Assembly: GCA_903823115.1 (NCBI GenBank)
Contig: CAIJRN010000016.1
Location: 1 to 64,000 of the forward strand
Direction of reading: 5' to 3'
Source: an uncultured cyanobacterium
GTDB taxonomy: Bacteria > Cyanobacteriota > Cyanobacteriia > PCC-6307 > Cyanobiaceae
DNA: 64,000 bases
Part shown: positions 1 to 64,000 of the stretch, in pieces
Position numbering within the stretch: position 1 is the first letter of the stretch
How the letters are laid out: each line of letters begins with the position of its first letter
The notes under the pieces: generated by a model
Told to the model about the DNA's origin: nothing
What the model saw: the letters and a program-made list of their open reading frames with translations, nothing else
The model's database searches: none
Made by a program: the position numbers and the translations under genes

Positions 1-617
1 CCGAAAACACCTGCCACTCCCAGCATGTGGAAGGGGTGCATCAGGATGTTGTGCTCAGCCTGAAACACCAACATGAAGTTGAAGGTGCCGGAGATGCCGA
101 GCGGCATGCCATCAGAGAAGGAGCCCTGACCGAAGGGGTAGATCAGGAAGACGGCGAAGGCGGCCGAAAGCGGGGCGCTGTAGGCCACGCAGATCCAGGG
201 GCGCATGCCGAGACGGTAGGAGAGCTCCCACTGGCGGCCCATGTAGGCGGAGATGCCGATCAGGAAGTGGAACACCACCAGCTGATAAGGGCCACCGTTG
301 TACAGCCACTCATCGAGGCTGGAAGCATCCCAGATGGGATAGAAGTGCAGGCCGATGGCATTGCTGGAGGGGACGACAGCACCGGAAATGATGTTGTTGC
401 CGTAGAGCAAGCTGCCGGCCACGGGCTCACGGATGCCGTCGATGTCAACAGGGGGAGCGGCGATGAAGGCGACAATGAAGCAGATGGTGGCCGCCAGCAG
501 ACAGGGGATCATCAGCACACCAAACCAGCCGATATACAGGCGGTTATTGGTGGACGAGACCCACTGACAGAAGCTTTCCCAGCTTCCAGCGCGGCCGCTG
601 CGAATAGCAGTGGTCAT
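1..617 (-). CDS. psbA: Photosystem II D1 reaction-centre protein (partial, 3' end beyond window)
   Basis: D1 core subunit of photosystem II in the thylakoid membrane; with D2 it binds the P680 chlorophylls, pheophytin, QB and most of the Mn4Ca cluster. The ATG at 617 opens a frame running off the left edge, giving 205 of about 360 residues. The N-terminus MTTAIRSGR is followed by the first three transmembrane helices. Tyr-Z (Tyr160 here), Asp169, Glu188 and His189 match canonical 161, 170, 189 and 190 with an offset of one. The residue matching position 130 is Gln (in GRQWELS), as in the D1:1 form associated with ordinary light rather than the Glu form of high-light copies. Cyanobacteria usually carry several psbA copies, so other copies are expected elsewhere. 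Confidence 0.98.
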
Positions 618-683
618 GGGAAAAGAACGGGTTGTTGAACTGAGGTAGGCCCTGGCTGGCAGAAGCGCACCATGGGCTACTTA

Positions 684-742
684 ATGCTAAGGCGAAGTGA
701 TGAAAACGCACCAATCGACAAGCTAGACACACCAATCGACAA
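684..742 (-). promoter_or_regulatory. Putative psbA promoter with two 13-bp direct repeats
   Basis: Read on the minus strand toward psbA, TTGTCGATTGGTG occurs perfectly twice, at 730-742 and 709-721, with a 21-bp period (two helical turns). About 20 bp further on is TAGCAT (684-689), a plausible -10 element that would put the start site near 677 and leave a leader of about 60 nt before the ATG at 617. No good -35 hexamer is visible; the proximal repeat sits where it would be, which suits an activator-dependent promoter. The repeats and spacing are seen directly; the promoter role is inference. Confidence 0.5.
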
Positions 743-787
743 ACAAATTCATGAAGTTATCCAAAGCAGGCGCCGGCTGGATCGTGC

Positions 788-2191
788 TCAGGCCAGTGCA
801 GTCTGTTGTTGGAGCCACAGTCTTCCCTGCTGGACAAAGCCACTCCAGTCGAGCTTTTCGCCCTCGGCCGCCTGGGCCACCAGCACGGAGGCCCGCCGGC
901 GGATCTGCTCGAGATCGGGCTGACTCACCCCGCAGGACTCGGCCAGCACATCGGCCATCGCCCGGCCCACCACCCGCGTCAGGTAGGCCGCGCTGAGGGC
1001 CTGCACCGCCCCGGCCACCAGCCAGGTGGCTCCATGGAGCTTCAGCATCGCCAGCAGGGCCTGACTGCTCCACTCCACCAGGCCCTGGGCCAGGGCGGCG
1101 CGGCCCAGTTCCGTGGCAGCGGCGCGCAGCTGCTCCAGGCTCCAGGGGCAGTCCCAGAGCCGGGCCATCTCCTGCAGCATCAGGCCATTGGCGATGGCCA
1201 GCACCACCAGATCAACGCTGGGCAGCGGTGAGGCGACCACACCAGCCGCCACGATCCACTGGGTTCGCTGCTGCAACCCCTGCAACTCGCGGCGGCGCAG
1301 CAGTTCGAGATCGGCCTGCCAGCGCCCGTGCATCTGCTCAAAACTGCGCAGGGCCGTGCTGTCCCGCAGCTCCTGACTGCGGCGCGCCAGCCACTGGGCC
1401 AGGGGCTCAAGGACCGGGGACAACGTCGTCTGCTGGCCATCCCAGAGGAGCACCTGGCTGGATTCCAGCGCCGACCATTGGCTGCTCAGATCCTCCAGGA
1501 GCTCAGAGCGATCCAGCGGCAATGGCGCCTGGATCAGCAACCAGATCGGCTGACGGTTCGCCCGTGACTGACTGTTGCTCTGGGACTGCAACCAGAGCAG
1601 ATCGGCGGCCGTCAGGGGCCAATGCAGATGGAACAGCAGACCATCGGCCCGCTCCAGAGCCAAGGGCCAGCGCCAATCCGAGCTCCTGCTGGGGAGTGGC
1701 TCTCCCCAGTGCAGGCTCAGAGGACGGTTGCCCCGCAGGGCCTCGGCGAAACGGGGCTGCAGCTCGGCGCTGGGCAGGCGGCAGCCGGCCAGGGCGATGG
1801 CCAGTTCCCTTCGTTCCAGAGTGGTGCGCAAGGTCATCAGCTCGTCCCGCCGGCGCTGCTGGCCTGGGCCGCCATCGGGATCCAGCCGCTCAAAGTGGCC
1901 GATCACCGTGTCGCAGCGCTCGATCCAGCCGTTGAGATCCAGTGGCAGCGCCGGCACAGGCCGCCGGCGCCGCGACAGCAGCCACCAGCCTCCGGCCAGG
2001 GCGCCGACGCCGAGCCATGATCCACCTTCCAGATTCAGCAGATGGGCCACGGCTTCGCTCGCCACCAAGGCCGCTCCCCCCAGCAGGAGCGGCCGGCGCC
2101 AGAGTGGAGCTGCTGCGGCCGGGGAAACGGCTGGGCCAGCGCTGGGGATCTGGAGGGCTGCGGGGCCAAGACTGGTATCCGAGCGGGTCAC
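788..2191 (-). CDS. DUF697 (YcjF-like) family membrane protein
   Basis: 467-residue cyanobacterial protein. A hydrophobic N-terminal segment (about residues 28-72, two possible helices ending in a SRRRRP charge cluster) precedes a soluble middle region. The C-terminal 160 residues match the DUF697 pattern: two hydrophobic helices around SPLPSVDLVVLAIANGLM followed by a helical tail. DUF697 is often fused to a Ras-like GTPase, but no P-loop (GxxxxGKS) is visible here, so this is a GTPase-less version. The start is GTG at 2191, since the only nearby upstream ATG is in another frame. It lies on the same strand as psbA and upstream of it; the psbA promoter occupies the gap between them. The function is unknown. 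Confidence 0.75.
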   Translation of the reverse strand: MTRSDTSLGPAALQIPSAGPAVSPAAAAPLWRRPLLLGGAALVASEAVAHLLNLEGGSWLGVGALAGGWWLLSRRRRPVPALPLDLNGWIERCDTVIGHFERLDPDGGPGQQRRRDELMTLRTTLERRELAIALAGCRLPSAELQPRFAEALRGNRPLSLHWGEPLPSRSSDWRWPLALERADGLLFHLHWPLTAADLLWLQSQSNSQSRANRQPIWLLIQAPLPLDRSELLEDLSSQWSALESSQVLLWDGQQTTLSPVLEPLAQWLARRSQELRDSTALRSFEQMHGRWQADLELLRRRELQGLQQRTQWIVAAGVVASPLPSVDLVVLAIANGLMLQEMARLWDCPWSLEQLRAAATELGRAALAQGLVEWSSQALLAMLKLHGATWLVAGAVQALSAAYLTRVVGRAMADVLAESCGVSQPDLEQIRRRASVLVAQAAEGEKLDWSGFVQQGRLWLQQQTALA

Positions 2192-2333
2192 GGGGGTGGC
2201 CGGGGGCAGAGCATCTTTAGCTCAGATCATGGGTGCGGCTGCAAGGCTCTGCCATGGGCGACACCATCCGCCATCGCCCCAGGCCCATAGCCTGCTGAGG
2301 TTTCAGGCGTCGCCCAGAGAGGGACAAGGCTCG

Positions 2334-2864
2334 ATGCTGGATGCGCTGATATCCCTGCGACCACACCAGAGAGAGGACCTGCAGCGTCGTCTTGCCCTGC
2401 TGCAGCAGGAACAGCGCTGGCATGGCGGACTGCCGGTGTTGCTTCTGGATCGCTGCTGGTTGCGGCTGGACAGTGTGCGGATCGATCAGCTGGCGATCCG
2501 GCTGCCCCCGGATGCCAGCCGTGAGGCGCCCGAACTGACCCTGTACCGCGAGCTGTTGGCGGCAGGCCAGCAGGAATGGCAGGCCCAGCAACAGTGCTGG
2601 CAGGAATTCGGCGGCGAAGCCTGTCGTGAGGCCCTGCAGCGCTTCTGGTGGGCGCAGGAGCGGGGCAACCAGGGCTGGACCCTGGAGCGCTATCTCGCCC
2701 TGGTGCAGGAGTACCGGCAGCGCTTCCAGAGCCAGAGATGCCGCCCCCTGCCGCTGCTGGTGCTCGCCCGGGCGGGGATCCCGGCGGCCAGCCAGCACAC
2801 CTTGCACTGGCTTCACGCCGAAGGCGATCCTGCCCGTCGGTCGATGCGCCACACTTGCGCCTGA
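2334..2864 (+). CDS. Conserved hypothetical protein (176 aa)
   Basis: Soluble, mainly helical protein rich in Gln, Arg, Leu and Trp; no signal peptide, membrane helix or recognisable domain. The ATG at 2334 begins MLDALISLRPHQRED, and the reading frame upstream of it has no coding character. The stop at 2862-2864 abuts the first possible ATG of the next gene, so the two are probably co-transcribed, followed 13 bp later by trpS. The divergent DUF697 gene starts 143 bp away, so the promoter should lie in 2192-2333. I do not recognise a function. Confidence 0.7.
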   Translation: MLDALISLRPHQREDLQRRLALLQQEQRWHGGLPVLLLDRCWLRLDSVRIDQLAIRLPPDASREAPELTLYRELLAAGQQEWQAQQQCWQEFGGEACREALQRFWWAQERGNQGWTLERYLALVQEYRQRFQSQRCRPLPLLVLARAGIPAASQHTLHWLHAEGDPARRSMRHTCA

Positions 2865-2879
2865 ATGCGTGCTGCGGGC

Positions 2880-3578
2880 ATGGCCGACGACACCAACACT
2901 CCCCAGGCCGACGCTGGTTCCGATGATTCGGGCCGCGGTCGTCGCGACGGGGGTCAGCGGGAAGGCAGACAGCGGGACGGCGGCCAACGCGAAGGCGGCC
3001 AACGCCAGGGAGGCCAACGCGAAGCCGGTGGTTTCCGCATCCGCTTGAGCGACAACGAGCTCCAGGCCGCCAGGGTTCTGCAGGAAGCTTTTGGCCTGCG
3101 TTCCACCGTGGCCGTGCTCGGCTTTGCCCTGCGCACCCTGGCCCAGCAATTGGAGGCCGGGCAGCTCACTGAGCTGGTGGCGCAGCAGCAGGCCCTGGCC
3201 GGACAACGGCCCGCCGGCACCCCTGCAGCACGCGCTGGTGGTGGTGGTGGTGGTGGTGGTGGTGAACGGGACGGTCGCCGCGGCGAAGGCCGGGGCCCGG
3301 GGGCTGGCGGTGGTGGTGGCCGCAGTCAGCGGATCGATCCGTTCGCCAGGCCCAGCCGTCCGGCAGCGCCCAAAGCGGAGCCGGACGTCTCGGAACCGGA
3401 GGCCTCTGAACAGGAAGGGGCCGAAGCTGCAGATGCTGAGCAAGACCTGCCAGTGCCAGCGGTTGACGTTGAGACGGGATCCGAGCCTGAGTCAGCGTCT
3501 CCAGATCCGGGCGCCGGCAACAACCAGAGCGCAACCGCGGAGGCGGAAGCCGCTGCGGTGAACCCCGGCGACGCCTGA
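2880..3578 (+). CDS. Gly/Arg/Gln-rich repeat protein with a short helical core
   Basis: About 232 residues from the ATG at 2880 (MADDTNTP); an alternative ATG at 2865 directly follows the previous stop. Three parts are visible: an N-terminal run of five near-identical pentapeptides of the type GQREG; a compact helical segment (about residues 45-105, RIRLSDNELQAARVLQEAF onward); and a disordered tail with nine consecutive glycines, RG-rich patches and an acidic Glu/Ser/Pro end. RG-rich low-complexity regions are typical of RNA-binding proteins, which would suit a gene 13 bp upstream of trpS, but this is inference. The helical segment could be a small DNA- or RNA-binding fold. Confidence 0.7.
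   Translation: MADDTNTPQADAGSDDSGRGRRDGGQREGRQRDGGQREGGQRQGGQREAGGFRIRLSDNELQAARVLQEAFGLRSTVAVLGFALRTLAQQLEAGQLTELVAQQQALAGQRPAGTPAARAGGGGGGGGGERDGRRGEGRGPGAGGGGGRSQRIDPFARPSRPAAPKAEPDVSEPEASEQEGAEAADAEQDLPVPAVDVETGSEPESASPDPGAGNNQSATAEAEAAAVNPGDA
2952..3026 (+). repeat. Five imperfect 15-bp tandem units coding for GQREG-type pentapeptides
   Basis: Five in-frame 15-bp units encode GQREG, RQRDG, GQREG, GQRQG and GQREA. Codon usage drifts between units (CAG CGG in the first two, CAA CGC in the last three), so the duplication is not fresh. Confidence 0.8.
3237..3263 (+). repeat. (GGT)9 trinucleotide repeat
   Basis: Nine uninterrupted GGT triplets lie exactly in codon phase inside the RG-rich gene and encode nine glycines. 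Slippage here would change tract length without breaking the frame. Confidence 0.9.
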
Positions 3579-3591
3579 AAACGCCAGCACC

Positions 3592-4662
3592 ATGCCAGTG
3601 AACAGTGCCCAGCCTCCTGGCGCCGCAGGCCTGACGCAGCGGCCGAGGGTGCTCTCGGGGGTCCAGCCCACCGGGGCCCTCCACCTGGGCAACTGGCTCG
3701 GTGCGATCCGCAACTGGGTGGATCTGCAGAGCAGCCACGACACCTTTTTCTGCGTCGTTGATCTGCACGCCATCACCGTGCCCCATGAGCCGGCGCAACT
3801 GGCCGAGGACACCCTGACGACCGCGGCCCTTTACCTGGCCTGTGGCATCGATCCACAGCGCTCCACGGTCTTCGTGCAGAGCCACGTCAGCGCCCACAGC
3901 GAACTCTGTTGGCTTCTGAATTGCGTCACGCCGCTGAACTGGCTGGAACGCATGATCCAGTTCAAGGAAAAGGCCGTCAAACAGGGGTCGGATGTGTCTG
4001 CCGGCCTGCTCGATTACCCGGTGCTGATGGCGGCCGACATTCTTCTCTATGACGCTGACCGGGTGCCGGTGGGGGAGGACCAGAAACAGCATCTGGAACT
4101 GGCCCGAGACATTGCCCAGCAACGGATCAACAGCCGCTTCGGCCCCAAGGGCAGCGACGGCGAACGGATCCCGATCCTCAAGGTGCCCGAGCCGCTGATC
4201 CTCAGGGAGGGAGCCCGGGTGATGAGCCTCACCGACGGGCGCAGCAAGATGAGCAAAAGCGATCCCAATGAGGGTTCACGCATCACCCTGTTGGATCCAC
4301 CGGAGCTGATCAGCCGCAAGATCAAGCGCGCCAAGACCGACCCCCAGATGGGTCTGGAATTCGGCAATCCCGAACGTCCCGAGGCGGACAATCTGCTGGC
4401 GCTCTATGCGCTTCTGGCGGGCCGTAGCCGCGAGGCTGCCGCAGCCGAATGCGCCGCCATGGGCTGGGGCACCTTCAAACCGCTGCTGGCCGAAGCCGCC
4501 GTGGCAGCCCTGGCCCCCCTGCAGGAGCGCTACAGCGAGCTGCGCAGCGATCCCCTGTACCTGGCTGAGGTGCTGCGCCAGGGCCGCGAGCGGGCCAGCA
4601 GCGTGGCTGATGCCACCCTGGCTCGGGTACGCCATGCTCTGGGCTTCCTGAGCCGCTCCTGA
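3592..4662 (+). CDS. trpS: Tryptophanyl-tRNA synthetase
   Basis: Cytoplasmic class I aminoacyl-tRNA synthetase that charges tRNA-Trp. The 356 residues include the HIGH-type signature in GALHLGNWLG (about residue 30) and the KMSKS loop as SKMSKSDPNEG (about 220), with VGEDQKQHLELARDIA between them, all typical of bacterial TrpRS. An N-terminal extension of about 17 residues precedes the Rossmann fold. The ATG at 3592 lies 13 bp after the RG-rich gene, so the three genes from 2334 form a likely operon. Length is normal for the family. Confidence 0.97.
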   Translation: MPVNSAQPPGAAGLTQRPRVLSGVQPTGALHLGNWLGAIRNWVDLQSSHDTFFCVVDLHAITVPHEPAQLAEDTLTTAALYLACGIDPQRSTVFVQSHVSAHSELCWLLNCVTPLNWLERMIQFKEKAVKQGSDVSAGLLDYPVLMAADILLYDADRVPVGEDQKQHLELARDIAQQRINSRFGPKGSDGERIPILKVPEPLILREGARVMSLTDGRSKMSKSDPNEGSRITLLDPPELISRKIKRAKTDPQMGLEFGNPERPEADNLLALYALLAGRSREAAAAECAAMGWGTFKPLLAEAAVAALAPLQERYSELRSDPLYLAEVLRQGRERASSVADATLARVRHALGFLSRS

Positions 4663-5060
4663 GCCAGGCCTCAGCCGCACTCTCTTTAGGAATCCAAGCC
4701 GCGATCACAGGGGCGACCACACCTCGACTGCTGCAGATCCATTGCACCAAGGCTGAACACTCCGCCAGCCAAGGATCAGCTGATCTGATCGTTGAATCAC
4801 CGTGATCATTTCCTGACAGAGCGCCACTGGCGGCAAAGCAGGACCCAGAAGACCTGGCCAGCTCAGGGATCTCGCCGGAGACTCAGGCAGGGACCGGTCA
4901 CGGGTGCACACTGCGCCGTCCTTGTCCAGGCCGGTCGCGGCAGGGCTGGTCGCTCTGGGGCTGCTGGGAGCAGGGTCATCGGGTCCTGCCGAACCGCTTG
5001 CCCTTGCTTCGCCGCCTCCAGCTTCGTCTGCGCCCCTGGCTGCAACCGGTCCACCATCAG
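4663..5060 (+). other. 398-bp stretch between trpS and the muramidase gene
   Basis: No convincing terminator, RNA or conserved gene. From a GTG at 4904 another frame encodes a segment that looks like an export signal (VAAGLVALGLLGAG then Ala/Pro/Ser-rich); it is one base out of frame with the muramidase that follows. This could be chance, or a remnant of an older N-terminus separated by an indel. The muramidase frame itself is open back to a TTG at 4998. Confidence 0.5.
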
Positions 5061-5657
5061 ATGCTCGGCTCGATGGCCTTCCTGATGATCGTGCCCATGG
5101 TGGGGCAGCAACCCCAGGCTGTAGCCCCAGCGATCCCCTTGCCCATGGCTGCCGTGACGCGCAGCACCACACCAGGCCCCTTCCAGATCACGCCGGAACG
5201 GCGGGCGCTGCTGAACACGATCCGCTACGCCGAGGGCACCTGGTTGGGCGGCGGAGCTGAGGGCTATCGCACCCTGTTCGGCGGCGGTCGCTTCCAGAAC
5301 CTGGATCACCATCCCGAGATCAGCGTGCATCGCGGCTACGTCAGTGCCGCCGCCGGGGCCTATCAATTCCTGCCGAGCACCTGGCGGGCCGTGGCCCTGG
5401 AGCTGAAGCTGCCGGACTTCCGGCCCGAGAGCCAGGATCAGGCGGCCTTGCGCCTGGTGGAAAAGCGCGGTGCCCTGCGGAGCTTCGATCGCGAGGGGCT
5501 CAGCCTGGAGGTGCTGGCGCGGCTGTCGCTGGAATGGGCCTCACTGCCGGACAGCCAGGGATCCAGTGCCTACGGCCAACCGGTCAAGGCCAGAGACGAG
5601 CTGCAGCGCTTCTATGCCCAGGAGCTGGACCGGCAGCGCCGCGGCCTCGCCGCCTGA
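5061..5657 (+). CDS. Exported lambda-R-like muramidase (GH104 family)
   Basis: About 198 residues from the ATG at 5061. The N-terminal segment MLGSMAFLMIVPMVG followed by an Ala/Pro stretch looks like an uncleaved anchor or signal peptide. The body (about residues 55-190) matches phage lambda endolysin R: the catalytic Glu in IRYAEGTW, FGGGRFQNLDHHP, AAGAYQFLPSTW, a central ESQDQAALRLVEKRGAL and a final YGQPVKARDEL. GH104 enzymes are lytic transglycosylases that cut MurNAc-GlcNAc without water. The gene stands alone with no holin or spanin nearby, so a domesticated wall-remodelling enzyme is likelier than a live prophage. TTG starts further upstream are possible. Confidence 0.85.
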   Translation: MLGSMAFLMIVPMVGQQPQAVAPAIPLPMAAVTRSTTPGPFQITPERRALLNTIRYAEGTWLGGGAEGYRTLFGGGRFQNLDHHPEISVHRGYVSAAAGAYQFLPSTWRAVALELKLPDFRPESQDQAALRLVEKRGALRSFDREGLSLEVLARLSLEWASLPDSQGSSAYGQPVKARDELQRFYAQELDRQRRGLAA

Positions 5658-5681
5658 GCTCCAGGCCAGCCATCGTGCCGA

Positions 5682-6173
5682 TCAGGGTTCGAGGTAAACC
5701 ACCCGCCCGCGCTCGTCGTTGCCGACATCCAGCAGCTGGCGATGGAGCAAGCGCTCAATCTCGGCATACACGATCTCGCTGTCGGCTCCATGAGGCAGCT
5801 GCAGCTCCAGCAGGGCGTCATTGATGGTGAAGCCCTGGCGACCGGAACGCCGGGCCAACTGCAGCAGCTGGCGCTCCAACGAGGGCAACCGGGAGGATTC
5901 GGCGACGCCAAGCGCTTCCTGCAGCAGCAGAGGCTGGTTGGCCTTCTGCACCAGATCCGGAATCAACAACAGATCCACCAGTTGGCCCACGTAGCAGAAG
6001 CCAAACGTGAACAGCCAGACCAGGCCACTGATCGGACGGCGATTGTAGAAGCGCTGCAGACCGCAGACCCCGACCAGGGACAGACACCAGAGCAGGTAGC
6101 TCACAGCGATGCTGCGACGCTCGGCTCCAGCCGCCGCAGCGAGCAGGGTGGAGGGAGTTGGACGAAGGGTCAC
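5682..6173 (-). CDS. TM2 domain-containing membrane protein
   Basis: 163 residues. The TM2 domain (about residues 20-75) has two hydrophobic helices separated by a short turn, with GLQRFYNRRPISGLVWLFTFG as the diagnostic core. A Leu/Gln-rich cytoplasmic helical tail follows, with a segment like a winged-helix (SGRQGFTINDALLELQLPHG). TM2 proteins are widespread and functionally obscure. The start is GTG at 6173; no better start lies upstream. It converges on the muramidase gene with 24 bp between the stops and is divergent from the HpsJ-like gene. Confidence 0.8.
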   Translation of the reverse strand: MTLRPTPSTLLAAAAGAERRSIAVSYLLWCLSLVGVCGLQRFYNRRPISGLVWLFTFGFCYVGQLVDLLLIPDLVQKANQPLLLQEALGVAESSRLPSLERQLLQLARRSGRQGFTINDALLELQLPHGADSEIVYAEIERLLHRQLLDVGNDERGRVVYLEP

Positions 6174-6321
6174 CGCAGCCCGTTATGGCCGTTTTCACCG
6201 TAGAGCCCGCAACAGCGGGCGGGGTGACCCAGGGGCCGCATCGCCCATAGCCACAGGGGTGCAGCAACAGACCACAAGGAGGCCGCTACACTTCTGGATA
6301 TAAAATAACCATGAATACAAT

Positions 6322-7230
6322 TTGAAAGAAACGTCCAGTCGCCAATCATCCGAGCAATTTCGAATCGTAAAGATTGCAGGCCTTGGTCTTTACGTCCTAT
6401 TTGTCTGCAACCTGCTCAGCAGCATCCTGCCACTGCGCCTGATCGAGCCAGCCTGGCAATTGTCCTCGATCGCGGCCTTACAGAACTTTGCCTTCCTGCC
6501 CCTGATCGGCACTTGTGTGCTGCTGCTGGGGCTCAATCTCGATGTGGGCGCCACGGGTCAGAGATCGGTACAAGTGTGGATCCGCAGGGCGTCGGGGTTC
6601 GCCTGCGTCGGCTTTCTGCTGTTGATGCCTCTGCAGGCCTCAGCCATGTGGCGGCTGGGAACCCTGGTCGACATTCCGGCCGAACGCATGATTGGCACGA
6701 TCGCAGCTGCCCGCTCCGAAATCGCCTCAAGCCAGAACCTGAGCGAACTCAACACCGCCCTGTTCAAACTTCCCGGGGCTCCGAAATTGCCGCCAGGCTT
6801 CAACCAACCCCTGGCCAAAGTGCGCCAGAGCATGTTGACCAAGCTCGGCGACGATCTTGCCAAGCTGCGCGACAGGCAAACTCAGCTTGTCGCTCGCCGC
6901 AGCGTCACGGAGTTGTTTCTCTTTGCCAAGACGATCATCGTTGACCTGGTATACGCCACCTTTTTTGGCGCAGTGGCTGGATTCAGTGCCCCGCGACTTC
7001 CGGTCTGGCTGATCGTGACCAACCCATTCACTCTGATCTCCAAACGGATTGAGGATTTGGAGCGCCAACCCTCGTCCAAACGACGATCAGGCTGGGGCTC
7101 AGGCCAACCTGGACCGGCCCAGGTGGTCCTGAAAGCGATCAAGGAGAAACTCAAATTCCTGCAGCGCCGGGCCGATGCTCGCAAGCTGGCCGCCAAGTCC
7201 GAAGCATCACGCCGTTCCCGGCGCAGTTAG
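6322..7230 (+). CDS. HpsJ-like membrane protein
   Basis: 302 residues. Helices at about 20-40, 55-75 and 92-112 are followed by a long soluble helical loop (about 120-195, Lys/Arg/Gln-rich, coiled-coil-like), another hydrophobic segment near 205-235 and a basic C-terminus. This layout resembles HpsJ, known from the hormogonium polysaccharide locus of filamentous cyanobacteria and from cyanoexosortase-linked loci; the match is from memory and moderate. No polysaccharide or exosortase genes flank it. The only start near the N-terminus is TTG at 6322; the ATG at 6311 is out of frame and closes at once. TATAAA at 6299-6304 could be a -10 element, close to the start. Confidence 0.55.
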   Translation: MKETSSRQSSEQFRIVKIAGLGLYVLFVCNLLSSILPLRLIEPAWQLSSIAALQNFAFLPLIGTCVLLLGLNLDVGATGQRSVQVWIRRASGFACVGFLLLMPLQASAMWRLGTLVDIPAERMIGTIAAARSEIASSQNLSELNTALFKLPGAPKLPPGFNQPLAKVRQSMLTKLGDDLAKLRDRQTQLVARRSVTELFLFAKTIIVDLVYATFFGAVAGFSAPRLPVWLIVTNPFTLISKRIEDLERQPSSKRRSGWGSGQPGPAQVVLKAIKEKLKFLQRRADARKLAAKSEASRRSRRS

Positions 7231-7422
7231 GAACGTGTTCGCCATTGCCCATCCCGGGCGCAAAGAACCAGACTCGCCCCCCTGAACATCGCGCCATGTG
7301 GTTCATGGCAGGACTCACCGATGTCCGAAGCGGTCATCCAGGCGCGACAGGCTCCCGGGCGTGGCTGATCACAGGCCTGAAGCGAGTCCGTAGGATCCGA
7401 ACCAATCCCAACCTGTGATTCC

Positions 7423-9252
7423 GTGACCAGCTCCCCGATGGCCGTAAGTCCGCAGACGGCCTCGGGCGAGAGCACCACAACGGCCATCCAGCTGCCCAAA
7501 ACGAGCGACAGCCCAGCATTGCTGCGCATCCGCCACTCGATGAGCCATGTGCTCGCGATGGCGGTGCAACGCCTGTTCCCCAGAGCCCAGGTCACGATCG
7601 GACCCTGGACCGAAAACGGCTTTTATTACGACTTCGACAACCCCGAGCCCTTCACCGAGGCGGATCTCAAGGCGATCCGCAAGGAGATGCTGAAGATCAT
7701 CGGTGCCCGCCTGCCCCTGGAGCGCATTGAAGTCAGCCGTCAGGAGGCTGAACGGCGCATCGGTGAGCAGAACGAGCCCTACAAGCTGGAAATCCTGGCT
7801 GGCCTGCAGGAGCCGATCACGCTTTACACCCTGGGTGAGCAGTGGTGGGACCTGTGTGCCGGCCCCCATGTGGCCAACACCAGTGAGCTCAATCCCAAGG
7901 CCTTCGCCCTGGAGAGCGTGGCGGGGGCCTACTGGCGCGGCGACGAGACCAGGGCCCAGCTGCAGCGCATCTATGGAACGGCCTGGGAAACGGCCGAACA
8001 GCTGGCCGAGTACCAGCGCCGCAAGCAGGAAGCGCTAAGGCGTGACCATCGCCGGCTGGGCACCGATCTGGAACTCTTCTCGATCGAAGATGAGGCTGGC
8101 GCCGGACTGGTGTTCTGGCATCCCCGCGGCGCCCGCATGCGCCTGCTGATCGAAGACTTCTGGCGCCAGGCCCACTTCGACGACGGCTACGAGCTGCTCT
8201 ACACACCCCATGTCGCCGACATTGAGTTGTGGCGGACCTCCGGCCATCTCGACTTCTACGCCGAGAGCATGTTCGGTCCGATGCAGGTGGATGAGCGCCA
8301 GTTCCAGCTCAAGCCGATGAACTGTCCCTTCCACGTGCTCACCTATGCCAGCCGGCTGCGCTCCTATCGCGAGTTGCCGATCCGCTGGGCTGAGCTCGGC
8401 ACCGTCTATCGCTACGAACGCCCCGGCGTGATGCACGGGCTGATGCGGGTGCGGGGCTTCACCCAGGACGATGCCCATGTGTTCTGCCTGCCGGACCAGA
8501 TCGGCGCTGAAATTCTGCGGGTGCTCAATCTCACCGAGCGCATCCTCAGCACCTTTGATTTCCGCCACTACGAGATCAACCTTTCCACCCGCCCGGAGAA
8601 ATCAATCGGCGAAGATGCGGTCTGGGACCTGGCGACCGCTGGCCTGATCGAGGCCCTTGAGCGCAAGGGCTGGCCCTACAAGGTGGATGAGGGGGGTGGC
8701 GCCTTCTATGGCCCCAAGATCGATCTCAAGATCGAAGATGCCATTGGCCGCCTCTGGCAGTGCTCCACGATTCAGCTCGATTTCAACCTGCCGGAGCGCT
8801 TCGATCTGGAGTATGTGGCTGCCGACGGCAGCCGCCAGCGACCGATCATGATTCACCGGGCGATCTTCGGCTCGCTGGAGCGCTTCTTCGGCATCATGAC
8901 CGAGAACTACGCCGGCGATTTTCCGTTCTGGCTGGCGCCTGAGCAGATCCGGCTGCTGCCGGTCACCGACGAGGTGCTGCCCTATGCCGAATCCCTGCAG
9001 CAGCAGCTGTTGCAACAGGGTGTGCGGTCGACCATCGATCGCAGCGGCGATCGGCTCGGCAAGCTGATTCGCAATGGCGAACAGATGAAGATTCCCGTGT
9101 TGGGCGTCATCGGCGCCAAGGAGGCTGAAACGCAGACCATCAGTCTGCGCAGCCGCCGCGACGGCGATCTCGGTTCCCTTCCCCTGGCCGAGTTGATCAC
9201 CAGAGCCGCCAGCGCTAACCAGCACCGAAGCGCCGGCCTGGTCAACAGTTGA
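7423..9252 (+). CDS. thrS: Threonyl-tRNA synthetase (no TGS domain)
   Basis: Class II synthetase that charges tRNA-Thr. 609 residues from the GTG at 7423 (ATG at 7438 is an alternative). The N-terminal TGS (N1) domain of the 642-residue E. coli enzyme is absent; the protein opens almost directly with the editing domain, whose HxxxH is seen in RHSMSHVLAM (about 37-46). The catalytic core has the zinc ligands Cys in KPMNCPFHV, His in GVMHGLMRVRGFTQ and His in IHRAIFGSLERF, then the anticodon-binding domain (about 500-600). Absence of TGS is normal in cyanobacterial ThrRS. It leads a plus-strand series with glk, thrB and ndhD. Confidence 0.96.
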   Translation: MTSSPMAVSPQTASGESTTTAIQLPKTSDSPALLRIRHSMSHVLAMAVQRLFPRAQVTIGPWTENGFYYDFDNPEPFTEADLKAIRKEMLKIIGARLPLERIEVSRQEAERRIGEQNEPYKLEILAGLQEPITLYTLGEQWWDLCAGPHVANTSELNPKAFALESVAGAYWRGDETRAQLQRIYGTAWETAEQLAEYQRRKQEALRRDHRRLGTDLELFSIEDEAGAGLVFWHPRGARMRLLIEDFWRQAHFDDGYELLYTPHVADIELWRTSGHLDFYAESMFGPMQVDERQFQLKPMNCPFHVLTYASRLRSYRELPIRWAELGTVYRYERPGVMHGLMRVRGFTQDDAHVFCLPDQIGAEILRVLNLTERILSTFDFRHYEINLSTRPEKSIGEDAVWDLATAGLIEALERKGWPYKVDEGGGAFYGPKIDLKIEDAIGRLWQCSTIQLDFNLPERFDLEYVAADGSRQRPIMIHRAIFGSLERFFGIMTENYAGDFPFWLAPEQIRLLPVTDEVLPYAESLQQQLLQQGVRSTIDRSGDRLGKLIRNGEQMKIPVLGVIGAKEAETQTISLRSRRDGDLGSLPLAELITRAASANQHRSAGLVNS

Positions 9253-9254
9253 TC

Positions 9255-9285
9255 GGCCGCAGCGGTGCCCGCTCCTGCAGCGGCC
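9255..9285 (+). terminator. GC-rich nested inverted repeat after thrS
   Basis: The arms GGCCGC (9255-9260) and GCGGCC (9280-9285) enclose a second hairpin AGCGG/CCGCT (9261-9273). It starts 3 bp after the thrS stop. No T-run follows, so it would be at most a factor-assisted terminator or an mRNA-stabilising hairpin. Confidence 0.35.
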
Positions 9286-9350
9286 CCCCTGCCAGGGCTG
9301 GCTCTGTGAACCTTTGCCTCACTCCGTAGTTTCTCCCTCAGGTTTCGGCC

Positions 9351-10394
9351 ATGACCACCTTGCTGGCCGGCGATATCGGCGGCACCAAGACCCTGCTGAG
9401 CCTTCACGACCAAGCCAGCCTGGAGCCCCTGGCCAGCAGCCGCTACCCATCAGCCGACTGGGATGACCTGGGGGCGATGGTGCGTCACTTTCTGGCGGAC
9501 TGCGAGGGCCTGGCCAGGCCCGCCGCCGCCTGCCTGGCGGTCGCCGGCCCGGTCCACGGCGGCCGGGCCCAGCTCACCAACCTCAGCTGGACCCTGGAAG
9601 AACAGGACCTGGCCCGATCCTGCGGCCTCCAGCGGTTGGAGCTGGTCAATGACTTCGCCGTGCTGATCTACGGCCTGCCCCATCTGGAGGCAACGCAGGT
9701 CGCCCCCGTGCGCAGCGGCGCCGCGGTGCCGGGTGCCCCCCTGCTGATCCTGGGGGCCGGCACCGGACTTGGCGTGGCGCTGGGGGTTCAGACGAGCACG
9801 GGCCTCCAGGCCCTGGCCAGCGAGGCCTCCCATGGCGAATTCGCGCCGCGCAGCCAGCAGGAGTGGGAACTCAGGCAATGGATCCAGGTCGATCGTCAAC
9901 TGGAGCGGGTCTCGATTGAGCGGGTGGTCAGCGGCACGGGCCTGGGCGATGTGGCGCGCTGGTTGCTGGCCAGCCGCGATGCCCAGGGCCTGCACCCGCT
10001 GCAGAGTCATGCGAGCCGCTGGCTGGCCAGAGGCCAGGAACCCGAAGCCAGCGGAGTTTCTGAGGCCGAACCGGCCGATCTGCCCGCCGCCGTGGCCGAG
10101 GCGGCCGCCGCTGGTGATGCGCTGGCCGTTGAGGCCCTCGATCTCTGGCTGGGGGCCTATGGATCGGTCTGCGGCGATCTGGCCCTGGCCAGCCTCAGCC
10201 GAGGGGGCATCTGGCTGGGCGGCGGTACGGCGAGCAAATTGCTGGCTGGCCTTCGCTCCCAGCGCTTCCTTGAGGCCTTCCTGGCCAAGGGCCGGTTGCG
10301 GGCGGTGCTGGAGCCGATCCCGATCCAGGCCGTAATCGATCCTGGCTTCGGCAGCTTCAGCGCTGCCTGCCGGGCCCGGATGCTGCTGGATTGA
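9351..10394 (+). CDS. glk: Glucokinase (hexokinase-fold Glk type)
   Basis: Cytoplasmic ATP-dependent glucokinase feeding glucose into glycolysis, the oxidative pentose phosphate route or glycogen synthesis. 347 residues. The phosphate-1 motif is LLAGDIGGTKT at residues 4-14; the sugar-binding Asn-Asp is in LVNDFAVLIYG; an adenosine motif GAGTGLGVALG and a C-terminal IWLGGGTASK follow. This is the Glk (PF02685) family, distinct from the ROK kinase later in the window. It lies between thrS and thrB on the same strand; the 98-bp gap upstream could carry its own promoter. The ATG at 9351 is the first in frame. Confidence 0.93.
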   Translation: MTTLLAGDIGGTKTLLSLHDQASLEPLASSRYPSADWDDLGAMVRHFLADCEGLARPAAACLAVAGPVHGGRAQLTNLSWTLEEQDLARSCGLQRLELVNDFAVLIYGLPHLEATQVAPVRSGAAVPGAPLLILGAGTGLGVALGVQTSTGLQALASEASHGEFAPRSQQEWELRQWIQVDRQLERVSIERVVSGTGLGDVARWLLASRDAQGLHPLQSHASRWLARGQEPEASGVSEAEPADLPAAVAEAAAAGDALAVEALDLWLGAYGSVCGDLALASLSRGGIWLGGGTASKLLAGLRSQRFLEAFLAKGRLRAVLEPIPIQAVIDPGFGSFSAACRARMLLD

Positions 10395-10439
10395 GGCTGA
10401 CCCATCGACTGCAACACTGGGCCCAGTAAGACGACCTAG

Positions 10440-11393
10440 ATGGCACGCCCTAGCCTCGGCCAAGGGGTGGTGGTGGAGGTCCCCGCCACCACGGCCAACC
10501 TCGGCCCCGGTTTTGACTGCCTGGGAGCAGCTCTGGAGCTGGGCAACCGCTTCGAACTACGGGTGATCGAGGGGGGCGGCGAACGCTTCGACCTGATCAT
10601 CGAAGGCAGTGAAGGGGCCCATCTGCGCGGCGGCCCCGACAACCTCATCTACCGCTCGGCCCAGAGGGTGTGGAAGGAGGCCGGCAAGGAGCCGGTGGCC
10701 CTCGAGGCCAGGGTGCAGCTGGCCGTGCCGCCCGCCCGGGGCCTGGGCAGCAGCGCCACGGCGATCGTCGCCGGCCTGATCGGTGCCAATGCCCTGGTCG
10801 GCGAACCCCTGAGCAAGGAGAAGTTGCTGGAGCTGGCCATCGACATCGAGGGCCATCCCGACAACGTCGTGCCGTCCCTGGTCGGCGGACTCTGCCTGAC
10901 CGCCCGCGCCGCCTCCCATCGCTGGCGGGTGGTGCGCTGCGAGTGGGCCCCCAACGTGCAGGCGGTGGTGGCCATCCCCTCGATCCGCCTCAGCACCGCC
11001 GAAGCGCGGCGCGCCATGCCCCGCAGCATTCCGATCAGTGATGCGGTGATCAATCTCGGCGCCCTGACCTTGCTGCTCCAGGGTCTGCGCACGGGCAATG
11101 GCGATCTGATCGGCGACGGCATGCATGACCGCATCCATGAGCCCTACCGCTGGGGCCTGATCCAGGGGGGAAAGATCGTGCGACAGGCAGCCCTGGACGC
11201 GGGGGCCTGGGGCTGTGTGATCAGCGGTGCCGGACCGACATTGCTGGCCCTGGGGCCCGCCTCCGTCGCCGAGGCTGTGAGCGAGGCGATGGTGGAGGCC
11301 TGGCGCCGGGAAGGCGTGAGCAGCCGCGGCGAGGTGCTCCAGCCCCAGCACGAAGGCAGCCGCTGGAGCCATCTGCCGCCGCTGGTCGCTTGA
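10440..11393 (+). CDS. thrB: Homoserine kinase
   Basis: GHMP-family kinase that phosphorylates homoserine for threonine biosynthesis. 317 residues. The first GHMP motif is VEVPATTANLGPGFDCLGAA (about 10-30), the ATP loop PPARGLGSSATA is near 97-108, and the third motif GCVISGAGPTLLAL is near 257. Length fits bacterial ThrB. It follows glk by 45 bp and precedes ndhD by about 200 bp. Proximity to thrS is common in picocyanobacteria and links threonine supply with its charging enzyme. Confidence 0.95.
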   Translation: MARPSLGQGVVVEVPATTANLGPGFDCLGAALELGNRFELRVIEGGGERFDLIIEGSEGAHLRGGPDNLIYRSAQRVWKEAGKEPVALEARVQLAVPPARGLGSSATAIVAGLIGANALVGEPLSKEKLLELAIDIEGHPDNVVPSLVGGLCLTARAASHRWRVVRCEWAPNVQAVVAIPSIRLSTAEARRAMPRSIPISDAVINLGALTLLLQGLRTGNGDLIGDGMHDRIHEPYRWGLIQGGKIVRQAALDAGAWGCVISGAGPTLLALGPASVAEAVSEAMVEAWRREGVSSRGEVLQPQHEGSRWSHLPPLVA

Positions 11394-11500
11394 GCCCTCC
11401 GCCAGGTGAGACGCGCCCCCAGCAGCGAATTCAGCTCCAGAAGCGGCTCCACGCTGAACTGCCGCCCCAGCCGACAGCCCAATCGCCCGTAGCACAGGTC

Positions 11501-11599
11501 ATGAGTACTTCTACTCAGCTGATAGATTCCTGCATCGAAGAATCCGGCCAGGCCCCAGGGCTTCCGGCCGATGCTTCCCAAGTCACCAGCTGGATGTAG
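11501..11599 (+). CDS. Possible 32-aa upstream ORF of ndhD
   Basis: An ATG at 11501 opens a 32-codon frame ([16 protein letters not shown]...) ending in TAG at 11597-11599, two bases before the ndhD ATG at 11602. The geometry would allow translational coupling. No homology is recognised and the composition is not compelling; it could be a chance frame in the ndhD leader. Confidence 0.3.
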
Positions 11600-11601
11600 T
11601 G

Positions 11602-13176
11602 ATGGACGCCACCCTGCCCCTTTCGGCCGCGTCCTCGCTCCCGGCGGCTTTTCCCTGGCTCAGCCTGATCGTGCTGCTGCCGGCGGCCGCGGCCCTGCTG
11701 ATGCCCCTGCTGCCCGGCGATGCTGACGATCCCAGGTTGCCCCGGCTCCTGGCCCTGAGCGTCCTCGGGGTCGATCTGGCGCTGATGCTTTGGGTGTTCA
11801 GCCGCCATTTCGATGGCAGCATCGCCGATCTGCAACTGGTGGAGCGGCTGCCGTGGGTGCCGGCCCTGGGGCTGGAATGGTCCCTGGCCGCCGACGGTCT
11901 CTCGGCGCCCGTGGTGGTGCTCAGCGGTCTGGTCACCCTGCTGGCCGTGGCCGCCAGCTGGAACATCAATCGCAAAACCCGCCTCTATTTCGGCCTGCTG
12001 CTGGTCCAGGCTTCGGCCCAGGGGCTGGTGTTCCTCTCCCAGGATTTCCTGCTGTTCTTCCTGGCCTGGGAACTGGAACTGGTGCCGGTCTACCTGCTGA
12101 TCGCCATCTGGGGCGGCAAGCAGCGCCAGTATGCCGCCACCAAATTCATTCTCTATACCGCCTCCGCCTCCCTGCTGATTCTGCTCAGTGGCCTGGCCCT
12201 GGCGCTCTCCGGTGACAGCTTCACCCTCAATCTCTCGGAACTGGCAGCCCGCTCGCCGGGGGGGACCTTCGGTCTGCTCTGTTATCTCGGCTTCCTGATC
12301 GGATTCGGTGTCAAGCTGCCGATCTTCCCCCTCCATACCTGGCTTGCCGATGCCCACGGTGAGGCGAATGCCCCGGTTTCGATGTTGCTGGCCGGGGTGC
12401 TGCTGAAGATGGGGGGCTACGCGCTGCTGCGTTTCAACGTGCAGATGCTGCCGGAAATTCATCTGTTGCTGGCCCCCGCCCTGGTGGTGCTCGGCATTGT
12501 CAACATCATCTACGGGGCTCTCAACGCCTTTGCCCAGGACAACGTCAAACGGCGCATCGCCTGCAGCTCGGTCAGCCACATGGGATTCGTGCTGCTCGGC
12601 ATCGGCGCCATCGATTCCCTCGGCATGAGCGGCGCCATGCTGCAGATGATCAGCCATGGCCTGATCGCGGCCTCGATGTTCTTCGTCACCGGTGTCTTCT
12701 ACGAGCGCACCAAGACCCTCTCGATCCCCAACATGGGCGGCCTGGCCAAGGCCCTGCCGATCACCTTCGCCTTCTTCCTGGCCAGCTCCCTGGCCTCGTT
12801 GGCCCTGCCGGGCATGAGTGGCTTCATCAGCGAAATCACCGTGTTCCTGGGGGTGACCGCCAATGACGGCTTCACCGTGCCGTTCCGGGTGCTGACGATC
12901 GTGCTGGCCGCCATCGGCCTGGTGCTGACACCGGTGTATCTGCTGTCCCTGTGCCGCCGGGTGTTTTTCGGCCCCAGGATCCCGGCCCTGGCCGTGGTCG
13001 GCGACATGACACCAAGGGAGCTGGTGATCGGTCTCAGCCTGCTGGTGCCCACCCTGGTGATCGGCTTCTGGCCGCGGGTGGCGATCGATTTTTACCAGGC
13101 CAGCACCAATGCTCTGGCGATCGAGCTCAGCAACACCAGCCAGCTGGCTCTGAGCCGCTTGCCCCTGTTCGGCTGA
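11602..13176 (+). CDS. ndhD: NAD(P)H-quinone oxidoreductase chain 4 (NdhD)
   Basis: Proton-pumping antiporter-like membrane subunit of cyanobacterial NDH-1, which carries out respiration and cyclic electron flow around photosystem I. 524 residues with about 14 hydrophobic helices. Diagnostic parts are the TM5 Glu in [21 protein letters not shown], the TM7/8 Lys region [12 protein letters not shown] and [19 protein letters not shown], and [19 protein letters not shown]. It is the NdhD1/NdhD2-like type; no ndhF or cupA/B partner is next to it, which argues against the CO2-uptake D3/D4 forms. ATG at 11602 is chosen over GTG at 11599. Confidence 0.95.
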
Positions 13177-13290
13177 ACCCAGCCCCATCCCACGAATCGC
13201 CGCGGTGCGGGGATCCCAGCCCCTGCTGAACCACACCTTGGGCGCCACTCGGCTGGAATGGGGACCAGAACGCCATCGAGAGCCGTATCC

Positions 13291-15450
13291 ATGAGCATTG
13301 ATCTCCAGAGCCGGCCTGCGCTGCTGGCAGGCCAGGGGCTGCCCCAGTTCGAGCTGATCACGCCCGAGCAGGTGAGTCAGCACATCCCCGAGCTGATGGC
13401 GGAGCTGGAGGCGGAACTCTCAGCCCTTGAAGCCAGGCTCGACACGGCCGGCCAACAGGGCCCTCCCCCCAGCTGGGAGGCGGTGATGGAGCCCCTGCAC
13501 CGGCTCAACGAACGGCTGCGCTGGAGCTGGGGGGTCGTCGGCCATCTCAACGGTGTCTGCAACACCCCGGAACTGCGCCAGGCCCATGCCAAGGAGCAGG
13601 CGGCGGTGGTGGCCTTCGGCAATCGCGCCGGCCAGAGCGAGATCCTGTACCGGGCTCTCAGAGCCCTGCAGGCCCGCCCGGATCTCGACGACACCCAGCA
13701 GCGCATCCTGACGGCCGAGTTGCGTGACATGGATCTGCGCGGCGTGGGCCTCGAGGGGGCCGAGCGGCAGGCCTTCAACACCACCAGCCAGGAACTGGCG
13801 GAACTCTCCACCAGTTTCGGCAACCGGCTGCTCGATGCCACCAACAGCTGGACGCTGCGGCTCACGGAGCCGGCCGACGTCGAAGGACTGCCCCTGAGTC
13901 TGCGCGAACAACTGGCCCAGGCCGCCCGTCAGGCCGAACCTGCCGATGCAGGCGCCACGGCGGAGTCCGGTCCCTGGCTGCTAGGGCTCGACTATCCCCG
14001 CTTCGGGCCGTTCATGCAGTACAGCCGCCGCCGCGATCTGCGCGAGCGGCTGTACAGGGCCCAGGTGAGCCGCGCCTCCGGGGAGGCCACCGGGCTCCAG
14101 GACCAGCCCAGCCATGATCAGCTCAAAAGCGGCGACAGCAACTGGCCGGTGATTGAGCGGATCCTCAGCCTGCGGCTGCAGCAGGCCCGGCGGCTGGGCT
14201 ACGCCAACTGGGCGGAGCTGAGCCTGGCGTCCAAGATGGCCGACTCGATCGATGCGGTGGAAGGGCTGCTGGAGGATCTGCGCGCCGCCGCCTACCCGAT
14301 GGCCGTCGAAGAGCTGGCCGATCTGCGCGCCTGCGCCGAGCGCCAGGGAGCAGCCGAAGCGACGGATCTGCAGCCCTGGGATGTGAGTTTCTGGGCCGAT
14401 CACCTGCGCCGCGAGCGCTTCGATCTCGACAGCGAGGCGCTGCGGCCCTGGTTCCCCCTGCCGCGGGTGCTGGACGGGCTCTTTGCCCTCTGCGATCGCC
14501 TGTTCGGCATCGCGATCAGCGCCGCCGATGGCGAAGCGCCGATCTGGCATCCGGATGTGCGCTTCTTCCGGGTCCACGACCGGGACGATGGCCGGCCGAT
14601 CGCCGCGTTCTATCTCGATCCCTACAGCCGACCTGGCAGCAAGCGGGGCGGTGCCTGGATGGATGAGTGCCTGAGCCTCTCCCGCTCGGCCGATGGCCAC
14701 TCGGTGCTGCCCGTGGCCTATCTGGTCTGCAATCAGAGCCCGCCGGTGGGCGACACCCCCAGCCTGATGACCTTCCAGGAGGTGGAAACCCTCTTCCATG
14801 AGTTCGGCCACGGCCTGCAACACATGCTCACCACCGTCGAGCGACCCCAGGCCGCCGGCATCAACAACGTCGAGTGGGATGCGGTGGAACTGCCCAGCCA
14901 GTTCATGGAGAACTGGTGCTACCACGAGGCCACCCTGCTGGCCATGGCGCGCCACTGGCAGAGCGGTGAACCACTGCCCCAGGGCGAATACGAGAAGCTA
15001 CTCGCCGCCCGCACCTTCATGGGCGGCGCCGCCACCCTGCGGCAGGTGCATTTCTCGCTGACGGATCTGCGCCTGCACAGCCGCTGGTCCCCCGACAGCG
15101 GCCAGAGCCCCGAACAGCTGCGTCGCCAGATCGCCATCACCACCACGGTGCTCGACCCGATCGAAGACGATGCCCTGCTCTGCTCCTTCGGCCACATCTT
15201 CGCCGGTGGCTACGCCGCCGGGTATTACTCCTACAAATGGGCCGAGGTGCTCAGCGCCGATGCCTTCAGTGCCTTTGAGGATGGGGGCCTCGACAACGAG
15301 GAGGCGATCCGCGCCACCGGCCGCCGCTTCCGCGAGACCGTCCTGAGCCAGGGCGGCAGTCGCCATCCAGGCGAGCTGTTCGAGCGCTTCCGCGGCCGGC
15401 CCCCATCGGCGCAGGCCCTGATCCGCCACACGGGTCTGGCGGCGGGCTGA
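13291..15450 (+). CDS. prlC: M3 family oligopeptidase (oligopeptidase A-like)
   Basis: Cytoplasmic zinc metallopeptidase that degrades oligopeptides, including leftovers of proteolysis and cleaved targeting peptides. About 719 residues from ATG 13291 (MSIDLQSRPALLAGQ); ATG 13258 would add 11 residues. The zinc site is HEFGH in VETLFHEFGHGLQHML, with the third-ligand Glu in the NNVEWDAVELPSQFMENW segment downstream. The C-terminus has the GYAAGYYSYKWAEVLSADAF motif typical of thimet/OpdA enzymes. Length matches the approximately 680-residue family. It follows ndhD on the same strand and converges on the lipase gene. Confidence 0.93.
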   Translation: MSIDLQSRPALLAGQGLPQFELITPEQVSQHIPELMAELEAELSALEARLDTAGQQGPPPSWEAVMEPLHRLNERLRWSWGVVGHLNGVCNTPELRQAHAKEQAAVVAFGNRAGQSEILYRALRALQARPDLDDTQQRILTAELRDMDLRGVGLEGAERQAFNTTSQELAELSTSFGNRLLDATNSWTLRLTEPADVEGLPLSLREQLAQAARQAEPADAGATAESGPWLLGLDYPRFGPFMQYSRRRDLRERLYRAQVSRASGEATGLQDQPSHDQLKSGDSNWPVIERILSLRLQQARRLGYANWAELSLASKMADSIDAVEGLLEDLRAAAYPMAVEELADLRACAERQGAAEATDLQPWDVSFWADHLRRERFDLDSEALRPWFPLPRVLDGLFALCDRLFGIAISAADGEAPIWHPDVRFFRVHDRDDGRPIAAFYLDPYSRPGSKRGGAWMDECLSLSRSADGHSVLPVAYLVCNQSPPVGDTPSLMTFQEVETLFHEFGHGLQHMLTTVERPQAAGINNVEWDAVELPSQFMENWCYHEATLLAMARHWQSGEPLPQGEYEKLLAARTFMGGAATLRQVHFSLTDLRLHSRWSPDSGQSPEQLRRQIAITTTVLDPIEDDALLCSFGHIFAGGYAAGYYSYKWAEVLSADAFSAFEDGGLDNEEAIRATGRRFRETVLSQGGSRHPGELFERFRGRPPSAQALIRHTGLAAG

Positions 15451-15500
15451 GAGCGCTGCGGCGGTTCGGCGCGCGCTGCCCTGCAGCCGGCGCCGCCGAA

Positions 15501-16097
15501 TCAAGGCCGCAGCAACTCGTCCAGCAGGGGTTTCAGAGCCTGGGGTGCCGCCAGCAGGCGATCGTGGCGCAACACCGGCAGCAGCTGGCGACGCCCCACC
15601 GGCAACACCCCCTGCCAGCCGGGGAACACCGTCAGATCGGTGGGGCTGTAAAAGCTGCAGCAATCGATGCGGCGCAGGGGATCGAGATCGGCATCCAGAC
15701 GCTGCAGCAGCAGACTGCCGGGCTTCATATCGGCGATGCCGGCCAACCAGAGCCGCGGCCAGGGCAAGGCGGTGAGCGTGCCCTGATGGGGACTGGCCAC
15801 ACTGATGAAACGACGGGTACGGGACGCACCGCCCAGCAACTGAATCCAGCTGCGGGCGATCACGCCCCCCATCGAGAACCCCAGCAGATCGATCGGCTGA
15901 TCGGCCCCGTAGGCCGTCCGGATCGCCTCATCGAGGCGCTGAGCCAGATCGAGCAGCGGGGTGGAGCCCAGGCCATGGGGCAGATGGGGCAGCAGCAGCG
16001 GTTCGCGGCGATGGTCCAGGTCCCGCAGCAGCGCCCGGAACACCCTGGGCGTGTCCCAGAGGCCGTGGATCAGCACCAGGGGAATCGCTTCAGCCAT
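15501..16097 (-). CDS. Alpha/beta-hydrolase, lipase/esterase-like
   Basis: 198 residues. The oxyanion-side strand IPLVLIHGLWDTPRVF opens the protein; the nucleophile elbow is GFSMGGVIARSW (Ser about residue 75), followed by SVASPHQGTLTALPWP, as in triacylglycerol lipases and PGAP1-like esterases. An Asp in FYSPTDLTVFP and a late His (RHDRLL) complete a plausible triad. No signal peptide, so the substrate is probably an intracellular lipid or ester. It is the last gene of a minus-strand run, 33 bp after proA. Confidence 0.85.
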   Translation of the reverse strand: MAEAIPLVLIHGLWDTPRVFRALLRDLDHRREPLLLPHLPHGLGSTPLLDLAQRLDEAIRTAYGADQPIDLLGFSMGGVIARSWIQLLGGASRTRRFISVASPHQGTLTALPWPRLWLAGIADMKPGSLLLQRLDADLDPLRRIDCCSFYSPTDLTVFPGWQGVLPVGRRQLLPVLRHDRLLAAPQALKPLLDELLRP

Positions 16098-16130
16098 GGC
16101 GGTGTCGGAACCTGGCAGCGGCGGCGGGGC

Positions 16131-17438
16131 TCACAGCGGCAGAGAACGATGGCTGAATTGGCGTTCACCACGGGCGTAGTCGGCGGCGATATGGCCCTCG
16201 CCGCGCAGCCGGTAGCGATAGGTGATCAGCCCCTCCAGCCCCACCGGCCCCCGCGGTGGCAGGGTCTGGGTGCTGATGCCCACTTCAGCGCCGAACCCGT
16301 AGCGGAAGCCATCGGCGAAGCGGGTGGAGCAGTTGAGATACACCCCGGCACTGTCCACGGCCGCCAGGAAGCGATCCGCCGCCACCGGGTCGGTGGTGGC
16401 GATGGCGTCGGTATGGCGGGAGCCGTAGGTGGCGATGTGCTCCAGGGCCTGCTCCAGATCCTCGACGACCCGCACACTCAGGATCAGGTCGGAGTACTCC
16501 GTGCGCCAGTCCTGTTCCTGGGCCGCCTGGGGCACCCCGAGGCTGCAGGCGGCCGCATCGCCGCGCAACTCGACGCCGGCGGCAGCGAAGGCCGCGATCG
16601 CTGCCGGCAGAAAACGCGGCGCGATCGCGCCGTGCACCAGCAGCGTCTCGATGGCGTTGCAGGCGGCCGGGTACTGGATCTTGCTGTCGAGGGCCAGGCG
16701 CAGGGCCTGGTCGGGATCAGCGGCCTGATCGACATAGAGATGGCAGATGCCATCGGCATGACCCAGCACCGGGATGCGGGTGTTGTCCTGGATGAAGCGC
16801 ACCAGATCGTTGGAACCGCGCGGAATGATCAGATCCACCAGACCATCGAGCTTCAGCAGCCCCAGGCTCTCCTGGCGGCTGGTGAGCAGGTCCAGGGCCT
16901 GGGGATCGACGCTGGTCGTCGCCAGGCCGCGATGCAGGGCCGCCAGGATCGCAGCGCAGCTGTGGAGGGCCTCCCGTCCCCCCTTGAGCAGGGCGCCATT
17001 GCCGGAGCGGATCGCCAGCGAGGCGATCTGCATCACGGCATCGGGCCGGGCCTCGAAGATCACCCCCAGAACCCCGAGGGGCACGGTGACCCGCTCCAGC
17101 ACCAGCCCCCGATCGAGCTCGGTGTGGAGCTGGCGCCGGCCGAGGGGATCGGCCAGGGCCGCCACCTGGCGCACCCCCGCGATCGCCGCGGCCAGCTTGG
17201 TGGGATCGAGCCGCAGCCGGGCCACGAGCGCCGGTGCCAGGCCATCGGCGACAGCCGCCTCGAGATCGCGCTGATTGGCGGCCAGGATCGCGGCCCCATC
17301 GGCCTCCAGGGCCGCCGCCATCGCCAGCACGGCCTCGCAGCGCCGTCCATCGCTGAGCTGACCCAGGGCCAGGGCGGAGCGGCGCACGGCCAGGGCCCGC
17401 TGCAGCAGCTCGGGCGAGGGATCGGGGATCTGGGTCAT
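16131..17438 (-). CDS. proA: Gamma-glutamyl phosphate reductase
   Basis: NADPH-dependent reduction of L-glutamyl-5-phosphate to glutamate semialdehyde, the second step of proline synthesis. 435 residues, an aldehyde-dehydrogenase fold. The catalytic Cys is in [35 protein letters not shown] and [13 protein letters not shown] mark the NADPH-binding region, and [18 protein letters not shown] is the C-terminal signature. The ATG at 17438 (MTQIPDP) is chosen because the open frame further upstream overlaps the ROK kinase gene. Only 7 bp separate it from that gene, so the two are co-transcribed. proB is not in the window. Confidence 0.95.
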
Positions 17439-17445
17439 GGAGCCA

Positions 17446-18462
17446 TCATCCCAAGCGGTCCAGCGCCAGGCGGGCGGCGCCGAGTCGGCCGGCCCCATTG
17501 CCGAGGGCACAGCGCCGGATCTCGAGCCCCTCGCGCGACACCGCCAGCACCCGCTGCTCCAGTTCGGACCAGACCGCCGGCAGGAAATGGTGGCTGGCGC
17601 CACTGAGTCCGCCGCCGATCAGGACCAGCTCCGGCGTGAGCACATAGAGCAGGGAGCTCAGGCCGATGCCCAGCAACCGGCCATAGCGCTGCCACACCGC
17701 CAGGGCCTCGGCATCGCCAGCATCGGCGAGGCGACAGAGCTCGGCCGGCTCGATCGGGCTCAACCGGGCCAGGCCGGCGATGCTGCAGTGCTGCTCCAGG
17801 GAGCCGCGGTTGCCGCTGCGGCAGGGGGGACCATCGGGATCGAGGCCGATCAGGCCCAGTTCGCCGGCGGCGCCGCCATGGCCGGTGAACAGGCTTCCCG
17901 CCAGCATCACGCCGCCGCCGACGCCGGTGCCGAGGGTGAGCAGGATCGTGTCGCCACAGGCGCGGGCCGCCCCGAGCCAGGCTTCGCCGAGCAGGGCACA
18001 GTTGGCGTCATTGGCCAGGGTGACCCGCCGCTGCAGCCGTGACTCCAGCCAGTCGGCCAGAGGCACATCCACCCATCCCGGCAGATTGATAGAGATCCGG
18101 GCGAGGCGTGCCGCCCGATCCGTGGGCCCCGGCAAGCCCACCCCGACCCGATCGGCCCGATGCTCGGGATCGAGTTGATCCACCGCCTCGACGATCGCCA
18201 TGGTCACGGCCCCCGGCAGCGAAGGCCGGGGGGTGGGCACGTCCAGCTCGGCCAGCAGCTGGCCCTGCTGATCAAAGCGGCCGAGCTTGATGGCGGTGCC
18301 GCCCAGATCGATGCCGATCAGCTGAGCAGCCCCGCTGGCAGCGCCACCGCCCCTGGCGCGATCGGGTTCGGGAGACGGGATGGCGCCGGGCAGACCAGCG
18401 GAATCAGGGCCGGATTCGGCCCCTGACCCCTGGGGAGGGCGGCAATCAGGGGACTCGGTCAT
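17446..18462 (-). CDS. ROK family sugar kinase with degenerate zinc motif
   Basis: 338 residues: a 45-residue Pro/Gly/Ala-rich N-terminal tail, then the ATP site [30 protein letters not shown] (catalytic Asp) and [18 protein letters not shown]. The hallmark ROK zinc motif (CxCGxxGCxE) reads [10 protein letters not shown] here, so only the first Cys of three remains, although the preceding [14 protein letters not shown] with its His is intact. ROK kinases phosphorylate glucose, fructose, mannose or N-acetyl sugars; the substrate cannot be fixed. A Glk-type glucokinase is also present in this window. It lies between tamB and proA on the same strand. No in-frame start closer to the domain is obvious. 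Confidence 0.87.
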
Positions 18463-18570
18463 GACAGGGCAACGGCAGACATGGTCTCGGGAGCCGGGAC
18501 CTGAGCCTGCCGCAGCAGGATCCAGCTCCGGACGCGGCGCACCAGAACACCGCTGCGCCCATGATCCGGC

Positions 18571-21500
18571 TCAGAAGCGGAAGAACACCTGCAGCAGGCT
18601 CTGCCAGGCCCCCTGGCTGTCCACGGAGGCCTGCACGTTGAAGGACTCGGAGGCCTTATAGGTCAAGGTCACCTGGGGCGCCACATCGGAACGGTTGGGG
18701 GCGACCAGCAGCGAGGCATTGAGCCGATCGGTGATGTCGTAGCCCACCTCGGAGGCCAGCACCAGCTGGGGGGGCACCTGGCCGGAGCGCAGTTGGCTGC
18801 GCAGGGCAACCGAGGGGTTCACATAGGTGGGATACAGGGCCAGGCTGATGCGCTGCCCCAGGGCATCACTGAACGAGGCCAGCAGGGGGGAGAGCAGGGA
18901 TTGCCCCAGCACGGTGGCCAGGGCGGTGCCGGCCTGGGCCCCGTTGAGCCCCGCCAGCGAATTGCCGCCGATCAGGGCCACCAGTCGCTCCTGGGGCAGG
19001 GGCGGGCTGCTGCGCAGGCGGATGTTGTCGGCGATCCGATCCGCCGGACCGCTGACGCTGACGGTGACCAGGATCAGGTTCAGTTGATTCAGGGACGAGA
19101 AGCCCCCCTGGGTCTGCGCCTCCACCAGGGAGGAATAGCCCGAACTGCCGATGTTCCCCTGGCCCAGACCACTGGGGGACATCCCATTGAGGCTGTCGGC
19201 GATACGGGTGCGCAGGGCGATGTCGAGGTAGGGCACCAGCCCGAGCGAGGGGGTGAACACCGCCACGTTGGGTGCATCGGGATCGAGGCTGAAGGTGGTG
19301 GTGAACAGGTTGAGGCGCCCCCTGAGCAGCCTCACCACCCCGGAGGCCCGCAGCGAAGGATCGAGATGGCCACTGATCCGCAGCGATCCACCGGTGCTGA
19401 AGTTGGCGATGTTCGGCAGCACCATCTGCAGGCCTGGCCCGAAGCGCAGCAGCAGGTTGTCAAAACTGAGCCAGGGGAGATTGGGGATCGATTGCTGCAG
19501 GGCCTCGTTGGTGCTGGATTCGACCTCGGGGCCGAGCAGAACCAGGGGCTGCCGGAAGTCCCACTTGCGCTGCAACAGCTCATTCATGCTGGTGGGCTGC
19601 ACCCGCAGGCCAGCACTTGAAGGGCCAGCGCTGGCCTGGCTGGCTCTGGACGGCCCGGCCGCTGACGGGCTGCCTGCAGGCAGCGGTGCTTCCTCGAGGC
19701 GGCCCAGCTGGCCGGGTTGGGCGTTGATCGTGCCGTGGCTGATCTGCAGATCGCCGCCGAGCCTGGGGGCCGCGAGGCTGCCGGCCAGGGTCAGCTGGCC
19801 CGCCGCCATCGCCGCAATCCGCGACTGGGCGAAGGGCACGTCCTTGAGGCTGAGGGCCAGGGTCGGCTCATTGCTGAGGGCATGGAGCAGTCCCAGCCGC
19901 CCTTCCCCACGGATTTGTCCCCGCTGGCCGACCCGGGCCCGCAGGTCCTGCACCAGCAGCTGCTGGAAGTCGAACAGCACCGTGGCCTCCACCCCTTTCA
20001 GGGATTGGCCGACGAGGTCATACTCGCCATCGCGGAACCGCAGGAAGCCGTTGGCGATCGGATCGGCGAGGCTGCCCCGCACCAGCAGCTGCAGGTCGAC
20101 ACTGCCCTTGCGCCAGGTCACCGCCCGACCGGTCAGATCCGTGAGAAAGCGCAGGCCATCGCCGCGGCTGGCCAGGCGCAGTTCGAGATTGTCGCTGTGG
20201 CGCTCCAGGGGGATGGTGCCCGCCAGATCGACGCTGCTGGAGGCCCCGGCGGCCCGCAGCGCCAGGTCCACCGCCAGACCCCTGGCCTTCAGCTCCACAT
20301 GGCCACGATCGAGCTGCAGGGCCTGGTGGCCGAGGCCAGCGTCGTCGAGAGACACATCCATCGCCAGCTCGGGATGGCCGGAACCGAGGCGATACCGCCC
20401 CCGCAGACCCAGGTAGCCCCGCAGGCTCTCCGGCACCGGCGTCAGCAGAGCCAGCAGCGAGAGCGAGACCCCGGAGACATCGAAGCTGCCATCGCCGGCA
20501 AACAGGGATCCTTCCAGGCGCACCTGGAAAGGGTCGTGGGACAGGGCCAGATCCCGATCCCGCAGCTCCAGCCACAGATGGCCACTGGCCTTGAGTTCGG
20601 CCCGGGCCCGGCGCAGATCGGGTCCGCGGATGGCCAGATCGGCATCCAGCCGCATCTGCAGCCGGGAGAGACGCTCCGCCCGGGTGGCACGGCGGCGCTG
20701 CTGATCCCAGGAATCCAGTTGCTCCTGCACGTCCCGCAGCACCAGCAACTGGTCCTGGATCGGGGCACCGAGGGTTTCGATCGCCGCCACCCCCAGATCC
20801 ACGGCTCCCCGATGGCGGGGCAGAGGAGCACCGCGCCAGACGGCCCAGGCCTGCAGCATCTGGTTGAACAACAGGGAGGAGAGATCCGTCGCCTGGAAGC
20901 GGGCCTCGAAGGGGCCCGCCCAACGGCCCCTGAGGGCGACGTCAACCCTGCCGGCTGCCAGCGGTTCCACCGTGCCCTTGAGGCTGTAGTTGCGATCGGC
21001 GTAGGCCACCTGGGCCCGCACGCTGCGGCCACCGAGGCCCAGAAACTGCGGTCGATCCAGGGCCACATCGCCGGCGAAGGCCAGGGGCTGGAGGGACAGG
21101 CTGCCCGCTCCACTGAGGCCACCGTCGAGGGGCTGGAAGGGCTGGTTGCGGCCCAGGGCCAGCGAGAGCCCGTGCAGGGGCAGATCGCGGGCCTGCCAGC
21201 TGTAGCGCGCCGGTTTGCCCTGCAGCACCAGGCTGCCGCCCTGGCGCTGCAGGGCCATGGCGATCGGATGCCAGCGGCGATCGAGCTGGGCGGTGATCGA
21301 GCCGCCGGGGGCCGGAGCCTGGGCGTCGATGCGCAGCTGACCGCCACCGCCCTGGAGGCCGAGCAGGCGCCCGCCCCAAGTTTCTTCCAGCAGCAGCGGA
21401 CCGGCCCCGGGCCGGCGCACCACCAGATCGAGATCGGGCACCAGGGCGGAGAGGGCACCGTGCACCCGGCCCTGGGCATCCAGCTGGCCCTGGAGCCGGG

Positions 21501-23085
21501 TGCCAACCAGATGGCTGAGCCGGGCCAGGGGGAAATCGCGCACACTGAAATCGGCCTGCAGCTCTCCCAGGCTCCATCCGCGTCCCGCTTGAAAGGCCAG
21601 CGGCAGGGAGGCGCTGGCCTGCAGATGCTCCGCCTCCAGGCGCCGCAACTGCAACTGGCCGCCATCGAGGCGCAGGGAGGCCTGCCAGCTGCCCAGCACC
21701 GGATTGAGCCGCTGCAGGGCTGTGTCCACCTGCAGGCGGGGTTGGCGCAGCGCTCCCGCCGCCAGGAGGCTCCCCTCCAGGGGCCGATCCCGCAGCCAAT
21801 CCGGCAGTTGGCGGCCGCGGGGCAGATCCAGCGGATCGAGCCGCCACGTGCCCGCCAGATCCAGCTGGCGACCGATGACGCCGCTGAGGGCCAGCCGGGA
21901 ATGCCCGCGCCAGGCCTGCAGCTGAGCCTGCTGCAAGCGGCCCGAGCGCCAGCGACCCTGCAGAGAGGCCTCAATGGGCCTGCTGCCTGGATCCTGGGCC
22001 GAAGGAGGTTGGGCCTGCAGCCGCAGGGCGAGGGAGCGATCAGCGTCGATGCGGCCGGAAACCTGCCCCCCCCAGACCCCGAAGCGCCAGCGGCTGCTGG
22101 CCAGCGTGAGCCGCTGGGCCAGGCAGCTGAGTGGCAGCCGATCCGCCACCAGGGGCTGGGCCAGTCCGCGTTGTTGCCAGCTCACGGCCGAGAGCGCCAC
22201 CTGCCCCTGGCAGCCGGGCACCCCTTGCTCAAGACTGAGGGACACCAGGCCATCGGCGTGGCCGCCCAGCTGGCCCTGCAGGGGTACAAAGCGGCGCAGG
22301 GGGGCGATCGGCAAGTGCTGGGGGCTGATCTGCAGGAGCCAGTGGCGCTTCTGCCACTGGCCCGTCCCGACCAGCTGGGCCGAACCTGGCAGGCCAGGAA
22401 CCTCCACCCTGGCCCGGCCATCGAGCTGGCGCAGGTAGGGCCGCAGTCCCACCTGACCCACGGCATCCAGTTCGACCGGCTGGCCTCCCTGAGCCAGCCC
22501 CCAGAACCGCACCCTGCCGGGCTGTACCAGACTGAAGCGCAGGTCCAGACGCGGCGGCTTGCCACCGGGGACGATCGGGCCGAGCACCCACCACTGGCCC
22601 CGGGCATTGGGACGCAGATCGGCGCGGGCACCACGGAAACTCAGATCGAGCACGAGGCTGCGCCGTCGCCAGCTGGCCAGCGGATCCAGCCACACATGCG
22701 CTCCGCTGACCGCAGCCGTGGAGCCGTCCAGCGCCCCGGCCAGAAAGCGGCTGGGCCCGACACAGAGGCCATCGGGGCTGAGACCGCAGTAAGGGCCGAG
22801 CTGCAGCGGCCGGCCCATGATCGTGCCCACCTGCCGCTCCAGGTGGGGCCGCCAGCTCTCGTAGAGGCCGGCCAGGAGCCGATCCGAGGCCAGCCAGAGA
22901 ATCACTCCCCCCGCGAGCAACACGCCGCCGCCTGCCAGGGATGCCGCCCTGATCCCTGGACGCCGGGCCGTCGCGAGGCGGCGCAAGGGTCGTGGCTGGG
23001 CCGAGGGGCCACGGCCCAGCCACGCTCGCCGGCGGCTGAGAGCCCTTCGCAGGGGCTGGGACCATTTTCTGGGCAGCAACCTCAT
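18571..23085 (-). CDS. tamB: TamB/DUF490 family envelope protein
   Basis: 1504 residues. A basic N-terminus and a single membrane anchor (AASLAGGGVLLAGGVILWLA, about 47-66) are followed by a very long series of beta-strand repeats and the conserved C-terminal DUF490/TamB domain (about 1150-1504), ending in a strand with terminal Phe-Arg-Phe. TamB-like proteins span the periplasm as a hydrophobic groove that moves lipids or helps outer-membrane assembly; the plant homologue Tic236 links the two envelope membranes. A Ser/Pro/Ala linker sits near residues 1130-1165. It is first in a minus-strand run with the ROK kinase and proA and divergent from ycf51, 68 bp away. Confidence 0.92.
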   Translation of the reverse strand: MRLLPRKWSQPLRRALSRRRAWLGRGPSAQPRPLRRLATARRPGIRAASLAGGGVLLAGGVILWLASDRLLAGLYESWRPHLERQVGTIMGRPLQLGPYCGLSPDGLCVGPSRFLAGALDGSTAAVSGAHVWLDPLASWRRRSLVLDLSFRGARADLRPNARGQWWVLGPIVPGGKPPRLDLRFSLVQPGRVRFWGLAQGGQPVELDAVGQVGLRPYLRQLDGRARVEVPGLPGSAQLVGTGQWQKRHWLLQISPQHLPIAPLRRFVPLQGQLGGHADGLVSLSLEQGVPGCQGQVALSAVSWQQRGLAQPLVADRLPLSCLAQRLTLASSRWRFGVWGGQVSGRIDADRSLALRLQAQPPSAQDPGSRPIEASLQGRWRSGRLQQAQLQAWRGHSRLALSGVIGRQLDLAGTWRLDPLDLPRGRQLPDWLRDRPLEGSLLAAGALRQPRLQVDTALQRLNPVLGSWQASLRLDGGQLQLRRLEAEHLQASASLPLAFQAGRGWSLGELQADFSVRDFPLARLSHLVGTRLQGQLDAQGRVHGALSALVPDLDLVVRRPGAGPLLLEETWGGRLLGLQGGGGQLRIDAQAPAPGGSITAQLDRRWHPIAMALQRQGGSLVLQGKPARYSWQARDLPLHGLSLALGRNQPFQPLDGGLSGAGSLSLQPLAFAGDVALDRPQFLGLGGRSVRAQVAYADRNYSLKGTVEPLAAGRVDVALRGRWAGPFEARFQATDLSSLLFNQMLQAWAVWRGAPLPRHRGAVDLGVAAIETLGAPIQDQLLVLRDVQEQLDSWDQQRRRATRAERLSRLQMRLDADLAIRGPDLRRARAELKASGHLWLELRDRDLALSHDPFQVRLEGSLFAGDGSFDVSGVSLSLLALLTPVPESLRGYLGLRGRYRLGSGHPELAMDVSLDDAGLGHQALQLDRGHVELKARGLAVDLALRAAGASSSVDLAGTIPLERHSDNLELRLASRGDGLRFLTDLTGRAVTWRKGSVDLQLLVRGSLADPIANGFLRFRDGEYDLVGQSLKGVEATVLFDFQQLLVQDLRARVGQRGQIRGEGRLGLLHALSNEPTLALSLKDVPFAQSRIAAMAAGQLTLAGSLAAPRLGGDLQISHGTINAQPGQLGRLEEAPLPAGSPSAAGPSRASQASAGPSSAGLRVQPTSMNELLQRKWDFRQPLVLLGPEVESSTNEALQQSIPNLPWLSFDNLLLRFGPGLQMVLPNIANFSTGGSLRISGHLDPSLRASGVVRLLRGRLNLFTTTFSLDPDAPNVAVFTPSLGLVPYLDIALRTRIADSLNGMSPSGLGQGNIGSSGYSSLVEAQTQGGFSSLNQLNLILVTVSVSGPADRIADNIRLRSSPPLPQERLVALIGGNSLAGLNGAQAGTALATVLGQSLLSPLLASFSDALGQRISLALYPTYVNPSVALRSQLRSGQVPPQLVLASEVGYDITDRLNASLLVAPNRSDVAPQVTLTYKASESFNVQASVDSQGAWQSLLQVFFRF

Positions 23086-23120
23086 CTGCCCTGGTCGGTC
23101 ACTGGCGCGGTCGGCCGCAA

Positions 23121-23126
23121 TATAAG
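23121..23126 (+). promoter_or_regulatory. Possible -10 element for ycf51
   Basis: TATAAG in an otherwise GC-rich gap between the divergent tamB and ycf51 genes, about 30 bp before the ycf51 ATG. No clear -35 element. Confidence 0.3.
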
Positions 23127-23153
23127 GAGGTTGACCAGCCCTCCCCAGTCCCC

Positions 23154-23621
23154 ATGCCCGCCGATCCGATCCTGCTCGTGGCCGCGAAGTGGCTCGGTAT
23201 CGCCAGTGGGCTGCTGATCCTGGCCACGGCGGCGGGCTTTGTGCTGCGCTGGGGAATCCGCTTCCGGCTGGTGGGAATCACCAGTTTCACCGGCCTGCTG
23301 GCCATCTCCTGCCTGGCCTTTTCGATCAGCTACACCCCCCGGGTGACGATCAGCGGCGCCGTGGTGGCACCGGTGGTCTTCGACGGCGGCGGCGACTTGG
23401 TGATTGCCGCCGCCCCTGGAAATCTCGCCGCAGCAGCGATTGAACCCACCGTGATCCAGGTGGCCAGCAATCTGCACGGCGGCGGCCGCGCCACCAGCGA
23501 CGGCCGGGTGCGGGTGCGACTGCGCACCATCGAATCGGCCGGCGAAGGAGCGGGCCGGCCAGTGGTGCTGGCGGAAGCGGTGCGGGATCTGGGCAGCGAC
23601 AGCGTCAGCCTGACGCCATGA
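23154..23621 (+). CDS. ycf51: Ycf51 family membrane protein
   Basis: 155 residues. Two membrane helices (about 8-30 and 41-62) are followed by a soluble domain with SISYTPRVTISGAVVAPVVFDGG, typical of Ycf51 (DUF2518), a family shared by cyanobacteria and some plastid genomes. Its function is not established; a thylakoid or photosynthesis-related role is presumed from its distribution. The stop overlaps the start of the next gene (ATGA), indicating co-translation. Confidence 0.85.
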   Translation: MPADPILLVAAKWLGIASGLLILATAAGFVLRWGIRFRLVGITSFTGLLAISCLAFSISYTPRVTISGAVVAPVVFDGGGDLVIAAAPGNLAAAAIEPTVIQVASNLHGGGRATSDGRVRVRLRTIESAGEGAGRPVVLAEAVRDLGSDSVSLTP

Positions 23622-24055
23622 GCGGCCCTGCTGGGCCTGCCAACAACTCCGAGATCCCCTGGGAGTTCCGGCTGCCGTCCCATTTCAGCCGCGAGGCTGC
23701 GCGGCTGGCGTCCCAGGGCATCGGCGACTGGTCGACCCTGGCCAACCTCGATGACGCCAGCCTGCGGCAGCTGGCTCGCGGCGGTGGCGCCAGCGAAGCC
23801 CGTCTGATCAAGCTGCGGGGCCAGGCACGACTGGTGATCGACGTGGGCATCTCGCCGGCGGATGCGGCCCTGTTGCTGTATTCCGGCATCGCCAACCGCC
23901 AGGGTCTGGCGCAAGCAGATCCCGATCGCCTGCTGCTGCAGGTCGGGCGCTTTCAACGCCAGCTGATGGGCCGGGCGGCCGTGGCCATCGAACCGGCCCT
24001 GGTGCGCCGCTGGATCCGCCAGGCCCGCCATCCACCCGGTCGCTCGCCGAACTGA
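23618..24055 (+). CDS. DUF4332-like helix-hairpin-helix protein
   Basis: 145 residues, soluble. The pattern QGIGDWSTLANLDDASLRQLAR...ARLIKLRGQARLVIDVGIS...DAALLLYSGIANRQGLAQADPDRLL resembles DUF4332, a helix-hairpin-helix-type fold in which GI(G/A) turns contact nucleic acid backbones. It overlaps ycf51 by 4 bp (ATGA) and is presumably co-translated with it. The short positively charged tail (RQARHPPGRSP) suits nucleic acid contact. Assignment is by motif reading only. Confidence 0.65.
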   Translation: MSGPAGPANNSEIPWEFRLPSHFSREAARLASQGIGDWSTLANLDDASLRQLARGGGASEARLIKLRGQARLVIDVGISPADAALLLYSGIANRQGLAQADPDRLLLQVGRFQRQLMGRAAVAIEPALVRRWIRQARHPPGRSPN

Positions 24056-24118
24056 CCCCGACCGAACACCGGCCAGGCTTTCGGTTCACTGAAATGGATG
24101 GATCCCTGGGAGGCAGCA

Positions 24119-24535
24119 ATGCCCCGCCATTCCAGCGTGAACCCCAACTCCTTCCGCCTGGTCCTCCAGCCCCATGGCCTGGCGAAGCGCTGCGGATGGC
24201 CCCCCAAACCTGCCGGCGGCAGCCGTTCGGTGGTTCTATCCCGTTTCGGGCCAGGCCTTGCGGTTTGGCTGGCCAGCGGCGTCCTGCTTCTGGGGCAGAT
24301 CCTGGCTCCCCTGGCACCGGCTGAGGCCGCCTCAGCCCTGCTCGAAACGGTCAAGCAGAACCCCCAGCTGGCCAAACAACTCTGCGCCGAGTTCAAGCAG
24401 CTCAATGCCGAGGGGCGATCGGCCACCTCGCCCGAGTCCCTGGCCCGGGTGGCCAGCAGCCAGGGCCTCAGCACCATGGACGCTGAAGTGCTGACCACCT
24501 ACGTCATCGGCCTGTACTGCCCGGACGTGCGCTGA
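24119..24535 (+). CDS. Small exported or membrane-anchored hypothetical protein
   Basis: 138 residues from the ATG at 24119, preceded at good spacing by GGGAGG; an ATG at 24098 has no such site. A basic N-terminal region of about 45 residues leads to one hydrophobic helix (GPGLAVWLASGVLLLGQIL), then an Ala-rich possible cleavage site and a compact helical domain of about 70 residues with two Cys (KQLCAEFKQL and YCPDVR). No known family is recognised. Its stop directly precedes the ATG of the CocE-type hydrolase, so the two are coupled. Confidence 0.65.
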   Translation: MPRHSSVNPNSFRLVLQPHGLAKRCGWPPKPAGGSRSVVLSRFGPGLAVWLASGVLLLGQILAPLAPAEAASALLETVKQNPQLAKQLCAEFKQLNAEGRSATSPESLARVASSQGLSTMDAEVLTTYVIGLYCPDVR

Positions 24536-26302
24536 ATGGGCCCAGGGGTCGACCTGGCGATGCTGACCCCGGACGGTGTCTCGCTCGCGGGCCGGCTCTG
24601 GCAGCCGGAAGGGCAGGGGCCCTGGCCCGTGCTGCTGATGCGCCAGCCCTACGGCCTGGCCATCGCCTCCACCGTCACCTACGCCCATCCCAGCTGGTAC
24701 GCCAGGGCGGGCTTTCTGGTGGTGGTCCAGGACGTGCGCGGCCGCGGCGCATCCGCCGGCGACTTCGGCGGCTTTCGCCAGGAAGGCCCCGATGGGGCCG
24801 CCGCCGTCCGCTGGGCGCGGCATCTGCCGGGCAGCAACGGCAGAGTCGGCACCTATGGGTTTTCTTATCAGGGGCTCACCCAGCTGCTCAACGACGGGGA
24901 TGGAACCGCCCTGCCGGATGCTCTGGTGCCGGCCATGTGCGGGCTGGACGAACGGCGGCACTGGGCCAGCGAGGGGGGAGCCCACTGGTGGAGCCTGGGG
25001 CTGGGTTGGGCCCTGCAGCTGGCGGCCGAGAGCTGCCGCCGGCGGCAGGATCGCTCCGGCTGGCTGGAGATCCGCCGCAGCCTCGAGAGCGGCGCCTATC
25101 TGCGCGAGGGCCTGTCCCTGCTGGAACGGCACGATGCCGATGGCATGGGCCTGGACTGGCTGCGGCGCGATCCCGAGCGCGCCGCAACGTGGGAGCAGCA
25201 CCCGGTGAACCCGGAATTGTTGCGGCGGCCGATGTTGCTGGTCGGCGGCTGGCACGATCCCCAGCTGCGCGGGGTGCTGGATCTGTACCGCCAGGCCCTG
25301 GCCGGCGGCGGCCAGCCGCAACTGTGCATCGGCGCCTGGAGCCATCTCGACTGGCAGGGTGGCATCGACGCTCTGCAGCTGGATTTTTTCCGGCGCCATC
25401 TGCAGGCGAGCCAGCCCCGACCCGCGCCAAGCCACGGGCCTCTGGCAGGCGCTGCTGCTGCAGCGGGGTCCGGAGCTGAGCCAGCAACCACACCTGGCCC
25501 AGCCGCAACCGCTGGGCCTTCAGCAGCACTCACCCTGGCGCCAGCGGTTCCAGCGAACGGGGCTGCACGCCTGGCCCTGCAGTGCATCCGCACGGGCACC
25601 TGGCAGGCGATCACCGGGCAGTCAGTCTCCTGGCAGTCGCAGGCGCCCCTTCCCGACGCCATCGCCACCCAGGGCTGGGCTCTGAGCAGCGCCGGACTGG
25701 CCGGCATCCGCAGCGATGAGGGCCGGTTGCTGGCCACCGCTGAGGACCAGGGCCACGGCCAGGGCCAAAGCCAGGGCCGTGTGACCCTCGTCCACGACCC
25801 CTGGCGGCCGACCCCCAGCCGCGGCGGCCATCTGGGTCCCGAGCCCGGCCTGGTGCAGCGCCAGGACCTGGATCGGCGCTCCGAGGTGGCCTGTTTCAGC
25901 AGCGCCGCGCTGGGCGTCCCCCTGCGGCTGTTGGGTGAACCACGGCTGCGACTTGTGGCCTGGGCCGACCAGCCGGGATTTGATCTCTGGGCCTGCCTGT
26001 CGGTGCTGAGCCAGGACGGAGCCGTCCAGCAGCTCTGCACCGGCGGCCTGCGCCTGCGCGGTCCGCGGGCCCTGGCCCCACTGGAGAGGCAGCTGTCCCT
26101 GCAGCCCCTCGATGCAACCCTCCAGCCCGGTGAGCACCTGCGTCTTTCCCTGGCCCCGGCGGCCTGGCCGGCCTTCGCGGTCAACCCCGGCGACGGCTCG
26201 ATACCCACCGGCGGCGTGGGGCCCCAGCATCGGGTGATCACGATCGAGCTGGACCTCGACGGCTCCAGGTTCTGGCTGGACCCACTTCTTGGGGCAAACT
26301 GA
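24536..26302 (+). CDS. CocE/NonD family hydrolase (X-Pro dipeptidyl-peptidase S15 fold)
   Basis: 588 residues. An N-terminal alpha/beta-hydrolase domain has the nucleophile Ser in GTYGFSYQGLTQLL (about residue 110), VVVQDVRGRGAS as the oxyanion strand and the acid in LVGGWHDPQLRG. A C-terminal jelly-roll (PepX_C, about 380-585) includes LDRRSEVACFSSAALGVPL and LRLSLAPAAWPAFAVNPG. Members include cocaine esterase, alpha-amino-acid ester hydrolases and X-Pro peptidases, so the substrate is unknown; an amide or ester bond is expected. No signal peptide. An Ala/Gly/Pro linker (about 300-340) between the domains is unusually long. It starts immediately after the preceding stop. Confidence 0.88.
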   Translation: MGPGVDLAMLTPDGVSLAGRLWQPEGQGPWPVLLMRQPYGLAIASTVTYAHPSWYARAGFLVVVQDVRGRGASAGDFGGFRQEGPDGAAAVRWARHLPGSNGRVGTYGFSYQGLTQLLNDGDGTALPDALVPAMCGLDERRHWASEGGAHWWSLGLGWALQLAAESCRRRQDRSGWLEIRRSLESGAYLREGLSLLERHDADGMGLDWLRRDPERAATWEQHPVNPELLRRPMLLVGGWHDPQLRGVLDLYRQALAGGGQPQLCIGAWSHLDWQGGIDALQLDFFRRHLQASQPRPAPSHGPLAGAAAAAGSGAEPATTPGPAATAGPSAALTLAPAVPANGAARLALQCIRTGTWQAITGQSVSWQSQAPLPDAIATQGWALSSAGLAGIRSDEGRLLATAEDQGHGQGQSQGRVTLVHDPWRPTPSRGGHLGPEPGLVQRQDLDRRSEVACFSSAALGVPLRLLGEPRLRLVAWADQPGFDLWACLSVLSQDGAVQQLCTGGLRLRGPRALAPLERQLSLQPLDATLQPGEHLRLSLAPAAWPAFAVNPGDGSIPTGGVGPQHRVITIELDLDGSRFWLDPLLGAN

Positions 26303-26323
26303 GTCGACCAGAGTTTCGCCTCC

Positions 26324-27133
26324 ATGCCCCGCCCGATCACGATCCCAGGCCTGCATCGCCATCTGCTGGGACTGGTGCTGATCAGTGCCACGGGGCTGGC
26401 TTTGGTGGTGACCGGCGCACCGGCCCAGGCCCAGAAGGCCCAGGCCCAGACGGCCCCGTTCCCGGCCAGTCGCCGGGCCGAACCCACCGCCGCCATGGCC
26501 GAAGAAGCGGCCAAGGCAGCGGCGCAGCGCATCCTGATCGCCGTTCGCAGCGGTGACGCCCAGGCCCGCTTCAACCAGTTCGCCCCGAGCCTGCAGCGGG
26601 TGAGCAGCCCGGCGCTGGTGGCCGAATCGATCAAGCGCATGCCGCGATTGCTGAGCTGGACCATCACCGCGATTCAGCCTGGGGTCGACTCCAGCAGCGT
26701 CGAGGCGAAGATCCTCACCAGCGCCGGCAGCAGGGAGCTGACGATGGTGATCGATGCCGATGGCAAGCTCGAGGGCTACAACATCAATGCCCAAGATATC
26801 GATGCTGAAAAGGTGGTGAGTACCTTCATGGGCGCTTTGACCAAGGGACAATTCATCACCGCCAGCAGCTTCCTCAGCCCGTCGCTGCAGGAGGACATCT
26901 CCCAGGCGACGCTTCAGAAGAAGTGGCAGAACCTGCAGCGCATCACCGGTAATTTCGTTCGGGTCCAGAAAGTCTGGAAAGCCGAAAGCACGGCCTTGAT
27001 GAAGCTGGTGATCGTCAAGACCGAGTTCACCAGGCTCACCGACAACCTGTTTGTCTCGCTCAATGAGCGCAACCAGATCATCGGCGTCGATTTCCCCACC
27101 GACCCGGCCCCGGTCGCCGTCCCCGCTCGCTGA
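26324..27133 (+). CDS. Exported protein with two DUF3887-like domains
   Basis: 269 residues. A signal peptide (LLGLVLISATGLALVVTGAPAQA, cleavage near residue 37) leads to two successive alpha+beta modules (about 60-150 and 158-260) resembling DUF3887, a cystatin/NTF2-like fold: AAQRILIAVRSGDAQARFNQF and VVSTFMGALTKGQFITASSFL are the equivalent first helices. DUF3887 domains often accompany hydrolases, and here the gene sits 21 bp after the CocE-type hydrolase. A periplasmic or thylakoid-lumen location is predicted. No catalytic residues are evident. Confidence 0.75.
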   Translation: MPRPITIPGLHRHLLGLVLISATGLALVVTGAPAQAQKAQAQTAPFPASRRAEPTAAMAEEAAKAAAQRILIAVRSGDAQARFNQFAPSLQRVSSPALVAESIKRMPRLLSWTITAIQPGVDSSSVEAKILTSAGSRELTMVIDADGKLEGYNINAQDIDAEKVVSTFMGALTKGQFITASSFLSPSLQEDISQATLQKKWQNLQRITGNFVRVQKVWKAESTALMKLVIVKTEFTRLTDNLFVSLNERNQIIGVDFPTDPAPVAVPAR

Positions 27134-27200
27134 CGAAGCTGCTGGACGACCGGGACCAGGGGCGCCGTAGGCTCCGTGCGCGTCGTAACCAGCCTCGGAC

Positions 27201-29501
27201 ATGGCTCCACTCAGCCTCGAATGGATGATCGACGACGCCCAGAGGCTGGCTGAATGCCGTCACGATCATCCGTTTTCACTCCTGGGGCCCCAGGCGATCG
27301 AAGGCGGTGGCTGGGTGGTACGGGTCTGGATGCCGGATGCGGAAGGGGTGGAGCTGCTGCTGGCGGACTCCAGCCAGCTGATGCAGACCCCGAACCATCC
27401 CTGGATTTTTGAGGCTGATCTGCCCAGCGATCCCGGCAGCGGCTATCGGCTGCGGGTGCTGCGCGGCGGCATCACACACGAACAGCACGATCCCTGGGCC
27501 TTCCGCCATGAGTGGATGGGCGAACTCGATCGGCACCTGTTTGCCGAAGGCAACCACCACCACATCTGGCGGCGCATGGGCGCCCATGTGGGGGAGCGCG
27601 ATGGCATCGCCGGTGTGCAGTTCTGCCTGTGGGCACCCAATGCCCGCAGCGTCTCGGTGCTGGGCGACTTCAACAGCTGGGATGGCCGCCATCATCCGAT
27701 GCAGAAACGCCTCGGCGGCAGCTGGGAGCTGTTCATCCCCGGGCTGAAGCGCGGCGCCATCTACAAGTACGAAGTGCGGGCCCAGAACGGCCACTGCTAC
27801 CAGAAAACCGACCCCTACGGCTTCCGGGCCGAGGTGCGTCCCAACCACGGCTCGGTCGTCGATCAACTGAGCCAGTACCACTGGCACGACAGCGATTGGC
27901 TCGAGGAGCGCGACCATCGCAACCCGCTGGATCAGCCGATCTCGGTCTACGAGATGCACCTCGGCAGCTGGATGCACGCTGCTGCTGATGCCCCCTACAT
28001 CGAAGCCGATGGCACGCCACGGCCACCGGTGCCGGCGGCCGATCTCAAGCCCGGCGCCCGCCTGCTCACCTATCCGGAGCTGGCGGACAAGGTGATTCCC
28101 TACGTCAAGGATCGCGGCTTCACCCACATCGAGCTGATGCCGATTTCGGAGCATCCCTTCGATGGCTCCTGGGGGTATCAGGTGACGGGTTGGTATGCCC
28201 CCACCAGCCGCTTCGGCTCGCCCGATGAATTCCGCGCCTTCGTCGATCGCTGCCATAGCGAAGGGCTCGGCGTCATCCTCGACTGGGTGCCGGGCCACTT
28301 CCCCAAGGATGCCCACGGCCTGGCCTTCTTCGATGGAGCCCACCTCTACGAGCATGCCGATCCGCGCATCGGCGAGCACAAGGAATGGGGCACCCTGATT
28401 TTTAATTACAGCCGCAATGAAGTTCGCAACTTCCTGGTAGCCAACCTGGTGTTCTGGTTCGAGGAGTTCCACATCGACGGCATCCGTGTTGATGCGGTGG
28501 CCTCGATGCTCTACCGCGACTACCTGCGCCCCGATGGCGAATGGCTCGTCAATGAGCAAGGCGGCCGCGAGAACACCGAAGCCGTCGTCTTCCTTCAACA
28601 GGCCAATCACGTGCTGTTCCAGCACTTCCCCGGCGCCCTCTCAATCGCTGAGGAGTCGACCACCTGGCCGATGGTGACCCAACCCACGGCGATCGGGGGC
28701 CTGGGCTTCAACCTGAAATGGAACATGGGCTGGATGCACGACATGCTCGATTATTTCGAGCTCGATCCGTGGTTCCGCCAGTTCCATCAGAACAACGTGA
28801 CCTTCTCGATCTGGTATGCCTTCACCGAGAACTTCATGTTGGCCCTCAGCCATGATGAAGTGGTGCATGGCAAGAGCCATCTGCTCCACAAGATGCCCGG
28901 TGACGATTGGCAGAAGTTCGCCAATGTCAGGGCACTTCTGGCCTACATGTGGACCCATCCCGGCAAGAAGACGATCTTCATGGGCATGGAGTTCGGCCAG
29001 CGTGCCGAATGGAATGTCTGGGGTGATCTGCAGTGGGAATTGCTGAATCATGAGCCCCATCTGGGCCTGCAGCACCTGGTCGACGACCTCAACACCTTCT
29101 ACAAATCGGAGCGGGCCCTCTGGGGCGATGACTTCGACCAGTACGGCTTCCAGTGGATCGACTGCAGTGACACCACCAACTCGGTGATCAGTTTCATGCG
29201 GCGCGAGAGCAGCACGGGCCGCTGGGTGGTCGTGGTGGCGAACTTCACTCCCCAGAGCCATTCCCATTACCGGGTCGGTGTGCCGTTGGAGGGCTTCTAC
29301 GAGGAGGCCTTCAACACCGACAGCGCCCGCTACGGCGGCAGCAACCTCGGCAACCTCGGCGGCAAGTTCACCGATGCCTGGGGTCTGCACGGCTACGAGC
29401 AATCGCTGGATCTCTGCCTGCCACCCCTGAGTGTTCTGGTCCTGCGCCGCGATGAAGCTCGCAGCGCCTCCCTGGCAGCCGCCGACGCAGTGGCGGCCTG
29501 A
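27201..29501 (+). CDS. glgB: 1,4-alpha-glucan branching enzyme
   Basis: GH13 enzyme that makes alpha-1,6 branches in glycogen, the main carbon store. 766 residues: an N1 module, a CBM48 module ([25 protein letters not shown]), the catalytic barrel and a C-terminal beta domain. GH13 regions are visible: the nucleophile Asp in [13 protein letters not shown], the acid Glu in [12 protein letters not shown], and the transition-state Asp in [12 protein letters not shown]. The typical long insertion with [13 protein letters not shown] is present. It follows the DUF3887 gene by 67 bp and precedes a potassium channel. Confidence 0.97.
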
Positions 29502-29532
29502 AGCTGAAGCCCCAGCCGCCGGTGGCCATCAC

Positions 29533-30363
29533 GTGAGCGACTCCACGAAGCCGAGGACGGGACAACGCCCAGATCAACCGGGGCAGGCTCAGCCAGCCAC
29601 CCCGGAGCGCCGCACTCCAGCCGGCAGGGTTCAACCGGCCAGGTCTGTCAGCAGCAAGCAACGGCATCGCTTCTACAACCAGCTGCTGCTGCTCTGTCTC
29701 GGGGTGATCGGCAGCTTTGCCTTGCCCGGCGGCCTCGCCCGCCTCACCTGGATCGGCTACCTGGGCCTCACCGCCCTGCTGTTCCGGCTGCCGGGGGCAG
29801 GGCGCTGGCATCGGATCCTGGCCCTGGCCTCGCTGCTGGCGGAGTTGCTCTGGCTCTGTGCCCCCCAGACCCTGCGGCTGACAGGCCTGCCCCTGCTGGT
29901 GCTGTTCACCCTGTTCATCGGCCGCAGCCTGCGGCTGCTGCTGCACGCGCTGGCCAGCGAAACGGAGGTGGATGGCCAGGTGCTCGCCGGCGCCACCGCC
30001 GGCTATCTGCTGCTGGGCATCGCCGGCGGCCTGTTGCTGACGCTGCTCGACAGCCTGCTCCCCGGGAGCTTCCGTGACAGCGTCACCGGCCTGAGCCTGA
30101 GCATGCCGGCGATCGGTTCGCTGGCCCAGGCCGGCCATCTCTGGGACCAGGGGTTTCAGCGGCTCAACTATTTCGCCTTCGTGACCCTCACCACGGTGGG
30201 CTACGGCGATGTGATCCCCACCGCGCCGGTGGTGCAGGTCGTCTGCATCGGCCTGAGTGTGGTCGGTCCCCTCTATCTCGCTCTGGTTCTGGGCCTGCTG
30301 ATCAGCCGCCTCAGTGGCGGTGCTGCCGGCAAAGCGCCCCCTCCTGACCCAGGCGCCGACTGA
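29533..30363 (+). CDS. Potassium channel family protein
   Basis: 276 residues from the GTG at 29533. After a basic, Pro/Gln-rich tail of about 37 residues there are several hydrophobic helices; the last pair surrounds a pore loop with the K+ selectivity filter in FVTLTTVGYGDVIPTAP (about 225-240). The two-helix pore module follows about four other helices, so the layout may be a degenerate 6TM channel without the S4 Arg array. No RCK/TrkA-N regulatory domain is present. It lies 31 bp after glgB and converges on the TolC gene, the stops being 7 bp apart. Confidence 0.85.
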   Translation: MSDSTKPRTGQRPDQPGQAQPATPERRTPAGRVQPARSVSSKQRHRFYNQLLLLCLGVIGSFALPGGLARLTWIGYLGLTALLFRLPGAGRWHRILALASLLAELLWLCAPQTLRLTGLPLLVLFTLFIGRSLRLLLHALASETEVDGQVLAGATAGYLLLGIAGGLLLTLLDSLLPGSFRDSVTGLSLSMPAIGSLAQAGHLWDQGFQRLNYFAFVTLTTVGYGDVIPTAPVVQVVCIGLSVVGPLYLALVLGLLISRLSGGAAGKAPPPDPGAD

Positions 30364-30370
30364 ACGCGGT

Positions 30371-32050
30371 TCAGCTGGCGGGCGGAGAGGCGTTGGCCCC
30401 ACCGGTCTCCCGCTCCAGCACGGCCCAGTCGATGGCCTGGCGGGTCAGGGCCGTCAGCAGGGAAGCCCGAGAGGCCTGCAGATCCCGCTGCACCAGCAGC
30501 ACCTCGGTGAGGGGATCCACCTGGGCGCGGTAGCGCAGCCGGGCATCGCCAAGGGCACGTTGCTGGGCGATCACGGCCTCGCGAGCGGCGGCGATCACGG
30601 TGGCTGAACCCTGCAGCGACGCCCAGGCCCGGCTGACATCCTGGCGAATCTGCTGCCGGGCCAGATCTTCGTCAGCCTGCAACAGATCTCCCTGACGCTC
30701 AGCAACAGCGGCGCTGGAGGCGGAACGGCCGCCATCCCAGAGCGGCTGGCGCAGCAGCAGCGCTGCCCCCCAGTTGTAAAACGAGCCGGACGCCGCACCG
30801 CTCTGCTCCAGGTTCGGCAACGGCAGCGATTGGGAACCGCTGAGCCGTCCAGCCTGCTGCAACGCCGGCACGCTCAGCTGATCGCCGCTGTAGCCGGCGC
30901 CGGCCACCAGGTTCAAGGAGGGATAGAGCAGGGCCCGAGCAGCGCGGGCCTGGGAGCGCTGGCTCTGCTGCTGGAGCCGCAAGGCCTCCAGCAAGGGGCG
31001 TCCCCGCAGGGCGTGCTCGACGCTGTCCTGCAGATTGAGCGGCCAGAGCGGCTGCTCCTCGATCGGATCGGCCGCCAGCGGCCCTGCCGCCAGTGGCAGA
31101 TCCAGCAGGGTGGCGAGCTGCTGCCGCTGGGCCAGCAGCTGGGCTTCCACTTCCGCCAGCCCCTGGCGATCGGCCGCCTGCAGGGCCCGGGAGCGCAGCA
31201 GATCGATCTGGGCCGCCAGGCCGCGGCGGTGGATGGCCTGCACGTCAGCTTCCAGGGCGGTGGAGGCCTGCAGAGCGGCCTGCCAGACCGGCACCAGGGC
31301 CTGGCTCAACTGCAATTGCCGGTAGGTGCTGATCAATTCAAAGCGCACCTGTCGTTCGCTCTCCAGGCGGGAGGCACGGCTGGCCGCCTCCTGGGAGCTG
31401 CTGGCGGCCACTTCGGCCAGCTGACGCAGGGGCAGCAGATTGGCGTTGAGCACCACGCCGGCGTTGCCGAAGCTGTTGCGCAACACGGCATAGCCGTTCT
31501 GCTGCAGGGACAGGGTGAGGTCCCCGAGGGTGGGCAGGTTGGTGAGCACCCCCACCGACGTGCCCACCTGGGTGTAACTGCCCAGTCCGATCAGGTTGAG
31601 CTCAGGTCGCAGCAGCGAGCGGTTCAGAGCTGTGACGGCCCCATCCCGGGCCAGCTGGCGATCGGCACGCACCAGGCGCAGGGACACCGCCAGCCCCTGG
31701 TCCAGCACCTGGCTGAGGCTGAGGCCGAGGGGATCCGCCGGCGACGTTCGGGCGGCCCCAGGGGTCGGCTGGGCTGAGGCGGGCGGCTGGGCGACCAGGG
31801 GTGAGCGGCTCGCCGAGGGGGTAGGCGCCGAGGAGAACGACCGAGCCGCGGCCAAGGGCGCTGGTGACAGCGCCGGGGAGGCGGCACAAGCGGGCCCTGC
31901 CGACAACGCCAGGGCCAGGCCCACTGGCATGCCGCCAGCCAGCGGCCCCAGGGCCCGGACGAGACGCAGCGGCCGCCAGCAGGACTGATCCGATCCGGAA
32001 CCTTGCGACACAGCAGGTGGGGCTGGAGACAGCCCATGGGGTCGCTGCAC
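30371..32050 (-). CDS. TolC-family outer-membrane efflux protein
   Basis: Outer-membrane channel-tunnel subunit for tripartite efflux or type I secretion. About 559 residues if it starts at the GTG at 32050; the frame stays open further upstream (ATG at 32191, 606 residues). A signal peptide around GLALALSAGPACAA is followed by a Pro/Ala/Ser-rich linker and then two OEP repeats of long alpha-helical hairpins (about 160-340 and 360-550) with the characteristic ALxxNPxLxAxR-like and QPLWDGGRSASSAAVAERQ segments. It is divergently transcribed from an HlyD adaptor and FUSC-like transporter, and is probably their outer-membrane partner. Confidence 0.85.
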   Translation of the reverse strand: MQRPHGLSPAPPAVSQGSGSDQSCWRPLRLVRALGPLAGGMPVGLALALSAGPACAASPALSPAPLAAARSFSSAPTPSASRSPLVAQPPASAQPTPGAARTSPADPLGLSLSQVLDQGLAVSLRLVRADRQLARDGAVTALNRSLLRPELNLIGLGSYTQVGTSVGVLTNLPTLGDLTLSLQQNGYAVLRNSFGNAGVVLNANLLPLRQLAEVAASSSQEAASRASRLESERQVRFELISTYRQLQLSQALVPVWQAALQASTALEADVQAIHRRGLAAQIDLLRSRALQAADRQGLAEVEAQLLAQRQQLATLLDLPLAAGPLAADPIEEQPLWPLNLQDSVEHALRGRPLLEALRLQQQSQRSQARAARALLYPSLNLVAGAGYSGDQLSVPALQQAGRLSGSQSLPLPNLEQSGAASGSFYNWGAALLLRQPLWDGGRSASSAAVAERQGDLLQADEDLARQQIRQDVSRAWASLQGSATVIAAAREAVIAQQRALGDARLRYRAQVDPLTEVLLVQRDLQASRASLLTALTRQAIDWAVLERETGGANASPPAS

Positions 32051-32415
32051 GACCAATCGTCGGGCCTGCAACCATGCTGTCCGGATCGAGTCCAATCCCG
32101 ACCAGAGCGATCCGATCGGATCGGCCTCAAGCCAGGCAAAGCCCGCCGCGGCTTCCGGCGAGGCCAACAGCCCTGCTCCTTCAAGTCCCATCCCTTCATG
32201 CCGTGCCTCGACAAGCCGTGCCTCGACAAGCCCTGGGAACCAGGGGAGCCGGGGTTCAGGCGACGCCTGGTGGACGCCAGGACAGCACCGCCCTGGAGCT
32301 AGCCGCCCTGGAGCAAACGGTGGCGCCATCGGCAGAGCAGTTCGGCAACGGAACCGGATCGGTGGCACGACCTTAGGGCTCGTTCGCCTACGATCCTGCC
32401 CAGGTTGATGGGTCC
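32051..32415 (-). promoter_or_regulatory. Divergent spacer between the TolC and HlyD genes
   Basis: 365 bp if TolC starts at 32050. It should carry both promoters; none is clear. It contains a perfect 15-bp tandem duplication (separate entry). The frame remains open on the minus strand through this region, so part may be an N-terminal extension of the TolC protein. Confidence 0.4.
32201..32230. repeat. Perfect tandem duplication of 15 bp
   Basis: CCGTGCCTCGACAAG occurs twice back to back at 32201-32215 and 32216-32230. A 15-bp unit preserves frame; on the minus strand it would encode the pentapeptide LVEAR twice, upstream of the likely TolC start. Confidence 0.85.
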
Positions 32416-33669
32416 ATGGCGGAAGCAGCGCTCTCCCCCTTGTCCCGTCTGTACAGGGCAACCCCAGTGCTGCTGGTGGCGGCTCTCAGCCTCGTCTGGG
32501 CGAGCCGTCCGAGCATTGGTGTGGTGGTGCGCGGCATGGGCGTGCTGGCGCCCCCCGGTGATCGCCGCGGCCTCTATGCCCGTGGCGCCGGAGAGGTGCA
32601 ACAGCTCAAGGTGCGGGTCGGCGAGCAGGTGCAGCTCGGCCAGCTGCTGATCACCCTCAGCCAGGTTGGCCAGAATGCCGCGGGGGCGGGTGGTCCCTCC
32701 ACCAGTCCCCAGCTGCGCCAGGCCCGCCAGGCCGCCCTCGACCAGCAGTTTCTGGTGCAGGAGGCCCAATCCAGATCCCTTGACGCCCAGATGCGATCCC
32801 TGGAGCAACGCCGTCAGCAGATCACCACCACCAACCAGCCGGTGGGGCAACAACTCAAGGCCCTCGACGAGCTGCGCCGGGATGATGTCGTCGCCCGCTA
32901 CAGCCCGCTCTGGGTGAGCGCCCAGGATCTGTGGTTGCGCAATCGGGCCGACCTCAGTGCCCTGCAGGCTCGCCAGGCGGAGCTGATCGCCCAGCGGTCG
33001 GCGCTGGCAGCCCAGAAGGCGGAACTCCAGGCTCAGCGTGCGGCCCTAGCCAGCGAAACCGTTGGCCAGCAGGTGTTCGCTCCGGTGGCGGGTCGGCTGC
33101 TGGATCTGGCGGTGCTGCCGGGCCAGCCGGTGGCGCCCGGCCAGAAACTGGGCAGCATCGCCCTGGCCGATCGCCACGGCGAGCGGCTGGCGATCGTGCT
33201 GTTCACCGCCGCCGACGCCAGTCGCCTGCGGGTAGGCGACGAGGTGCATCTCAATCCCCAATTGCTCAGCCGCGACAGTTTCGGCAGCGCCGAGCAGCGC
33301 TATGGCCTGGTGCCCGGGCGTTTGATCAGCCTGTCCAGAGACAGCGTCGAGGGGCCCGATGTCGCGGCCCAGGTGGGCAGCCAGGAGGAGGCCGCCAATC
33401 TGATGGCCAGCGCCCGCCAGCGCTCCTTCGGCGACGGCGGCGATCTGACCAGCCAGTTACCCGGCCGGGTGGGGGCGCCGCTGGTGCTGGCGGTGGTGCG
33501 GCTGGAGGCAGCGGCCACCCCCACCGGCCTGGCCTGGACCCTGGGCAGCGGGCCAGACCGGCCCCTGCCCCAACGCACCCCCGCCGAAGTCGAGGCCGAG
33601 GTGGAAACCAGGGCACCCCTGGGTTATCTGCTGCCGTTCTGGCGCTGGATGAGCGGATCGCGCCCATGA
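32416..33669 (+). CDS. HlyD/AaeA-type membrane fusion (periplasmic adaptor) protein
   Basis: 417 residues. One N-terminal membrane helix (ATPVLLVAALSLVWA), a split lipoyl/barrel-sandwich domain (GVLAPPGDRRGLYARGAGEVQQLKVRVGEQVQLGQLL and later VFAPVAGRLLDLAVLPGQPVAPGQKLG), a central alpha-helical coiled-coil hairpin (about 95-215, rich in Gln/Arg/Leu/Ala) and a C-terminal beta-barrel. Such adaptors bridge an inner-membrane transporter to TolC. Its stop overlaps the next ATG (ATGA), and the following gene overlaps a FUSC-like transporter, so the three are translated together. Confidence 0.85.
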   Translation: MAEAALSPLSRLYRATPVLLVAALSLVWASRPSIGVVVRGMGVLAPPGDRRGLYARGAGEVQQLKVRVGEQVQLGQLLITLSQVGQNAAGAGGPSTSPQLRQARQAALDQQFLVQEAQSRSLDAQMRSLEQRRQQITTTNQPVGQQLKALDELRRDDVVARYSPLWVSAQDLWLRNRADLSALQARQAELIAQRSALAAQKAELQAQRAALASETVGQQVFAPVAGRLLDLAVLPGQPVAPGQKLGSIALADRHGERLAIVLFTAADASRLRVGDEVHLNPQLLSRDSFGSAEQRYGLVPGRLISLSRDSVEGPDVAAQVGSQEEAANLMASARQRSFGDGGDLTSQLPGRVGAPLVLAVVRLEAAATPTGLAWTLGSGPDRPLPQRTPAEVEAEVETRAPLGYLLPFWRWMSGSRP

Positions 33670-33860
33670 AATTTCCCGTACTCAACCGCCAACGACGCCA
33701 GGCCCTGCTGCTCCCATGGCTGCAGCCGTGGCCCTGGGTGAGTCTGGTGCTGCTGCTCCTCTGCAGCCGCACCGAACCGCCGCGGCTGTGGTTCTGGCTG
33801 GCGCTGCTGTTGATCAGCCTGCTGGTGGGGTTGCTGCAGAGCCAGGCGCGCCGCCCTTGA
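33666..33860 (+). CDS. Small two-helix membrane protein (AaeX-like position)
   Basis: 64 residues: a basic N-terminus (MKFPVLNRQRRQ), two hydrophobic helices (about 18-33 and 40-58) and a short basic tail. It overlaps the HlyD gene by 4 bp and the FUSC-like gene by 4 bp, so it is plainly part of the pump operon. In E. coli the aaeXAB operon likewise includes a tiny two-helix protein (AaeX, DUF1656), but gene order differs and I see no sequence signature that proves homology. Confidence 0.7.
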   Translation: MKFPVLNRQRRQALLLPWLQPWPWVSLVLLLLCSRTEPPRLWFWLALLLISLLVGLLQSQARRP

Positions 33861-35014
33861 GCAGCCCGGTCGAAACGGATGATTCGCTCCCGGGGCGCGC
33901 ACCGGGCCAAGCGACCCTGGCCCTGAGACTGGTGCTGGTGGTGGGACTGGCCGGCGCCCTGACCTGGGCGATCTGCAGGAGCTTCGGCCTGGGTGGGGCC
34001 ACCGCCTATGGCGTCGTGGTGGCGGCCCTGATCATCCGTCCCCGCTTCGATCGCTGGCCGCCGGCGGTGTTCGTGTTACTGCCCGTGGTGATCACCATGG
34101 GCCTGGCCCTTGGCACGGTGCTGAAACCCCTGCTGCAGGGGCCGCCGGTGTGGCAGTTCGCGGTGGTCACCGCCTGCGCCCAGATCCTGGGCCAGGCCCT
34201 GCCCGACAAATTGCTGCTGGTGCGCAACATCCTGGCGGTGCTGGCGGTGCTGCCCCTGCTCAGCGCCAATGCCACCTGGCTCGGCGCCTGGCAGCAGCTC
34301 CTGGCGGTGATCATCGGCCTGGCGGTGGGGGCCCTGTTGCAGGCGGCTCTGCGGCTACCGGGGGAAGGCGGCCAGCCGGAGCCGGAGCTGGCCATGCCGT
34401 CCCGCAGCCTGGCCGCACGGTTTGCCGACCCGTTTTTCTGGCGCAAGCTGGTGATCTCCACCCTGGCCCTGAGCATCGGCCTGGGAGTGGGGGCGGTGGA
34501 TCCCAAATATCTCTACTTCGGCGTCGTGTTGCTGCTCAACGACAGCCTCGGCGCCACCCTGGGCCGGGTGAGGGATCGCATGGTGGGCGTCAGCCTGGGG
34601 GTGTTGATGCCCTGGTTGGTGTTCAACACCCTGGGGGTCAACAGTGTGGCGGTGGCCCTGGTCATGGGAGGCACCACCGCCCTGGTGCTGGCCTTTGGCC
34701 TGGAGGCCCACCTGCGCACGGCCCTGATCTCCAGCGGTGTCACCTTCGTGGGCTACGGCGCCCTGACGGATTGGTATGTCCCCAGCCGCTGGATCGACTA
34801 CCTGCTGGGCAGCGCTCTGGCCCTGCTGGTCTGTCTGCTGGTGCGCCCCGTTTCGGCCCTGCGGCGCTTCCGGCAGCTGGCGGACACGGATCGGACTCTG
34901 ACCGCTGATCTCTCGCCCGAGCTGGCCAGGCTGCTGCCGAGCGCCCTCGAAGAGGCGCGGGTGCTGGGCCAGGAACGGGAGTTCCGCCAGCTGCTGGCCC
35001 GACTGCAAGGCTGA
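33857..35014 (+). CDS. FUSC-like inner-membrane transporter
   Basis: 385 residues from a TTG at 33857 that overlaps the previous stop. About ten hydrophobic helices in two similar halves: ALRLVLVVGLAGALTWAICRSFG opens the first, RKLVISTLALSIGLGVG the second. The stretch VLLLNDSLGATLGRVRDRMVGVSLGVLM is typical of the FUSC/aromatic-acid exporter superfamily (AaeB, YccS), where a conserved Arg-containing helix follows the fifth helix. The roughly 650-residue AaeB also has large cytoplasmic domains; here only a short tail of about 60 residues remains. With the HlyD adaptor and TolC it forms a plausible complete efflux pump; the substrate is unknown. Confidence 0.72.
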   Translation: MSSPVETDDSLPGRAPGQATLALRLVLVVGLAGALTWAICRSFGLGGATAYGVVVAALIIRPRFDRWPPAVFVLLPVVITMGLALGTVLKPLLQGPPVWQFAVVTACAQILGQALPDKLLLVRNILAVLAVLPLLSANATWLGAWQQLLAVIIGLAVGALLQAALRLPGEGGQPEPELAMPSRSLAARFADPFFWRKLVISTLALSIGLGVGAVDPKYLYFGVVLLLNDSLGATLGRVRDRMVGVSLGVLMPWLVFNTLGVNSVAVALVMGGTTALVLAFGLEAHLRTALISSGVTFVGYGALTDWYVPSRWIDYLLGSALALLVCLLVRPVSALRRFRQLADTDRTLTADLSPELARLLPSALEEARVLGQEREFRQLLARLQG

Positions 35015-35034
35015 GTCCGGGAGATCCAACGCAG

Positions 35035-35067
35035 AAAAGCTCGCCAACGGAGGTTGATGCGGCGAGC
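35035..35067 (-). terminator. Rho-independent terminator of the lipoprotein-mscS operon
   Basis: On the minus strand a 7-bp stem GGCTCGCC-side/GGCGAGC-side (35061-35067 with 35039-35045) with a 15-nt loop is followed by TTTT (35038-35035), ten bases past the mscS stop. Confidence 0.6.
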
Positions 35068-35076
35068 CAAGCCCAT

Positions 35077-36264
35077 TCAGCAGGGCGGATCCACACCCCG
35101 ATCAGCAAAGCTCCGGCAGATCGCCAGCCTCAACGCCGCACTCACGGCCCCCGCCCGCAGCGGATCGTTCACGGCCACCGTCAGACTGTAGAGATAGGTA
35201 TCCGGACCGAACTCCTGCAGCCTCGCCTGGGGGGGAGGATCGGCCAGCACCTCGGCCAGGGATGCCGCGATCGCTTCCAGCACCGCCACAATCTGATCGG
35301 GGGGCCAGCGACGCGGCACGCCCAGGTTGATCGTGAGGCGGCGCAGCCGATCGCTGTGGGTGTAGGTGGTGGTGGAGGTGGTGAAAAAGGTCTGATTCGG
35401 CACCACCAACTCGGCGTTGTCACTGCCGCGCCAGAGGGTGGTGGCCCGGGGTCCGAGCCGGCGCACCTCGCAGGCCTCGCCGTCATGGATCAGCACTTCA
35501 CCGGGCCGCACCGAGCCCTCGATCAGCAGCCACAGGCCACTGACGATGTTGGAGAACACCTCCTTGATCCCGAAGCCCAGGCCCACGGAAAAGCCACCGG
35601 CGATGGCGAGCAGCCCGGTCTGGTTGATGCCCAGCCGCTGCAGCGCCCAGATCAGACCGAGAACCACAATGGTGTACTGCAGAATCTGATCCAGGGCCCG
35701 GCGGCTGCCCTCACTGAGGCTCAGGGAGTGCTTCAGCAGGCTGCTCAACCAGGCGGACGGCAAGGGCATGCCCACCATCAGCAGGTAGAGGATGGCCAGC
35801 ACCTGGGCCAGATCGCCGAAACTGATGGCACTGCCGAACCAGATCCCCAGAGGCAGGCTGGCCAGATCCTGGACGCTGCCCAGGGCTTCCAGCACCTGCA
35901 GCAGCACCACGGTGAAGAAGCAGGGCCGCAGCAAACGGCTGACCAGGAGCTGGTACTCGGCCTGCGGCAGGCGGGGCTTGAACACCCGCCGTTCCAGCAG
36001 GCCGAGCAGCAGCCAGCCGAGGCTGACTTCGGCTGCCAGCACCACCAGCCCCGATCGCTGCCCTGCCAGCAGCAGCAGCAGGGCCATCGGCAGCAGGCTG
36101 GCCAGCAGCAGCAAAGCCCAGGGCCAACGCCGCAGGGCCCAGCCATGGCGCCGGACCTGCAGCACCAGCAACACCGCGCCGCCAATCAGCAGCAGCTGGA
36201 CGAGAACGAAGGGACGATGCAGGTAGGCCAGCCAGGCCAGCACCACGTCGAGCAGCACGCTCAT
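35077..36264 (-). CDS. MscS-family mechanosensitive channel
   Basis: 395 residues. Five or so membrane helices; the pore-lining helix is IAGGFSVGLGFGIKEVFSNIVSGL (about 210-233), where small-residue packing is typical of MscS TM3. The beta domain follows with LLIEGSVRPGEVLIHDGEACEVRRLGPRATTLWRGSDNAELVVPNQ, then an alpha/beta C-terminal domain. Such channels open under membrane tension or, in some families, on ligand binding. Its ATG overlaps the stop of the upstream solute-binding lipoprotein (ATGA), so the two are translated together. A terminator follows. Confidence 0.93.
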   Translation of the reverse strand: MSVLLDVVLAWLAYLHRPFVLVQLLLIGGAVLLVLQVRRHGWALRRWPWALLLLASLLPMALLLLLAGQRSGLVVLAAEVSLGWLLLGLLERRVFKPRLPQAEYQLLVSRLLRPCFFTVVLLQVLEALGSVQDLASLPLGIWFGSAISFGDLAQVLAILYLLMVGMPLPSAWLSSLLKHSLSLSEGSRRALDQILQYTIVVLGLIWALQRLGINQTGLLAIAGGFSVGLGFGIKEVFSNIVSGLWLLIEGSVRPGEVLIHDGEACEVRRLGPRATTLWRGSDNAELVVPNQTFFTTSTTTYTHSDRLRRLTINLGVPRRWPPDQIVAVLEAIAASLAEVLADPPPQARLQEFGPDTYLYSLTVAVNDPLRAGAVSAALRLAICRSFADRGVDPPC

Positions 36265-37619
36265 CTGAGCTCCGACTCCAACTTGACCAGCGCCTCAGCC
36301 CCCTGGCTGGGAGACAACACCCCTTCCATCACCTGGGCCACCACACTCTCAACAACGGGCAGCACCCGATTCATCCGGGCCGAAGAGAGGGAGGGCTCGC
36401 GGATCGGCGAGGTGAGCTGATATTGCCGCTGAGCTTCGGCCATGACCGCCAAGCGGCCGGAACTGGCCACCGGAATCGGGGCGTAGCGGTTCACCGGCAC
36501 CAGGATATGACTCGCCAGGGCGAGGCTGCGCTGCACCCCGGGATCGAGGGTGAAGCGCGCCAGATCGATGGCAAGCCGCCGCTGGTGCCCGGAGGAATCG
36601 GCCCCGAGCGCCCACACCCGCAAGGTGGTGAAAGGGGTGGGCAGGCCACCGGGACCGGATGGCAAGGGTGCCACCCCGAGCCGTTTGCCCATCACCCGTT
36701 CCAGCCGGGGGATGGCGAGGCTGAAACAGGGAATCCAGGCCAGACGACCGGACTCCAACCCCTCCACCAGCTCCTCGGGGCCAGCCGCCAGATCGACCCG
36801 GCTCAGTTGGGCGGCCTGCCGCAGCCAGAGCAACCAGGTCCGGATCGCCTGCCGATTCGTCGCCGGATCAGCGGCGGCCTGCCGCTGCCCCGAAAGCAGC
36901 GGCACCAGGGCCTGGCGGGCGCCCAGGGCCCCGACGGTCCACCACAGACCCACCGAATCCAGGGCCAGTCCGATCGGCTGCCCCCCGGCCGCCAACGCCA
37001 ACAGAGCGTCGGTGCTGGCGGGAGGCTCAGCCACGCGCTGGCTGTCGTAACAGGCCAGGCTGGGCTCGCTGAACACCGGCAGACCAGTCAGGCCGAGCGG
37101 AGTCTGCACAGCATGCAGCGCCCGCGGTTCGACCGTCGCCACGGTGGTCGCCAATTCGGCCGTGCGCGGCAGGGCACTGGTCAGGCCCTGCTCCAGCAGT
37201 TCCATCGCCTCAGAGGAGCGCACCAGCAGCAGATCAGGCCCCAGTCCCTGGCGATGGGAGCGGATCAGCTCCTCCGCCAGGTTCGCCTCCGGCACCACTG
37301 CGAACTGCACGTGCACCTCGGGATGCACGCGGGCGAAGGCTTCGAGCAGCGGCCGCCAGGCCGGACCACCGCGGTAGTCCGCCGCCAGCCACTCCATGCC
37401 GGGGCTGAGGGCGAGCGTCACATGGAGGGTCTGGCGCCGCAGCAGCGGCAGCGACTGGCAGCCCACCAGGGAGAACAGCAGCCCCAGCGCCGCAGGCAAC
37501 GCGACCAGCCCGGCCAGGCCGCGGCGCCTGCGGCGGCCTGGCCGGGCCTCCGGCCGCAGCGAGGCGGGGCAGGGGCTCAGGGCAAGCCTTTCAGGCAGAC
37601 GCTGACGGGAACCGAACAC
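36261..37619 (-). CDS. Solute-binding lipoprotein (ABC-type SBP) coupled to MscS
   Basis: About 452 residues from the GTG at 37619. A basic, Arg-rich N-terminus leads to a lipoprotein signal with lipobox LVGC (Cys about residue 54). The mature part looks like a cluster-B extracellular solute-binding protein: LLEAFARVHPEVHVQFAVVP, GPDLLLVRSSEAMELLEQGL, a hinge near TPLGLTGLPVFSEPSLACYD and a long C-terminal lobe. Sugars are the usual ligands of this class. No ABC permease or ATPase gene is adjacent; instead the gene overlaps mscS by 4 bp. It may deliver ligand to an unlinked transporter or regulate the channel. Confidence 0.8.
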   Translation of the reverse strand: MFGSRQRLPERLALSPCPASLRPEARPGRRRRRGLAGLVALPAALGLLFSLVGCQSLPLLRRQTLHVTLALSPGMEWLAADYRGGPAWRPLLEAFARVHPEVHVQFAVVPEANLAEELIRSHRQGLGPDLLLVRSSEAMELLEQGLTSALPRTAELATTVATVEPRALHAVQTPLGLTGLPVFSEPSLACYDSQRVAEPPASTDALLALAAGGQPIGLALDSVGLWWTVGALGARQALVPLLSGQRQAAADPATNRQAIRTWLLWLRQAAQLSRVDLAAGPEELVEGLESGRLAWIPCFSLAIPRLERVMGKRLGVAPLPSGPGGLPTPFTTLRVWALGADSSGHQRRLAIDLARFTLDPGVQRSLALASHILVPVNRYAPIPVASSGRLAVMAEAQRQYQLTSPIREPSLSSARMNRVLPVVESVVAQVMEGVLSPSQGAEALVKLESELR

Positions 37620-37718
37620 AGGCCCCGGGCCGACGTCTTGCCATTCTGAAGGTCCGGTGCGCTTCAGCCCCGGGCACGATCCGAACAGCGCCGACCAAGC
37701 CCCCCAGCCACTGCTGCC

Positions 37719-38162
37719 ATGAAGCCCAGTCCGACTCCGCGCCTGCCCTACTGGCGGGTCTGGCGTGATGCCGAGGGCATCAGCCACCAGCACCAGAGCT
37801 GGGTGGACAACTTCGACCTCGCTCACCTCGCCGAGGGAATGCAGAGCATCTGGCGCACCCCGACCCTGCCGGGAATCACCGGTCTTGTGATCATCAACGT
37901 CGAGCCCGGCGTGGCCTACGCCTGGCATGAAAACCCTGTTCCCCAATGGATCGTGCCGCTCTCGGGTCGCTGGTACGTCGAAACGATGGACGGCCATCGC
38001 GTCGAAATGGGCTGCGGCGAAGTCTCTTTCGGCGGCGACCAGGGCTGCCGCTGCCTCGACGGCCGCCAGGGGCACCTCTCCGGAGCGGTGGGTGAGGAGG
38101 CGGCCGTGCTGATGCTGATCCAGGTGGAGCAGGCCCCCGCTGATCCGTTGGTCCTGGCCTGA
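37719..38162 (+). CDS. Cupin-fold protein
   Basis: 147 residues. A single cupin barrel: [45 protein letters not shown] contains the first motif, where GxHxH is reduced to one His and an Asn, and the PLSGxWYVE strand. A metal site is therefore uncertain. Cyanobacterial relatives are uncharacterised. The ATG at 37719 is 99 bp from the divergent lipoprotein gene, and the gene precedes hemE by about 115 bp on the same strand. Confidence 0.75.
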
Positions 38163-38278
38163 GCGCACCCACGGGCCCTGAATCCAGCGCATCGACCACA
38201 ACGCTGCAGCCCGTGACAGGCCCCAGGTTCAGCCGGGGGTGTCGGTTAAGTTGCCCAATCCGCCTCATGTCCCCCGCC

Positions 38279-39337
38279 ATGGCCGAATCCCTCCCCCTGC
38301 TGCTGCGCGCCGCCCGAGGTGAGCAGGTGGAGCGGCCACCGGTATGGATGATGCGGCAAGCGGGCCGCTACATGAAGGTCTACCGGGATCTGCGCGATCG
38401 CCATCCCGGCTTCCGTGAGCGCTCGGAAAACCCCGATCTCTCCTATGAGATCTCGATGCAGCCCTTCCACGCCTTCGCTCCCGATGGCGTGATTCTGTTT
38501 TCCGACATCCTCACGCCCCTGCCGGGGATGGGCATCGACTTCGACATCATCGAGAGCAAGGGCCCGATCATCGAGCCCGCCATCCGCTCCCAGGCCCAGG
38601 TCGATGCCCTGCGCCCGCTCGATCCCGCCGAGGCTCTGCCGTTCGTCGGCGAAGTGCTGGGGCGACTGCGGGCCGATGTCGGCAACGCCGCCACGGTGCT
38701 CGGTTTCGTCGGTGCTCCCTGGACTCTGGCCGCCTATGCGGTGGAGGGCAAGAGCTCCAAGACCTATTCCGTGATCAAGGCCATGGCCTTCCGGGAGCCG
38801 GCGCTGCTGCACCAGTTGCTGGGCCATCTGGCCGATTCGATCGCCACCTACGTGCGCTATCAGATCGATTCCGGTGCCCAGGTGGTGCAACTGTTTGATT
38901 CCTGGGCCGGCCAGCTCAGCCCGATCGACTACGACACCTTCGCCGCCCCTTATCAGAAACGGGTGATCGACCAGGTGAAGGCCACCCACCCCGACACGCC
39001 GCTGATCCTCTACATCTCCGGCAGCGCCGGGGTGCTGGAGCGCATGGCCCGCACCGGCATCGACATCATCTCCCTGGACTGGACCGTGGACATGGCCGAG
39101 GGCATCGCCCGCCTGCCGGAGCACATCGGTGTGCAGGGCAACGTCGATCCCGGACTGCTGTTCGGCACCCCCGAAGGCATCCGTGAGCGCATCCTTGACA
39201 CGGTGCGCAAGGCCAGGGGCCGCCGCCACATTCTCAATCTCGGCCACGGCATCCTGCCCGGCACTCCGGAGGAGAATGCCCGTGTCTTCTTTGAAACGGG
39301 CAAGGCCGTCAACGAGCTGCTGGAGGCAGCCGTTTGA
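38279..39337 (+). CDS. hemE: Uroporphyrinogen decarboxylase
   Basis: Decarboxylates the four acetate side chains of uroporphyrinogen III to give coproporphyrinogen III in the heme and chlorophyll pathway. 352 residues from the ATG at 38279 ([14 protein letters not shown]); an ATG at 38267 is possible. The signature [14 protein letters not shown], the catalytic Asp region [30 protein letters not shown] and [12 protein letters not shown] are all present. Its stop overlaps the TTG start of the next gene. Confidence 0.97.
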
Positions 39338-40359
39338 GCGGGCTCGACCACGGCCGCTCCCCCGCTCGCATCCTGATCACCGGAGCCGCCGGCTGTGTGG
39401 GCCAGTACACGGCCGAGCGGCTCTACCGCCACAGCGACGCCCACCTGCTGCTGTTGCTGCGCGATCCCAGCAAGCTCAGGGCAGTGCCGGCCGACGACCC
39501 GCGCATCACCCTGCTGGTGGGCGATCTGCGCGATCTTGAGCCCCATGCTGAAGCGATCGCCAGCGCCACCCGCATCATCCACACCGCCACCGCCTGGGGC
39601 GATCCGGAGCGGGCGCGCCAGGTGAATGTGGTGGCCGTCAAGGAGCTGCTGAGGCTCACGGATACGGCGCGACTGGAGCAGGTGATCTACTTCTCCACCG
39701 CCAGCATCCTCGATCGCCAGCTGCAACTGCTGCCCGAGGCGATGGCCTACGGCACCGAATACATCCAGACCAAGGCCCAGTGTCTGCAGGAGCTGGAGCA
39801 GCATCCGCTGGCGGAGCGAATCGTGGCCGTCTTCCCCACCCTGGTGTTCGGCGGTCGGGTGCTGCCGGGAGATCCCCACCCGACCAGTTACCTCACCGCC
39901 GGGGTGAAGGAGGCGATCCCCTGGCTGTGGCTGGCCAAGTGGCTGCGCACGGACGCCAGCTTCCACTTCATCCATGCCGCCGACATCGCCACGGTCTGCG
40001 CCCACCTGGCCACCAGCCCCCACGAAGCCAATCCGGAGTCGGGGCAGGGTGCGGTGCGGCGCCTGGTGCTGGGCCAGGCGCCGATCACGATCAACCAGGC
40101 CGTGGCCACCTTGGTCCGCTGGCGGCGGGGCTGGCTGCCGCCGGTGGGCCTTGACCTGCAGGGCTGGCTGATCGAGGGACTGATCAAGCTGCTGCGCATC
40201 GAGGTCAACGCCTGGGATCGCTTCTCGATCCGCCAGCGCCATTTCGTGCACGAGCCGGTGAGCCCCCCCGAGCGCTTCGGTCTCACCAGCTACGCCCCCA
40301 ACCTGGAGGCCGTTCTGGAGGCCGCAGGGATCCCCCATCGCGGCCGGGTGCCGGGCTGA
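39334..40359 (+). CDS. NAD(P)-dependent epimerase/dehydratase (extended SDR)
   Basis: 341 residues from a TTG at 39334 that overlaps the hemE stop. An extended short-chain dehydrogenase with the nucleotide motif [18 protein letters not shown] at residues 13-30, [15 protein letters not shown], an active-site region FSTASIL and a shifted YGTEYIQTK (YxxxK). The C-terminal part is helical. In picocyanobacteria a homologue commonly lies beside hemE; the substrate is unknown, a sugar-nucleotide or a pigment/tetrapyrrole derivative being possible. Translational coupling to hemE is supported by the overlap. Confidence 0.85.
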
Positions 40360-40418
40360 TCCGTTCTCGGCATTAGGCGCTGCACGCCACCGCGATGGTC
40401 GCGCCGCTCACCACGACA

Positions 40419-40491
40419 GGGAGTCCCCCCTTGCGGCGCGGGAGTCCTGTCCTGGTGCCGAGCCGTTCTTTGTGTCGATTGATCGTCGATT
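40419..40491 (+). promoter_or_regulatory. Repeat-containing region upstream of petJ
   Basis: GGGAGTCC occurs at 40419-40426 and again at 40440-40447, a 21-bp period; TCGATT occurs at 40475-40480 and 40486-40491, an 11-bp period. Both spacings place the copies on one face of the helix. The petJ ATG is at 40574. Regulator identity is unknown; petJ is often controlled by copper, but no known copper box is recognised. Confidence 0.35.
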
Positions 40492-40573
40492 TTGTTGCAG
40501 TTGCACCCTGCGACCCCGACCGTGGCCCGACGACCCCTAACTTGATCGAGTTGACGTGCCCTGCTGCACCCCC

Positions 40574-40915
40574 ATGCGTCGTCTCCTTTCCCTGTTTGCC
40601 CTCTGCCTGGCGCTGCTGCTGGGTGCCGCCCCGAGCTTTGCCGCCGATGCGGCCCATGGCGGTCAGATCTTCTCAGCCAACTGCGCTGCCTGCCACATGG
40701 GTGGCGGCAACGTGGTCAATGCCCAGGCCACCCTCAAGAAAGATGCTCTTGAGTCCTATCTGGCCAACTACAGCGCCGGCCATGAAGCCGCCATCATCAC
40801 CCAGGTGACGAACGGCAAAAACGCCATGCCCGCCTTCGGTGGCAAGCTCAGCGCCACCGATATCGAAGATGTGGCCTCCTACGTCGAAGCCCAGGCCAAC
40901 GCCGGCTGGTCCTGA
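40574..40915 (+). CDS. petJ: Cytochrome c6
   Basis: Soluble thylakoid-lumen c-type cytochrome that carries electrons from cytochrome b6f to photosystem I or the terminal oxidase. 113 residues: a Sec signal peptide ([22 protein letters not shown], cleavage before ADAAHGG), the heme site CAACH in [14 protein letters not shown] and the axial Met in [13 protein letters not shown]. Mature size is about 89 residues, normal for the family. The ATG at 40574 directly starts the signal peptide. A strong terminator follows. Plastocyanin is not in the window. Confidence 0.96.
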
Positions 40916-40974
40916 AGCCTGATCCCTGGATCACCAGGGTCTGCTGGTTGCCACGCCTGGCCTACAAAGCGCCG

Positions 40975-41000
40975 AAGCCCTGGTCCAACCAGGGCTTTTT
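40975..41000 (+). terminator. Rho-independent terminator after petJ
   Basis: A ten-base stem AAGCCCTGGT / ACCAGGGCTT with a three-base loop, continuing into TTTTT. A second perfect stem (CCCTGG/CCAGGG, 40924-40939, loop ATCA) lies between it and the petJ stop but has no T-run. Confidence 0.9.
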
Positions 41001-41042
41001 CTATGGCCAGGCGCTGGCCAGGCGCCGCCATGATGTCGCTCT

Positions 41043-41270
41043 TCAGCCGACGGAACCTTCGGCCAACTGAGCGCGCCGCAGGGCCAGCACCGCCAGATAG
41101 AGATCCTCCGGTATGTCCCGGATGTCGTACTCCGAGGGGAGCACCCCATGCACATGTTGATGAACAGCCAGCCAGCAGTTGCGTTCGGCGTCATTGCTGG
41201 TGGCCTCAAAAGCGCGGGAGGCCTCGGCCAGTTGCTGCTGCAGCTGGGGGTCGGTGGCGTCAAAACTCAT
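41043..41270 (-). CDS. Conserved hypothetical protein (75 aa)
   Basis: A small acidic soluble protein starting MSFDATDPQLQQQLAEASRAFE, predicted all-helical with AERNCWLAVHQHVHGVLPSEYDIRD in the middle. No membrane segment or known domain is recognised. The ATG at 41270 is chosen because the open frame further upstream has no coding character. It converges on petJ with the terminator between, and is divergent from the small exported protein at 41319. Confidence 0.6.
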   Translation of the reverse strand: MSFDATDPQLQQQLAEASRAFEATSNDAERNCWLAVHQHVHGVLPSEYDIRDIPEDLYLAVLALRRAQLAEGSVG

Positions 41271-41318
41271 GGGGAAGGGACAGACTGTCAGCGCAGACAT
41301 TCCGCTGATCTGACCATC

Positions 41319-41681
41319 ATGGCTGGGCCCGATCGTCAGAGGACTTGCCCACCACCCCGCAGCGGCACCCTGCTGGGGCTGCTGACCGTGGCACTCCTGG
41401 GCTTCAGCCTGGGTCACCCCCCCCAGGCACGGGCACAATCTCTGTCGCCGAACCAGCCGGAAGCGATCCGGGTCAGGGGCATCCCGCCGCCGCCCTGCCC
41501 CCTGTTGGTGCCCCTCAAGGATGCGGCGCTGCAGCCCCTGCGAATCGCCCCCAACCAGGTGGCCAAGAAGAACAGCATGGGCTGCCTGTCGCCCGCCGAT
41601 GCGGCCCTTTACGGCCCTGATGGCTGCCCGGTGAAACTCTGCCGGTTGCCCGAAGGCACGGTGCCCATGAACCAGCGCTGA
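41319..41681 (+). CDS. Small exported Cys-containing hypothetical protein
   Basis: 120 residues from the ATG at 41319. A signal peptide (GTLLGLLTVALLGFSLG, cleavage near ARAQS at about 40) is followed by a mature part of about 80 residues with four cysteines (PPPCPLL, SMGCLSPADAAL, PDGCPVKLC), probably two disulfides. No known family is recognised. It stands alone between a divergent hypothetical and clpB. Confidence 0.65.
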   Translation: MAGPDRQRTCPPPRSGTLLGLLTVALLGFSLGHPPQARAQSLSPNQPEAIRVRGIPPPPCPLLVPLKDAALQPLRIAPNQVAKKNSMGCLSPADAALYGPDGCPVKLCRLPEGTVPMNQR

Positions 41682-41840
41682 GCTGCATCGATCGTCGCGT
41701 GAAGCAAAGGATCGGTTTGCACACCAAAAGCGGCCGGCCGGCCCAACCTGAAGGGTGAGGGCCGCACCAGCTGGTTCGGTGCTCCGCCGCAGCCGATCCG
41801 ACCAGCGGCCATACGGTTCCTAAACCGACTCCCCACCACC

Positions 41841-41845
41841 GGAGG
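41841..41845 (+). promoter_or_regulatory. Shine-Dalgarno site of clpB
   Basis: GGAGG seven bases before the clpB ATG at 41853; a good site, unlike most starts in this window, and it fixes the start codon. Confidence 0.7.
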
Positions 41846-41852
41846 CATCCCC

Positions 41853-44495
<2,643 letters not shown>

Positions 44496-44590
44496 AAGCA
44501 GAGCATCGCCTGCCCCCCTTACGGAGGGAAAATGACATTGACGCGATAGTCCGAGCATGGCGTAGAGAAGGTGGCAACCATTCCTGTACG

Positions 44591-46012
44591 ATGGTCGCCA
44601 CTTGGATACTCAAGGAATTGAACAGGATCCTGGAAAAAGCAAGATTCCGCAAACTCAATAGCACCTATTACGAAGACTTGGAACGGCTACACACGATCCT
44701 TGTTCCACCTGGCCTGAGAGTTCTTGAGATCGGATCAGGACTGGGCGACCTGTTGGCATCAGTCAAGCCTGGATTCGGGATGGGAATCGAAGCAGATTCC
44801 GAACTATGCGAAGCCTCTAAACTACGGTTCCCAGATCTGAATTTCATCAATCAGGATCTTGGCACAGTTACGCCAGAAAGTCTTGGCGTTATCGAGCCAT
44901 TTGACATCATTGTTCTATCCAATGCGCTGAACTATATTGAAGATGTTCAGCGCCTCCTTGCTGGTCTTGGAAGCTTCTGCCACCCACGCACTCGCTTGGT
45001 CCTGAGCTTTCACAATTGGCTATGGCAGCCAATCCTTAAAGCCGCTGAAACGATCGGGCAGCGTCAGGCCCAACCCCCGGAGAGTTGGCTTTCGCCAACA
45101 GACATGGCCAACCTTCTTGATCTCGCAGGCTGGGAGGTCCTGAAGCAAGGACGGCGCTGTCTGTTGCCAAGGAGAGTTCCGGGGCTGACAACAATCGCCA
45201 ATCGCTGGCTGAGCCAACTACCACTGCTGGAGCATCTTGGGGTCACCAATTGGATGGTAGCCAGACCCATCAGCGTGGCAGCCAACAGACCTAGCGTCAG
45301 TGTGATTATCCCTGCTCGTAATGAAGCTGGAAATATCGAGTCAGCGATCAGACGGATACCCGAAATTGGAAAGTTTACTGAAGTTATTTTTGTCGAAGGA
45401 CATTCATCAGACTCGACCTGGGAGCAGATTCAACGTGTATGTCATGAGTACACCGGACCCCTGCGCCTGAGTTGCTTTCAGCAGTCTGGCAAAGGGAAAG
45501 CCAATGCGGTTTGGTTGGGGTTTGAAAAAGCAACAGCTGATATCCTGATGATCCTTGATGCCGATTTAACAGTAAAGCCAGAGGATTTACCTCGCTTTTA
45601 CGAAGCCTTGGCCAGCGGTAGAGGGGAGTTTGTCAATGGCTGCCGGCTCGTCTATCCTCGCAGCCACAAAGCCATGCCGCAACTGAACACGGCAGCAAAT
45701 CGATTCTTTGCGGGTGCCTTCTCATGGCTACTAAGACAACCAATGAAAGACACTCTATGCGGCACAAAAGTATTATGGAAAACAGACTATAATGCCATCA
45801 AAGCAGGGCAAGCATATTTTGGAGATTTCGACCCGTTCGGGGATTTTGATCTACTTTTTGGAGCCGCCAAGCTGAATCTCAAGATTGTTGAAGTCCCTAT
45901 CCGCTACCAGGAGAGAACTTACGGTGCATCCAACATCGCTCACTTCCGGGAAGGACTTGTGCTTGCTGCAATGTGCCTTTATGCAGCCAAGAAACTACGT
46001 TTCTTGCCATGA
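44591..46012 (+). CDS. SAM methyltransferase - family 2 glycosyltransferase fusion
   Basis: 473 residues from the ATG at 44591, the first in the frame. The N-terminal half (about 1-220) is a class I methyltransferase with motif I LRVLEIGSGLGDLLA, the acidic residue in GIEADSELCE and FDIIVLSNALNYIED. The C-terminal half (about 238-473) is a GT-A enzyme of the DPM1/ArnC type: VSVIIPARNEAGNIE, EGHSSDSTWE, GKGKANAVWLGFE and the DxD in MILDADLTVKPED, ending without membrane helices. Such GT2s make polyprenyl-phosphate sugars. It overlaps the next gene by 4 bp (ATGA). Codon use differs from clpB. Confidence 0.85.
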   Translation: MVATWILKELNRILEKARFRKLNSTYYEDLERLHTILVPPGLRVLEIGSGLGDLLASVKPGFGMGIEADSELCEASKLRFPDLNFINQDLGTVTPESLGVIEPFDIIVLSNALNYIEDVQRLLAGLGSFCHPRTRLVLSFHNWLWQPILKAAETIGQRQAQPPESWLSPTDMANLLDLAGWEVLKQGRRCLLPRRVPGLTTIANRWLSQLPLLEHLGVTNWMVARPISVAANRPSVSVIIPARNEAGNIESAIRRIPEIGKFTEVIFVEGHSSDSTWEQIQRVCHEYTGPLRLSCFQQSGKGKANAVWLGFEKATADILMILDADLTVKPEDLPRFYEALASGRGEFVNGCRLVYPRSHKAMPQLNTAANRFFAGAFSWLLRQPMKDTLCGTKVLWKTDYNAIKAGQAYFGDFDPFGDFDLLFGAAKLNLKIVEVPIRYQERTYGASNIAHFREGLVLAAMCLYAAKKLRFLP

Positions 46013-46950
46013 AATGGCTGGCACCCCTGCTGCTGATCATCTTTGGCTATGTCCTGTTTGGACTTTTTCTTGGCTTCCAGGAGGTCTCCGGTTACCTCTC
46101 ACGCATTGGCTGGATGTGGTGGCTAGCTTGCATTGGTGCCGTTCTGCTAGGCCATTGCTTGCTCTGGCTGCGTTGGCACGTGGACTTACGACTCCTGGGC
46201 CATCCACTGCAATGGAAAGATAGTCTTCGAATCTACGTCTGTGGTCTCTCCCTGATCATGGCGCCAGCACGAGGAGGCGAGACACTAAGGGGGGTCTGGC
46301 TTAGAAAACTGCACGCGATTCCCATCCAGATTGGCGTTGGAATCACATTATCCGAGCGCTTACTTGATTTGGCCAGTGCACTGCTAATTTTGGCATGGGG
46401 CTTGGGAGAAAAAATATTACCTGCCGTCATGATCAGCGGTCTCACAGGAGCTTTAGGTGCATGGCTGCTCACCCATCCAAGAGCTATTCGATGGCTTGAT
46501 CAACAACCTATCCTTCGCCTCTTTCCTTATAAGACACCTCGTTTGCACAAGATATTTCGTGAAATGTTGAATGCCATGTCTACATTGCGCAAGCTGATCA
46601 AGCCAATACCATTATTATTTGGCTTGTTGATGTCGATTGGAGCGTGGATGCTGGAATCAGTCATGCTCCTGAACATTTTTCGCGTGATCGGCGTCAATAT
46701 GGAGCTGACGCAAGTCGCATCGATACGCACAGTTTCATCAATAGCTGGTGTCTTTTCCTTCCTGCCTGCAGGAATAGGAACAAGCGAAATCAGCTCCATT
46801 GGCTTGGCAATGTTCTTTGGCTCGTCACGAGCACAAGCCTTTACGGCAACACTGATCATACGTGCATGCACAGTACTGATTCCATTCATTATTGGGGCAA
46901 CACTACTTGCCCTGAACCCAGAGCTATATCGCAAACACGTAAATGAATGA
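46009..46950 (+). CDS. Flippase-like (UPF0104/LPG-synthase-TM type) membrane protein
   Basis: 313 residues with about eight hydrophobic helices and short loops. The layout and the segment APARGGETLRGVWLRKL, then SERLLDLASALLILAWG and GVFSFLPAGIGTSEISSIGLAMFFG, match the lysylphosphatidylglycerol-synthase transmembrane (UPF0104) superfamily, which includes proposed polyprenyl-phosphate-sugar flippases. The ATGA overlap with the methyltransferase-GT2 gene suggests it handles that enzyme's lipid-linked product. Its stop is 2 bp from the stop of the convergent membrane glycosyltransferase. Confidence 0.78.
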   Translation: MKWLAPLLLIIFGYVLFGLFLGFQEVSGYLSRIGWMWWLACIGAVLLGHCLLWLRWHVDLRLLGHPLQWKDSLRIYVCGLSLIMAPARGGETLRGVWLRKLHAIPIQIGVGITLSERLLDLASALLILAWGLGEKILPAVMISGLTGALGAWLLTHPRAIRWLDQQPILRLFPYKTPRLHKIFREMLNAMSTLRKLIKPIPLLFGLLMSIGAWMLESVMLLNIFRVIGVNMELTQVASIRTVSSIAGVFSFLPAGIGTSEISSIGLAMFFGSSRAQAFTATLIIRACTVLIPFIIGATLLALNPELYRKHVNE

Positions 46951-46952
46951 GA

Positions 46953-48683
46953 TCATTTTGATTTATAAATCAGCACCGATGTACCAAGAAAGTCTTTAAC
47001 CGTTGAACTGAGCTGAAAATCATGGTCACGCAGGAACTCGGGATTGACGGCACTGGTCACTTGATTTGTAAACGAAGGGGCTAGAATAGCTGGCACATTG
47101 CCAAGGTTTTTAATCGCTATAATATAGGCAGGTTTGTTATTTTCAAACGAGCTGATCAGGGGATCCAGGCTGTCGCCTTGCTTGGTCGAATTCACGTAAT
47201 CGCATGGCTTTTTTCTCAAACCAAGATAACCTGGCTTGAGAGTCGACGCTCTGAAACTGAGTGCAAAGTTATTAAGCATCCTCAGATCGGCAGCAACTTC
47301 TATCGTTGATGAATGACTGGCCGCATCAACTGGGCAGGTCAAGTTAACAATTTGTGTCAACTGATTGGAAATTGAGGGATCTTTATTCACCGTGATCAGC
47401 CAAGGTATTGAATCGTTTTGCGCTGGCGCCAAGGCCAGGGCTTCAGAATGTATAAATAAAAGCTGAATGGTGTATACAGCCAAGGCAACCAAGATCCACG
47501 GCTTCTGGAGTTTTGACAATGACCAAGCCACAACAAAGGCAACATAGGGAGCCAACGGAAGCAGATAGCGAGCATCTTCATTAGGTACTAGTGAAAAAAC
47601 CGAAATCGGACCAAGGATCTGCAGCACTGAGATGAGAGCAGCCAGATCAAAGAAAGATAAATGGCGATATCGACGACGCACTACATTGAACAAAGTCACG
47701 GCACAGGCTATCAAAACCACAGCCAAAGTAAAGATCAAGGGAAGCCGCATAAAGAAGTGATGCTGAAATGCATCGACCCAGAACGTCAGCTTATTGAGAA
47801 AACTGTCTCTCGCTCCCCAGTGCTCGACGAAAGCTGAGACTCGGACATGATCTTGCATGGACTCGCCGTTGCGCTGATACCAAGCAACGACCAGAAAAGG
47901 GAACGTCAATAGTCCGCTAAAGAGAACAACCTTCTCCAGCTGATTCATCCTCGATCGACCATTCAGGCCGTTCGCCGGACTGGTCGATCTTTGGAAGACG
48001 AAGATTAGCGTAGCAAGACCTGGCAGAAAACAATAGAGTGGCGATGATGCCTTGGCTGCCATCGCCAGAAAACAGGCCAGGATCAGATGGCAGATCAGAC
48101 GAAATCGTGGCCATGACCTGGCTTTGGTCATCAACAGCACAAACCAGCTGACTACAAGGAGCTGAATCGATTCGGCAAAGTATTGATGAGAGACGGCAAT
48201 GAACAAAGGGCCGGAGGAAACAAGTATTGCTGCTGTGAGCGAAAGCAAGCGGCGGCCTTGACTGGCATCAAGTATAGATTTATAAATTAAGATAAGACTG
48301 CAAAAGTTTGTCGCCAAAATCGACAGCAGCAAGGCTGAATCAACACTGCCAGTCAGTCGCGCCATTGGAACAAAGAATTGCCCGATCCATGCAATCCCAG
48401 GTGGTTGAGCGATGCAGGCAGAAATCAGATCATTAATCCAATCACCTGGGGATGAAATCAGCGAATTGAACAGGGTGACCGAATTAAATCCATACCAGGT
48501 CTGATCCCATGGCCAGACGCTTTGATCAAGCAGGATCCATGCCAGAGATGGCAGCATGGTCAGGGCAAGCAAAAGCAGGGGCAGCGATCGGGTGGAAACC
48601 TTGTTGGCCTGACTGAAAGGTGCGATGGAGGGGCTGGGGAGAGATCTCACAACTCTTCTGAGATCACGAAGGATGGTCTGCAC
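46953..48683 (-). CDS. GT-C type membrane glycosyltransferase (PMT/ArnT-like)
   Basis: 576 residues. About ten to twelve hydrophobic helices in the first 450 residues and a soluble C-terminal domain of about 130 residues. The first periplasmic loop carries an Asp/Trp cluster (DQSVWPWDQTWYGFNSV), as expected for the catalytic loop of GT-C enzymes, which use polyprenyl-phosphate sugars as donors. SHQYFAESIQLLVVSWFVLLM is typical of the GT39/GT83 core. The acceptor is unknown. It converges on the flippase-like gene and shares its low-GC composition. An alternative start could lie slightly downstream of the ATG at 48683. Confidence 0.78.
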   Translation of the reverse strand: MQTILRDLRRVVRSLPSPSIAPFSQANKVSTRSLPLLLLALTMLPSLAWILLDQSVWPWDQTWYGFNSVTLFNSLISSPGDWINDLISACIAQPPGIAWIGQFFVPMARLTGSVDSALLLSILATNFCSLILIYKSILDASQGRRLLSLTAAILVSSGPLFIAVSHQYFAESIQLLVVSWFVLLMTKARSWPRFRLICHLILACFLAMAAKASSPLYCFLPGLATLIFVFQRSTSPANGLNGRSRMNQLEKVVLFSGLLTFPFLVVAWYQRNGESMQDHVRVSAFVEHWGARDSFLNKLTFWVDAFQHHFFMRLPLIFTLAVVLIACAVTLFNVVRRRYRHLSFFDLAALISVLQILGPISVFSLVPNEDARYLLPLAPYVAFVVAWSLSKLQKPWILVALAVYTIQLLFIHSEALALAPAQNDSIPWLITVNKDPSISNQLTQIVNLTCPVDAASHSSTIEVAADLRMLNNFALSFRASTLKPGYLGLRKKPCDYVNSTKQGDSLDPLISSFENNKPAYIIAIKNLGNVPAILAPSFTNQVTSAVNPEFLRDHDFQLSSTVKDFLGTSVLIYKSK

Positions 48684-49126
48684 CTTTTGTTCACCGGCGA
48701 CGAAGCGAACTATAAAGGATCAAATCGTTCCCGGAACATGGGACACAATCTGTAGACAGACCATCAGACAGCACAAAATCGGCGGCAAAGAATGACTGAT
48801 AGTGAGCCAGCTTGCTGACCCAACAAATCATCATTCGCTGACCGATTTCAAGATCCAGGGTCAACAGACCACCGCTGACATCGGTTGTGCGTTGGCGGCG
48901 ATCTGCAGGACTGGCCGAAGCGAACAAGCAGCCACCAGATCATGGAGTCGTTTGTTGAGCAGATCCAGCTCGATGGTGACTGCGTTCTCAGCACTCAAGA
49001 TGGCGTCTCGATGGCAGCGTGGCTGCCCAGCCCCACCGGTATCGGTGAGCGGGGAGCACCCCTGGGATCAGCACCGAGGCCTCCTGATCGGACCAGGCTT
49101 CAGGCGGCGCCTGACTTGGAGGGCCT
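48684..49126. other. 443-bp stretch between the GT-C gene and the Coq4-like gene
   Basis: The composition changes here from low to high GC. No convincing gene. On the minus strand 48861-48998 a TTG-started frame encodes 45 residues (SAENAVTIELDLLNKRLHDL...), with plausible amino-acid make-up but no recognised relative; an overlapping plus-strand frame starts at ATG 48943. One reading is a decayed gene at the junction of the island. The GT-C promoter should lie near 48690-48800. Confidence 0.45.
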
Positions 49127-49900
49127 TCAGGCCGCCAGTGCCGCGGCGATCGTGGGGTTGGACTGCCAGCTCCAGGGACCGTCCTGTACGGCCACAATGC
49201 CGAGCTCGGCGCGAAGCTCCTGGAGATTCTCGGGGAAGCGCTCCTCCCAGATCACGGGGAAGAGAGGCTTGGCGCCGAGCCCCATCTCCAGGCCCTGGCT
49301 GAGGCGTCCAAAGGCGTAGGCCGCGGTTCGCACCTGTTCCGCCGTCGTCTCCAACGCATCGATCGGGACGTCATTGCGGAACCAATTGAGCAGAAGCGCC
49401 ATCAGGTCCGTGAAGGCCAGCCCGGGATGGGCGAATTGGGCAACGCTGATGCTGATCACACCGAGTTCGCCAAAGTTGTCGAGGCTGAAGCCACTGATGA
49501 TGTGGTGGATGTCATGGGTGGCATAGACACGGTAGTTGATATAGTCAGCGTCGCTCTCCAGATTGGCGTAGAAATCAGGCTTAGGGAAGAAATTGATGTC
49601 GTAACCCAAGCTTTCCAGCACCGTGGCATAGGTATGCCCGAGACTGCCCTTTGGCATGCCCTTGAGAGCGTCCAGGTCATAGGGACCACAGAGGCGACGC
49701 GCTTCGATCAAGGCGCGACTTGCCGGATCACGATCCAGCAGGGCCCGGCAAACCTTCATCGGGTTCGATTCGCGCAATCGATGGGACAACAAGAACACAT
49801 TGCTGGCAGAGCTGCCGGCACCGGCAGCCAGATCGGCAAGCTCCAGGAATGTACGGATATTCCCCTCAGTAGCGATGCGATCAAGATAGCGGAATCCCAT
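49127..49900 (-). CDS. Coq4-family protein
   Basis: 257 residues, soluble, largely helical. It has the Coq4 metal motif HDxxHx11E intact: HDIHHIISGFSLDNFGELG (about residues 130-148), preceded by MPKGSLGHTYATVLESLGYD, where Coq4 has a conserved GSLGxxY. Coq4 organises and, in recent work, catalyses an oxidative decarboxylation step of ubiquinone synthesis; cyanobacteria make plastoquinone instead, so the role here must differ. It lies 48 bp downstream of a pterin carbinolamine dehydratase gene on the same strand and is probably co-transcribed. The C-terminus ends in an Ala-rich segment. Confidence 0.8.
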   Translation of the reverse strand: MGFRYLDRIATEGNIRTFLELADLAAGAGSSASNVFLLSHRLRESNPMKVCRALLDRDPASRALIEARRLCGPYDLDALKGMPKGSLGHTYATVLESLGYDINFFPKPDFYANLESDADYINYRVYATHDIHHIISGFSLDNFGELGVISISVAQFAHPGLAFTDLMALLLNWFRNDVPIDALETTAEQVRTAAYAFGRLSQGLEMGLGAKPLFPVIWEERFPENLQELRAELGIVAVQDGPWSWQSNPTIAAALAA

Positions 49901-49948
49901 GACTCAGTCGTAACTCCCTCCAACATAGCGAGCCAATATCGACCAGGC

Positions 49949-50236
49949 TCAGTTCAGAAAAGCATCGATTCGGCTGGCCAGGGCAACATCCAGATCGGAA
50001 AGACCACCCGTGTCATGGGTGGTGAGCTCAATCACCACGCGGTTCCAGACATTGCTCCACTCCGGATGATGGCCGAGTTGCTCAGCCGCCAGCGCCACCC
50101 GGCTCATGAAGCCAAAGGCCTCGGAGAAGTCGGCGAAGCGCAGCTCCCGATGCAGCTTGCCGTTGACGAGGCTCCAGCGGGGCAGATCACTGGCCAGCTG
50201 ATCGATCTGCGCCGAAGTCAGTGGGGTGGCCGGCAT
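49949..50236 (-). CDS. phhB: Pterin-4a-carbinolamine dehydratase
   Basis: 95 residues, the usual size. The family core [24 protein letters not shown] contains the catalytic His pair and Trp, followed by [15 protein letters not shown]. The enzyme dehydrates 4a-hydroxytetrahydrobiopterin made by aromatic amino-acid hydroxylases; no such hydroxylase is in the window, and many cyanobacteria keep this gene without one. A pterin-recycling or moonlighting role is possible. It precedes the Coq4-like gene by 48 bp. Confidence 0.92.
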
Positions 50237-50333
50237 GGTGTGGAATCGTTGAAGATGCTGCTACGGACCGTAACCGGGGCGGCGGCGCTGAGGCGTGTGT
50301 TCCGGCGCGGTGGGCTCGTGTCTCAGATCTGGA

Positions 50334-50696
50334 TCAAGGGCCGTCGCCGGAAGCTTCGGCCAGATCATGAAGGCGATCGATCAACAGGTCCACCTCGGTG
50401 TCCAGGTTCTGCTGTGAGCCGTCATCGCCCTGGACGGCGGCTGTGGCGAGGCGGCGGCGCACCTCCTGTTGCAGCCGCTCGCCGTTGCGCCGCACCAGCA
50501 GGGTGGCTGCCGAGGACTGGCGGGTGAAGGGTTCTGGGCTGTCGACAGCCGGAGTCCGAGCCGGCAGCTCAAACCCATCAGCTTGCGGCGGCCGGGCCAG
50601 GGCGCCGCGCAGCTCCGCCAGCTCCAGTCGCAATGCCCGCAACTCCAGCCAGATTTCCGCCAGTCCGGGCTGAGCTGGGTTGGAGGCGGTCGCCAT
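50334..50696 (-). CDS. Hypothetical protein with N-terminal coiled coil (120 aa)
   Basis: From the ATG at 50696: MATASNPAQPGLAEIWLEL. A Leu/Glu/Arg-rich heptad-like stretch (LAEIWLELRALRLELAELRG, about 11-30) is followed by a Pro-rich linker, then a second helical region with LLVRRNGERLQQEVRRRLATA and an acidic end (LDTEVDLLIDRLHDL). No known domain. The open frame extends upstream, but that part has no coding character. It is divergent from the small membrane protein at 50857. Confidence 0.6.
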   Translation of the reverse strand: MATASNPAQPGLAEIWLELRALRLELAELRGALARPPQADGFELPARTPAVDSPEPFTRQSSAATLLVRRNGERLQQEVRRRLATAAVQGDDGSQQNLDTEVDLLIDRLHDLAEASGDGP

Positions 50697-50856
50697 GAAC
50701 AAAGACAGCAGCGGGGAGGGGCCTGGGCAAAGGGAGGCTCGGCAGGATGCTGCCGCCAACAGCGCGGCCATCGCCTGAGCTTCGCTGAAGCAAAGGCCAT
50801 TGACTCTACGAAGGGGGAGAATGGAGATCTCGGCGATGGGCGACGGCCCTGATCCC

Positions 50857-51066
50857 ATGTCTCAGCCCATGCCATCACCGGTCCCGGAGGAGAAACACCG
50901 GACGCTGCGGCGGCTCAGCGGCTTCTGCCCCTGGCCGCGCTGTTGTCCCTGGCTGGTGATCGTGGTGGGAGTGGCCCTGGGCACCGTGGTGGGTCTGACG
51001 CCCTGGCTGTTCGTTGCTATCGGCTGCGTCTGCCTGCTGAGTGGCTGCTTGCCAGAGCAAACCTGA
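50857..51066 (+). CDS. Small membrane protein (69 aa)
   Basis: From the ATG at 50857 (ATG at 50836 adds seven residues). A short basic, Pro-rich N-terminus, a Cys/Trp/Pro knot (FCPWPRCCPW), then two hydrophobic helices (LVIVVGVALGTVVGL and LFVAIGCVCLLSG) and a short tail. Five cysteines in 69 residues stand out. No family is recognised. Confidence 0.5.
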   Translation: MSQPMPSPVPEEKHRTLRRLSGFCPWPRCCPWLVIVVGVALGTVVGLTPWLFVAIGCVCLLSGCLPEQT

Positions 51067-51536
51067 ACCACTGAGCAGCTCTGAACGCGCCCATCGTGAT
51101 CTGCATCGTGCCCTGCATCCCCAGGGCACCATCACGGCCCATGCCGGTGCGCAGAATCGCCAGGGCCTGGGGACCAGCCGCCACGGCCGCGGATCGGAAC
51201 AGCACAGCAACGGAGGAACGGCAACCTGCTCAGACGCGGCTGATGCAGGAGCCATCCACCTGCACGAACGCCAGTTCCGTGGCGATCTGCTGCAACAGGA
51301 GCTCGGCGCCAGGGTCGAGGAGTGCCACCGGCTAAATCACCCAGACAAGTTGGGGACTTCGAGACGAGCCACCCGCCGTCAGCATCCAGCGGGCGACCCA
51401 GATGGTCCAGCCGTCATCACTGCTGACTGCGCAGCAGTTTGCGCTGCTGTCTGCGCAGAAGTTTGCGGCTGGCCTACCGATCCACATCGTCATGACGAAT
51501 CACTTGATCGGGCTGGGCTGGTCATTCTTCAAGAGC
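51067..51536. other. 470-bp stretch downstream of yjbQ
   Basis: No gene, RNA or terminator recognised. It holds an imperfect direct repeat: 17-bp units at 51427-51443 and 51451-51467, identical at 16 of 17 positions, 24 bp apart. Several overlapping short frames exist on both strands; none stands out. It may be a remnant of a lost gene. Confidence 0.5.
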
Positions 51537-51992
51537 TCACGTCTCCCCGATCAGATGCAGCGACAGCTGCCTGGAAGAACCGGCACAGCGATGTTCCCAA
51601 AGATAGACGGCCTGCCAGATTCCGAGCAGTAGCCGTCCACCCTGGAAGGACAGATTCAGGCTCGTGCAGGTGAGGGCGGTGCGGATATGGGCCGGCATGT
51701 CGTCCGGGCCTTCATCGGCATGGCGATAGGCCCGCAGCTCGCCGCGACCACTGATCGGCTTCACCCCCTCTTCCGGCACCAGGGCGCGCAGATAGGCCGC
51801 CAGATCCACCAACACCCGCGGATCGGCATTTTCGTTGATCGTCAGCGAGCAGCTGGTATGGAGGCAAGTGATCACGGCCAGTCCGGTGCTGAGGCCGCTG
51901 TGGGCGATCGCGCCGTTGATGCGAGCCGTCAGATCGGTGAATCCTTCAGCCGACGTCTGCACGGACAAGCGAGAAAGGATCTGGCTCAGCAT
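51537..51992 (-). CDS. yjbQ: YjbQ/UPF0047 family protein
   Basis: 151 residues. The family signature is complete: CLHTSCSLTINENADPRVLVDL, GRGELRAYRHADEGPDDMPAHIR and LLLGIWQAVYLWEHR. The conserved His/Glu residues form a metal-containing pocket in structures. Weak thiamine-phosphate synthase activity has been reported for E. coli YjbQ, but the physiological role is unsettled. Its ATG overlaps the end of a possible 62-residue frame upstream. Confidence 0.92.
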   Translation of the reverse strand: MLSQILSRLSVQTSAEGFTDLTARINGAIAHSGLSTGLAVITCLHTSCSLTINENADPRVLVDLAAYLRALVPEEGVKPISGRGELRAYRHADEGPDDMPAHIRTALTCTSLNLSFQGGRLLLGIWQAVYLWEHRCAGSSRQLSLHLIGET

Positions 51993-52174
51993 CGCTGAAT
52001 CGCCTCAGGGCTCATGGGCTTGCGGCAGAGTCTGAACGCTGGTGTCCGCCATCCACAGCAGCCGCGGCCTCCGCTGGGCCAACAGGCCCCCAGACCCTCA
52101 CGATCTGCCTCGGCCAGAGCAGCCCGCTCGACAGCCATCCACTGATCACGTCTCGCAGGCCAGGATGGCGCCAT
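51986..52174 (-). CDS. Possible small protein overlapping yjbQ (62 aa)
   Basis: A 63-codon frame from ATG 52174 ends in TGA inside the yjbQ start (ATGCTGA). It encodes a Trp/Arg/Cys-rich protein ending KPMSPEAIQRC with five cysteines. The stop-start overlap resembles translational coupling, and the frame occupies the only space for a gene here. However, GC-rich DNA often has open frames by chance, and no relative is recognised. Confidence 0.3.
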   Translation of the reverse strand: MAPSWPARRDQWMAVERAALAEADREGLGACWPSGGRGCCGWRTPAFRLCRKPMSPEAIQRC

Positions 52175-52195
52175 CAACCAGTGACACCCTCCTCC

Positions 52196-52612
52196 ATGCC
52201 GGAGCTCACAATTCTCTACGACGGCGCCTGCCCGCTCTGTCTGCGGGAAGTGCGCTTTCTGCAGAGTCGCGATCCCCAGGGAGAACGTCTCGGCTTTGTC
52301 GACATCGACGCCAGCGATTACGAGCCGGCGAGCCATGGCGGCATCGACTACCGCTCGGCGATGGCCAGGATCCATGGCATCAGCGCCGATGGCCAGGTGC
52401 TGCGCGATGTCGCCGTGTTTGCCCGCGCCTATGACCTGGTGGGCCTCGGCTGGCTCTATGCCCCCAGCCGCTGGCCCCTGTCGGCGCCACTGATCGATGG
52501 GATCTACGGCCTCTGGGCCGGAGCGCGCCTGCGTCTCACCGGCCGTCCCGACCTGGAGCAGCTCTGCCAGATCCGCTCGGAGCCTTGCGACAGCGGCCGT
52601 TGCCCGACCTGA
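52196..52612 (+). CDS. DCC (DUF393) thiol-disulfide oxidoreductase
   Basis: 138 residues from the ATG at 52196 (GTG at 52181 is an alternative). The N-terminal DxxCxxC motif TILYDGACPLCLREVRFL defines the DCC/DUF393 family, a thioredoxin-like fold with a CxxC redox pair. MARIHGISADGQVLRDVAVFARAYDLVG and LYAPSRWPL are further family positions. It ends with CDSGRCPT, giving a second CxxxxC pair near the C-terminus. Redox partner unknown. Confidence 0.88.
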   Translation: MPELTILYDGACPLCLREVRFLQSRDPQGERLGFVDIDASDYEPASHGGIDYRSAMARIHGISADGQVLRDVAVFARAYDLVGLGWLYAPSRWPLSAPLIDGIYGLWAGARLRLTGRPDLEQLCQIRSEPCDSGRCPT

Positions 52613-52648
52613 TGCCACCGGACCCCGGAGCCGTGATCAGGGAGTCGG

Positions 52649-53176
52649 TCAATAAAACTCCAGGACCCGGCGGCCGAGCTTCACCTCCAGAAGCAGCAGG
52701 GTCACGGCCCCCATCAGGGCCACCATCGCCAGCACGAACAACGTGGCCACCACGGGGGTGAGGTTGAAGGGAATCAGGGTTCCCAGGAACAACGCCGCCA
52801 CCACCGTGGCCACGAGCAGGAACGAGAGGGTGGCCAGGCCGATCGCCCGAGAGGATTGATCCATGCGCCGGCGTTGCAACATCAATTGCTGAGTGAGGCG
52901 TCGCCGCTCCAGCCGCTCCTGATCGGGGGCGAGTCGCTTGATTTCCACCACCCGATCGACGATGCGCGCCATCCGGCTGGTCAGCACCCCCAACAGGCCG
53001 CTGATCGCCCCGAGCAGAAACACAGGGGTGACCGCCAGCTGTATCGCCCGTGCCAGGCCTTCCACCGGCGAGTGCAGCGCCGGAAGCGGCAGCTGAAGAG
53101 CGCCCGCCCCGACGGGAGACGCCAGCAGCTCCAGGCTTGGCCACAGCACCGTCATGACGGGGGAACCAGACACCAT
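52649..53176 (-). CDS. DUF2721 membrane protein
   Basis: 175 residues. One membrane helix near 45-65 (VTPVFLLGAISGLLGVLTSRMARIVDR), a basic cytoplasmic helix (EIKRLAPDQERLERRRLTQQL) and two more membrane helices (about 112-132 and 140-160). The ISGLLxVLTxRxxRIxDR pattern is the DUF2721 signature. Function unknown. An alternative ATG at 53155 removes seven residues. It converges on the DCC gene and diverges from the OsmC gene. Confidence 0.82.
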   Translation of the reverse strand: MVSGSPVMTVLWPSLELLASPVGAGALQLPLPALHSPVEGLARAIQLAVTPVFLLGAISGLLGVLTSRMARIVDRVVEIKRLAPDQERLERRRLTQQLMLQRRRMDQSSRAIGLATLSFLLVATVVAALFLGTLIPFNLTPVVATLFVLAMVALMGAVTLLLLEVKLGRRVLEFY

Positions 53177-53251
53177 AAGAACTTCAACCTAACGAGGGCC
53201 AGGCCAGCGGCAGCCGAACGGGCAGCATGGGGGGAGATGCCCGCTTCCGCC

Positions 53252-53653
53252 ATGACCTTGATGCAGTGCAGCTACAGGGGAGGCCTGCGCTGCCTCTCGG
53301 TCCACGAGAGCTCCGGCAGCCAGCTGATCACCGATGCCCCGCTCGACAACCAGGGCCGGGGGGAGGCCTTTTCGCCCACCGATCTGGTGGCGACGGCTCT
53401 GGCCAGCTGCATTCTGACGATTCTGGGGATCGTGGCCGAGCGCCATGGCATCGGCCTGGAGCCCTGCACGGCCCGGGTGGAGAAAACCATGACGGGCGAA
53501 GGCGTCCGCCGTATCGCCCTGCTGGAGGTGTGGATCAGCCTGCCGCCGGGCCTGGATGCGCAGCAGCGCCAGCTGTTGGAGCGGGCCGGTGAAGGCTGCC
53601 CGGTCAAGCGCAGCCTGGAGGGGGCCGTGCCGATGACCCTCCACTGGGACTGA
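53252..53653 (+). CDS. OsmC-family protein
   Basis: About 133 residues from the ATG at 53252 (MTLMQCSYRG); an ATG at 53237 adds five. The fold markers are AFSPTDLVATALASCILTILGI with the first redox Cys, and a later GCPVKRSL with the second. These two cysteines reduce organic hydroperoxides in OsmC/Ohr enzymes. The sequence is closer to OsmC/YhfA-type than to Ohr. A cytoplasmic peroxide defence role fits a phototroph. Confidence 0.87.
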   Translation: MTLMQCSYRGGLRCLSVHESSGSQLITDAPLDNQGRGEAFSPTDLVATALASCILTILGIVAERHGIGLEPCTARVEKTMTGEGVRRIALLEVWISLPPGLDAQQRQLLERAGEGCPVKRSLEGAVPMTLHWD

Positions 53654-53735
53654 GGTCACGGCGCAAGCCTCTGATCACCGGCCCTGAAACCTGGGTCGAT
53701 GCTCCCCCCGCCGGCTGGAGCGATCGAAGCGATCC

Positions 53736-54269
53736 CTAAGGGGTCCGGCCGTTGCGCTCCAGGAAGGCCGCGCAGTTCTTGCGGAACAGGGCCAGCACCA
53801 GCTCCGGCGTCTGCAGCTCCATCCAGAACGCCTCCGCTTCCAGCCGCTGATCGGAGCTGGGATAGCGCGTTCCCAGCAACTTGGCGTAGTGGGGCGCCAT
53901 CGTCTGCAGCTCCCGGTAGGTGCGGGGCATCCATTCATCGGCAATCGCCGTCGAGCCGGTGCAGGACTGCATGATGTGGGTGGATTCGTGGGCCATCACT
54001 TCCCACACGGCCTCAAGATCACCGAGGTCGACATTGCGCTTGCAGATCACCAGCCGGTCAATCCCCTTGCCGTCGTTTTCGTAGTAGCCGGCGTGGTCAG
54101 GGGGGCAATGGCTGGAGACCACCGTCTCACTGCCGCTGGCGTTGATCAGATTTTCAAGCCGGCGGATATCCTCCACAGTCGTGGCGGCCGCCGGTCGGAT
54201 CAGGAGAGGCAAGCCCAACAGGCAAGCCGCCAGCAAGGTAGCCCCGGCACGCAACATCGACACGGCCAT
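53736..54269 (-). CDS. Small exported HExxH protein, putative metalloprotease
   Basis: 177 residues from the ATG at 54269, which places a signal peptide at the N-terminus (LRAGATLLAACLLGLPLLI, cleavage near AAATT). The mature protein has HESTH in EVMAHESTHIMQSC (about 106-120) and a downstream helix RLEAEAFWMELQ whose Glu could be the third zinc ligand of a gluzincin. Four cysteines (SHCPPD, VICKRN, QSCTG, KNCAAF) may form two disulfides. I do not recognise a named family. The open frame further upstream is not coding. It is divergent from the M32 carboxypeptidase. Confidence 0.7.
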   Translation of the reverse strand: MAVSMLRAGATLLAACLLGLPLLIRPAAATTVEDIRRLENLINASGSETVVSSHCPPDHAGYYENDGKGIDRLVICKRNVDLGDLEAVWEVMAHESTHIMQSCTGSTAIADEWMPRTYRELQTMAPHYAKLLGTRYPSSDQRLEAEAFWMELQTPELVLALFRKNCAAFLERNGRTP

Positions 54270-54348
54270 CACCGGCACCGCCAACCAGCTCCAGCCTGGC
54301 CAGAGATGACAGAGACGGCCACGGCGCTCGAAGCTCCCCACCCCAGCG

Positions 54349-55875
54349 ATGCACCCAACTTCCATGGCCTCCCTGGACCAAAGCTCCGCCCACGGGCGCC
54401 TGCGTGCCTACCTGCACACCAGCCAGCTGCTGGGGTCGATCCACAGCACCCTCTATTACGACCAGAACACGGTGATGCCAGCCGCCGGGGCGCCGTGGCG
54501 GGGAGAGCAGCTGGCCCTGCTGGCCCGCCAACTGCATGGCCGTCAGAGCTGCAGCGAATACAGCGACCTGGTGGCGGCGGCCGAAGCGGAATTGACGGCA
54601 GACGCCGAAGCGGGCAGCAGGCGCAATCTGGCCTTGCTGCGGCTGGACATGGAACGGCAGCAGCGGCTCGATCCGCTGCTCGTCGGTCAGATCGCCGAGG
54701 CCCAGGCCCGGGGCTATGCCCTCTGGCAGCAGGCCAAGGCCAGCCGGGACTATGCCCTGTTCTCCCCGGCCCTGGCCGAACTCGTGAGCCTGCGCCAGGA
54801 GCAGGCGCGCCAGCTGGCCGAGCCCCGCAGCTGCTGGGAGACCCTGGCCCAGACCTTTGAACCGGACATCAGCAAACAGCGGCTGCAGGAGCTGTTCGAG
54901 CCCCTGCGTCAGCAACTGCCGCAGCTGCTGGAGCAGGCCGCCGCCCTGCCGCCATTGCCCCCGGCCGACTGGGACCTGAGCGAAGCGACCCAGGACCAGC
55001 TCAGCCAGACGTTGCTGCAGGAATGGGGCTACGACGCCAGCCGCTGCCAGCGCTCCCGCTCCCCCCATCCCTTCTCGACCACGATCGGACCGGCCGATTT
55101 CCGGATCACCACGCGCATCGTGCCCGGCATGCCCTTTTCGGCTTTCCTGGCCACGGCCCACGAGTGGGGCCATTCCCTCTATGAGCAAGGTCTGCCCCGC
55201 AGCGGCGATCACTTCTTCCCCTGGCCCCTGGGGGAGGCCACCTCGATGGGGGTCCATGAGAGCCAGAGCCTGTTTTTTGAATGTCGCCTCGCCAGGGGTG
55301 AGGCCTTCGCGGAGCGCTGGTATCCCCGTTTCCGCTCAGCCCTGGGCCGCGATCTCTGGGGCGACAGCCGGCGCTTCTGGCGCGGCATCAATCCGATGCG
55401 GGCCGGACTGACGCGGGTGGAGGCCGACGAACTGAGCTACTGCCTCCATATCGTGCTGCGCTTTGAACTGGAGCTGGCGCTGCTCGAGGAGGACCTGCCG
55501 GTGGAGGAGCTGCCGCACCGCTGGAACAGCGGCATGGAGCAGTTGCTCACTCTGCGTCCGGGCCACGACGCCGAGGGGTGCCTTCAGGATGTGCACTGGA
55601 GTGAAGGACTCTTCGGTTACTTCCCCTCCTATGCCCTGGGCCACCTGATCAGCGCCCAGTTGAGCGAAGCGATGGCGGCCGAACTGGGGCCGATTGAGGA
55701 CCAGATCCGAGGCGGCAACGAAGCCGCGATCCTCGGTTGGCTGGGGCGGAACGTCTGGCCGCTGGGGCGCAGTGTGAACGCCGAGCAGCTGGTCGAGCAG
55801 GTCACGGGCCGGCCGCTGAGCTCGGAGGCCTTTCTGAAGTATCTGCGCGACAAACTGGCCAGGCTTGCCGCCTGA
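54349..55875 (+). CDS. M32 family carboxypeptidase (Taq-type)
   Basis: Cytoplasmic zinc metallocarboxypeptidase. 508 residues from the ATG at 54349 (ATG 54364 is also possible). The zinc motif HEWGH lies in FLATAHEWGHSLYEQGL (about residue 270), with the third ligand in GVHESQSLFFECRLARG. IRITTRI-like substrate strands (DFRITTRIVPGMPFSA) and EADELSYCLHIVLRFELE complete the M32 pattern. The canonical HPF motif is present (SPHPFSTTIGPADFRITTR). Length matches the family (about 500). Confidence 0.94.
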   Translation: MHPTSMASLDQSSAHGRLRAYLHTSQLLGSIHSTLYYDQNTVMPAAGAPWRGEQLALLARQLHGRQSCSEYSDLVAAAEAELTADAEAGSRRNLALLRLDMERQQRLDPLLVGQIAEAQARGYALWQQAKASRDYALFSPALAELVSLRQEQARQLAEPRSCWETLAQTFEPDISKQRLQELFEPLRQQLPQLLEQAAALPPLPPADWDLSEATQDQLSQTLLQEWGYDASRCQRSRSPHPFSTTIGPADFRITTRIVPGMPFSAFLATAHEWGHSLYEQGLPRSGDHFFPWPLGEATSMGVHESQSLFFECRLARGEAFAERWYPRFRSALGRDLWGDSRRFWRGINPMRAGLTRVEADELSYCLHIVLRFELELALLEEDLPVEELPHRWNSGMEQLLTLRPGHDAEGCLQDVHWSEGLFGYFPSYALGHLISAQLSEAMAAELGPIEDQIRGGNEAAILGWLGRNVWPLGRSVNAEQLVEQVTGRPLSSEAFLKYLRDKLARLAA

Positions 55876-56147
55876 TCGGCACCCAGCTGAGCAGGGCGCA
55901 GCTGCGAGCCCCGTCATCGCCGTCACAGAGAAGACAGAACGCCTGGCCAGTCTCGAAATCTGGCAGTTCTGGCAGCGCACCGGGCCCGCGCCCAGGCGGC
56001 GCCAGCGCTGCCCGCAGCGGCAGGGCCAACCCCCTCAGACCCTGAGAGCGATCAGGAGGTCGTGGCCCTTTGCCCGATGGGGCGCGAGCGCGCCTTCAGG
56101 AGCTCGTCAGGGGGCCTCCTTAGGATGCCGCTGCGATTCCTGAGCCC

Positions 56148-56735
56148 ATGGCGAACATCGATCACGCACCGAGCCGCACGATGCTGAACCTGTTGCACGT
56201 GCTGCCCGCCTTTGCCGATGAGGCTGAACTGCGGCTGAACGCCATCGTGGAGCTCAACTCCAACACCGTCAACAAATACGAGCTGATCACCGAAACCGGC
56301 CATCTCAAGCTCGATCGGGTCGGCTACTCCTCCCTGGCCTACCCCTTCGCCTACGGCTGCATCCCCCGCACCTGGGACGAAGACGGTGATCCCCTCGACA
56401 TCGAAATCGTCGGTGTGAGCGAGCCCCTGGTGCCGGGTTCGCTGGTGGAAGCCCGCATCATCGGCATCATGACCTTCGATGATGGTGGTGAAGTCGACGA
56501 CAAGGTGATTGCCGTGCTCGCCGATGACAAGCGCATGGATCACATCAGCAGCTACGAGCAACTGGGGGCCCATTGGCTCAAGGAAACCCAGTACTACTGG
56601 GAGCACTACAAGGATCTCAAGAAGCCAGGCACCTGCAAGGTGAATGGCTTCTTTGACAGCGTTGAAGCCGTTCGCATCATCAAGACCTGCGAGCAGCGCT
56701 ACCTCGACACCATCGACGCCAGACTGGTCAACTGA
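56148..56735 (+). CDS. ppa: Inorganic pyrophosphatase (family I)
   Basis: Hydrolyses pyrophosphate, pulling biosynthetic reactions forward. 195 residues. The active-site signature DEDGDPLDIEI (about 78-88) supplies the metal-binding aspartates; NKYELITETGHLKLDRV carries the substrate-binding Lys/Glu, YPFAYGCIPRTW and DDKVIAVLADDKR follow. The ATG at 56148 is the first in frame. A 272-bp gap upstream holds nothing recognisable. The L,D-transpeptidase gene follows after 46 bp. Confidence 0.97.
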   Translation: MANIDHAPSRTMLNLLHVLPAFADEAELRLNAIVELNSNTVNKYELITETGHLKLDRVGYSSLAYPFAYGCIPRTWDEDGDPLDIEIVGVSEPLVPGSLVEARIIGIMTFDDGGEVDDKVIAVLADDKRMDHISSYEQLGAHWLKETQYYWEHYKDLKKPGTCKVNGFFDSVEAVRIIKTCEQRYLDTIDARLVN

Positions 56736-56781
56736 GACCGCAACCCTTAAAACCGCTGCACCGTCCCCCTGCCGCCCCACC

Positions 56782-57447
56782 ATGTCCGCCTCCATCCCCG
56801 TCTCGCCCAGCCAACGGCACCATGCGGCCCGCTTCGCTGTCCTGACCCTGAGCTGCGGCACCCTGCTGGGCCTGGCAGGGGTACCGGCCCTGGCCATCGA
56901 GGCGCCGCCGGCCCTGCCGCCTTTACCCGCCGCCCAGGCCCCAGCTCCGGGAACCCCCGCTCTGCCGGTCGCCAGGCCGAGCACCGCCTCCTCGGGCAGC
57001 ACACCGATCAGCCTGCCGGCACCCTCCACCGCAGCCATCACCAGCACCCGCCGCATCCTGCTGGAGCTGGGCCGTCGCACGATCAGCCTCTACGACGGCG
57101 ACAAGGTGCTCGGTAGCTGGCCGGTGGCGATCGGCGACCCCGCCACCCCCACCCCCACCGGCAGCTTCAAGATCCGCAACAAGGTGGTCAATCCCCAGTA
57201 CCAGAGCACCAAGAGCGGCAAGAACAATCCCACCGTCGGTCCCAATGGGCCGCTCGGCGATCGCTGGATGGGCTTCCACACCACCGCCAGTGATCAGTTC
57301 GGCATCCACGGCACCCCACCCGCCTGGGCCTGGGCGGTGAACACCAGGGCAGCGGTCTCCCACGGCTGTGTGCGCATGCTCAATCCCCATGTCCATGCCC
57401 TGTTCGACCAGGTGGAAGTGGGCACGCCGGTGGTGGTCAAGAACTGA
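56782..57447 (+). CDS. L,D-transpeptidase (YkuD domain), exported
   Basis: 221 residues from the ATG at 56782. A signal peptide (FAVLTLSCGTLLGLAGVPALA) and a Pro/Ala-rich spacer of about 55 residues precede the YkuD domain (about 90-221). The catalytic motif is complete: HGTPPAWAWAVNTRAAVSHGCVRML with His and the nucleophile Cys. These enzymes make 3-3 peptidoglycan cross-links or attach proteins to the wall. Substrate-binding GDPATPTPTGSFKIRNKV is also typical. It follows ppa by 46 bp but need not be co-regulated. Confidence 0.93.
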   Translation: MSASIPVSPSQRHHAARFAVLTLSCGTLLGLAGVPALAIEAPPALPPLPAAQAPAPGTPALPVARPSTASSGSTPISLPAPSTAAITSTRRILLELGRRTISLYDGDKVLGSWPVAIGDPATPTPTGSFKIRNKVVNPQYQSTKSGKNNPTVGPNGPLGDRWMGFHTTASDQFGIHGTPPAWAWAVNTRAAVSHGCVRMLNPHVHALFDQVEVGTPVVVKN

Positions 57448-57646
57448 GAGCCGGGGCCGGCGCGGCTCCGGAAATTCAAGGGACCAACCCGCCGCTGGGA
57501 CGCATGGCGAGCCCGGGCCCGGGCCAAGCGCGGTGACTCCCGAAGACATTCTGCAGATCACCCCCCAACCCCTGGTGGTGTCTGGGTACAAACACCTAAG
57601 GTCATTTCACTGCTGCAGACGGCAGGCCGCTATTGCCGTCAATTCC

Positions 57647-57811
57647 ATGGCCCAACCCCTTCAACACACCACCGATCAGCTCAACAGCACGGCCCTGAAA
57701 TGGGGCCGTGACGGAGAATTGTCCGATCTGGATCTGCAACGGATCCTGACTCTGATGTCTCAGGCGGATCCGGTGGCTGAAGCGCTGGTCAGTTCCCGAT
57801 TCGAGGGCTGA
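57647..57811 (+). CDS. Small hypothetical protein overlapping the ClC gene (54 aa)
   Basis: From the ATG at 57647: MAQPLQHTTDQLNSTALKWG, then [25 protein letters not shown], an acidic helical protein. Its last 52 bp overlap the 3' end of the convergent ClC gene. The amino-acid make-up is protein-like and the upstream 200 bp could hold a promoter. No family recognised. Confidence 0.45.
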   Translation: MAQPLQHTTDQLNSTALKWGRDGELSDLDLQRILTLMSQADPVAEALVSSRFEG

Positions 57812-59787
57812 AGCCTGAATCTGGCGGCCAGGGCCCTGGCCATGCCATCGCGACTGGCGAGGCCTCGCAGGGCTGTGATCGGCAGACCAGTTGAGGGCAG
57901 TCCCTGGGGGAGGTAGCCCGCCACATGGCCGGGCACATCAAAGATCGGAATCTGGCGCAGACCATCCGGAGTCAGCTGATCCTCCAGTTGATCGAGCCTG
58001 GAGGCGAGAGGCAGCCAGACCAGATCCGTGCGCAGGCAATCGATCAGGCGCAGTGGCGAAGGGCCGCTGGCGATGGCCCCCGACAAGGCCCTCTGCAGAT
58101 CCGCCAGGGTCACCAGCCCCACGGCCAAGCCCTGCTCCTGCACGATCAGGCAATGGCCATGAGCCTCGATCAACAGAGCGAGGGCCTCGGCTGCCGGCAA
58201 CTCGGCCAGCAGCACCAGCGGACGCACAGGCTCAAGCGCGTCTGCGACGGACAACTGGGCCAATCGCTCGCGCCGGTCCTCCTCCAGGGGATCGGGGCCC
58301 AGCAGACCGGGATCGCGGAAACCCTGCCAACGCTCCACCAGGGCCGCACTCAACCCCGCCGCGGCCATCAGCGGCAGAACGATGCGGATGTCGTGGGTGA
58401 GCTCAAACAGCAGCAACAGGGCGGTCAGTGGCGCTCGGGCGCTGCCGGCGAGCACCGCGGCCATCCCCACCATGGCGTAAGCGGGGGGTTCGGCCACCGG
58501 CAGGTGCAACCAGCCTTCCCCGAGCAGCTGGCCGTAGCAACTGCCGAGCACGGCCCCCAGAAACAAGGCGGGAGCGAAGCCACCGCCGACAAAACCACAG
58601 GCATTGCTGACGGCGGTGGCCAGCAGCTTGACGCCGATCAAGGCGAGCAGGGTCAGCAGGGGAATGCCCCCATCACTGCCGAGCAAGGCCTCAATCGTGT
58701 CGTAGCCGACCCCGAGCACCTGGGGAAAGGCGAGGGCCATGCCTCCCACGGCGGCACCGCCGAGGGCCGGGGCCAGCCCCGGTGGCAGGCGATCCACCAG
58801 CGCCTGCATCCGCGGTCCCCGGCCGGCCGCCATCAGGCTGACGAGCAACCATGACATCAGACTGGCGAGCACCCCAAGCCCCAGATAGAGGGGCAACTCC
58901 AGCAGCGATCGCACCTCATAGGCCGGCAATCGCAGGATGGGAGCGTCGCCGAGGCACAGCTGGGTGACCAGGGTGGATGCCACCGCCGCCACCAACACGG
59001 CCCGCAGGCTTGGGCGGCCGGGGATGGCGCTGAAACTGCCTTCGAAGGCAAAGAACACGCCGGCAATCGGCGCCTTGAACCCCGCCGCCAGGCCGGCCGC
59101 CACTCCCGCCGCCACCAGGGCCTTCTGGGACTGGGGCGACAGGCGGGCCTTCCAGCCGACCCAGAGGCCGAGATTGGCGCCACTTTCCACACTCGGACCC
59201 TCGGGGCCCAGGGAAGCGCCACTGCCGAGACTGAGGGAAGCGGCCACCAGGCGCAGCAGGGGCAACCGCGGCGCCGCCGCCAGGGCGCCGTCGGCCATGG
59301 CCATCAGACTGGCCAGGCCTGGCCCGATCGTGCCGCCCAGCCAGCGCAACAGCCCCACCGCCAGGCCACCCAGGGTTGGCACCACCACCACCGGCCAGAG
59401 CTCCAGCCAGTCGAAGCTGGCGGGCAGGGCGATGGTCGCTGGTTCCGGAGGCGCCGGCGGTGGTGACGTCAGCAGGCCGATGCCGCCAAGACCCAGCTGC
59501 AGCAGAGCCTTGAGTGGTGTACCGCCCTGCTCGACAACCGGCGGCAGCTCGATCGCGGCCAGCTCGGCGGGGCTGGCCGTGGACGAGGCCCTGCCGACGG
59601 CCAGCAGCCATTCAATGAACGGACCGTAGAGAAAATTATTGATGAAACCCAGCAGTTCGTGAAAGCCCACCACCGCGAGGCCGGTGAGCGTGCCCACCAG
59701 GGCGGCCCAGGCCAGCAGATTCCACTGGAAGGGCAGGGAACGGACCTCGGGGCTGGCCGCTTCAGGCTTCGGGCCGGACGCTTGCAA
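57760..59787 (-). CDS. ClC-type chloride channel/transporter with CBS domains
   Basis: About 675 residues if it starts at the TTG at 59787, which overlaps hemC by 26 bp; the frame is open further but would overlap hemC much more. The ClC membrane core (about 15-430) has the gating-Glu motif as [15 protein letters not shown] and [15 protein letters not shown]. The first selectivity motif, usually GSGIP, reads GGTIGP here. A cytoplasmic CBS pair (about 500-650) follows: [29 protein letters not shown]. The gating Glu suggests a Cl-/H+ exchanger rather than a channel. The last 52 bp overlap a small convergent frame. Confidence 0.88.
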
Positions 59788-60739
59788 AGATCTCCTCCAG
59801 GATCTCCCCGGCCCCCTGGGCCCGCAGGCCATGGGCCAGGGCCAGGCCGATCGCCTCAGGATCCTCCTGGGGGCCACGGACCTGGTCCCGGATCAGGCGC
59901 AGGCCGTCGAGGCTGGCCACCATGCCGGTGAGCACGAGCTCCTCAGCTTCAAAGTGAGTGTTGACGCCGATCGGCACCTGACAGCCGCCTTCCAGCTGGC
60001 GCAGGAAGGCTCGCTCGGCCAGGCAACGCAGGGCCGTGGGCCGGTGCTCGAGCACCTTGATCTGCTCAAGCACCACCCCATCCCCCTGGCGGCATTCGAT
60101 GCCCAGGGCACCCTGGCCGACGGCATGGAGCGAGATCGAGGGATCGATCAACTCGTGAATGCGATCGCCCAGGCCAAGCCGCCCCAGGCCAGCTGCCGCC
60201 AGGATCAGGCAGTCGTAGTCGCCGGCATCGAGCTTCTCCAGCCGGGTGATCACGTTGCCGCGCACATCCTTGAAGATCAGATGGGGATAGTGGTGGCGCA
60301 ACTGGGCCAGGCGCCGCAGGGAACTGGTGCCGACCACGCTGCCTTCAGGCAGGCTCGCCAGGGTCTTGTCCTGATGCTTCTGGTGCACCACCAGGGCATC
60401 GGCCGGATCCTCCCGCTCCGTGATGCAGCCCAGCATCAGTCCCTCGGGCAGGTTGGTGGGCAGATCCTTGAGGCTGTGGACGGCGATATCGGCCTGATCC
60501 ACCAGCATCTGGGCCTCCAGTTCCTTGGTGAACAGGCCCTTGTCGCCGATCTTGGCCAGGGCCACATCGAGGATCTTGTCGCCCTGGGTGGCCATGGCTT
60601 CGATGCTGATCTCCAGGCCCGGATGGGCCTTGATCAGTTCATCGCGCACCCAATGGGTCTGAACCATGGCCAGCTGGCTGCGACGGGAGGCGATACGCAG
60701 GGATGACGCGATCGCAGAACCGGAGGCTGGGCTGGACAT
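59762..60739 (-). CDS. hemC: Hydroxymethylbilane synthase (porphobilinogen deaminase)
   Basis: Polymerises four porphobilinogens into hydroxymethylbilane for heme, chlorophyll and bilins. 325 residues from the ATG at 60739 (MSSPASGSA); ATG at 60781 would add 14 residues and leave no leader hairpin outside the gene. [34 protein letters not shown] and [13 protein letters not shown] are family motifs; the dipyrromethane cofactor Cys is in [12 protein letters not shown]. The leader can form alternative hairpins. The downstream ClC gene overlaps its end. Confidence 0.96.
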
Positions 60740-60787
60740 CGGCTGATTTTCGGCAGGATGGACTGCATCCGGCTCCAGCAACTGGAA

Positions 60788-60834
60788 CCGCTGAGCTTCA
60801 GCGGCTCAGCCTAGGCCTAGGCCGCAGCTGAGCC
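60788..60834 (-). promoter_or_regulatory. Alternating hairpins in the hemC leader
   Basis: On the minus-strand transcript three related segments occur: the 3'-most (60788-60796) can fold on its neighbour as CCGCTGA/TCAGCGG (60788-60794 with 60798-60804, loop of 3); the middle one (60803-60809) can instead pair with CTGAGCC at 60828-60834. The two stems share bases 60803-60804, and GCTGAGC at 60790-60796 also complements GCTCAGC at 60804-60810, so the folds exclude each other. A 12-bp palindrome CCTAGGCCTAGG (60810-60821) sits in the loop. No T-run is present; regulation could act on translation or as an operator. Confidence 0.45.
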
Positions 60835-60888
60835 TTCCTGCCGCAACGCCGTGGCACCCCCCAGGTGGAACCCATCAGGGGCAGCCTC

Positions 60889-61299
60889 TCAGGGAGCCGC
60901 GAACAGATCCAGGGGCAGGGGGCCCCAGGTGTCCTCCTGCTGGGGATCGGCGCTCTGATGACCGGTGATCAGCACCCCTTCCCCCAGCCCCGCTTCCGAG
61001 CGGATCAGATAGCCACCATTGCGCTGGTTGCCCTTGAGGAAGACGGTCGTGCCGGCCTCCAGCTCCTGCGGAACCGGGCCCTGGGCCTCGAGCGCCGGCC
61101 AGTCGAGGGCCGCTTCGGACTGGCGCAACGTCTCCAGGGCGACGCCGGCGCTCGGGGCCATCACACCGATGGTGAACCAGGCACAGGGGGCCATCGCCGC
61201 CTGCAACTCCTGACGCAGCATCGAGCGCTCAGCCACCGAAAGTTCCGGTGCCCTGCGCAGGCCCCGCAGGCTGGTGAGGGTGGCGAAGTCTGAGGTCAT
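60889..61299 (-). CDS. DUF1824-like conserved cyanobacterial protein
   Basis: 136 residues from the ATG at 61299. Soluble; ACAWFTIGVMAPSAGVALETLRQ and TTVFLKGNQRNGGYLIRSEAGLGEGVLITGHQ resemble DUF1824, a small cyanobacterial and algal family of unknown function. The ATG overlaps the PAP2 stop (ATGA), indicating co-translation. The hemC gene follows after a 149-bp leader. Confidence 0.7.
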   Translation of the reverse strand: MTSDFATLTSLRGLRRAPELSVAERSMLRQELQAAMAPCAWFTIGVMAPSAGVALETLRQSEAALDWPALEAQGPVPQELEAGTTVFLKGNQRNGGYLIRSEAGLGEGVLITGHQSADPQQEDTWGPLPLDLFAAP

Positions 61300-61931
61300 G
61301 GGGAGGGGGGAAGGGAGGGGGGCTGACGCCAGGTTGCGATACAGACGACCAGCCAGGCCAGGCCGACTCCGCCACCGGCGAGCAGATCGGTGGGCCAATG
61401 GGCCCGGGCATAGAGGGTGCTCAGCCAGACCAGCAGCACCCACAGACCGGCGCCGATCGCCAGGGGCCGGCGCAGGTGGGGATGGTGGGCCGCCAGGATC
61501 AAGACCATGGAGCCGTAGAAGGCCACCGCACCGGCGGCATGGCCGCTGGGGAAGCTGCGGCCATCCACCAACAGCAACTTTTCAGGCGGCCGGGCCCGGT
61601 CGAACAGGGGCTTGAGGATCAGATCGACGATCACCAGGATGCCGCCGGTGGCCAGCACCAGCAGGCGCAGATCCAGCCACCAGCGCCGCATCACCACATA
61701 GATCACGGCCGCCAGCACCAGAAAGGCGGTGAAGTGAACGCCGCTGAGCCGATAGACCGTCAGCAGCCCATCGCCGATCGGACCGCGCAGATGGTCCCCC
61801 AGCCAATGGAGAACGGCCTCATCGAAGGTGGGCGGACGGCGCGGGTCGATCAGGACGGCCAGAACGGCCAGCAGGGCAGTGCAGGCGCCGAGCACGACCC
61901 AGTCGCGGCGGTGGAAGGTGAAACGGATCAC
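61296..61931 (-). CDS. PAP2 family membrane phosphatase
   Basis: 211 residues from the GTG at 61931, which overlaps the upstream glycosyltransferase stop (GTGA). About six helices. Phosphatase motif 1 is KPLFDRARP, motif 2 PSGHAAGA, motif 3 STLYARAHWPTD, where the usual SRxxxxxHxxxD has Thr in place of Arg; the catalytic His and Asp remain. PAP2 enzymes dephosphorylate undecaprenyl pyrophosphate, phosphatidate or lipid A. Co-translation with a GT39-type enzyme suggests recycling of polyprenyl phosphate after sugar transfer. Confidence 0.87.
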   Translation of the reverse strand: MIRFTFHRRDWVVLGACTALLAVLAVLIDPRRPPTFDEAVLHWLGDHLRGPIGDGLLTVYRLSGVHFTAFLVLAAVIYVVMRRWWLDLRLLVLATGGILVIVDLILKPLFDRARPPEKLLLVDGRSFPSGHAAGAVAFYGSMVLILAAHHPHLRRPLAIGAGLWVLLVWLSTLYARAHWPTDLLAGGGVGLAWLVVCIATWRQPPSLPPSP

Positions 61932-63724
61932 GGTTGGAGATCCTCGCGCCTGACCCGCCACAGCTGCTGCTGACCGCGCCGATCGAGACGCTGGACAGCC
62001 CGATCGGCCAGGGCGAGATCCTCAAGATCGGCAAGATCGCCGATCAGGCGCACCGAAGCCGTGCCGGGCCTGAGGCCAAGGCTGCCGGGATCGTCCTTGA
62101 GGCGATCGTGGAGACTGCCGCTGCCGGAGAGAAACACCGCCGATTCGCCGCCATAGAACACAATGCTGTAGCGCTTGGCTCCCACCACCCACAAGGGCTC
62201 ATCGGCCAGGGCCTGACGATGGGCCTCACGGGCCAGTTCCCGCAGCGGCAATTGACGCTGGCGATCCAGCAACGGGGCCAGCGGCGGCACCACCAGGGCC
62301 AGGATCGCCAGGAAGCCGAGCAGATCGGGCAGCCACAGCAACCGCTCACCATGCCGGCCCAACAGCATGAACAGGGCCAGGGCGGTGGCGGCAAGGACGG
62401 CCGCCAGCAGCAGGGGCAGACCGGAGCGCGTCAAGGCCGCGGCCAGCTCGGGATGGGCCGGATCGGTGGCGGCCCAGCGCGGCGCGATGGCCGCCGCCAC
62501 CGCCAGCAGCGCCATCAGGCCCCCATTGAGCCAACCCGTCCGGCGCAGCCAGCTGGAAGGGGCCGGCCTGGCTGAGGGCAAGGGACACCAGGCCAGAGCC
62601 ACCAACAGGCTGCCAGCGGGCACCACCGGCAGGATGTAACCCGGCAGCTTGGTCGCGGCAGCGGAGAAAAACGCGAGCATCAGCACCAGCCAGAGCAACA
62701 GAAACAGGGGCAGCTCCAGGGCCGGATCGGCCGCAGCGCGCCGCCAGGAACTCAGCTTCCAGAAGCCCAGCGGGGCGATGGCCGCCGGCAGGAACAGGGA
62801 CCAGGGCAGCATTAACAGCAACAAACAGGGCACGTAATACCAGAAGGGACCCGGGTGGTGGTAAAGAACGCTGGTGAACCGCTGCACATTGCTGAAGGCC
62901 AGAAACCCTCCCAGAAAGGCCACGCCGTTGACGTGCGCCGCCGCCGCGTACCAGGGCATGGCCACACCGAGGAACAGGGCCAACATCGCTGACATCGGCA
63001 GCGGCCGCAGCCAGCGGCCCCACTGGCCCGTCAATGTCAGGAAGACCACGATCACCAGACCCGGCAGCAACAGACCCACCGGACCCTTGGCCAGGACGGC
63101 CACGCCACAGAACAGGGCGAGCAGCAGCCTGCCCAGGCGGGCCAGGACAGGATGGTGCTGATGGCGATGGGCCAGCAGAAAGCCATACAGCGCCAGGGTG
63201 ATGGCGCTGGAGAGAAACATATCGGTGGTGGAGGTGCGCCCCCAGCCGACCCAGCCCGGGGTGGTGGCCAGAACGGCAGCCGCCAGGAGGCCCCGACCCC
63301 AGCGAGCCGCACGCTCTTCCTCAGGTGGCGCCCAACTGCTCACCAGGGCAAAGGAGGCGACCACCACCGCCGAGGCCGCCAGGGCCACAGGCAGGCGGGC
63401 GGCCCACTCGGAAACACCGAACCACTTGAAGGACAGGGCCACCATCCAGTAGCCCCAGATCGGGTAATCAAAGAAGCGCTCACCGTTCCACCAGGGGGTC
63501 ACCCAGTCCTGGCGCAGCACCATCTGGTGACCCACCTCCACGAACAGGGCCTCGGTTTTGTCCGTGAGACCGAGGGAGCCGAGGCCCTGGAAGAACGCCA
63601 ACCAGCAGAGCAGGACCAACGCCAGGCCAACCACCAGGGGGAGTCGGCCTGCATGGCGCCGCCAGAACTCCGCCAAGGGGTCAGTGGCCATGGAGTCAGA
63701 GGCCATGGGGACGCTGCCCGTCAT
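61928..63724 (-). CDS. ArnT/GT39-like membrane glycosyltransferase
   Basis: 598 residues from the ATG at 63724; in-frame ATGs at 63706 and 63691 are alternatives. Around twelve membrane helices with an acidic first loop (GLTDKTEALFVEVGHQMVLRQDW) and the downstream NGERFFDYPIWGYWM segment typical of ArnT-like enzymes, GWGRTSTTDMFLSSAI, LAKGPVGLLLPGL and AMPWYAAAAH. The C-terminal 150 residues form a soluble domain. Such enzymes transfer sugars from polyprenyl phosphate to lipid A, proteins or other envelope acceptors. It overlaps the PAP2 gene by 4 bp. The 276 bp to the right edge hold no gene I can support. Confidence 0.87.
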   Translation of the reverse strand: MTGSVPMASDSMATDPLAEFWRRHAGRLPLVVGLALVLLCWLAFFQGLGSLGLTDKTEALFVEVGHQMVLRQDWVTPWWNGERFFDYPIWGYWMVALSFKWFGVSEWAARLPVALAASAVVVASFALVSSWAPPEEERAARWGRGLLAAAVLATTPGWVGWGRTSTTDMFLSSAITLALYGFLLAHRHQHHPVLARLGRLLLALFCGVAVLAKGPVGLLLPGLVIVVFLTLTGQWGRWLRPLPMSAMLALFLGVAMPWYAAAAHVNGVAFLGGFLAFSNVQRFTSVLYHHPGPFWYYVPCLLLLMLPWSLFLPAAIAPLGFWKLSSWRRAAADPALELPLFLLLWLVLMLAFFSAAATKLPGYILPVVPAGSLLVALAWCPLPSARPAPSSWLRRTGWLNGGLMALLAVAAAIAPRWAATDPAHPELAAALTRSGLPLLLAAVLAATALALFMLLGRHGERLLWLPDLLGFLAILALVVPPLAPLLDRQRQLPLRELAREAHRQALADEPLWVVGAKRYSIVFYGGESAVFLSGSGSLHDRLKDDPGSLGLRPGTASVRLIGDLADLEDLALADRAVQRLDRRGQQQLWRVRREDLQP

Positions 63725-64000
63725 ACGACCAGGCAACTTAGGAGCCGGCCGATCGGAGACCAGCCGGCAACGCCCAAAGCTGCCTCCGGCAAAGCTGGTG
63801 GCCCTGGAGCCATCGACGATCCCGGTGAGGTTGGCGGCAATCAGGCGCTGTTGTTGACGCCCAAAAGGCGGCGGCGGCGTTCCCGACTGCTGCCAGAACC
63901 ACCACAACGACCGTTGGCGGCCGAACCCAGCCATGGCCGGATTCGGCCTGGAATCGTTCGATGTCACTGCGGCCCATCTGGGGCAGGAGCAAGACCCAAC

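Follow-up and report, generated by a model that had tools for sequence, protein, structure and literature searches.

Solute-binding proteins (SBPs) work together with pumps, secondary transporters and receptors, and glutamate-receptor-type channels contain them as a fused part. GluR0 combines, in one polypeptide, a K+-channel pore and an SBP of a different class from the one considered here. The locus that we describe is similar to GluR0, which is treated in PMC13099474, in that an SBP-type domain is tied to an ion channel in cyanobacteria; but it consists of two genes, its SBP is of the MalE class, and its pore is of the MscS type. The best sequence and structure matches of the channel are MscK and MscM of E. 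coli, which likewise have additional membrane helices ahead of the pore; in these proteins, however, the long N-terminal region belongs to the same polypeptide, whereas here there is a channel of 395 aa and a separate lipoprotein gene. In the bCNG channels the sensor domain is cytoplasmic and fused. These and other sensor-domain MscS channels share with our locus an MscS pore plus an added domain that is (or, here, may be) regulatory, and one of the channel relatives that we found (L285) carries a cNMP-binding domain; the putative sensor of our locus differs in being periplasmic and separately encoded. The lipoprotein itself resembles the MalE-type (CUT1, SBP_bac_1) lipoproteins of ABC importers in its fold, profile relation and lipobox, but has a channel as its genetic partner, an invariant cysteine pair and tryptophan, and no adjacent ABC partner.

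In the open-licence PMC literature, covered mostly as titles and the start of abstracts, salt-induced MscS proteins are reported in Synechocystis (PMC8670252), the export of glutamate or glutamine through mechanosensitive channels is discussed for cyanobacteria (PMC10897207, PMC13312541), msc genes are linked to estuarine Synechococcus (PMC9948718), and a sugar SBP gene and a large-conductance channel are both named, in separate places, in one paper (PMC3170327); no published description of an SBP-MscS pair was found in this material.

We identified the following features of the locus in the window (the whole stretch of DNA that was analysed, 64,000 nucleotides).

36261-37619, reverse strand: gene for a MalE-fold (SBP_bac_1-like) lipoprotein (the SBP), 452 aa from the GTG at 37619 (the start used in the initial annotation; the true start is uncertain), assigned by fold model, profile and relatives
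35077-36264, reverse strand: gene for an MscS-superfamily channel, 395 aa (PF00924, 32.1 bits, cut-off 20.2; PF21088, 29.2 bits, cut-off 23.1)
37458-37469, reverse strand: lipobox LVGC, residues 51-54 with Cys54, read from the sequence and numbered from the GTG at 37619; 157 of 170 paired SBPs have C in the Cys54 column
37050-37052, reverse strand: Cys190 of the SBP, first of the invariant cysteine pair (C in 170/170 paired and 0/8 generic SBPs)
36939-36941, reverse strand: Trp227 of the SBP, invariant (W in 170/170 paired and 0/8 generic SBPs)
36726-36728, reverse strand: Cys298 of the SBP, second of the invariant cysteine pair (C in 170/170 paired and 0/8 generic SBPs)
36261-36264, reverse strand: ATGA overlap of the SBP stop (TGA) and the mscS start (ATG), read from the sequence; a start codon lies at -4 in 110 of 173 pairs, by a rule that favours -4
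35845-36264, reverse strand: channel residues 1-140, an N-terminal membrane domain particular to the SBP-paired clade (31 paired matches begin by model position 48, 16 sampled unpaired ones at 116-165)
35035-35068, reverse strand: possible, weak terminator hairpin with a stem of 7-9 bp and a 13-base loop, followed by UUUU and not listed by a consensus scan

The 4-bp overlap of the two open reading frames and the LVGC lipobox, both reported in the initial annotation, are present at these positions. Its statement that the pair has no ABC partner also agrees with our results: a scan of the window contig (C16) for BPD-type ABC permeases (PF00528, E up to 0.001) gave no match, and the neighbors are a convergent FUSC-like gene downstream, ending at 35014, and a divergent cupin-like gene upstream, from 37719 (its cupin match is below the cut-off for that domain). 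Given these convergent and divergent neighbors, the lipoprotein and mscS genes form an isolated unit. The terminator that had been assigned to the pair is weak: the hairpin is there, G+C-rich and with 7 Watson-Crick pairs (9 with the end G-U pairs), but only UUUU lies behind it, the consensus scan lacks it, and on folding the region is no more stable than shuffled sequences (z -0.01).

With 22.9 bits, the lipoprotein remains under the 26-bit cut-off of the Pfam SBP_bac_1 model, and NCBIfam has no model that it matches at E up to 1. Its relatives at L280 and L281 clear the Pfam cut-off (61.6 and 38.1 bits), however, and a profile of the lipoprotein family finds maltose-binding proteins, one with an E-value of 5.1e-22. 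The predicted structure (pLDDT 87.9, pTM 0.82) matches MalE-type two-lobe proteins along the entire mature length, the best match being GacH (Z 35.7, rmsd 3.2, 361 aligned). Based on these relatives, the profile and the modeled fold, we consider the lipoprotein to be an SBP-type protein despite its sub-threshold Pfam score. A search of a plasmid collection with the SBP gave no match at E 1e-5.

The channel exceeds the Pfam cut-offs for two of the three MscS domains, PF00924 (MS_channel_2nd) and PF21088 (MS_channel_1st, TM2/3), and its MS_channel_3rd score is slightly under the cut-off (18.1 vs 21). It matches the NCBIfam model of MscK (E 9.7e-36) with 122.9 bits, far under the equivalog cut-off of 991, and the MscM equivalog with 90.2 bits, where the cut-off is 809. 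Foldseek, run with the channel model (pLDDT 80.9), also placed MscK chains at the top, with 388 and 399 alignment columns but TM-scores of only 0.31-0.33. Hydropathy, the model helices and the charged loops together point to seven membrane helices with the N-terminus outside and the C-terminus inside; with this predicted topology, the first channel helix would adjoin a periplasmic partner. Among the best 80 of 409 matches, the named genomes with relatives of the channel are mainly Cyanobium, Vulcanococcus and Synechococcus, and the closest relative from a named genome is in a Synechococcaceae MAG (L171; 91% identity). This places the source of the window among the picocyanobacteria, in the vicinity of these genera.

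The host genome contains three SBP/mscS pairs, each with the SBP gene directly upstream of the MscS gene and with a 4-bp overlap; the SBPs of the other two pairs share 37 and 33% identity with the window copy. The seven other SBP_bac_1 genes of this genome that exceed the cut-off all lie away from MscS genes, and its five other above-threshold MscS genes all lie away from such SBP genes, so that, with all three family members paired, the adjacency in the host exceeds what is expected by chance. Matches to the lipoprotein were found in 89 of the 201 genomes of the host's family (75 of the 131 good ones), and phylum-wide in 54 of 386 genomes, which belong to families f1, f6, f11, f13, f19 and f22 of the class (labels of the search tool) and include seven genomes outside the class.

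The pairing holds in both search directions. Starting from the SBP (loci L001-L250), a channel gene lies directly downstream of 173 of the 183 distinct SBP-like ORFs, a count in which two pieces of one split SBP are separate ORFs. The ten exceptions are eight generic SBPs outside the class (L093-L100; in L094 just 273 bases of contig remain downstream), L021, which has 141 bases of contig left, and L174, a contig-edge antisense artefact. Most pairs overlap or are separated by very short gaps; a start codon at -4 was chosen wherever present, and only 2 of the 173 pairs have no start codon in the stretch examined. Starting from the channel, we found an SBP gene directly upstream in 77 of the 80 loci kept from named genomes, which were the top-scoring part of 409 confirmed matches, and the remaining three channel genes start less than 120 bases from a contig end; in L174 and L179 the contig holds only the C-terminal part of the upstream SBP. 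Synechococcus WH7803 is among the carriers of the pair (CT971583.1, about 2274433-2276993).

A class-wide search with the channel, covering 291 genomes with at most six candidates scored per genome, separated two groups. Among the matches listed, 31 have an E-value of at most 2.7e-89 and start by model position 48, and the others, from 6e-71 upward, lack the N-terminal part. All 31 full-length matches listed have an SBP upstream (matched by place to the loci read), although the SBP frame is broken in one of them, in G162 (L298); by contrast, none of 16 sampled partial matches (starts at 116-165, mostly from the top of the second group) has one, with only 759 bases of contig available upstream in L292. 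Therefore, the presence of the N-terminal membrane domain on the channel goes with the presence of the SBP. Among 17 further channel-match loci (1.5-kb flanks, partly the same genes), 3 have an SBP (L301, L321 and L322) and 14 do not; L301 and L321 are the L281 and L282 genes again, and L322 is an additional pair in family f23. With families f5, f15 and f23 added to the first six, the pair is found in nine families of the class. The adjacency that the initial annotation proposed to look for in other genomes is thus conserved well beyond close relatives, and no reliable unlinked ABC partner of the SBP emerged. Permease-like genes occur at 2 and ATPase-like genes at 10 of 175 pair loci, some of them from the same genomes.

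Comparison of the SBP sequences revealed four residues, Cys190, Cys298, Trp227 and Pro320, that are invariant across the 170 aligned paired SBPs. Among the eight generic SBPs, the two cysteines and the tryptophan are found in none and Pro320 in six; and at the positions that match Cys190, Trp227 and Cys298, 30 orthologues of the genuine ABC SBP of the host have Tyr/Phe, Tyr and Asn, respectively. The SBPs of L280, L281 and L282, which are extra to the 170, retain both cysteines and Trp227. Cys190 and Cys298 likely form a disulfide in the paired SBPs. A strict lipobox pattern is matched by 125 of the 170; among the others, many show a looser lipobox or have an ORF start that is misplaced, and in a few the hydrophobic stretch at the N-terminus lacks a cysteine.

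We also compared the sugar-binding site. Ten pocket positions, chosen post hoc and mapped by sequence alignment only from the maltose contacts of MalE, have a conservation of 0.92 in the 30 ABC orthologues, against a background of 0.72 (p 0.003). At the same positions, the tightest cut yields nine paired clades, of which one reaches p 0.048 (uncorrected), the others giving p 0.095 to 0.81, and looser cuts give p 0.089 to 0.93. In an earlier test of 16 positions, even the ABC control fell short of significance (p 0.17); the set of ten was adopted once the N- and C-terminal positions of the 16 had been seen to align badly. The two lobes of the SBP show no clear asymmetry in conservation. The best reading of these alignments is that the paired SBPs kept the fold and that the sugar site was not generally kept, although some paired clades may still bind something; Trp227 aligns with Phe156 of MalE, beside the sugar-stacking Tyr155. 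A sugar importer as the main explanation of the pair was rejected, since there is no recurring ABC partner and the pocket is not preferentially conserved in most clades.

Two of the loci differ from all of this in the distribution of membrane helices. In L281 (family f15) and L282 (family f23), whose SBPs are 70% identical to each other, the SBP has an additional C-terminal stretch that ends in a transmembrane helix, and the usual first helix is missing from the partner channel, so the two proteins show a swap in helix number. In a search with a profile of the channel N-terminus, the L281 tail ranks first of 175 targets (18.1 bits, E 1.6e-5), while the best of 1000 shuffled tails reaches 11.8; hhalign, with both tails together against the alignment of channel N-termini, gives 82%; and when the L281 lipoprotein was searched against genomes, the alignments in G329 and G305 pass the SBP stop and continue into the downstream channel gene in the same frame. 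The L282 tail, on the other hand, scores -7.6 bits after a composition-bias correction of 19.7, last among the 131 targets listed. In pairwise comparison the L281 tail, with a score of 54, is barely above the 52 that shuffles and the best ordinary SBP tail each reach, and the L282 tail (41) is below these and also below other transmembrane segments (47). The SBP-tail helix is probably the relocated TM1 of the channel, a similarity carried mainly by L281. A helix relocated between the SBP and the channel would be hard to explain unless both work together; the poor score of the L282 tail slightly lowers our confidence in their functional coupling.

The strict two-way pairing, the clade-specific domain, the invariant cysteines and tryptophan, and the helix swap together suggest that the lipoprotein is probably a channel subunit: we think there is a good chance that lipoprotein and channel form a two-protein module, in which an SBP-derived lipoprotein is the dedicated auxiliary subunit of a distinct MscS clade. 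The functional coupling proposed in the initial annotation is, in our judgment, likely, given that the pairing is conserved in both directions, ABC neighbors are rare, and the helix swap occurs in two genomes. In such a module the lipoprotein, anchored in the membrane, would sit against the extra N-terminal helices of the channel on their periplasmic side, and the opening and closing of its two lobes, or its mere presence, would alter how easily the channel opens under membrane stretch; both the physical complex and an effect of the SBP on gating are inferred from these patterns. Some loci count against it, unless they are sequencing errors: the channel stands beside a broken SBP in L298 (three pieces) and in L181 and L025 (split ORF). 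A separately encoded SBP subunit for MscS, if real, would be a new mode of regulating bacterial osmotic valves, and the pair would be a testable model for the recruitment of an SBP to a channel; it would also mean that some cyanobacterial SBP genes that resemble orphan sugar transporters may belong to osmotic channels.

How far the SBP still acts as a receptor is less clear. A lipoprotein that binds a periplasmic solute (e.g., a compatible solute such as glucosylglycerol or sucrose), with the bound state opening or closing the channel, would fit the MalE-type fold along the whole mature length and the place of the invariant Trp227 next to the counterpart of Tyr155, and three divergent paralogues in one genome would suit different ligands. 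But the pocket that is conserved in the ABC orthologues rises to nominal significance in a single paired clade and is not above background in the other eight. The ligand-sensing or ligand-regulated MscS of the initial annotation is thus not supported; we regard direct gating by a ligand as possible but rather doubtful. SBPs can function with distant permeases, and the host genome has several ABC importers (20 PF00528 matches), so the lipoprotein might instead serve an unlinked importer and share an operon with the channel simply as both answer osmotic stress. We consider this unlikely, because the pairing has persisted across nine families and through gene duplication, the pairs have no recurrent ABC neighbors, the pocket is without preferential conservation in most paired clades, and the CUT1-type cluster of the host (on C83) has an SBP of its own, which overlaps its permease gene. 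SBPs also supply ABC and TRAP systems with substrate in trans, and MscS pores are wide and poorly selective. The former would agree, and the latter would not, with a pair that is a transporter rather than a regulated valve, the lipoprotein handing over solutes that the channel would take up or recapture selectively. In favor of this, a role of mechanosensitive channels in exporting metabolites is discussed for cyanobacteria (PMC10897207, PMC13312541), but with a binding pocket that is not preferentially conserved in most clades, we find such a facilitator quite improbable.

The auxiliary-subunit reading can be extended, tentatively, to a MalE-type lipoprotein that serves an MscS pore in trans as its sensory subunit, by which cyanobacteria would tune osmotic release to periplasmic solutes; in L281 and L282 the two would be coupled more tightly, the receptor bearing a TM1-like helix and the cytoplasmic end of the pore a globin. 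This is a speculative proposal and, we believe, will more probably prove wrong than right; if it were true, a channel of the L281/L282 type would have a sensor on each side of the membrane.

In a mirror-tree comparison across 170 pairs, the distances of SBPs and channels correlate with r 0.92 (permutation maximum 0.18), an agreement that is expected of any linked pair, and the SBP evolves faster than the channel (mean distance 2.99 vs 2.12). Inter-protein covariation, measured as mutual information in the same number of pairs (effective number about 97), gave top scores hardly above within-clade shuffles. We found no ORF that contains both SBP and channel, as in a GluR0-type fusion, among L001-L250, and in the window the two are separate ORFs. 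A search for a third neighbor was clouded by antisense ORFs; one recurring gene, which from its sequence we take to encode valyl-tRNA synthetase, clusters in 44 loci, with 42 of the 44 ORFs lying upstream of the pair on the opposite strand.

Two loci in other genomes, L281 (family f15) and L282 (family f23), carry a channel that is paired with a solute-binding lipoprotein (SBP) and ends in a globin domain:

L281, 3868-5613: SBP-paired channel, globin domain at the C-terminus (E 1.8e-16 for PF00042)
L282, 3904-5637: SBP-paired channel, globin domain at the C-terminus (E 5.4e-17 for PF00042)

Among the matches listed for these two families (42 and 63 genomes), no further case combined channel and globin parts within one match. 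An MscS relative without an SBP partner (L285, 3341-4843) contains a cyclic-nucleotide-binding domain; the same genome also encodes an SBP-channel pair.

In the window, the pair adjoins a contiguous group of genes that resembles an efflux system:

within 30371-35014, minus strand: TolC-like gene, recognised from sequence
within 30371-35014, plus strand: HlyD-like and FUSC-like genes

The SBP-channel pair seems to be rare in streamlined genomes: the list of genomes from the window's host family that lack the SBP has 20 entries, many of them incomplete, and 18 of these are no larger than 1.9 Mb (a further 92 genomes without a match fall outside this list).

The SBP reading frame is interrupted, in three pieces, at L298 (2600-3845), and split into two overlapping ORFs in Cyanobium sp. 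FACHB-13342 (L181, 3642-5004); the adjoining channel gene, of the paired type at L298, is intact in both, and L025 has the same split SBP and intact channel gene as L181. Two records labelled as a Bifidobacterium breve MAG (L172, CALPNT020000010.1; L232, CALPNT020000031.1) nevertheless contain cyanobacterial-type pairs, with channels 85% and 44% identical, respectively, to that of the window; the name on both records is probably wrong.
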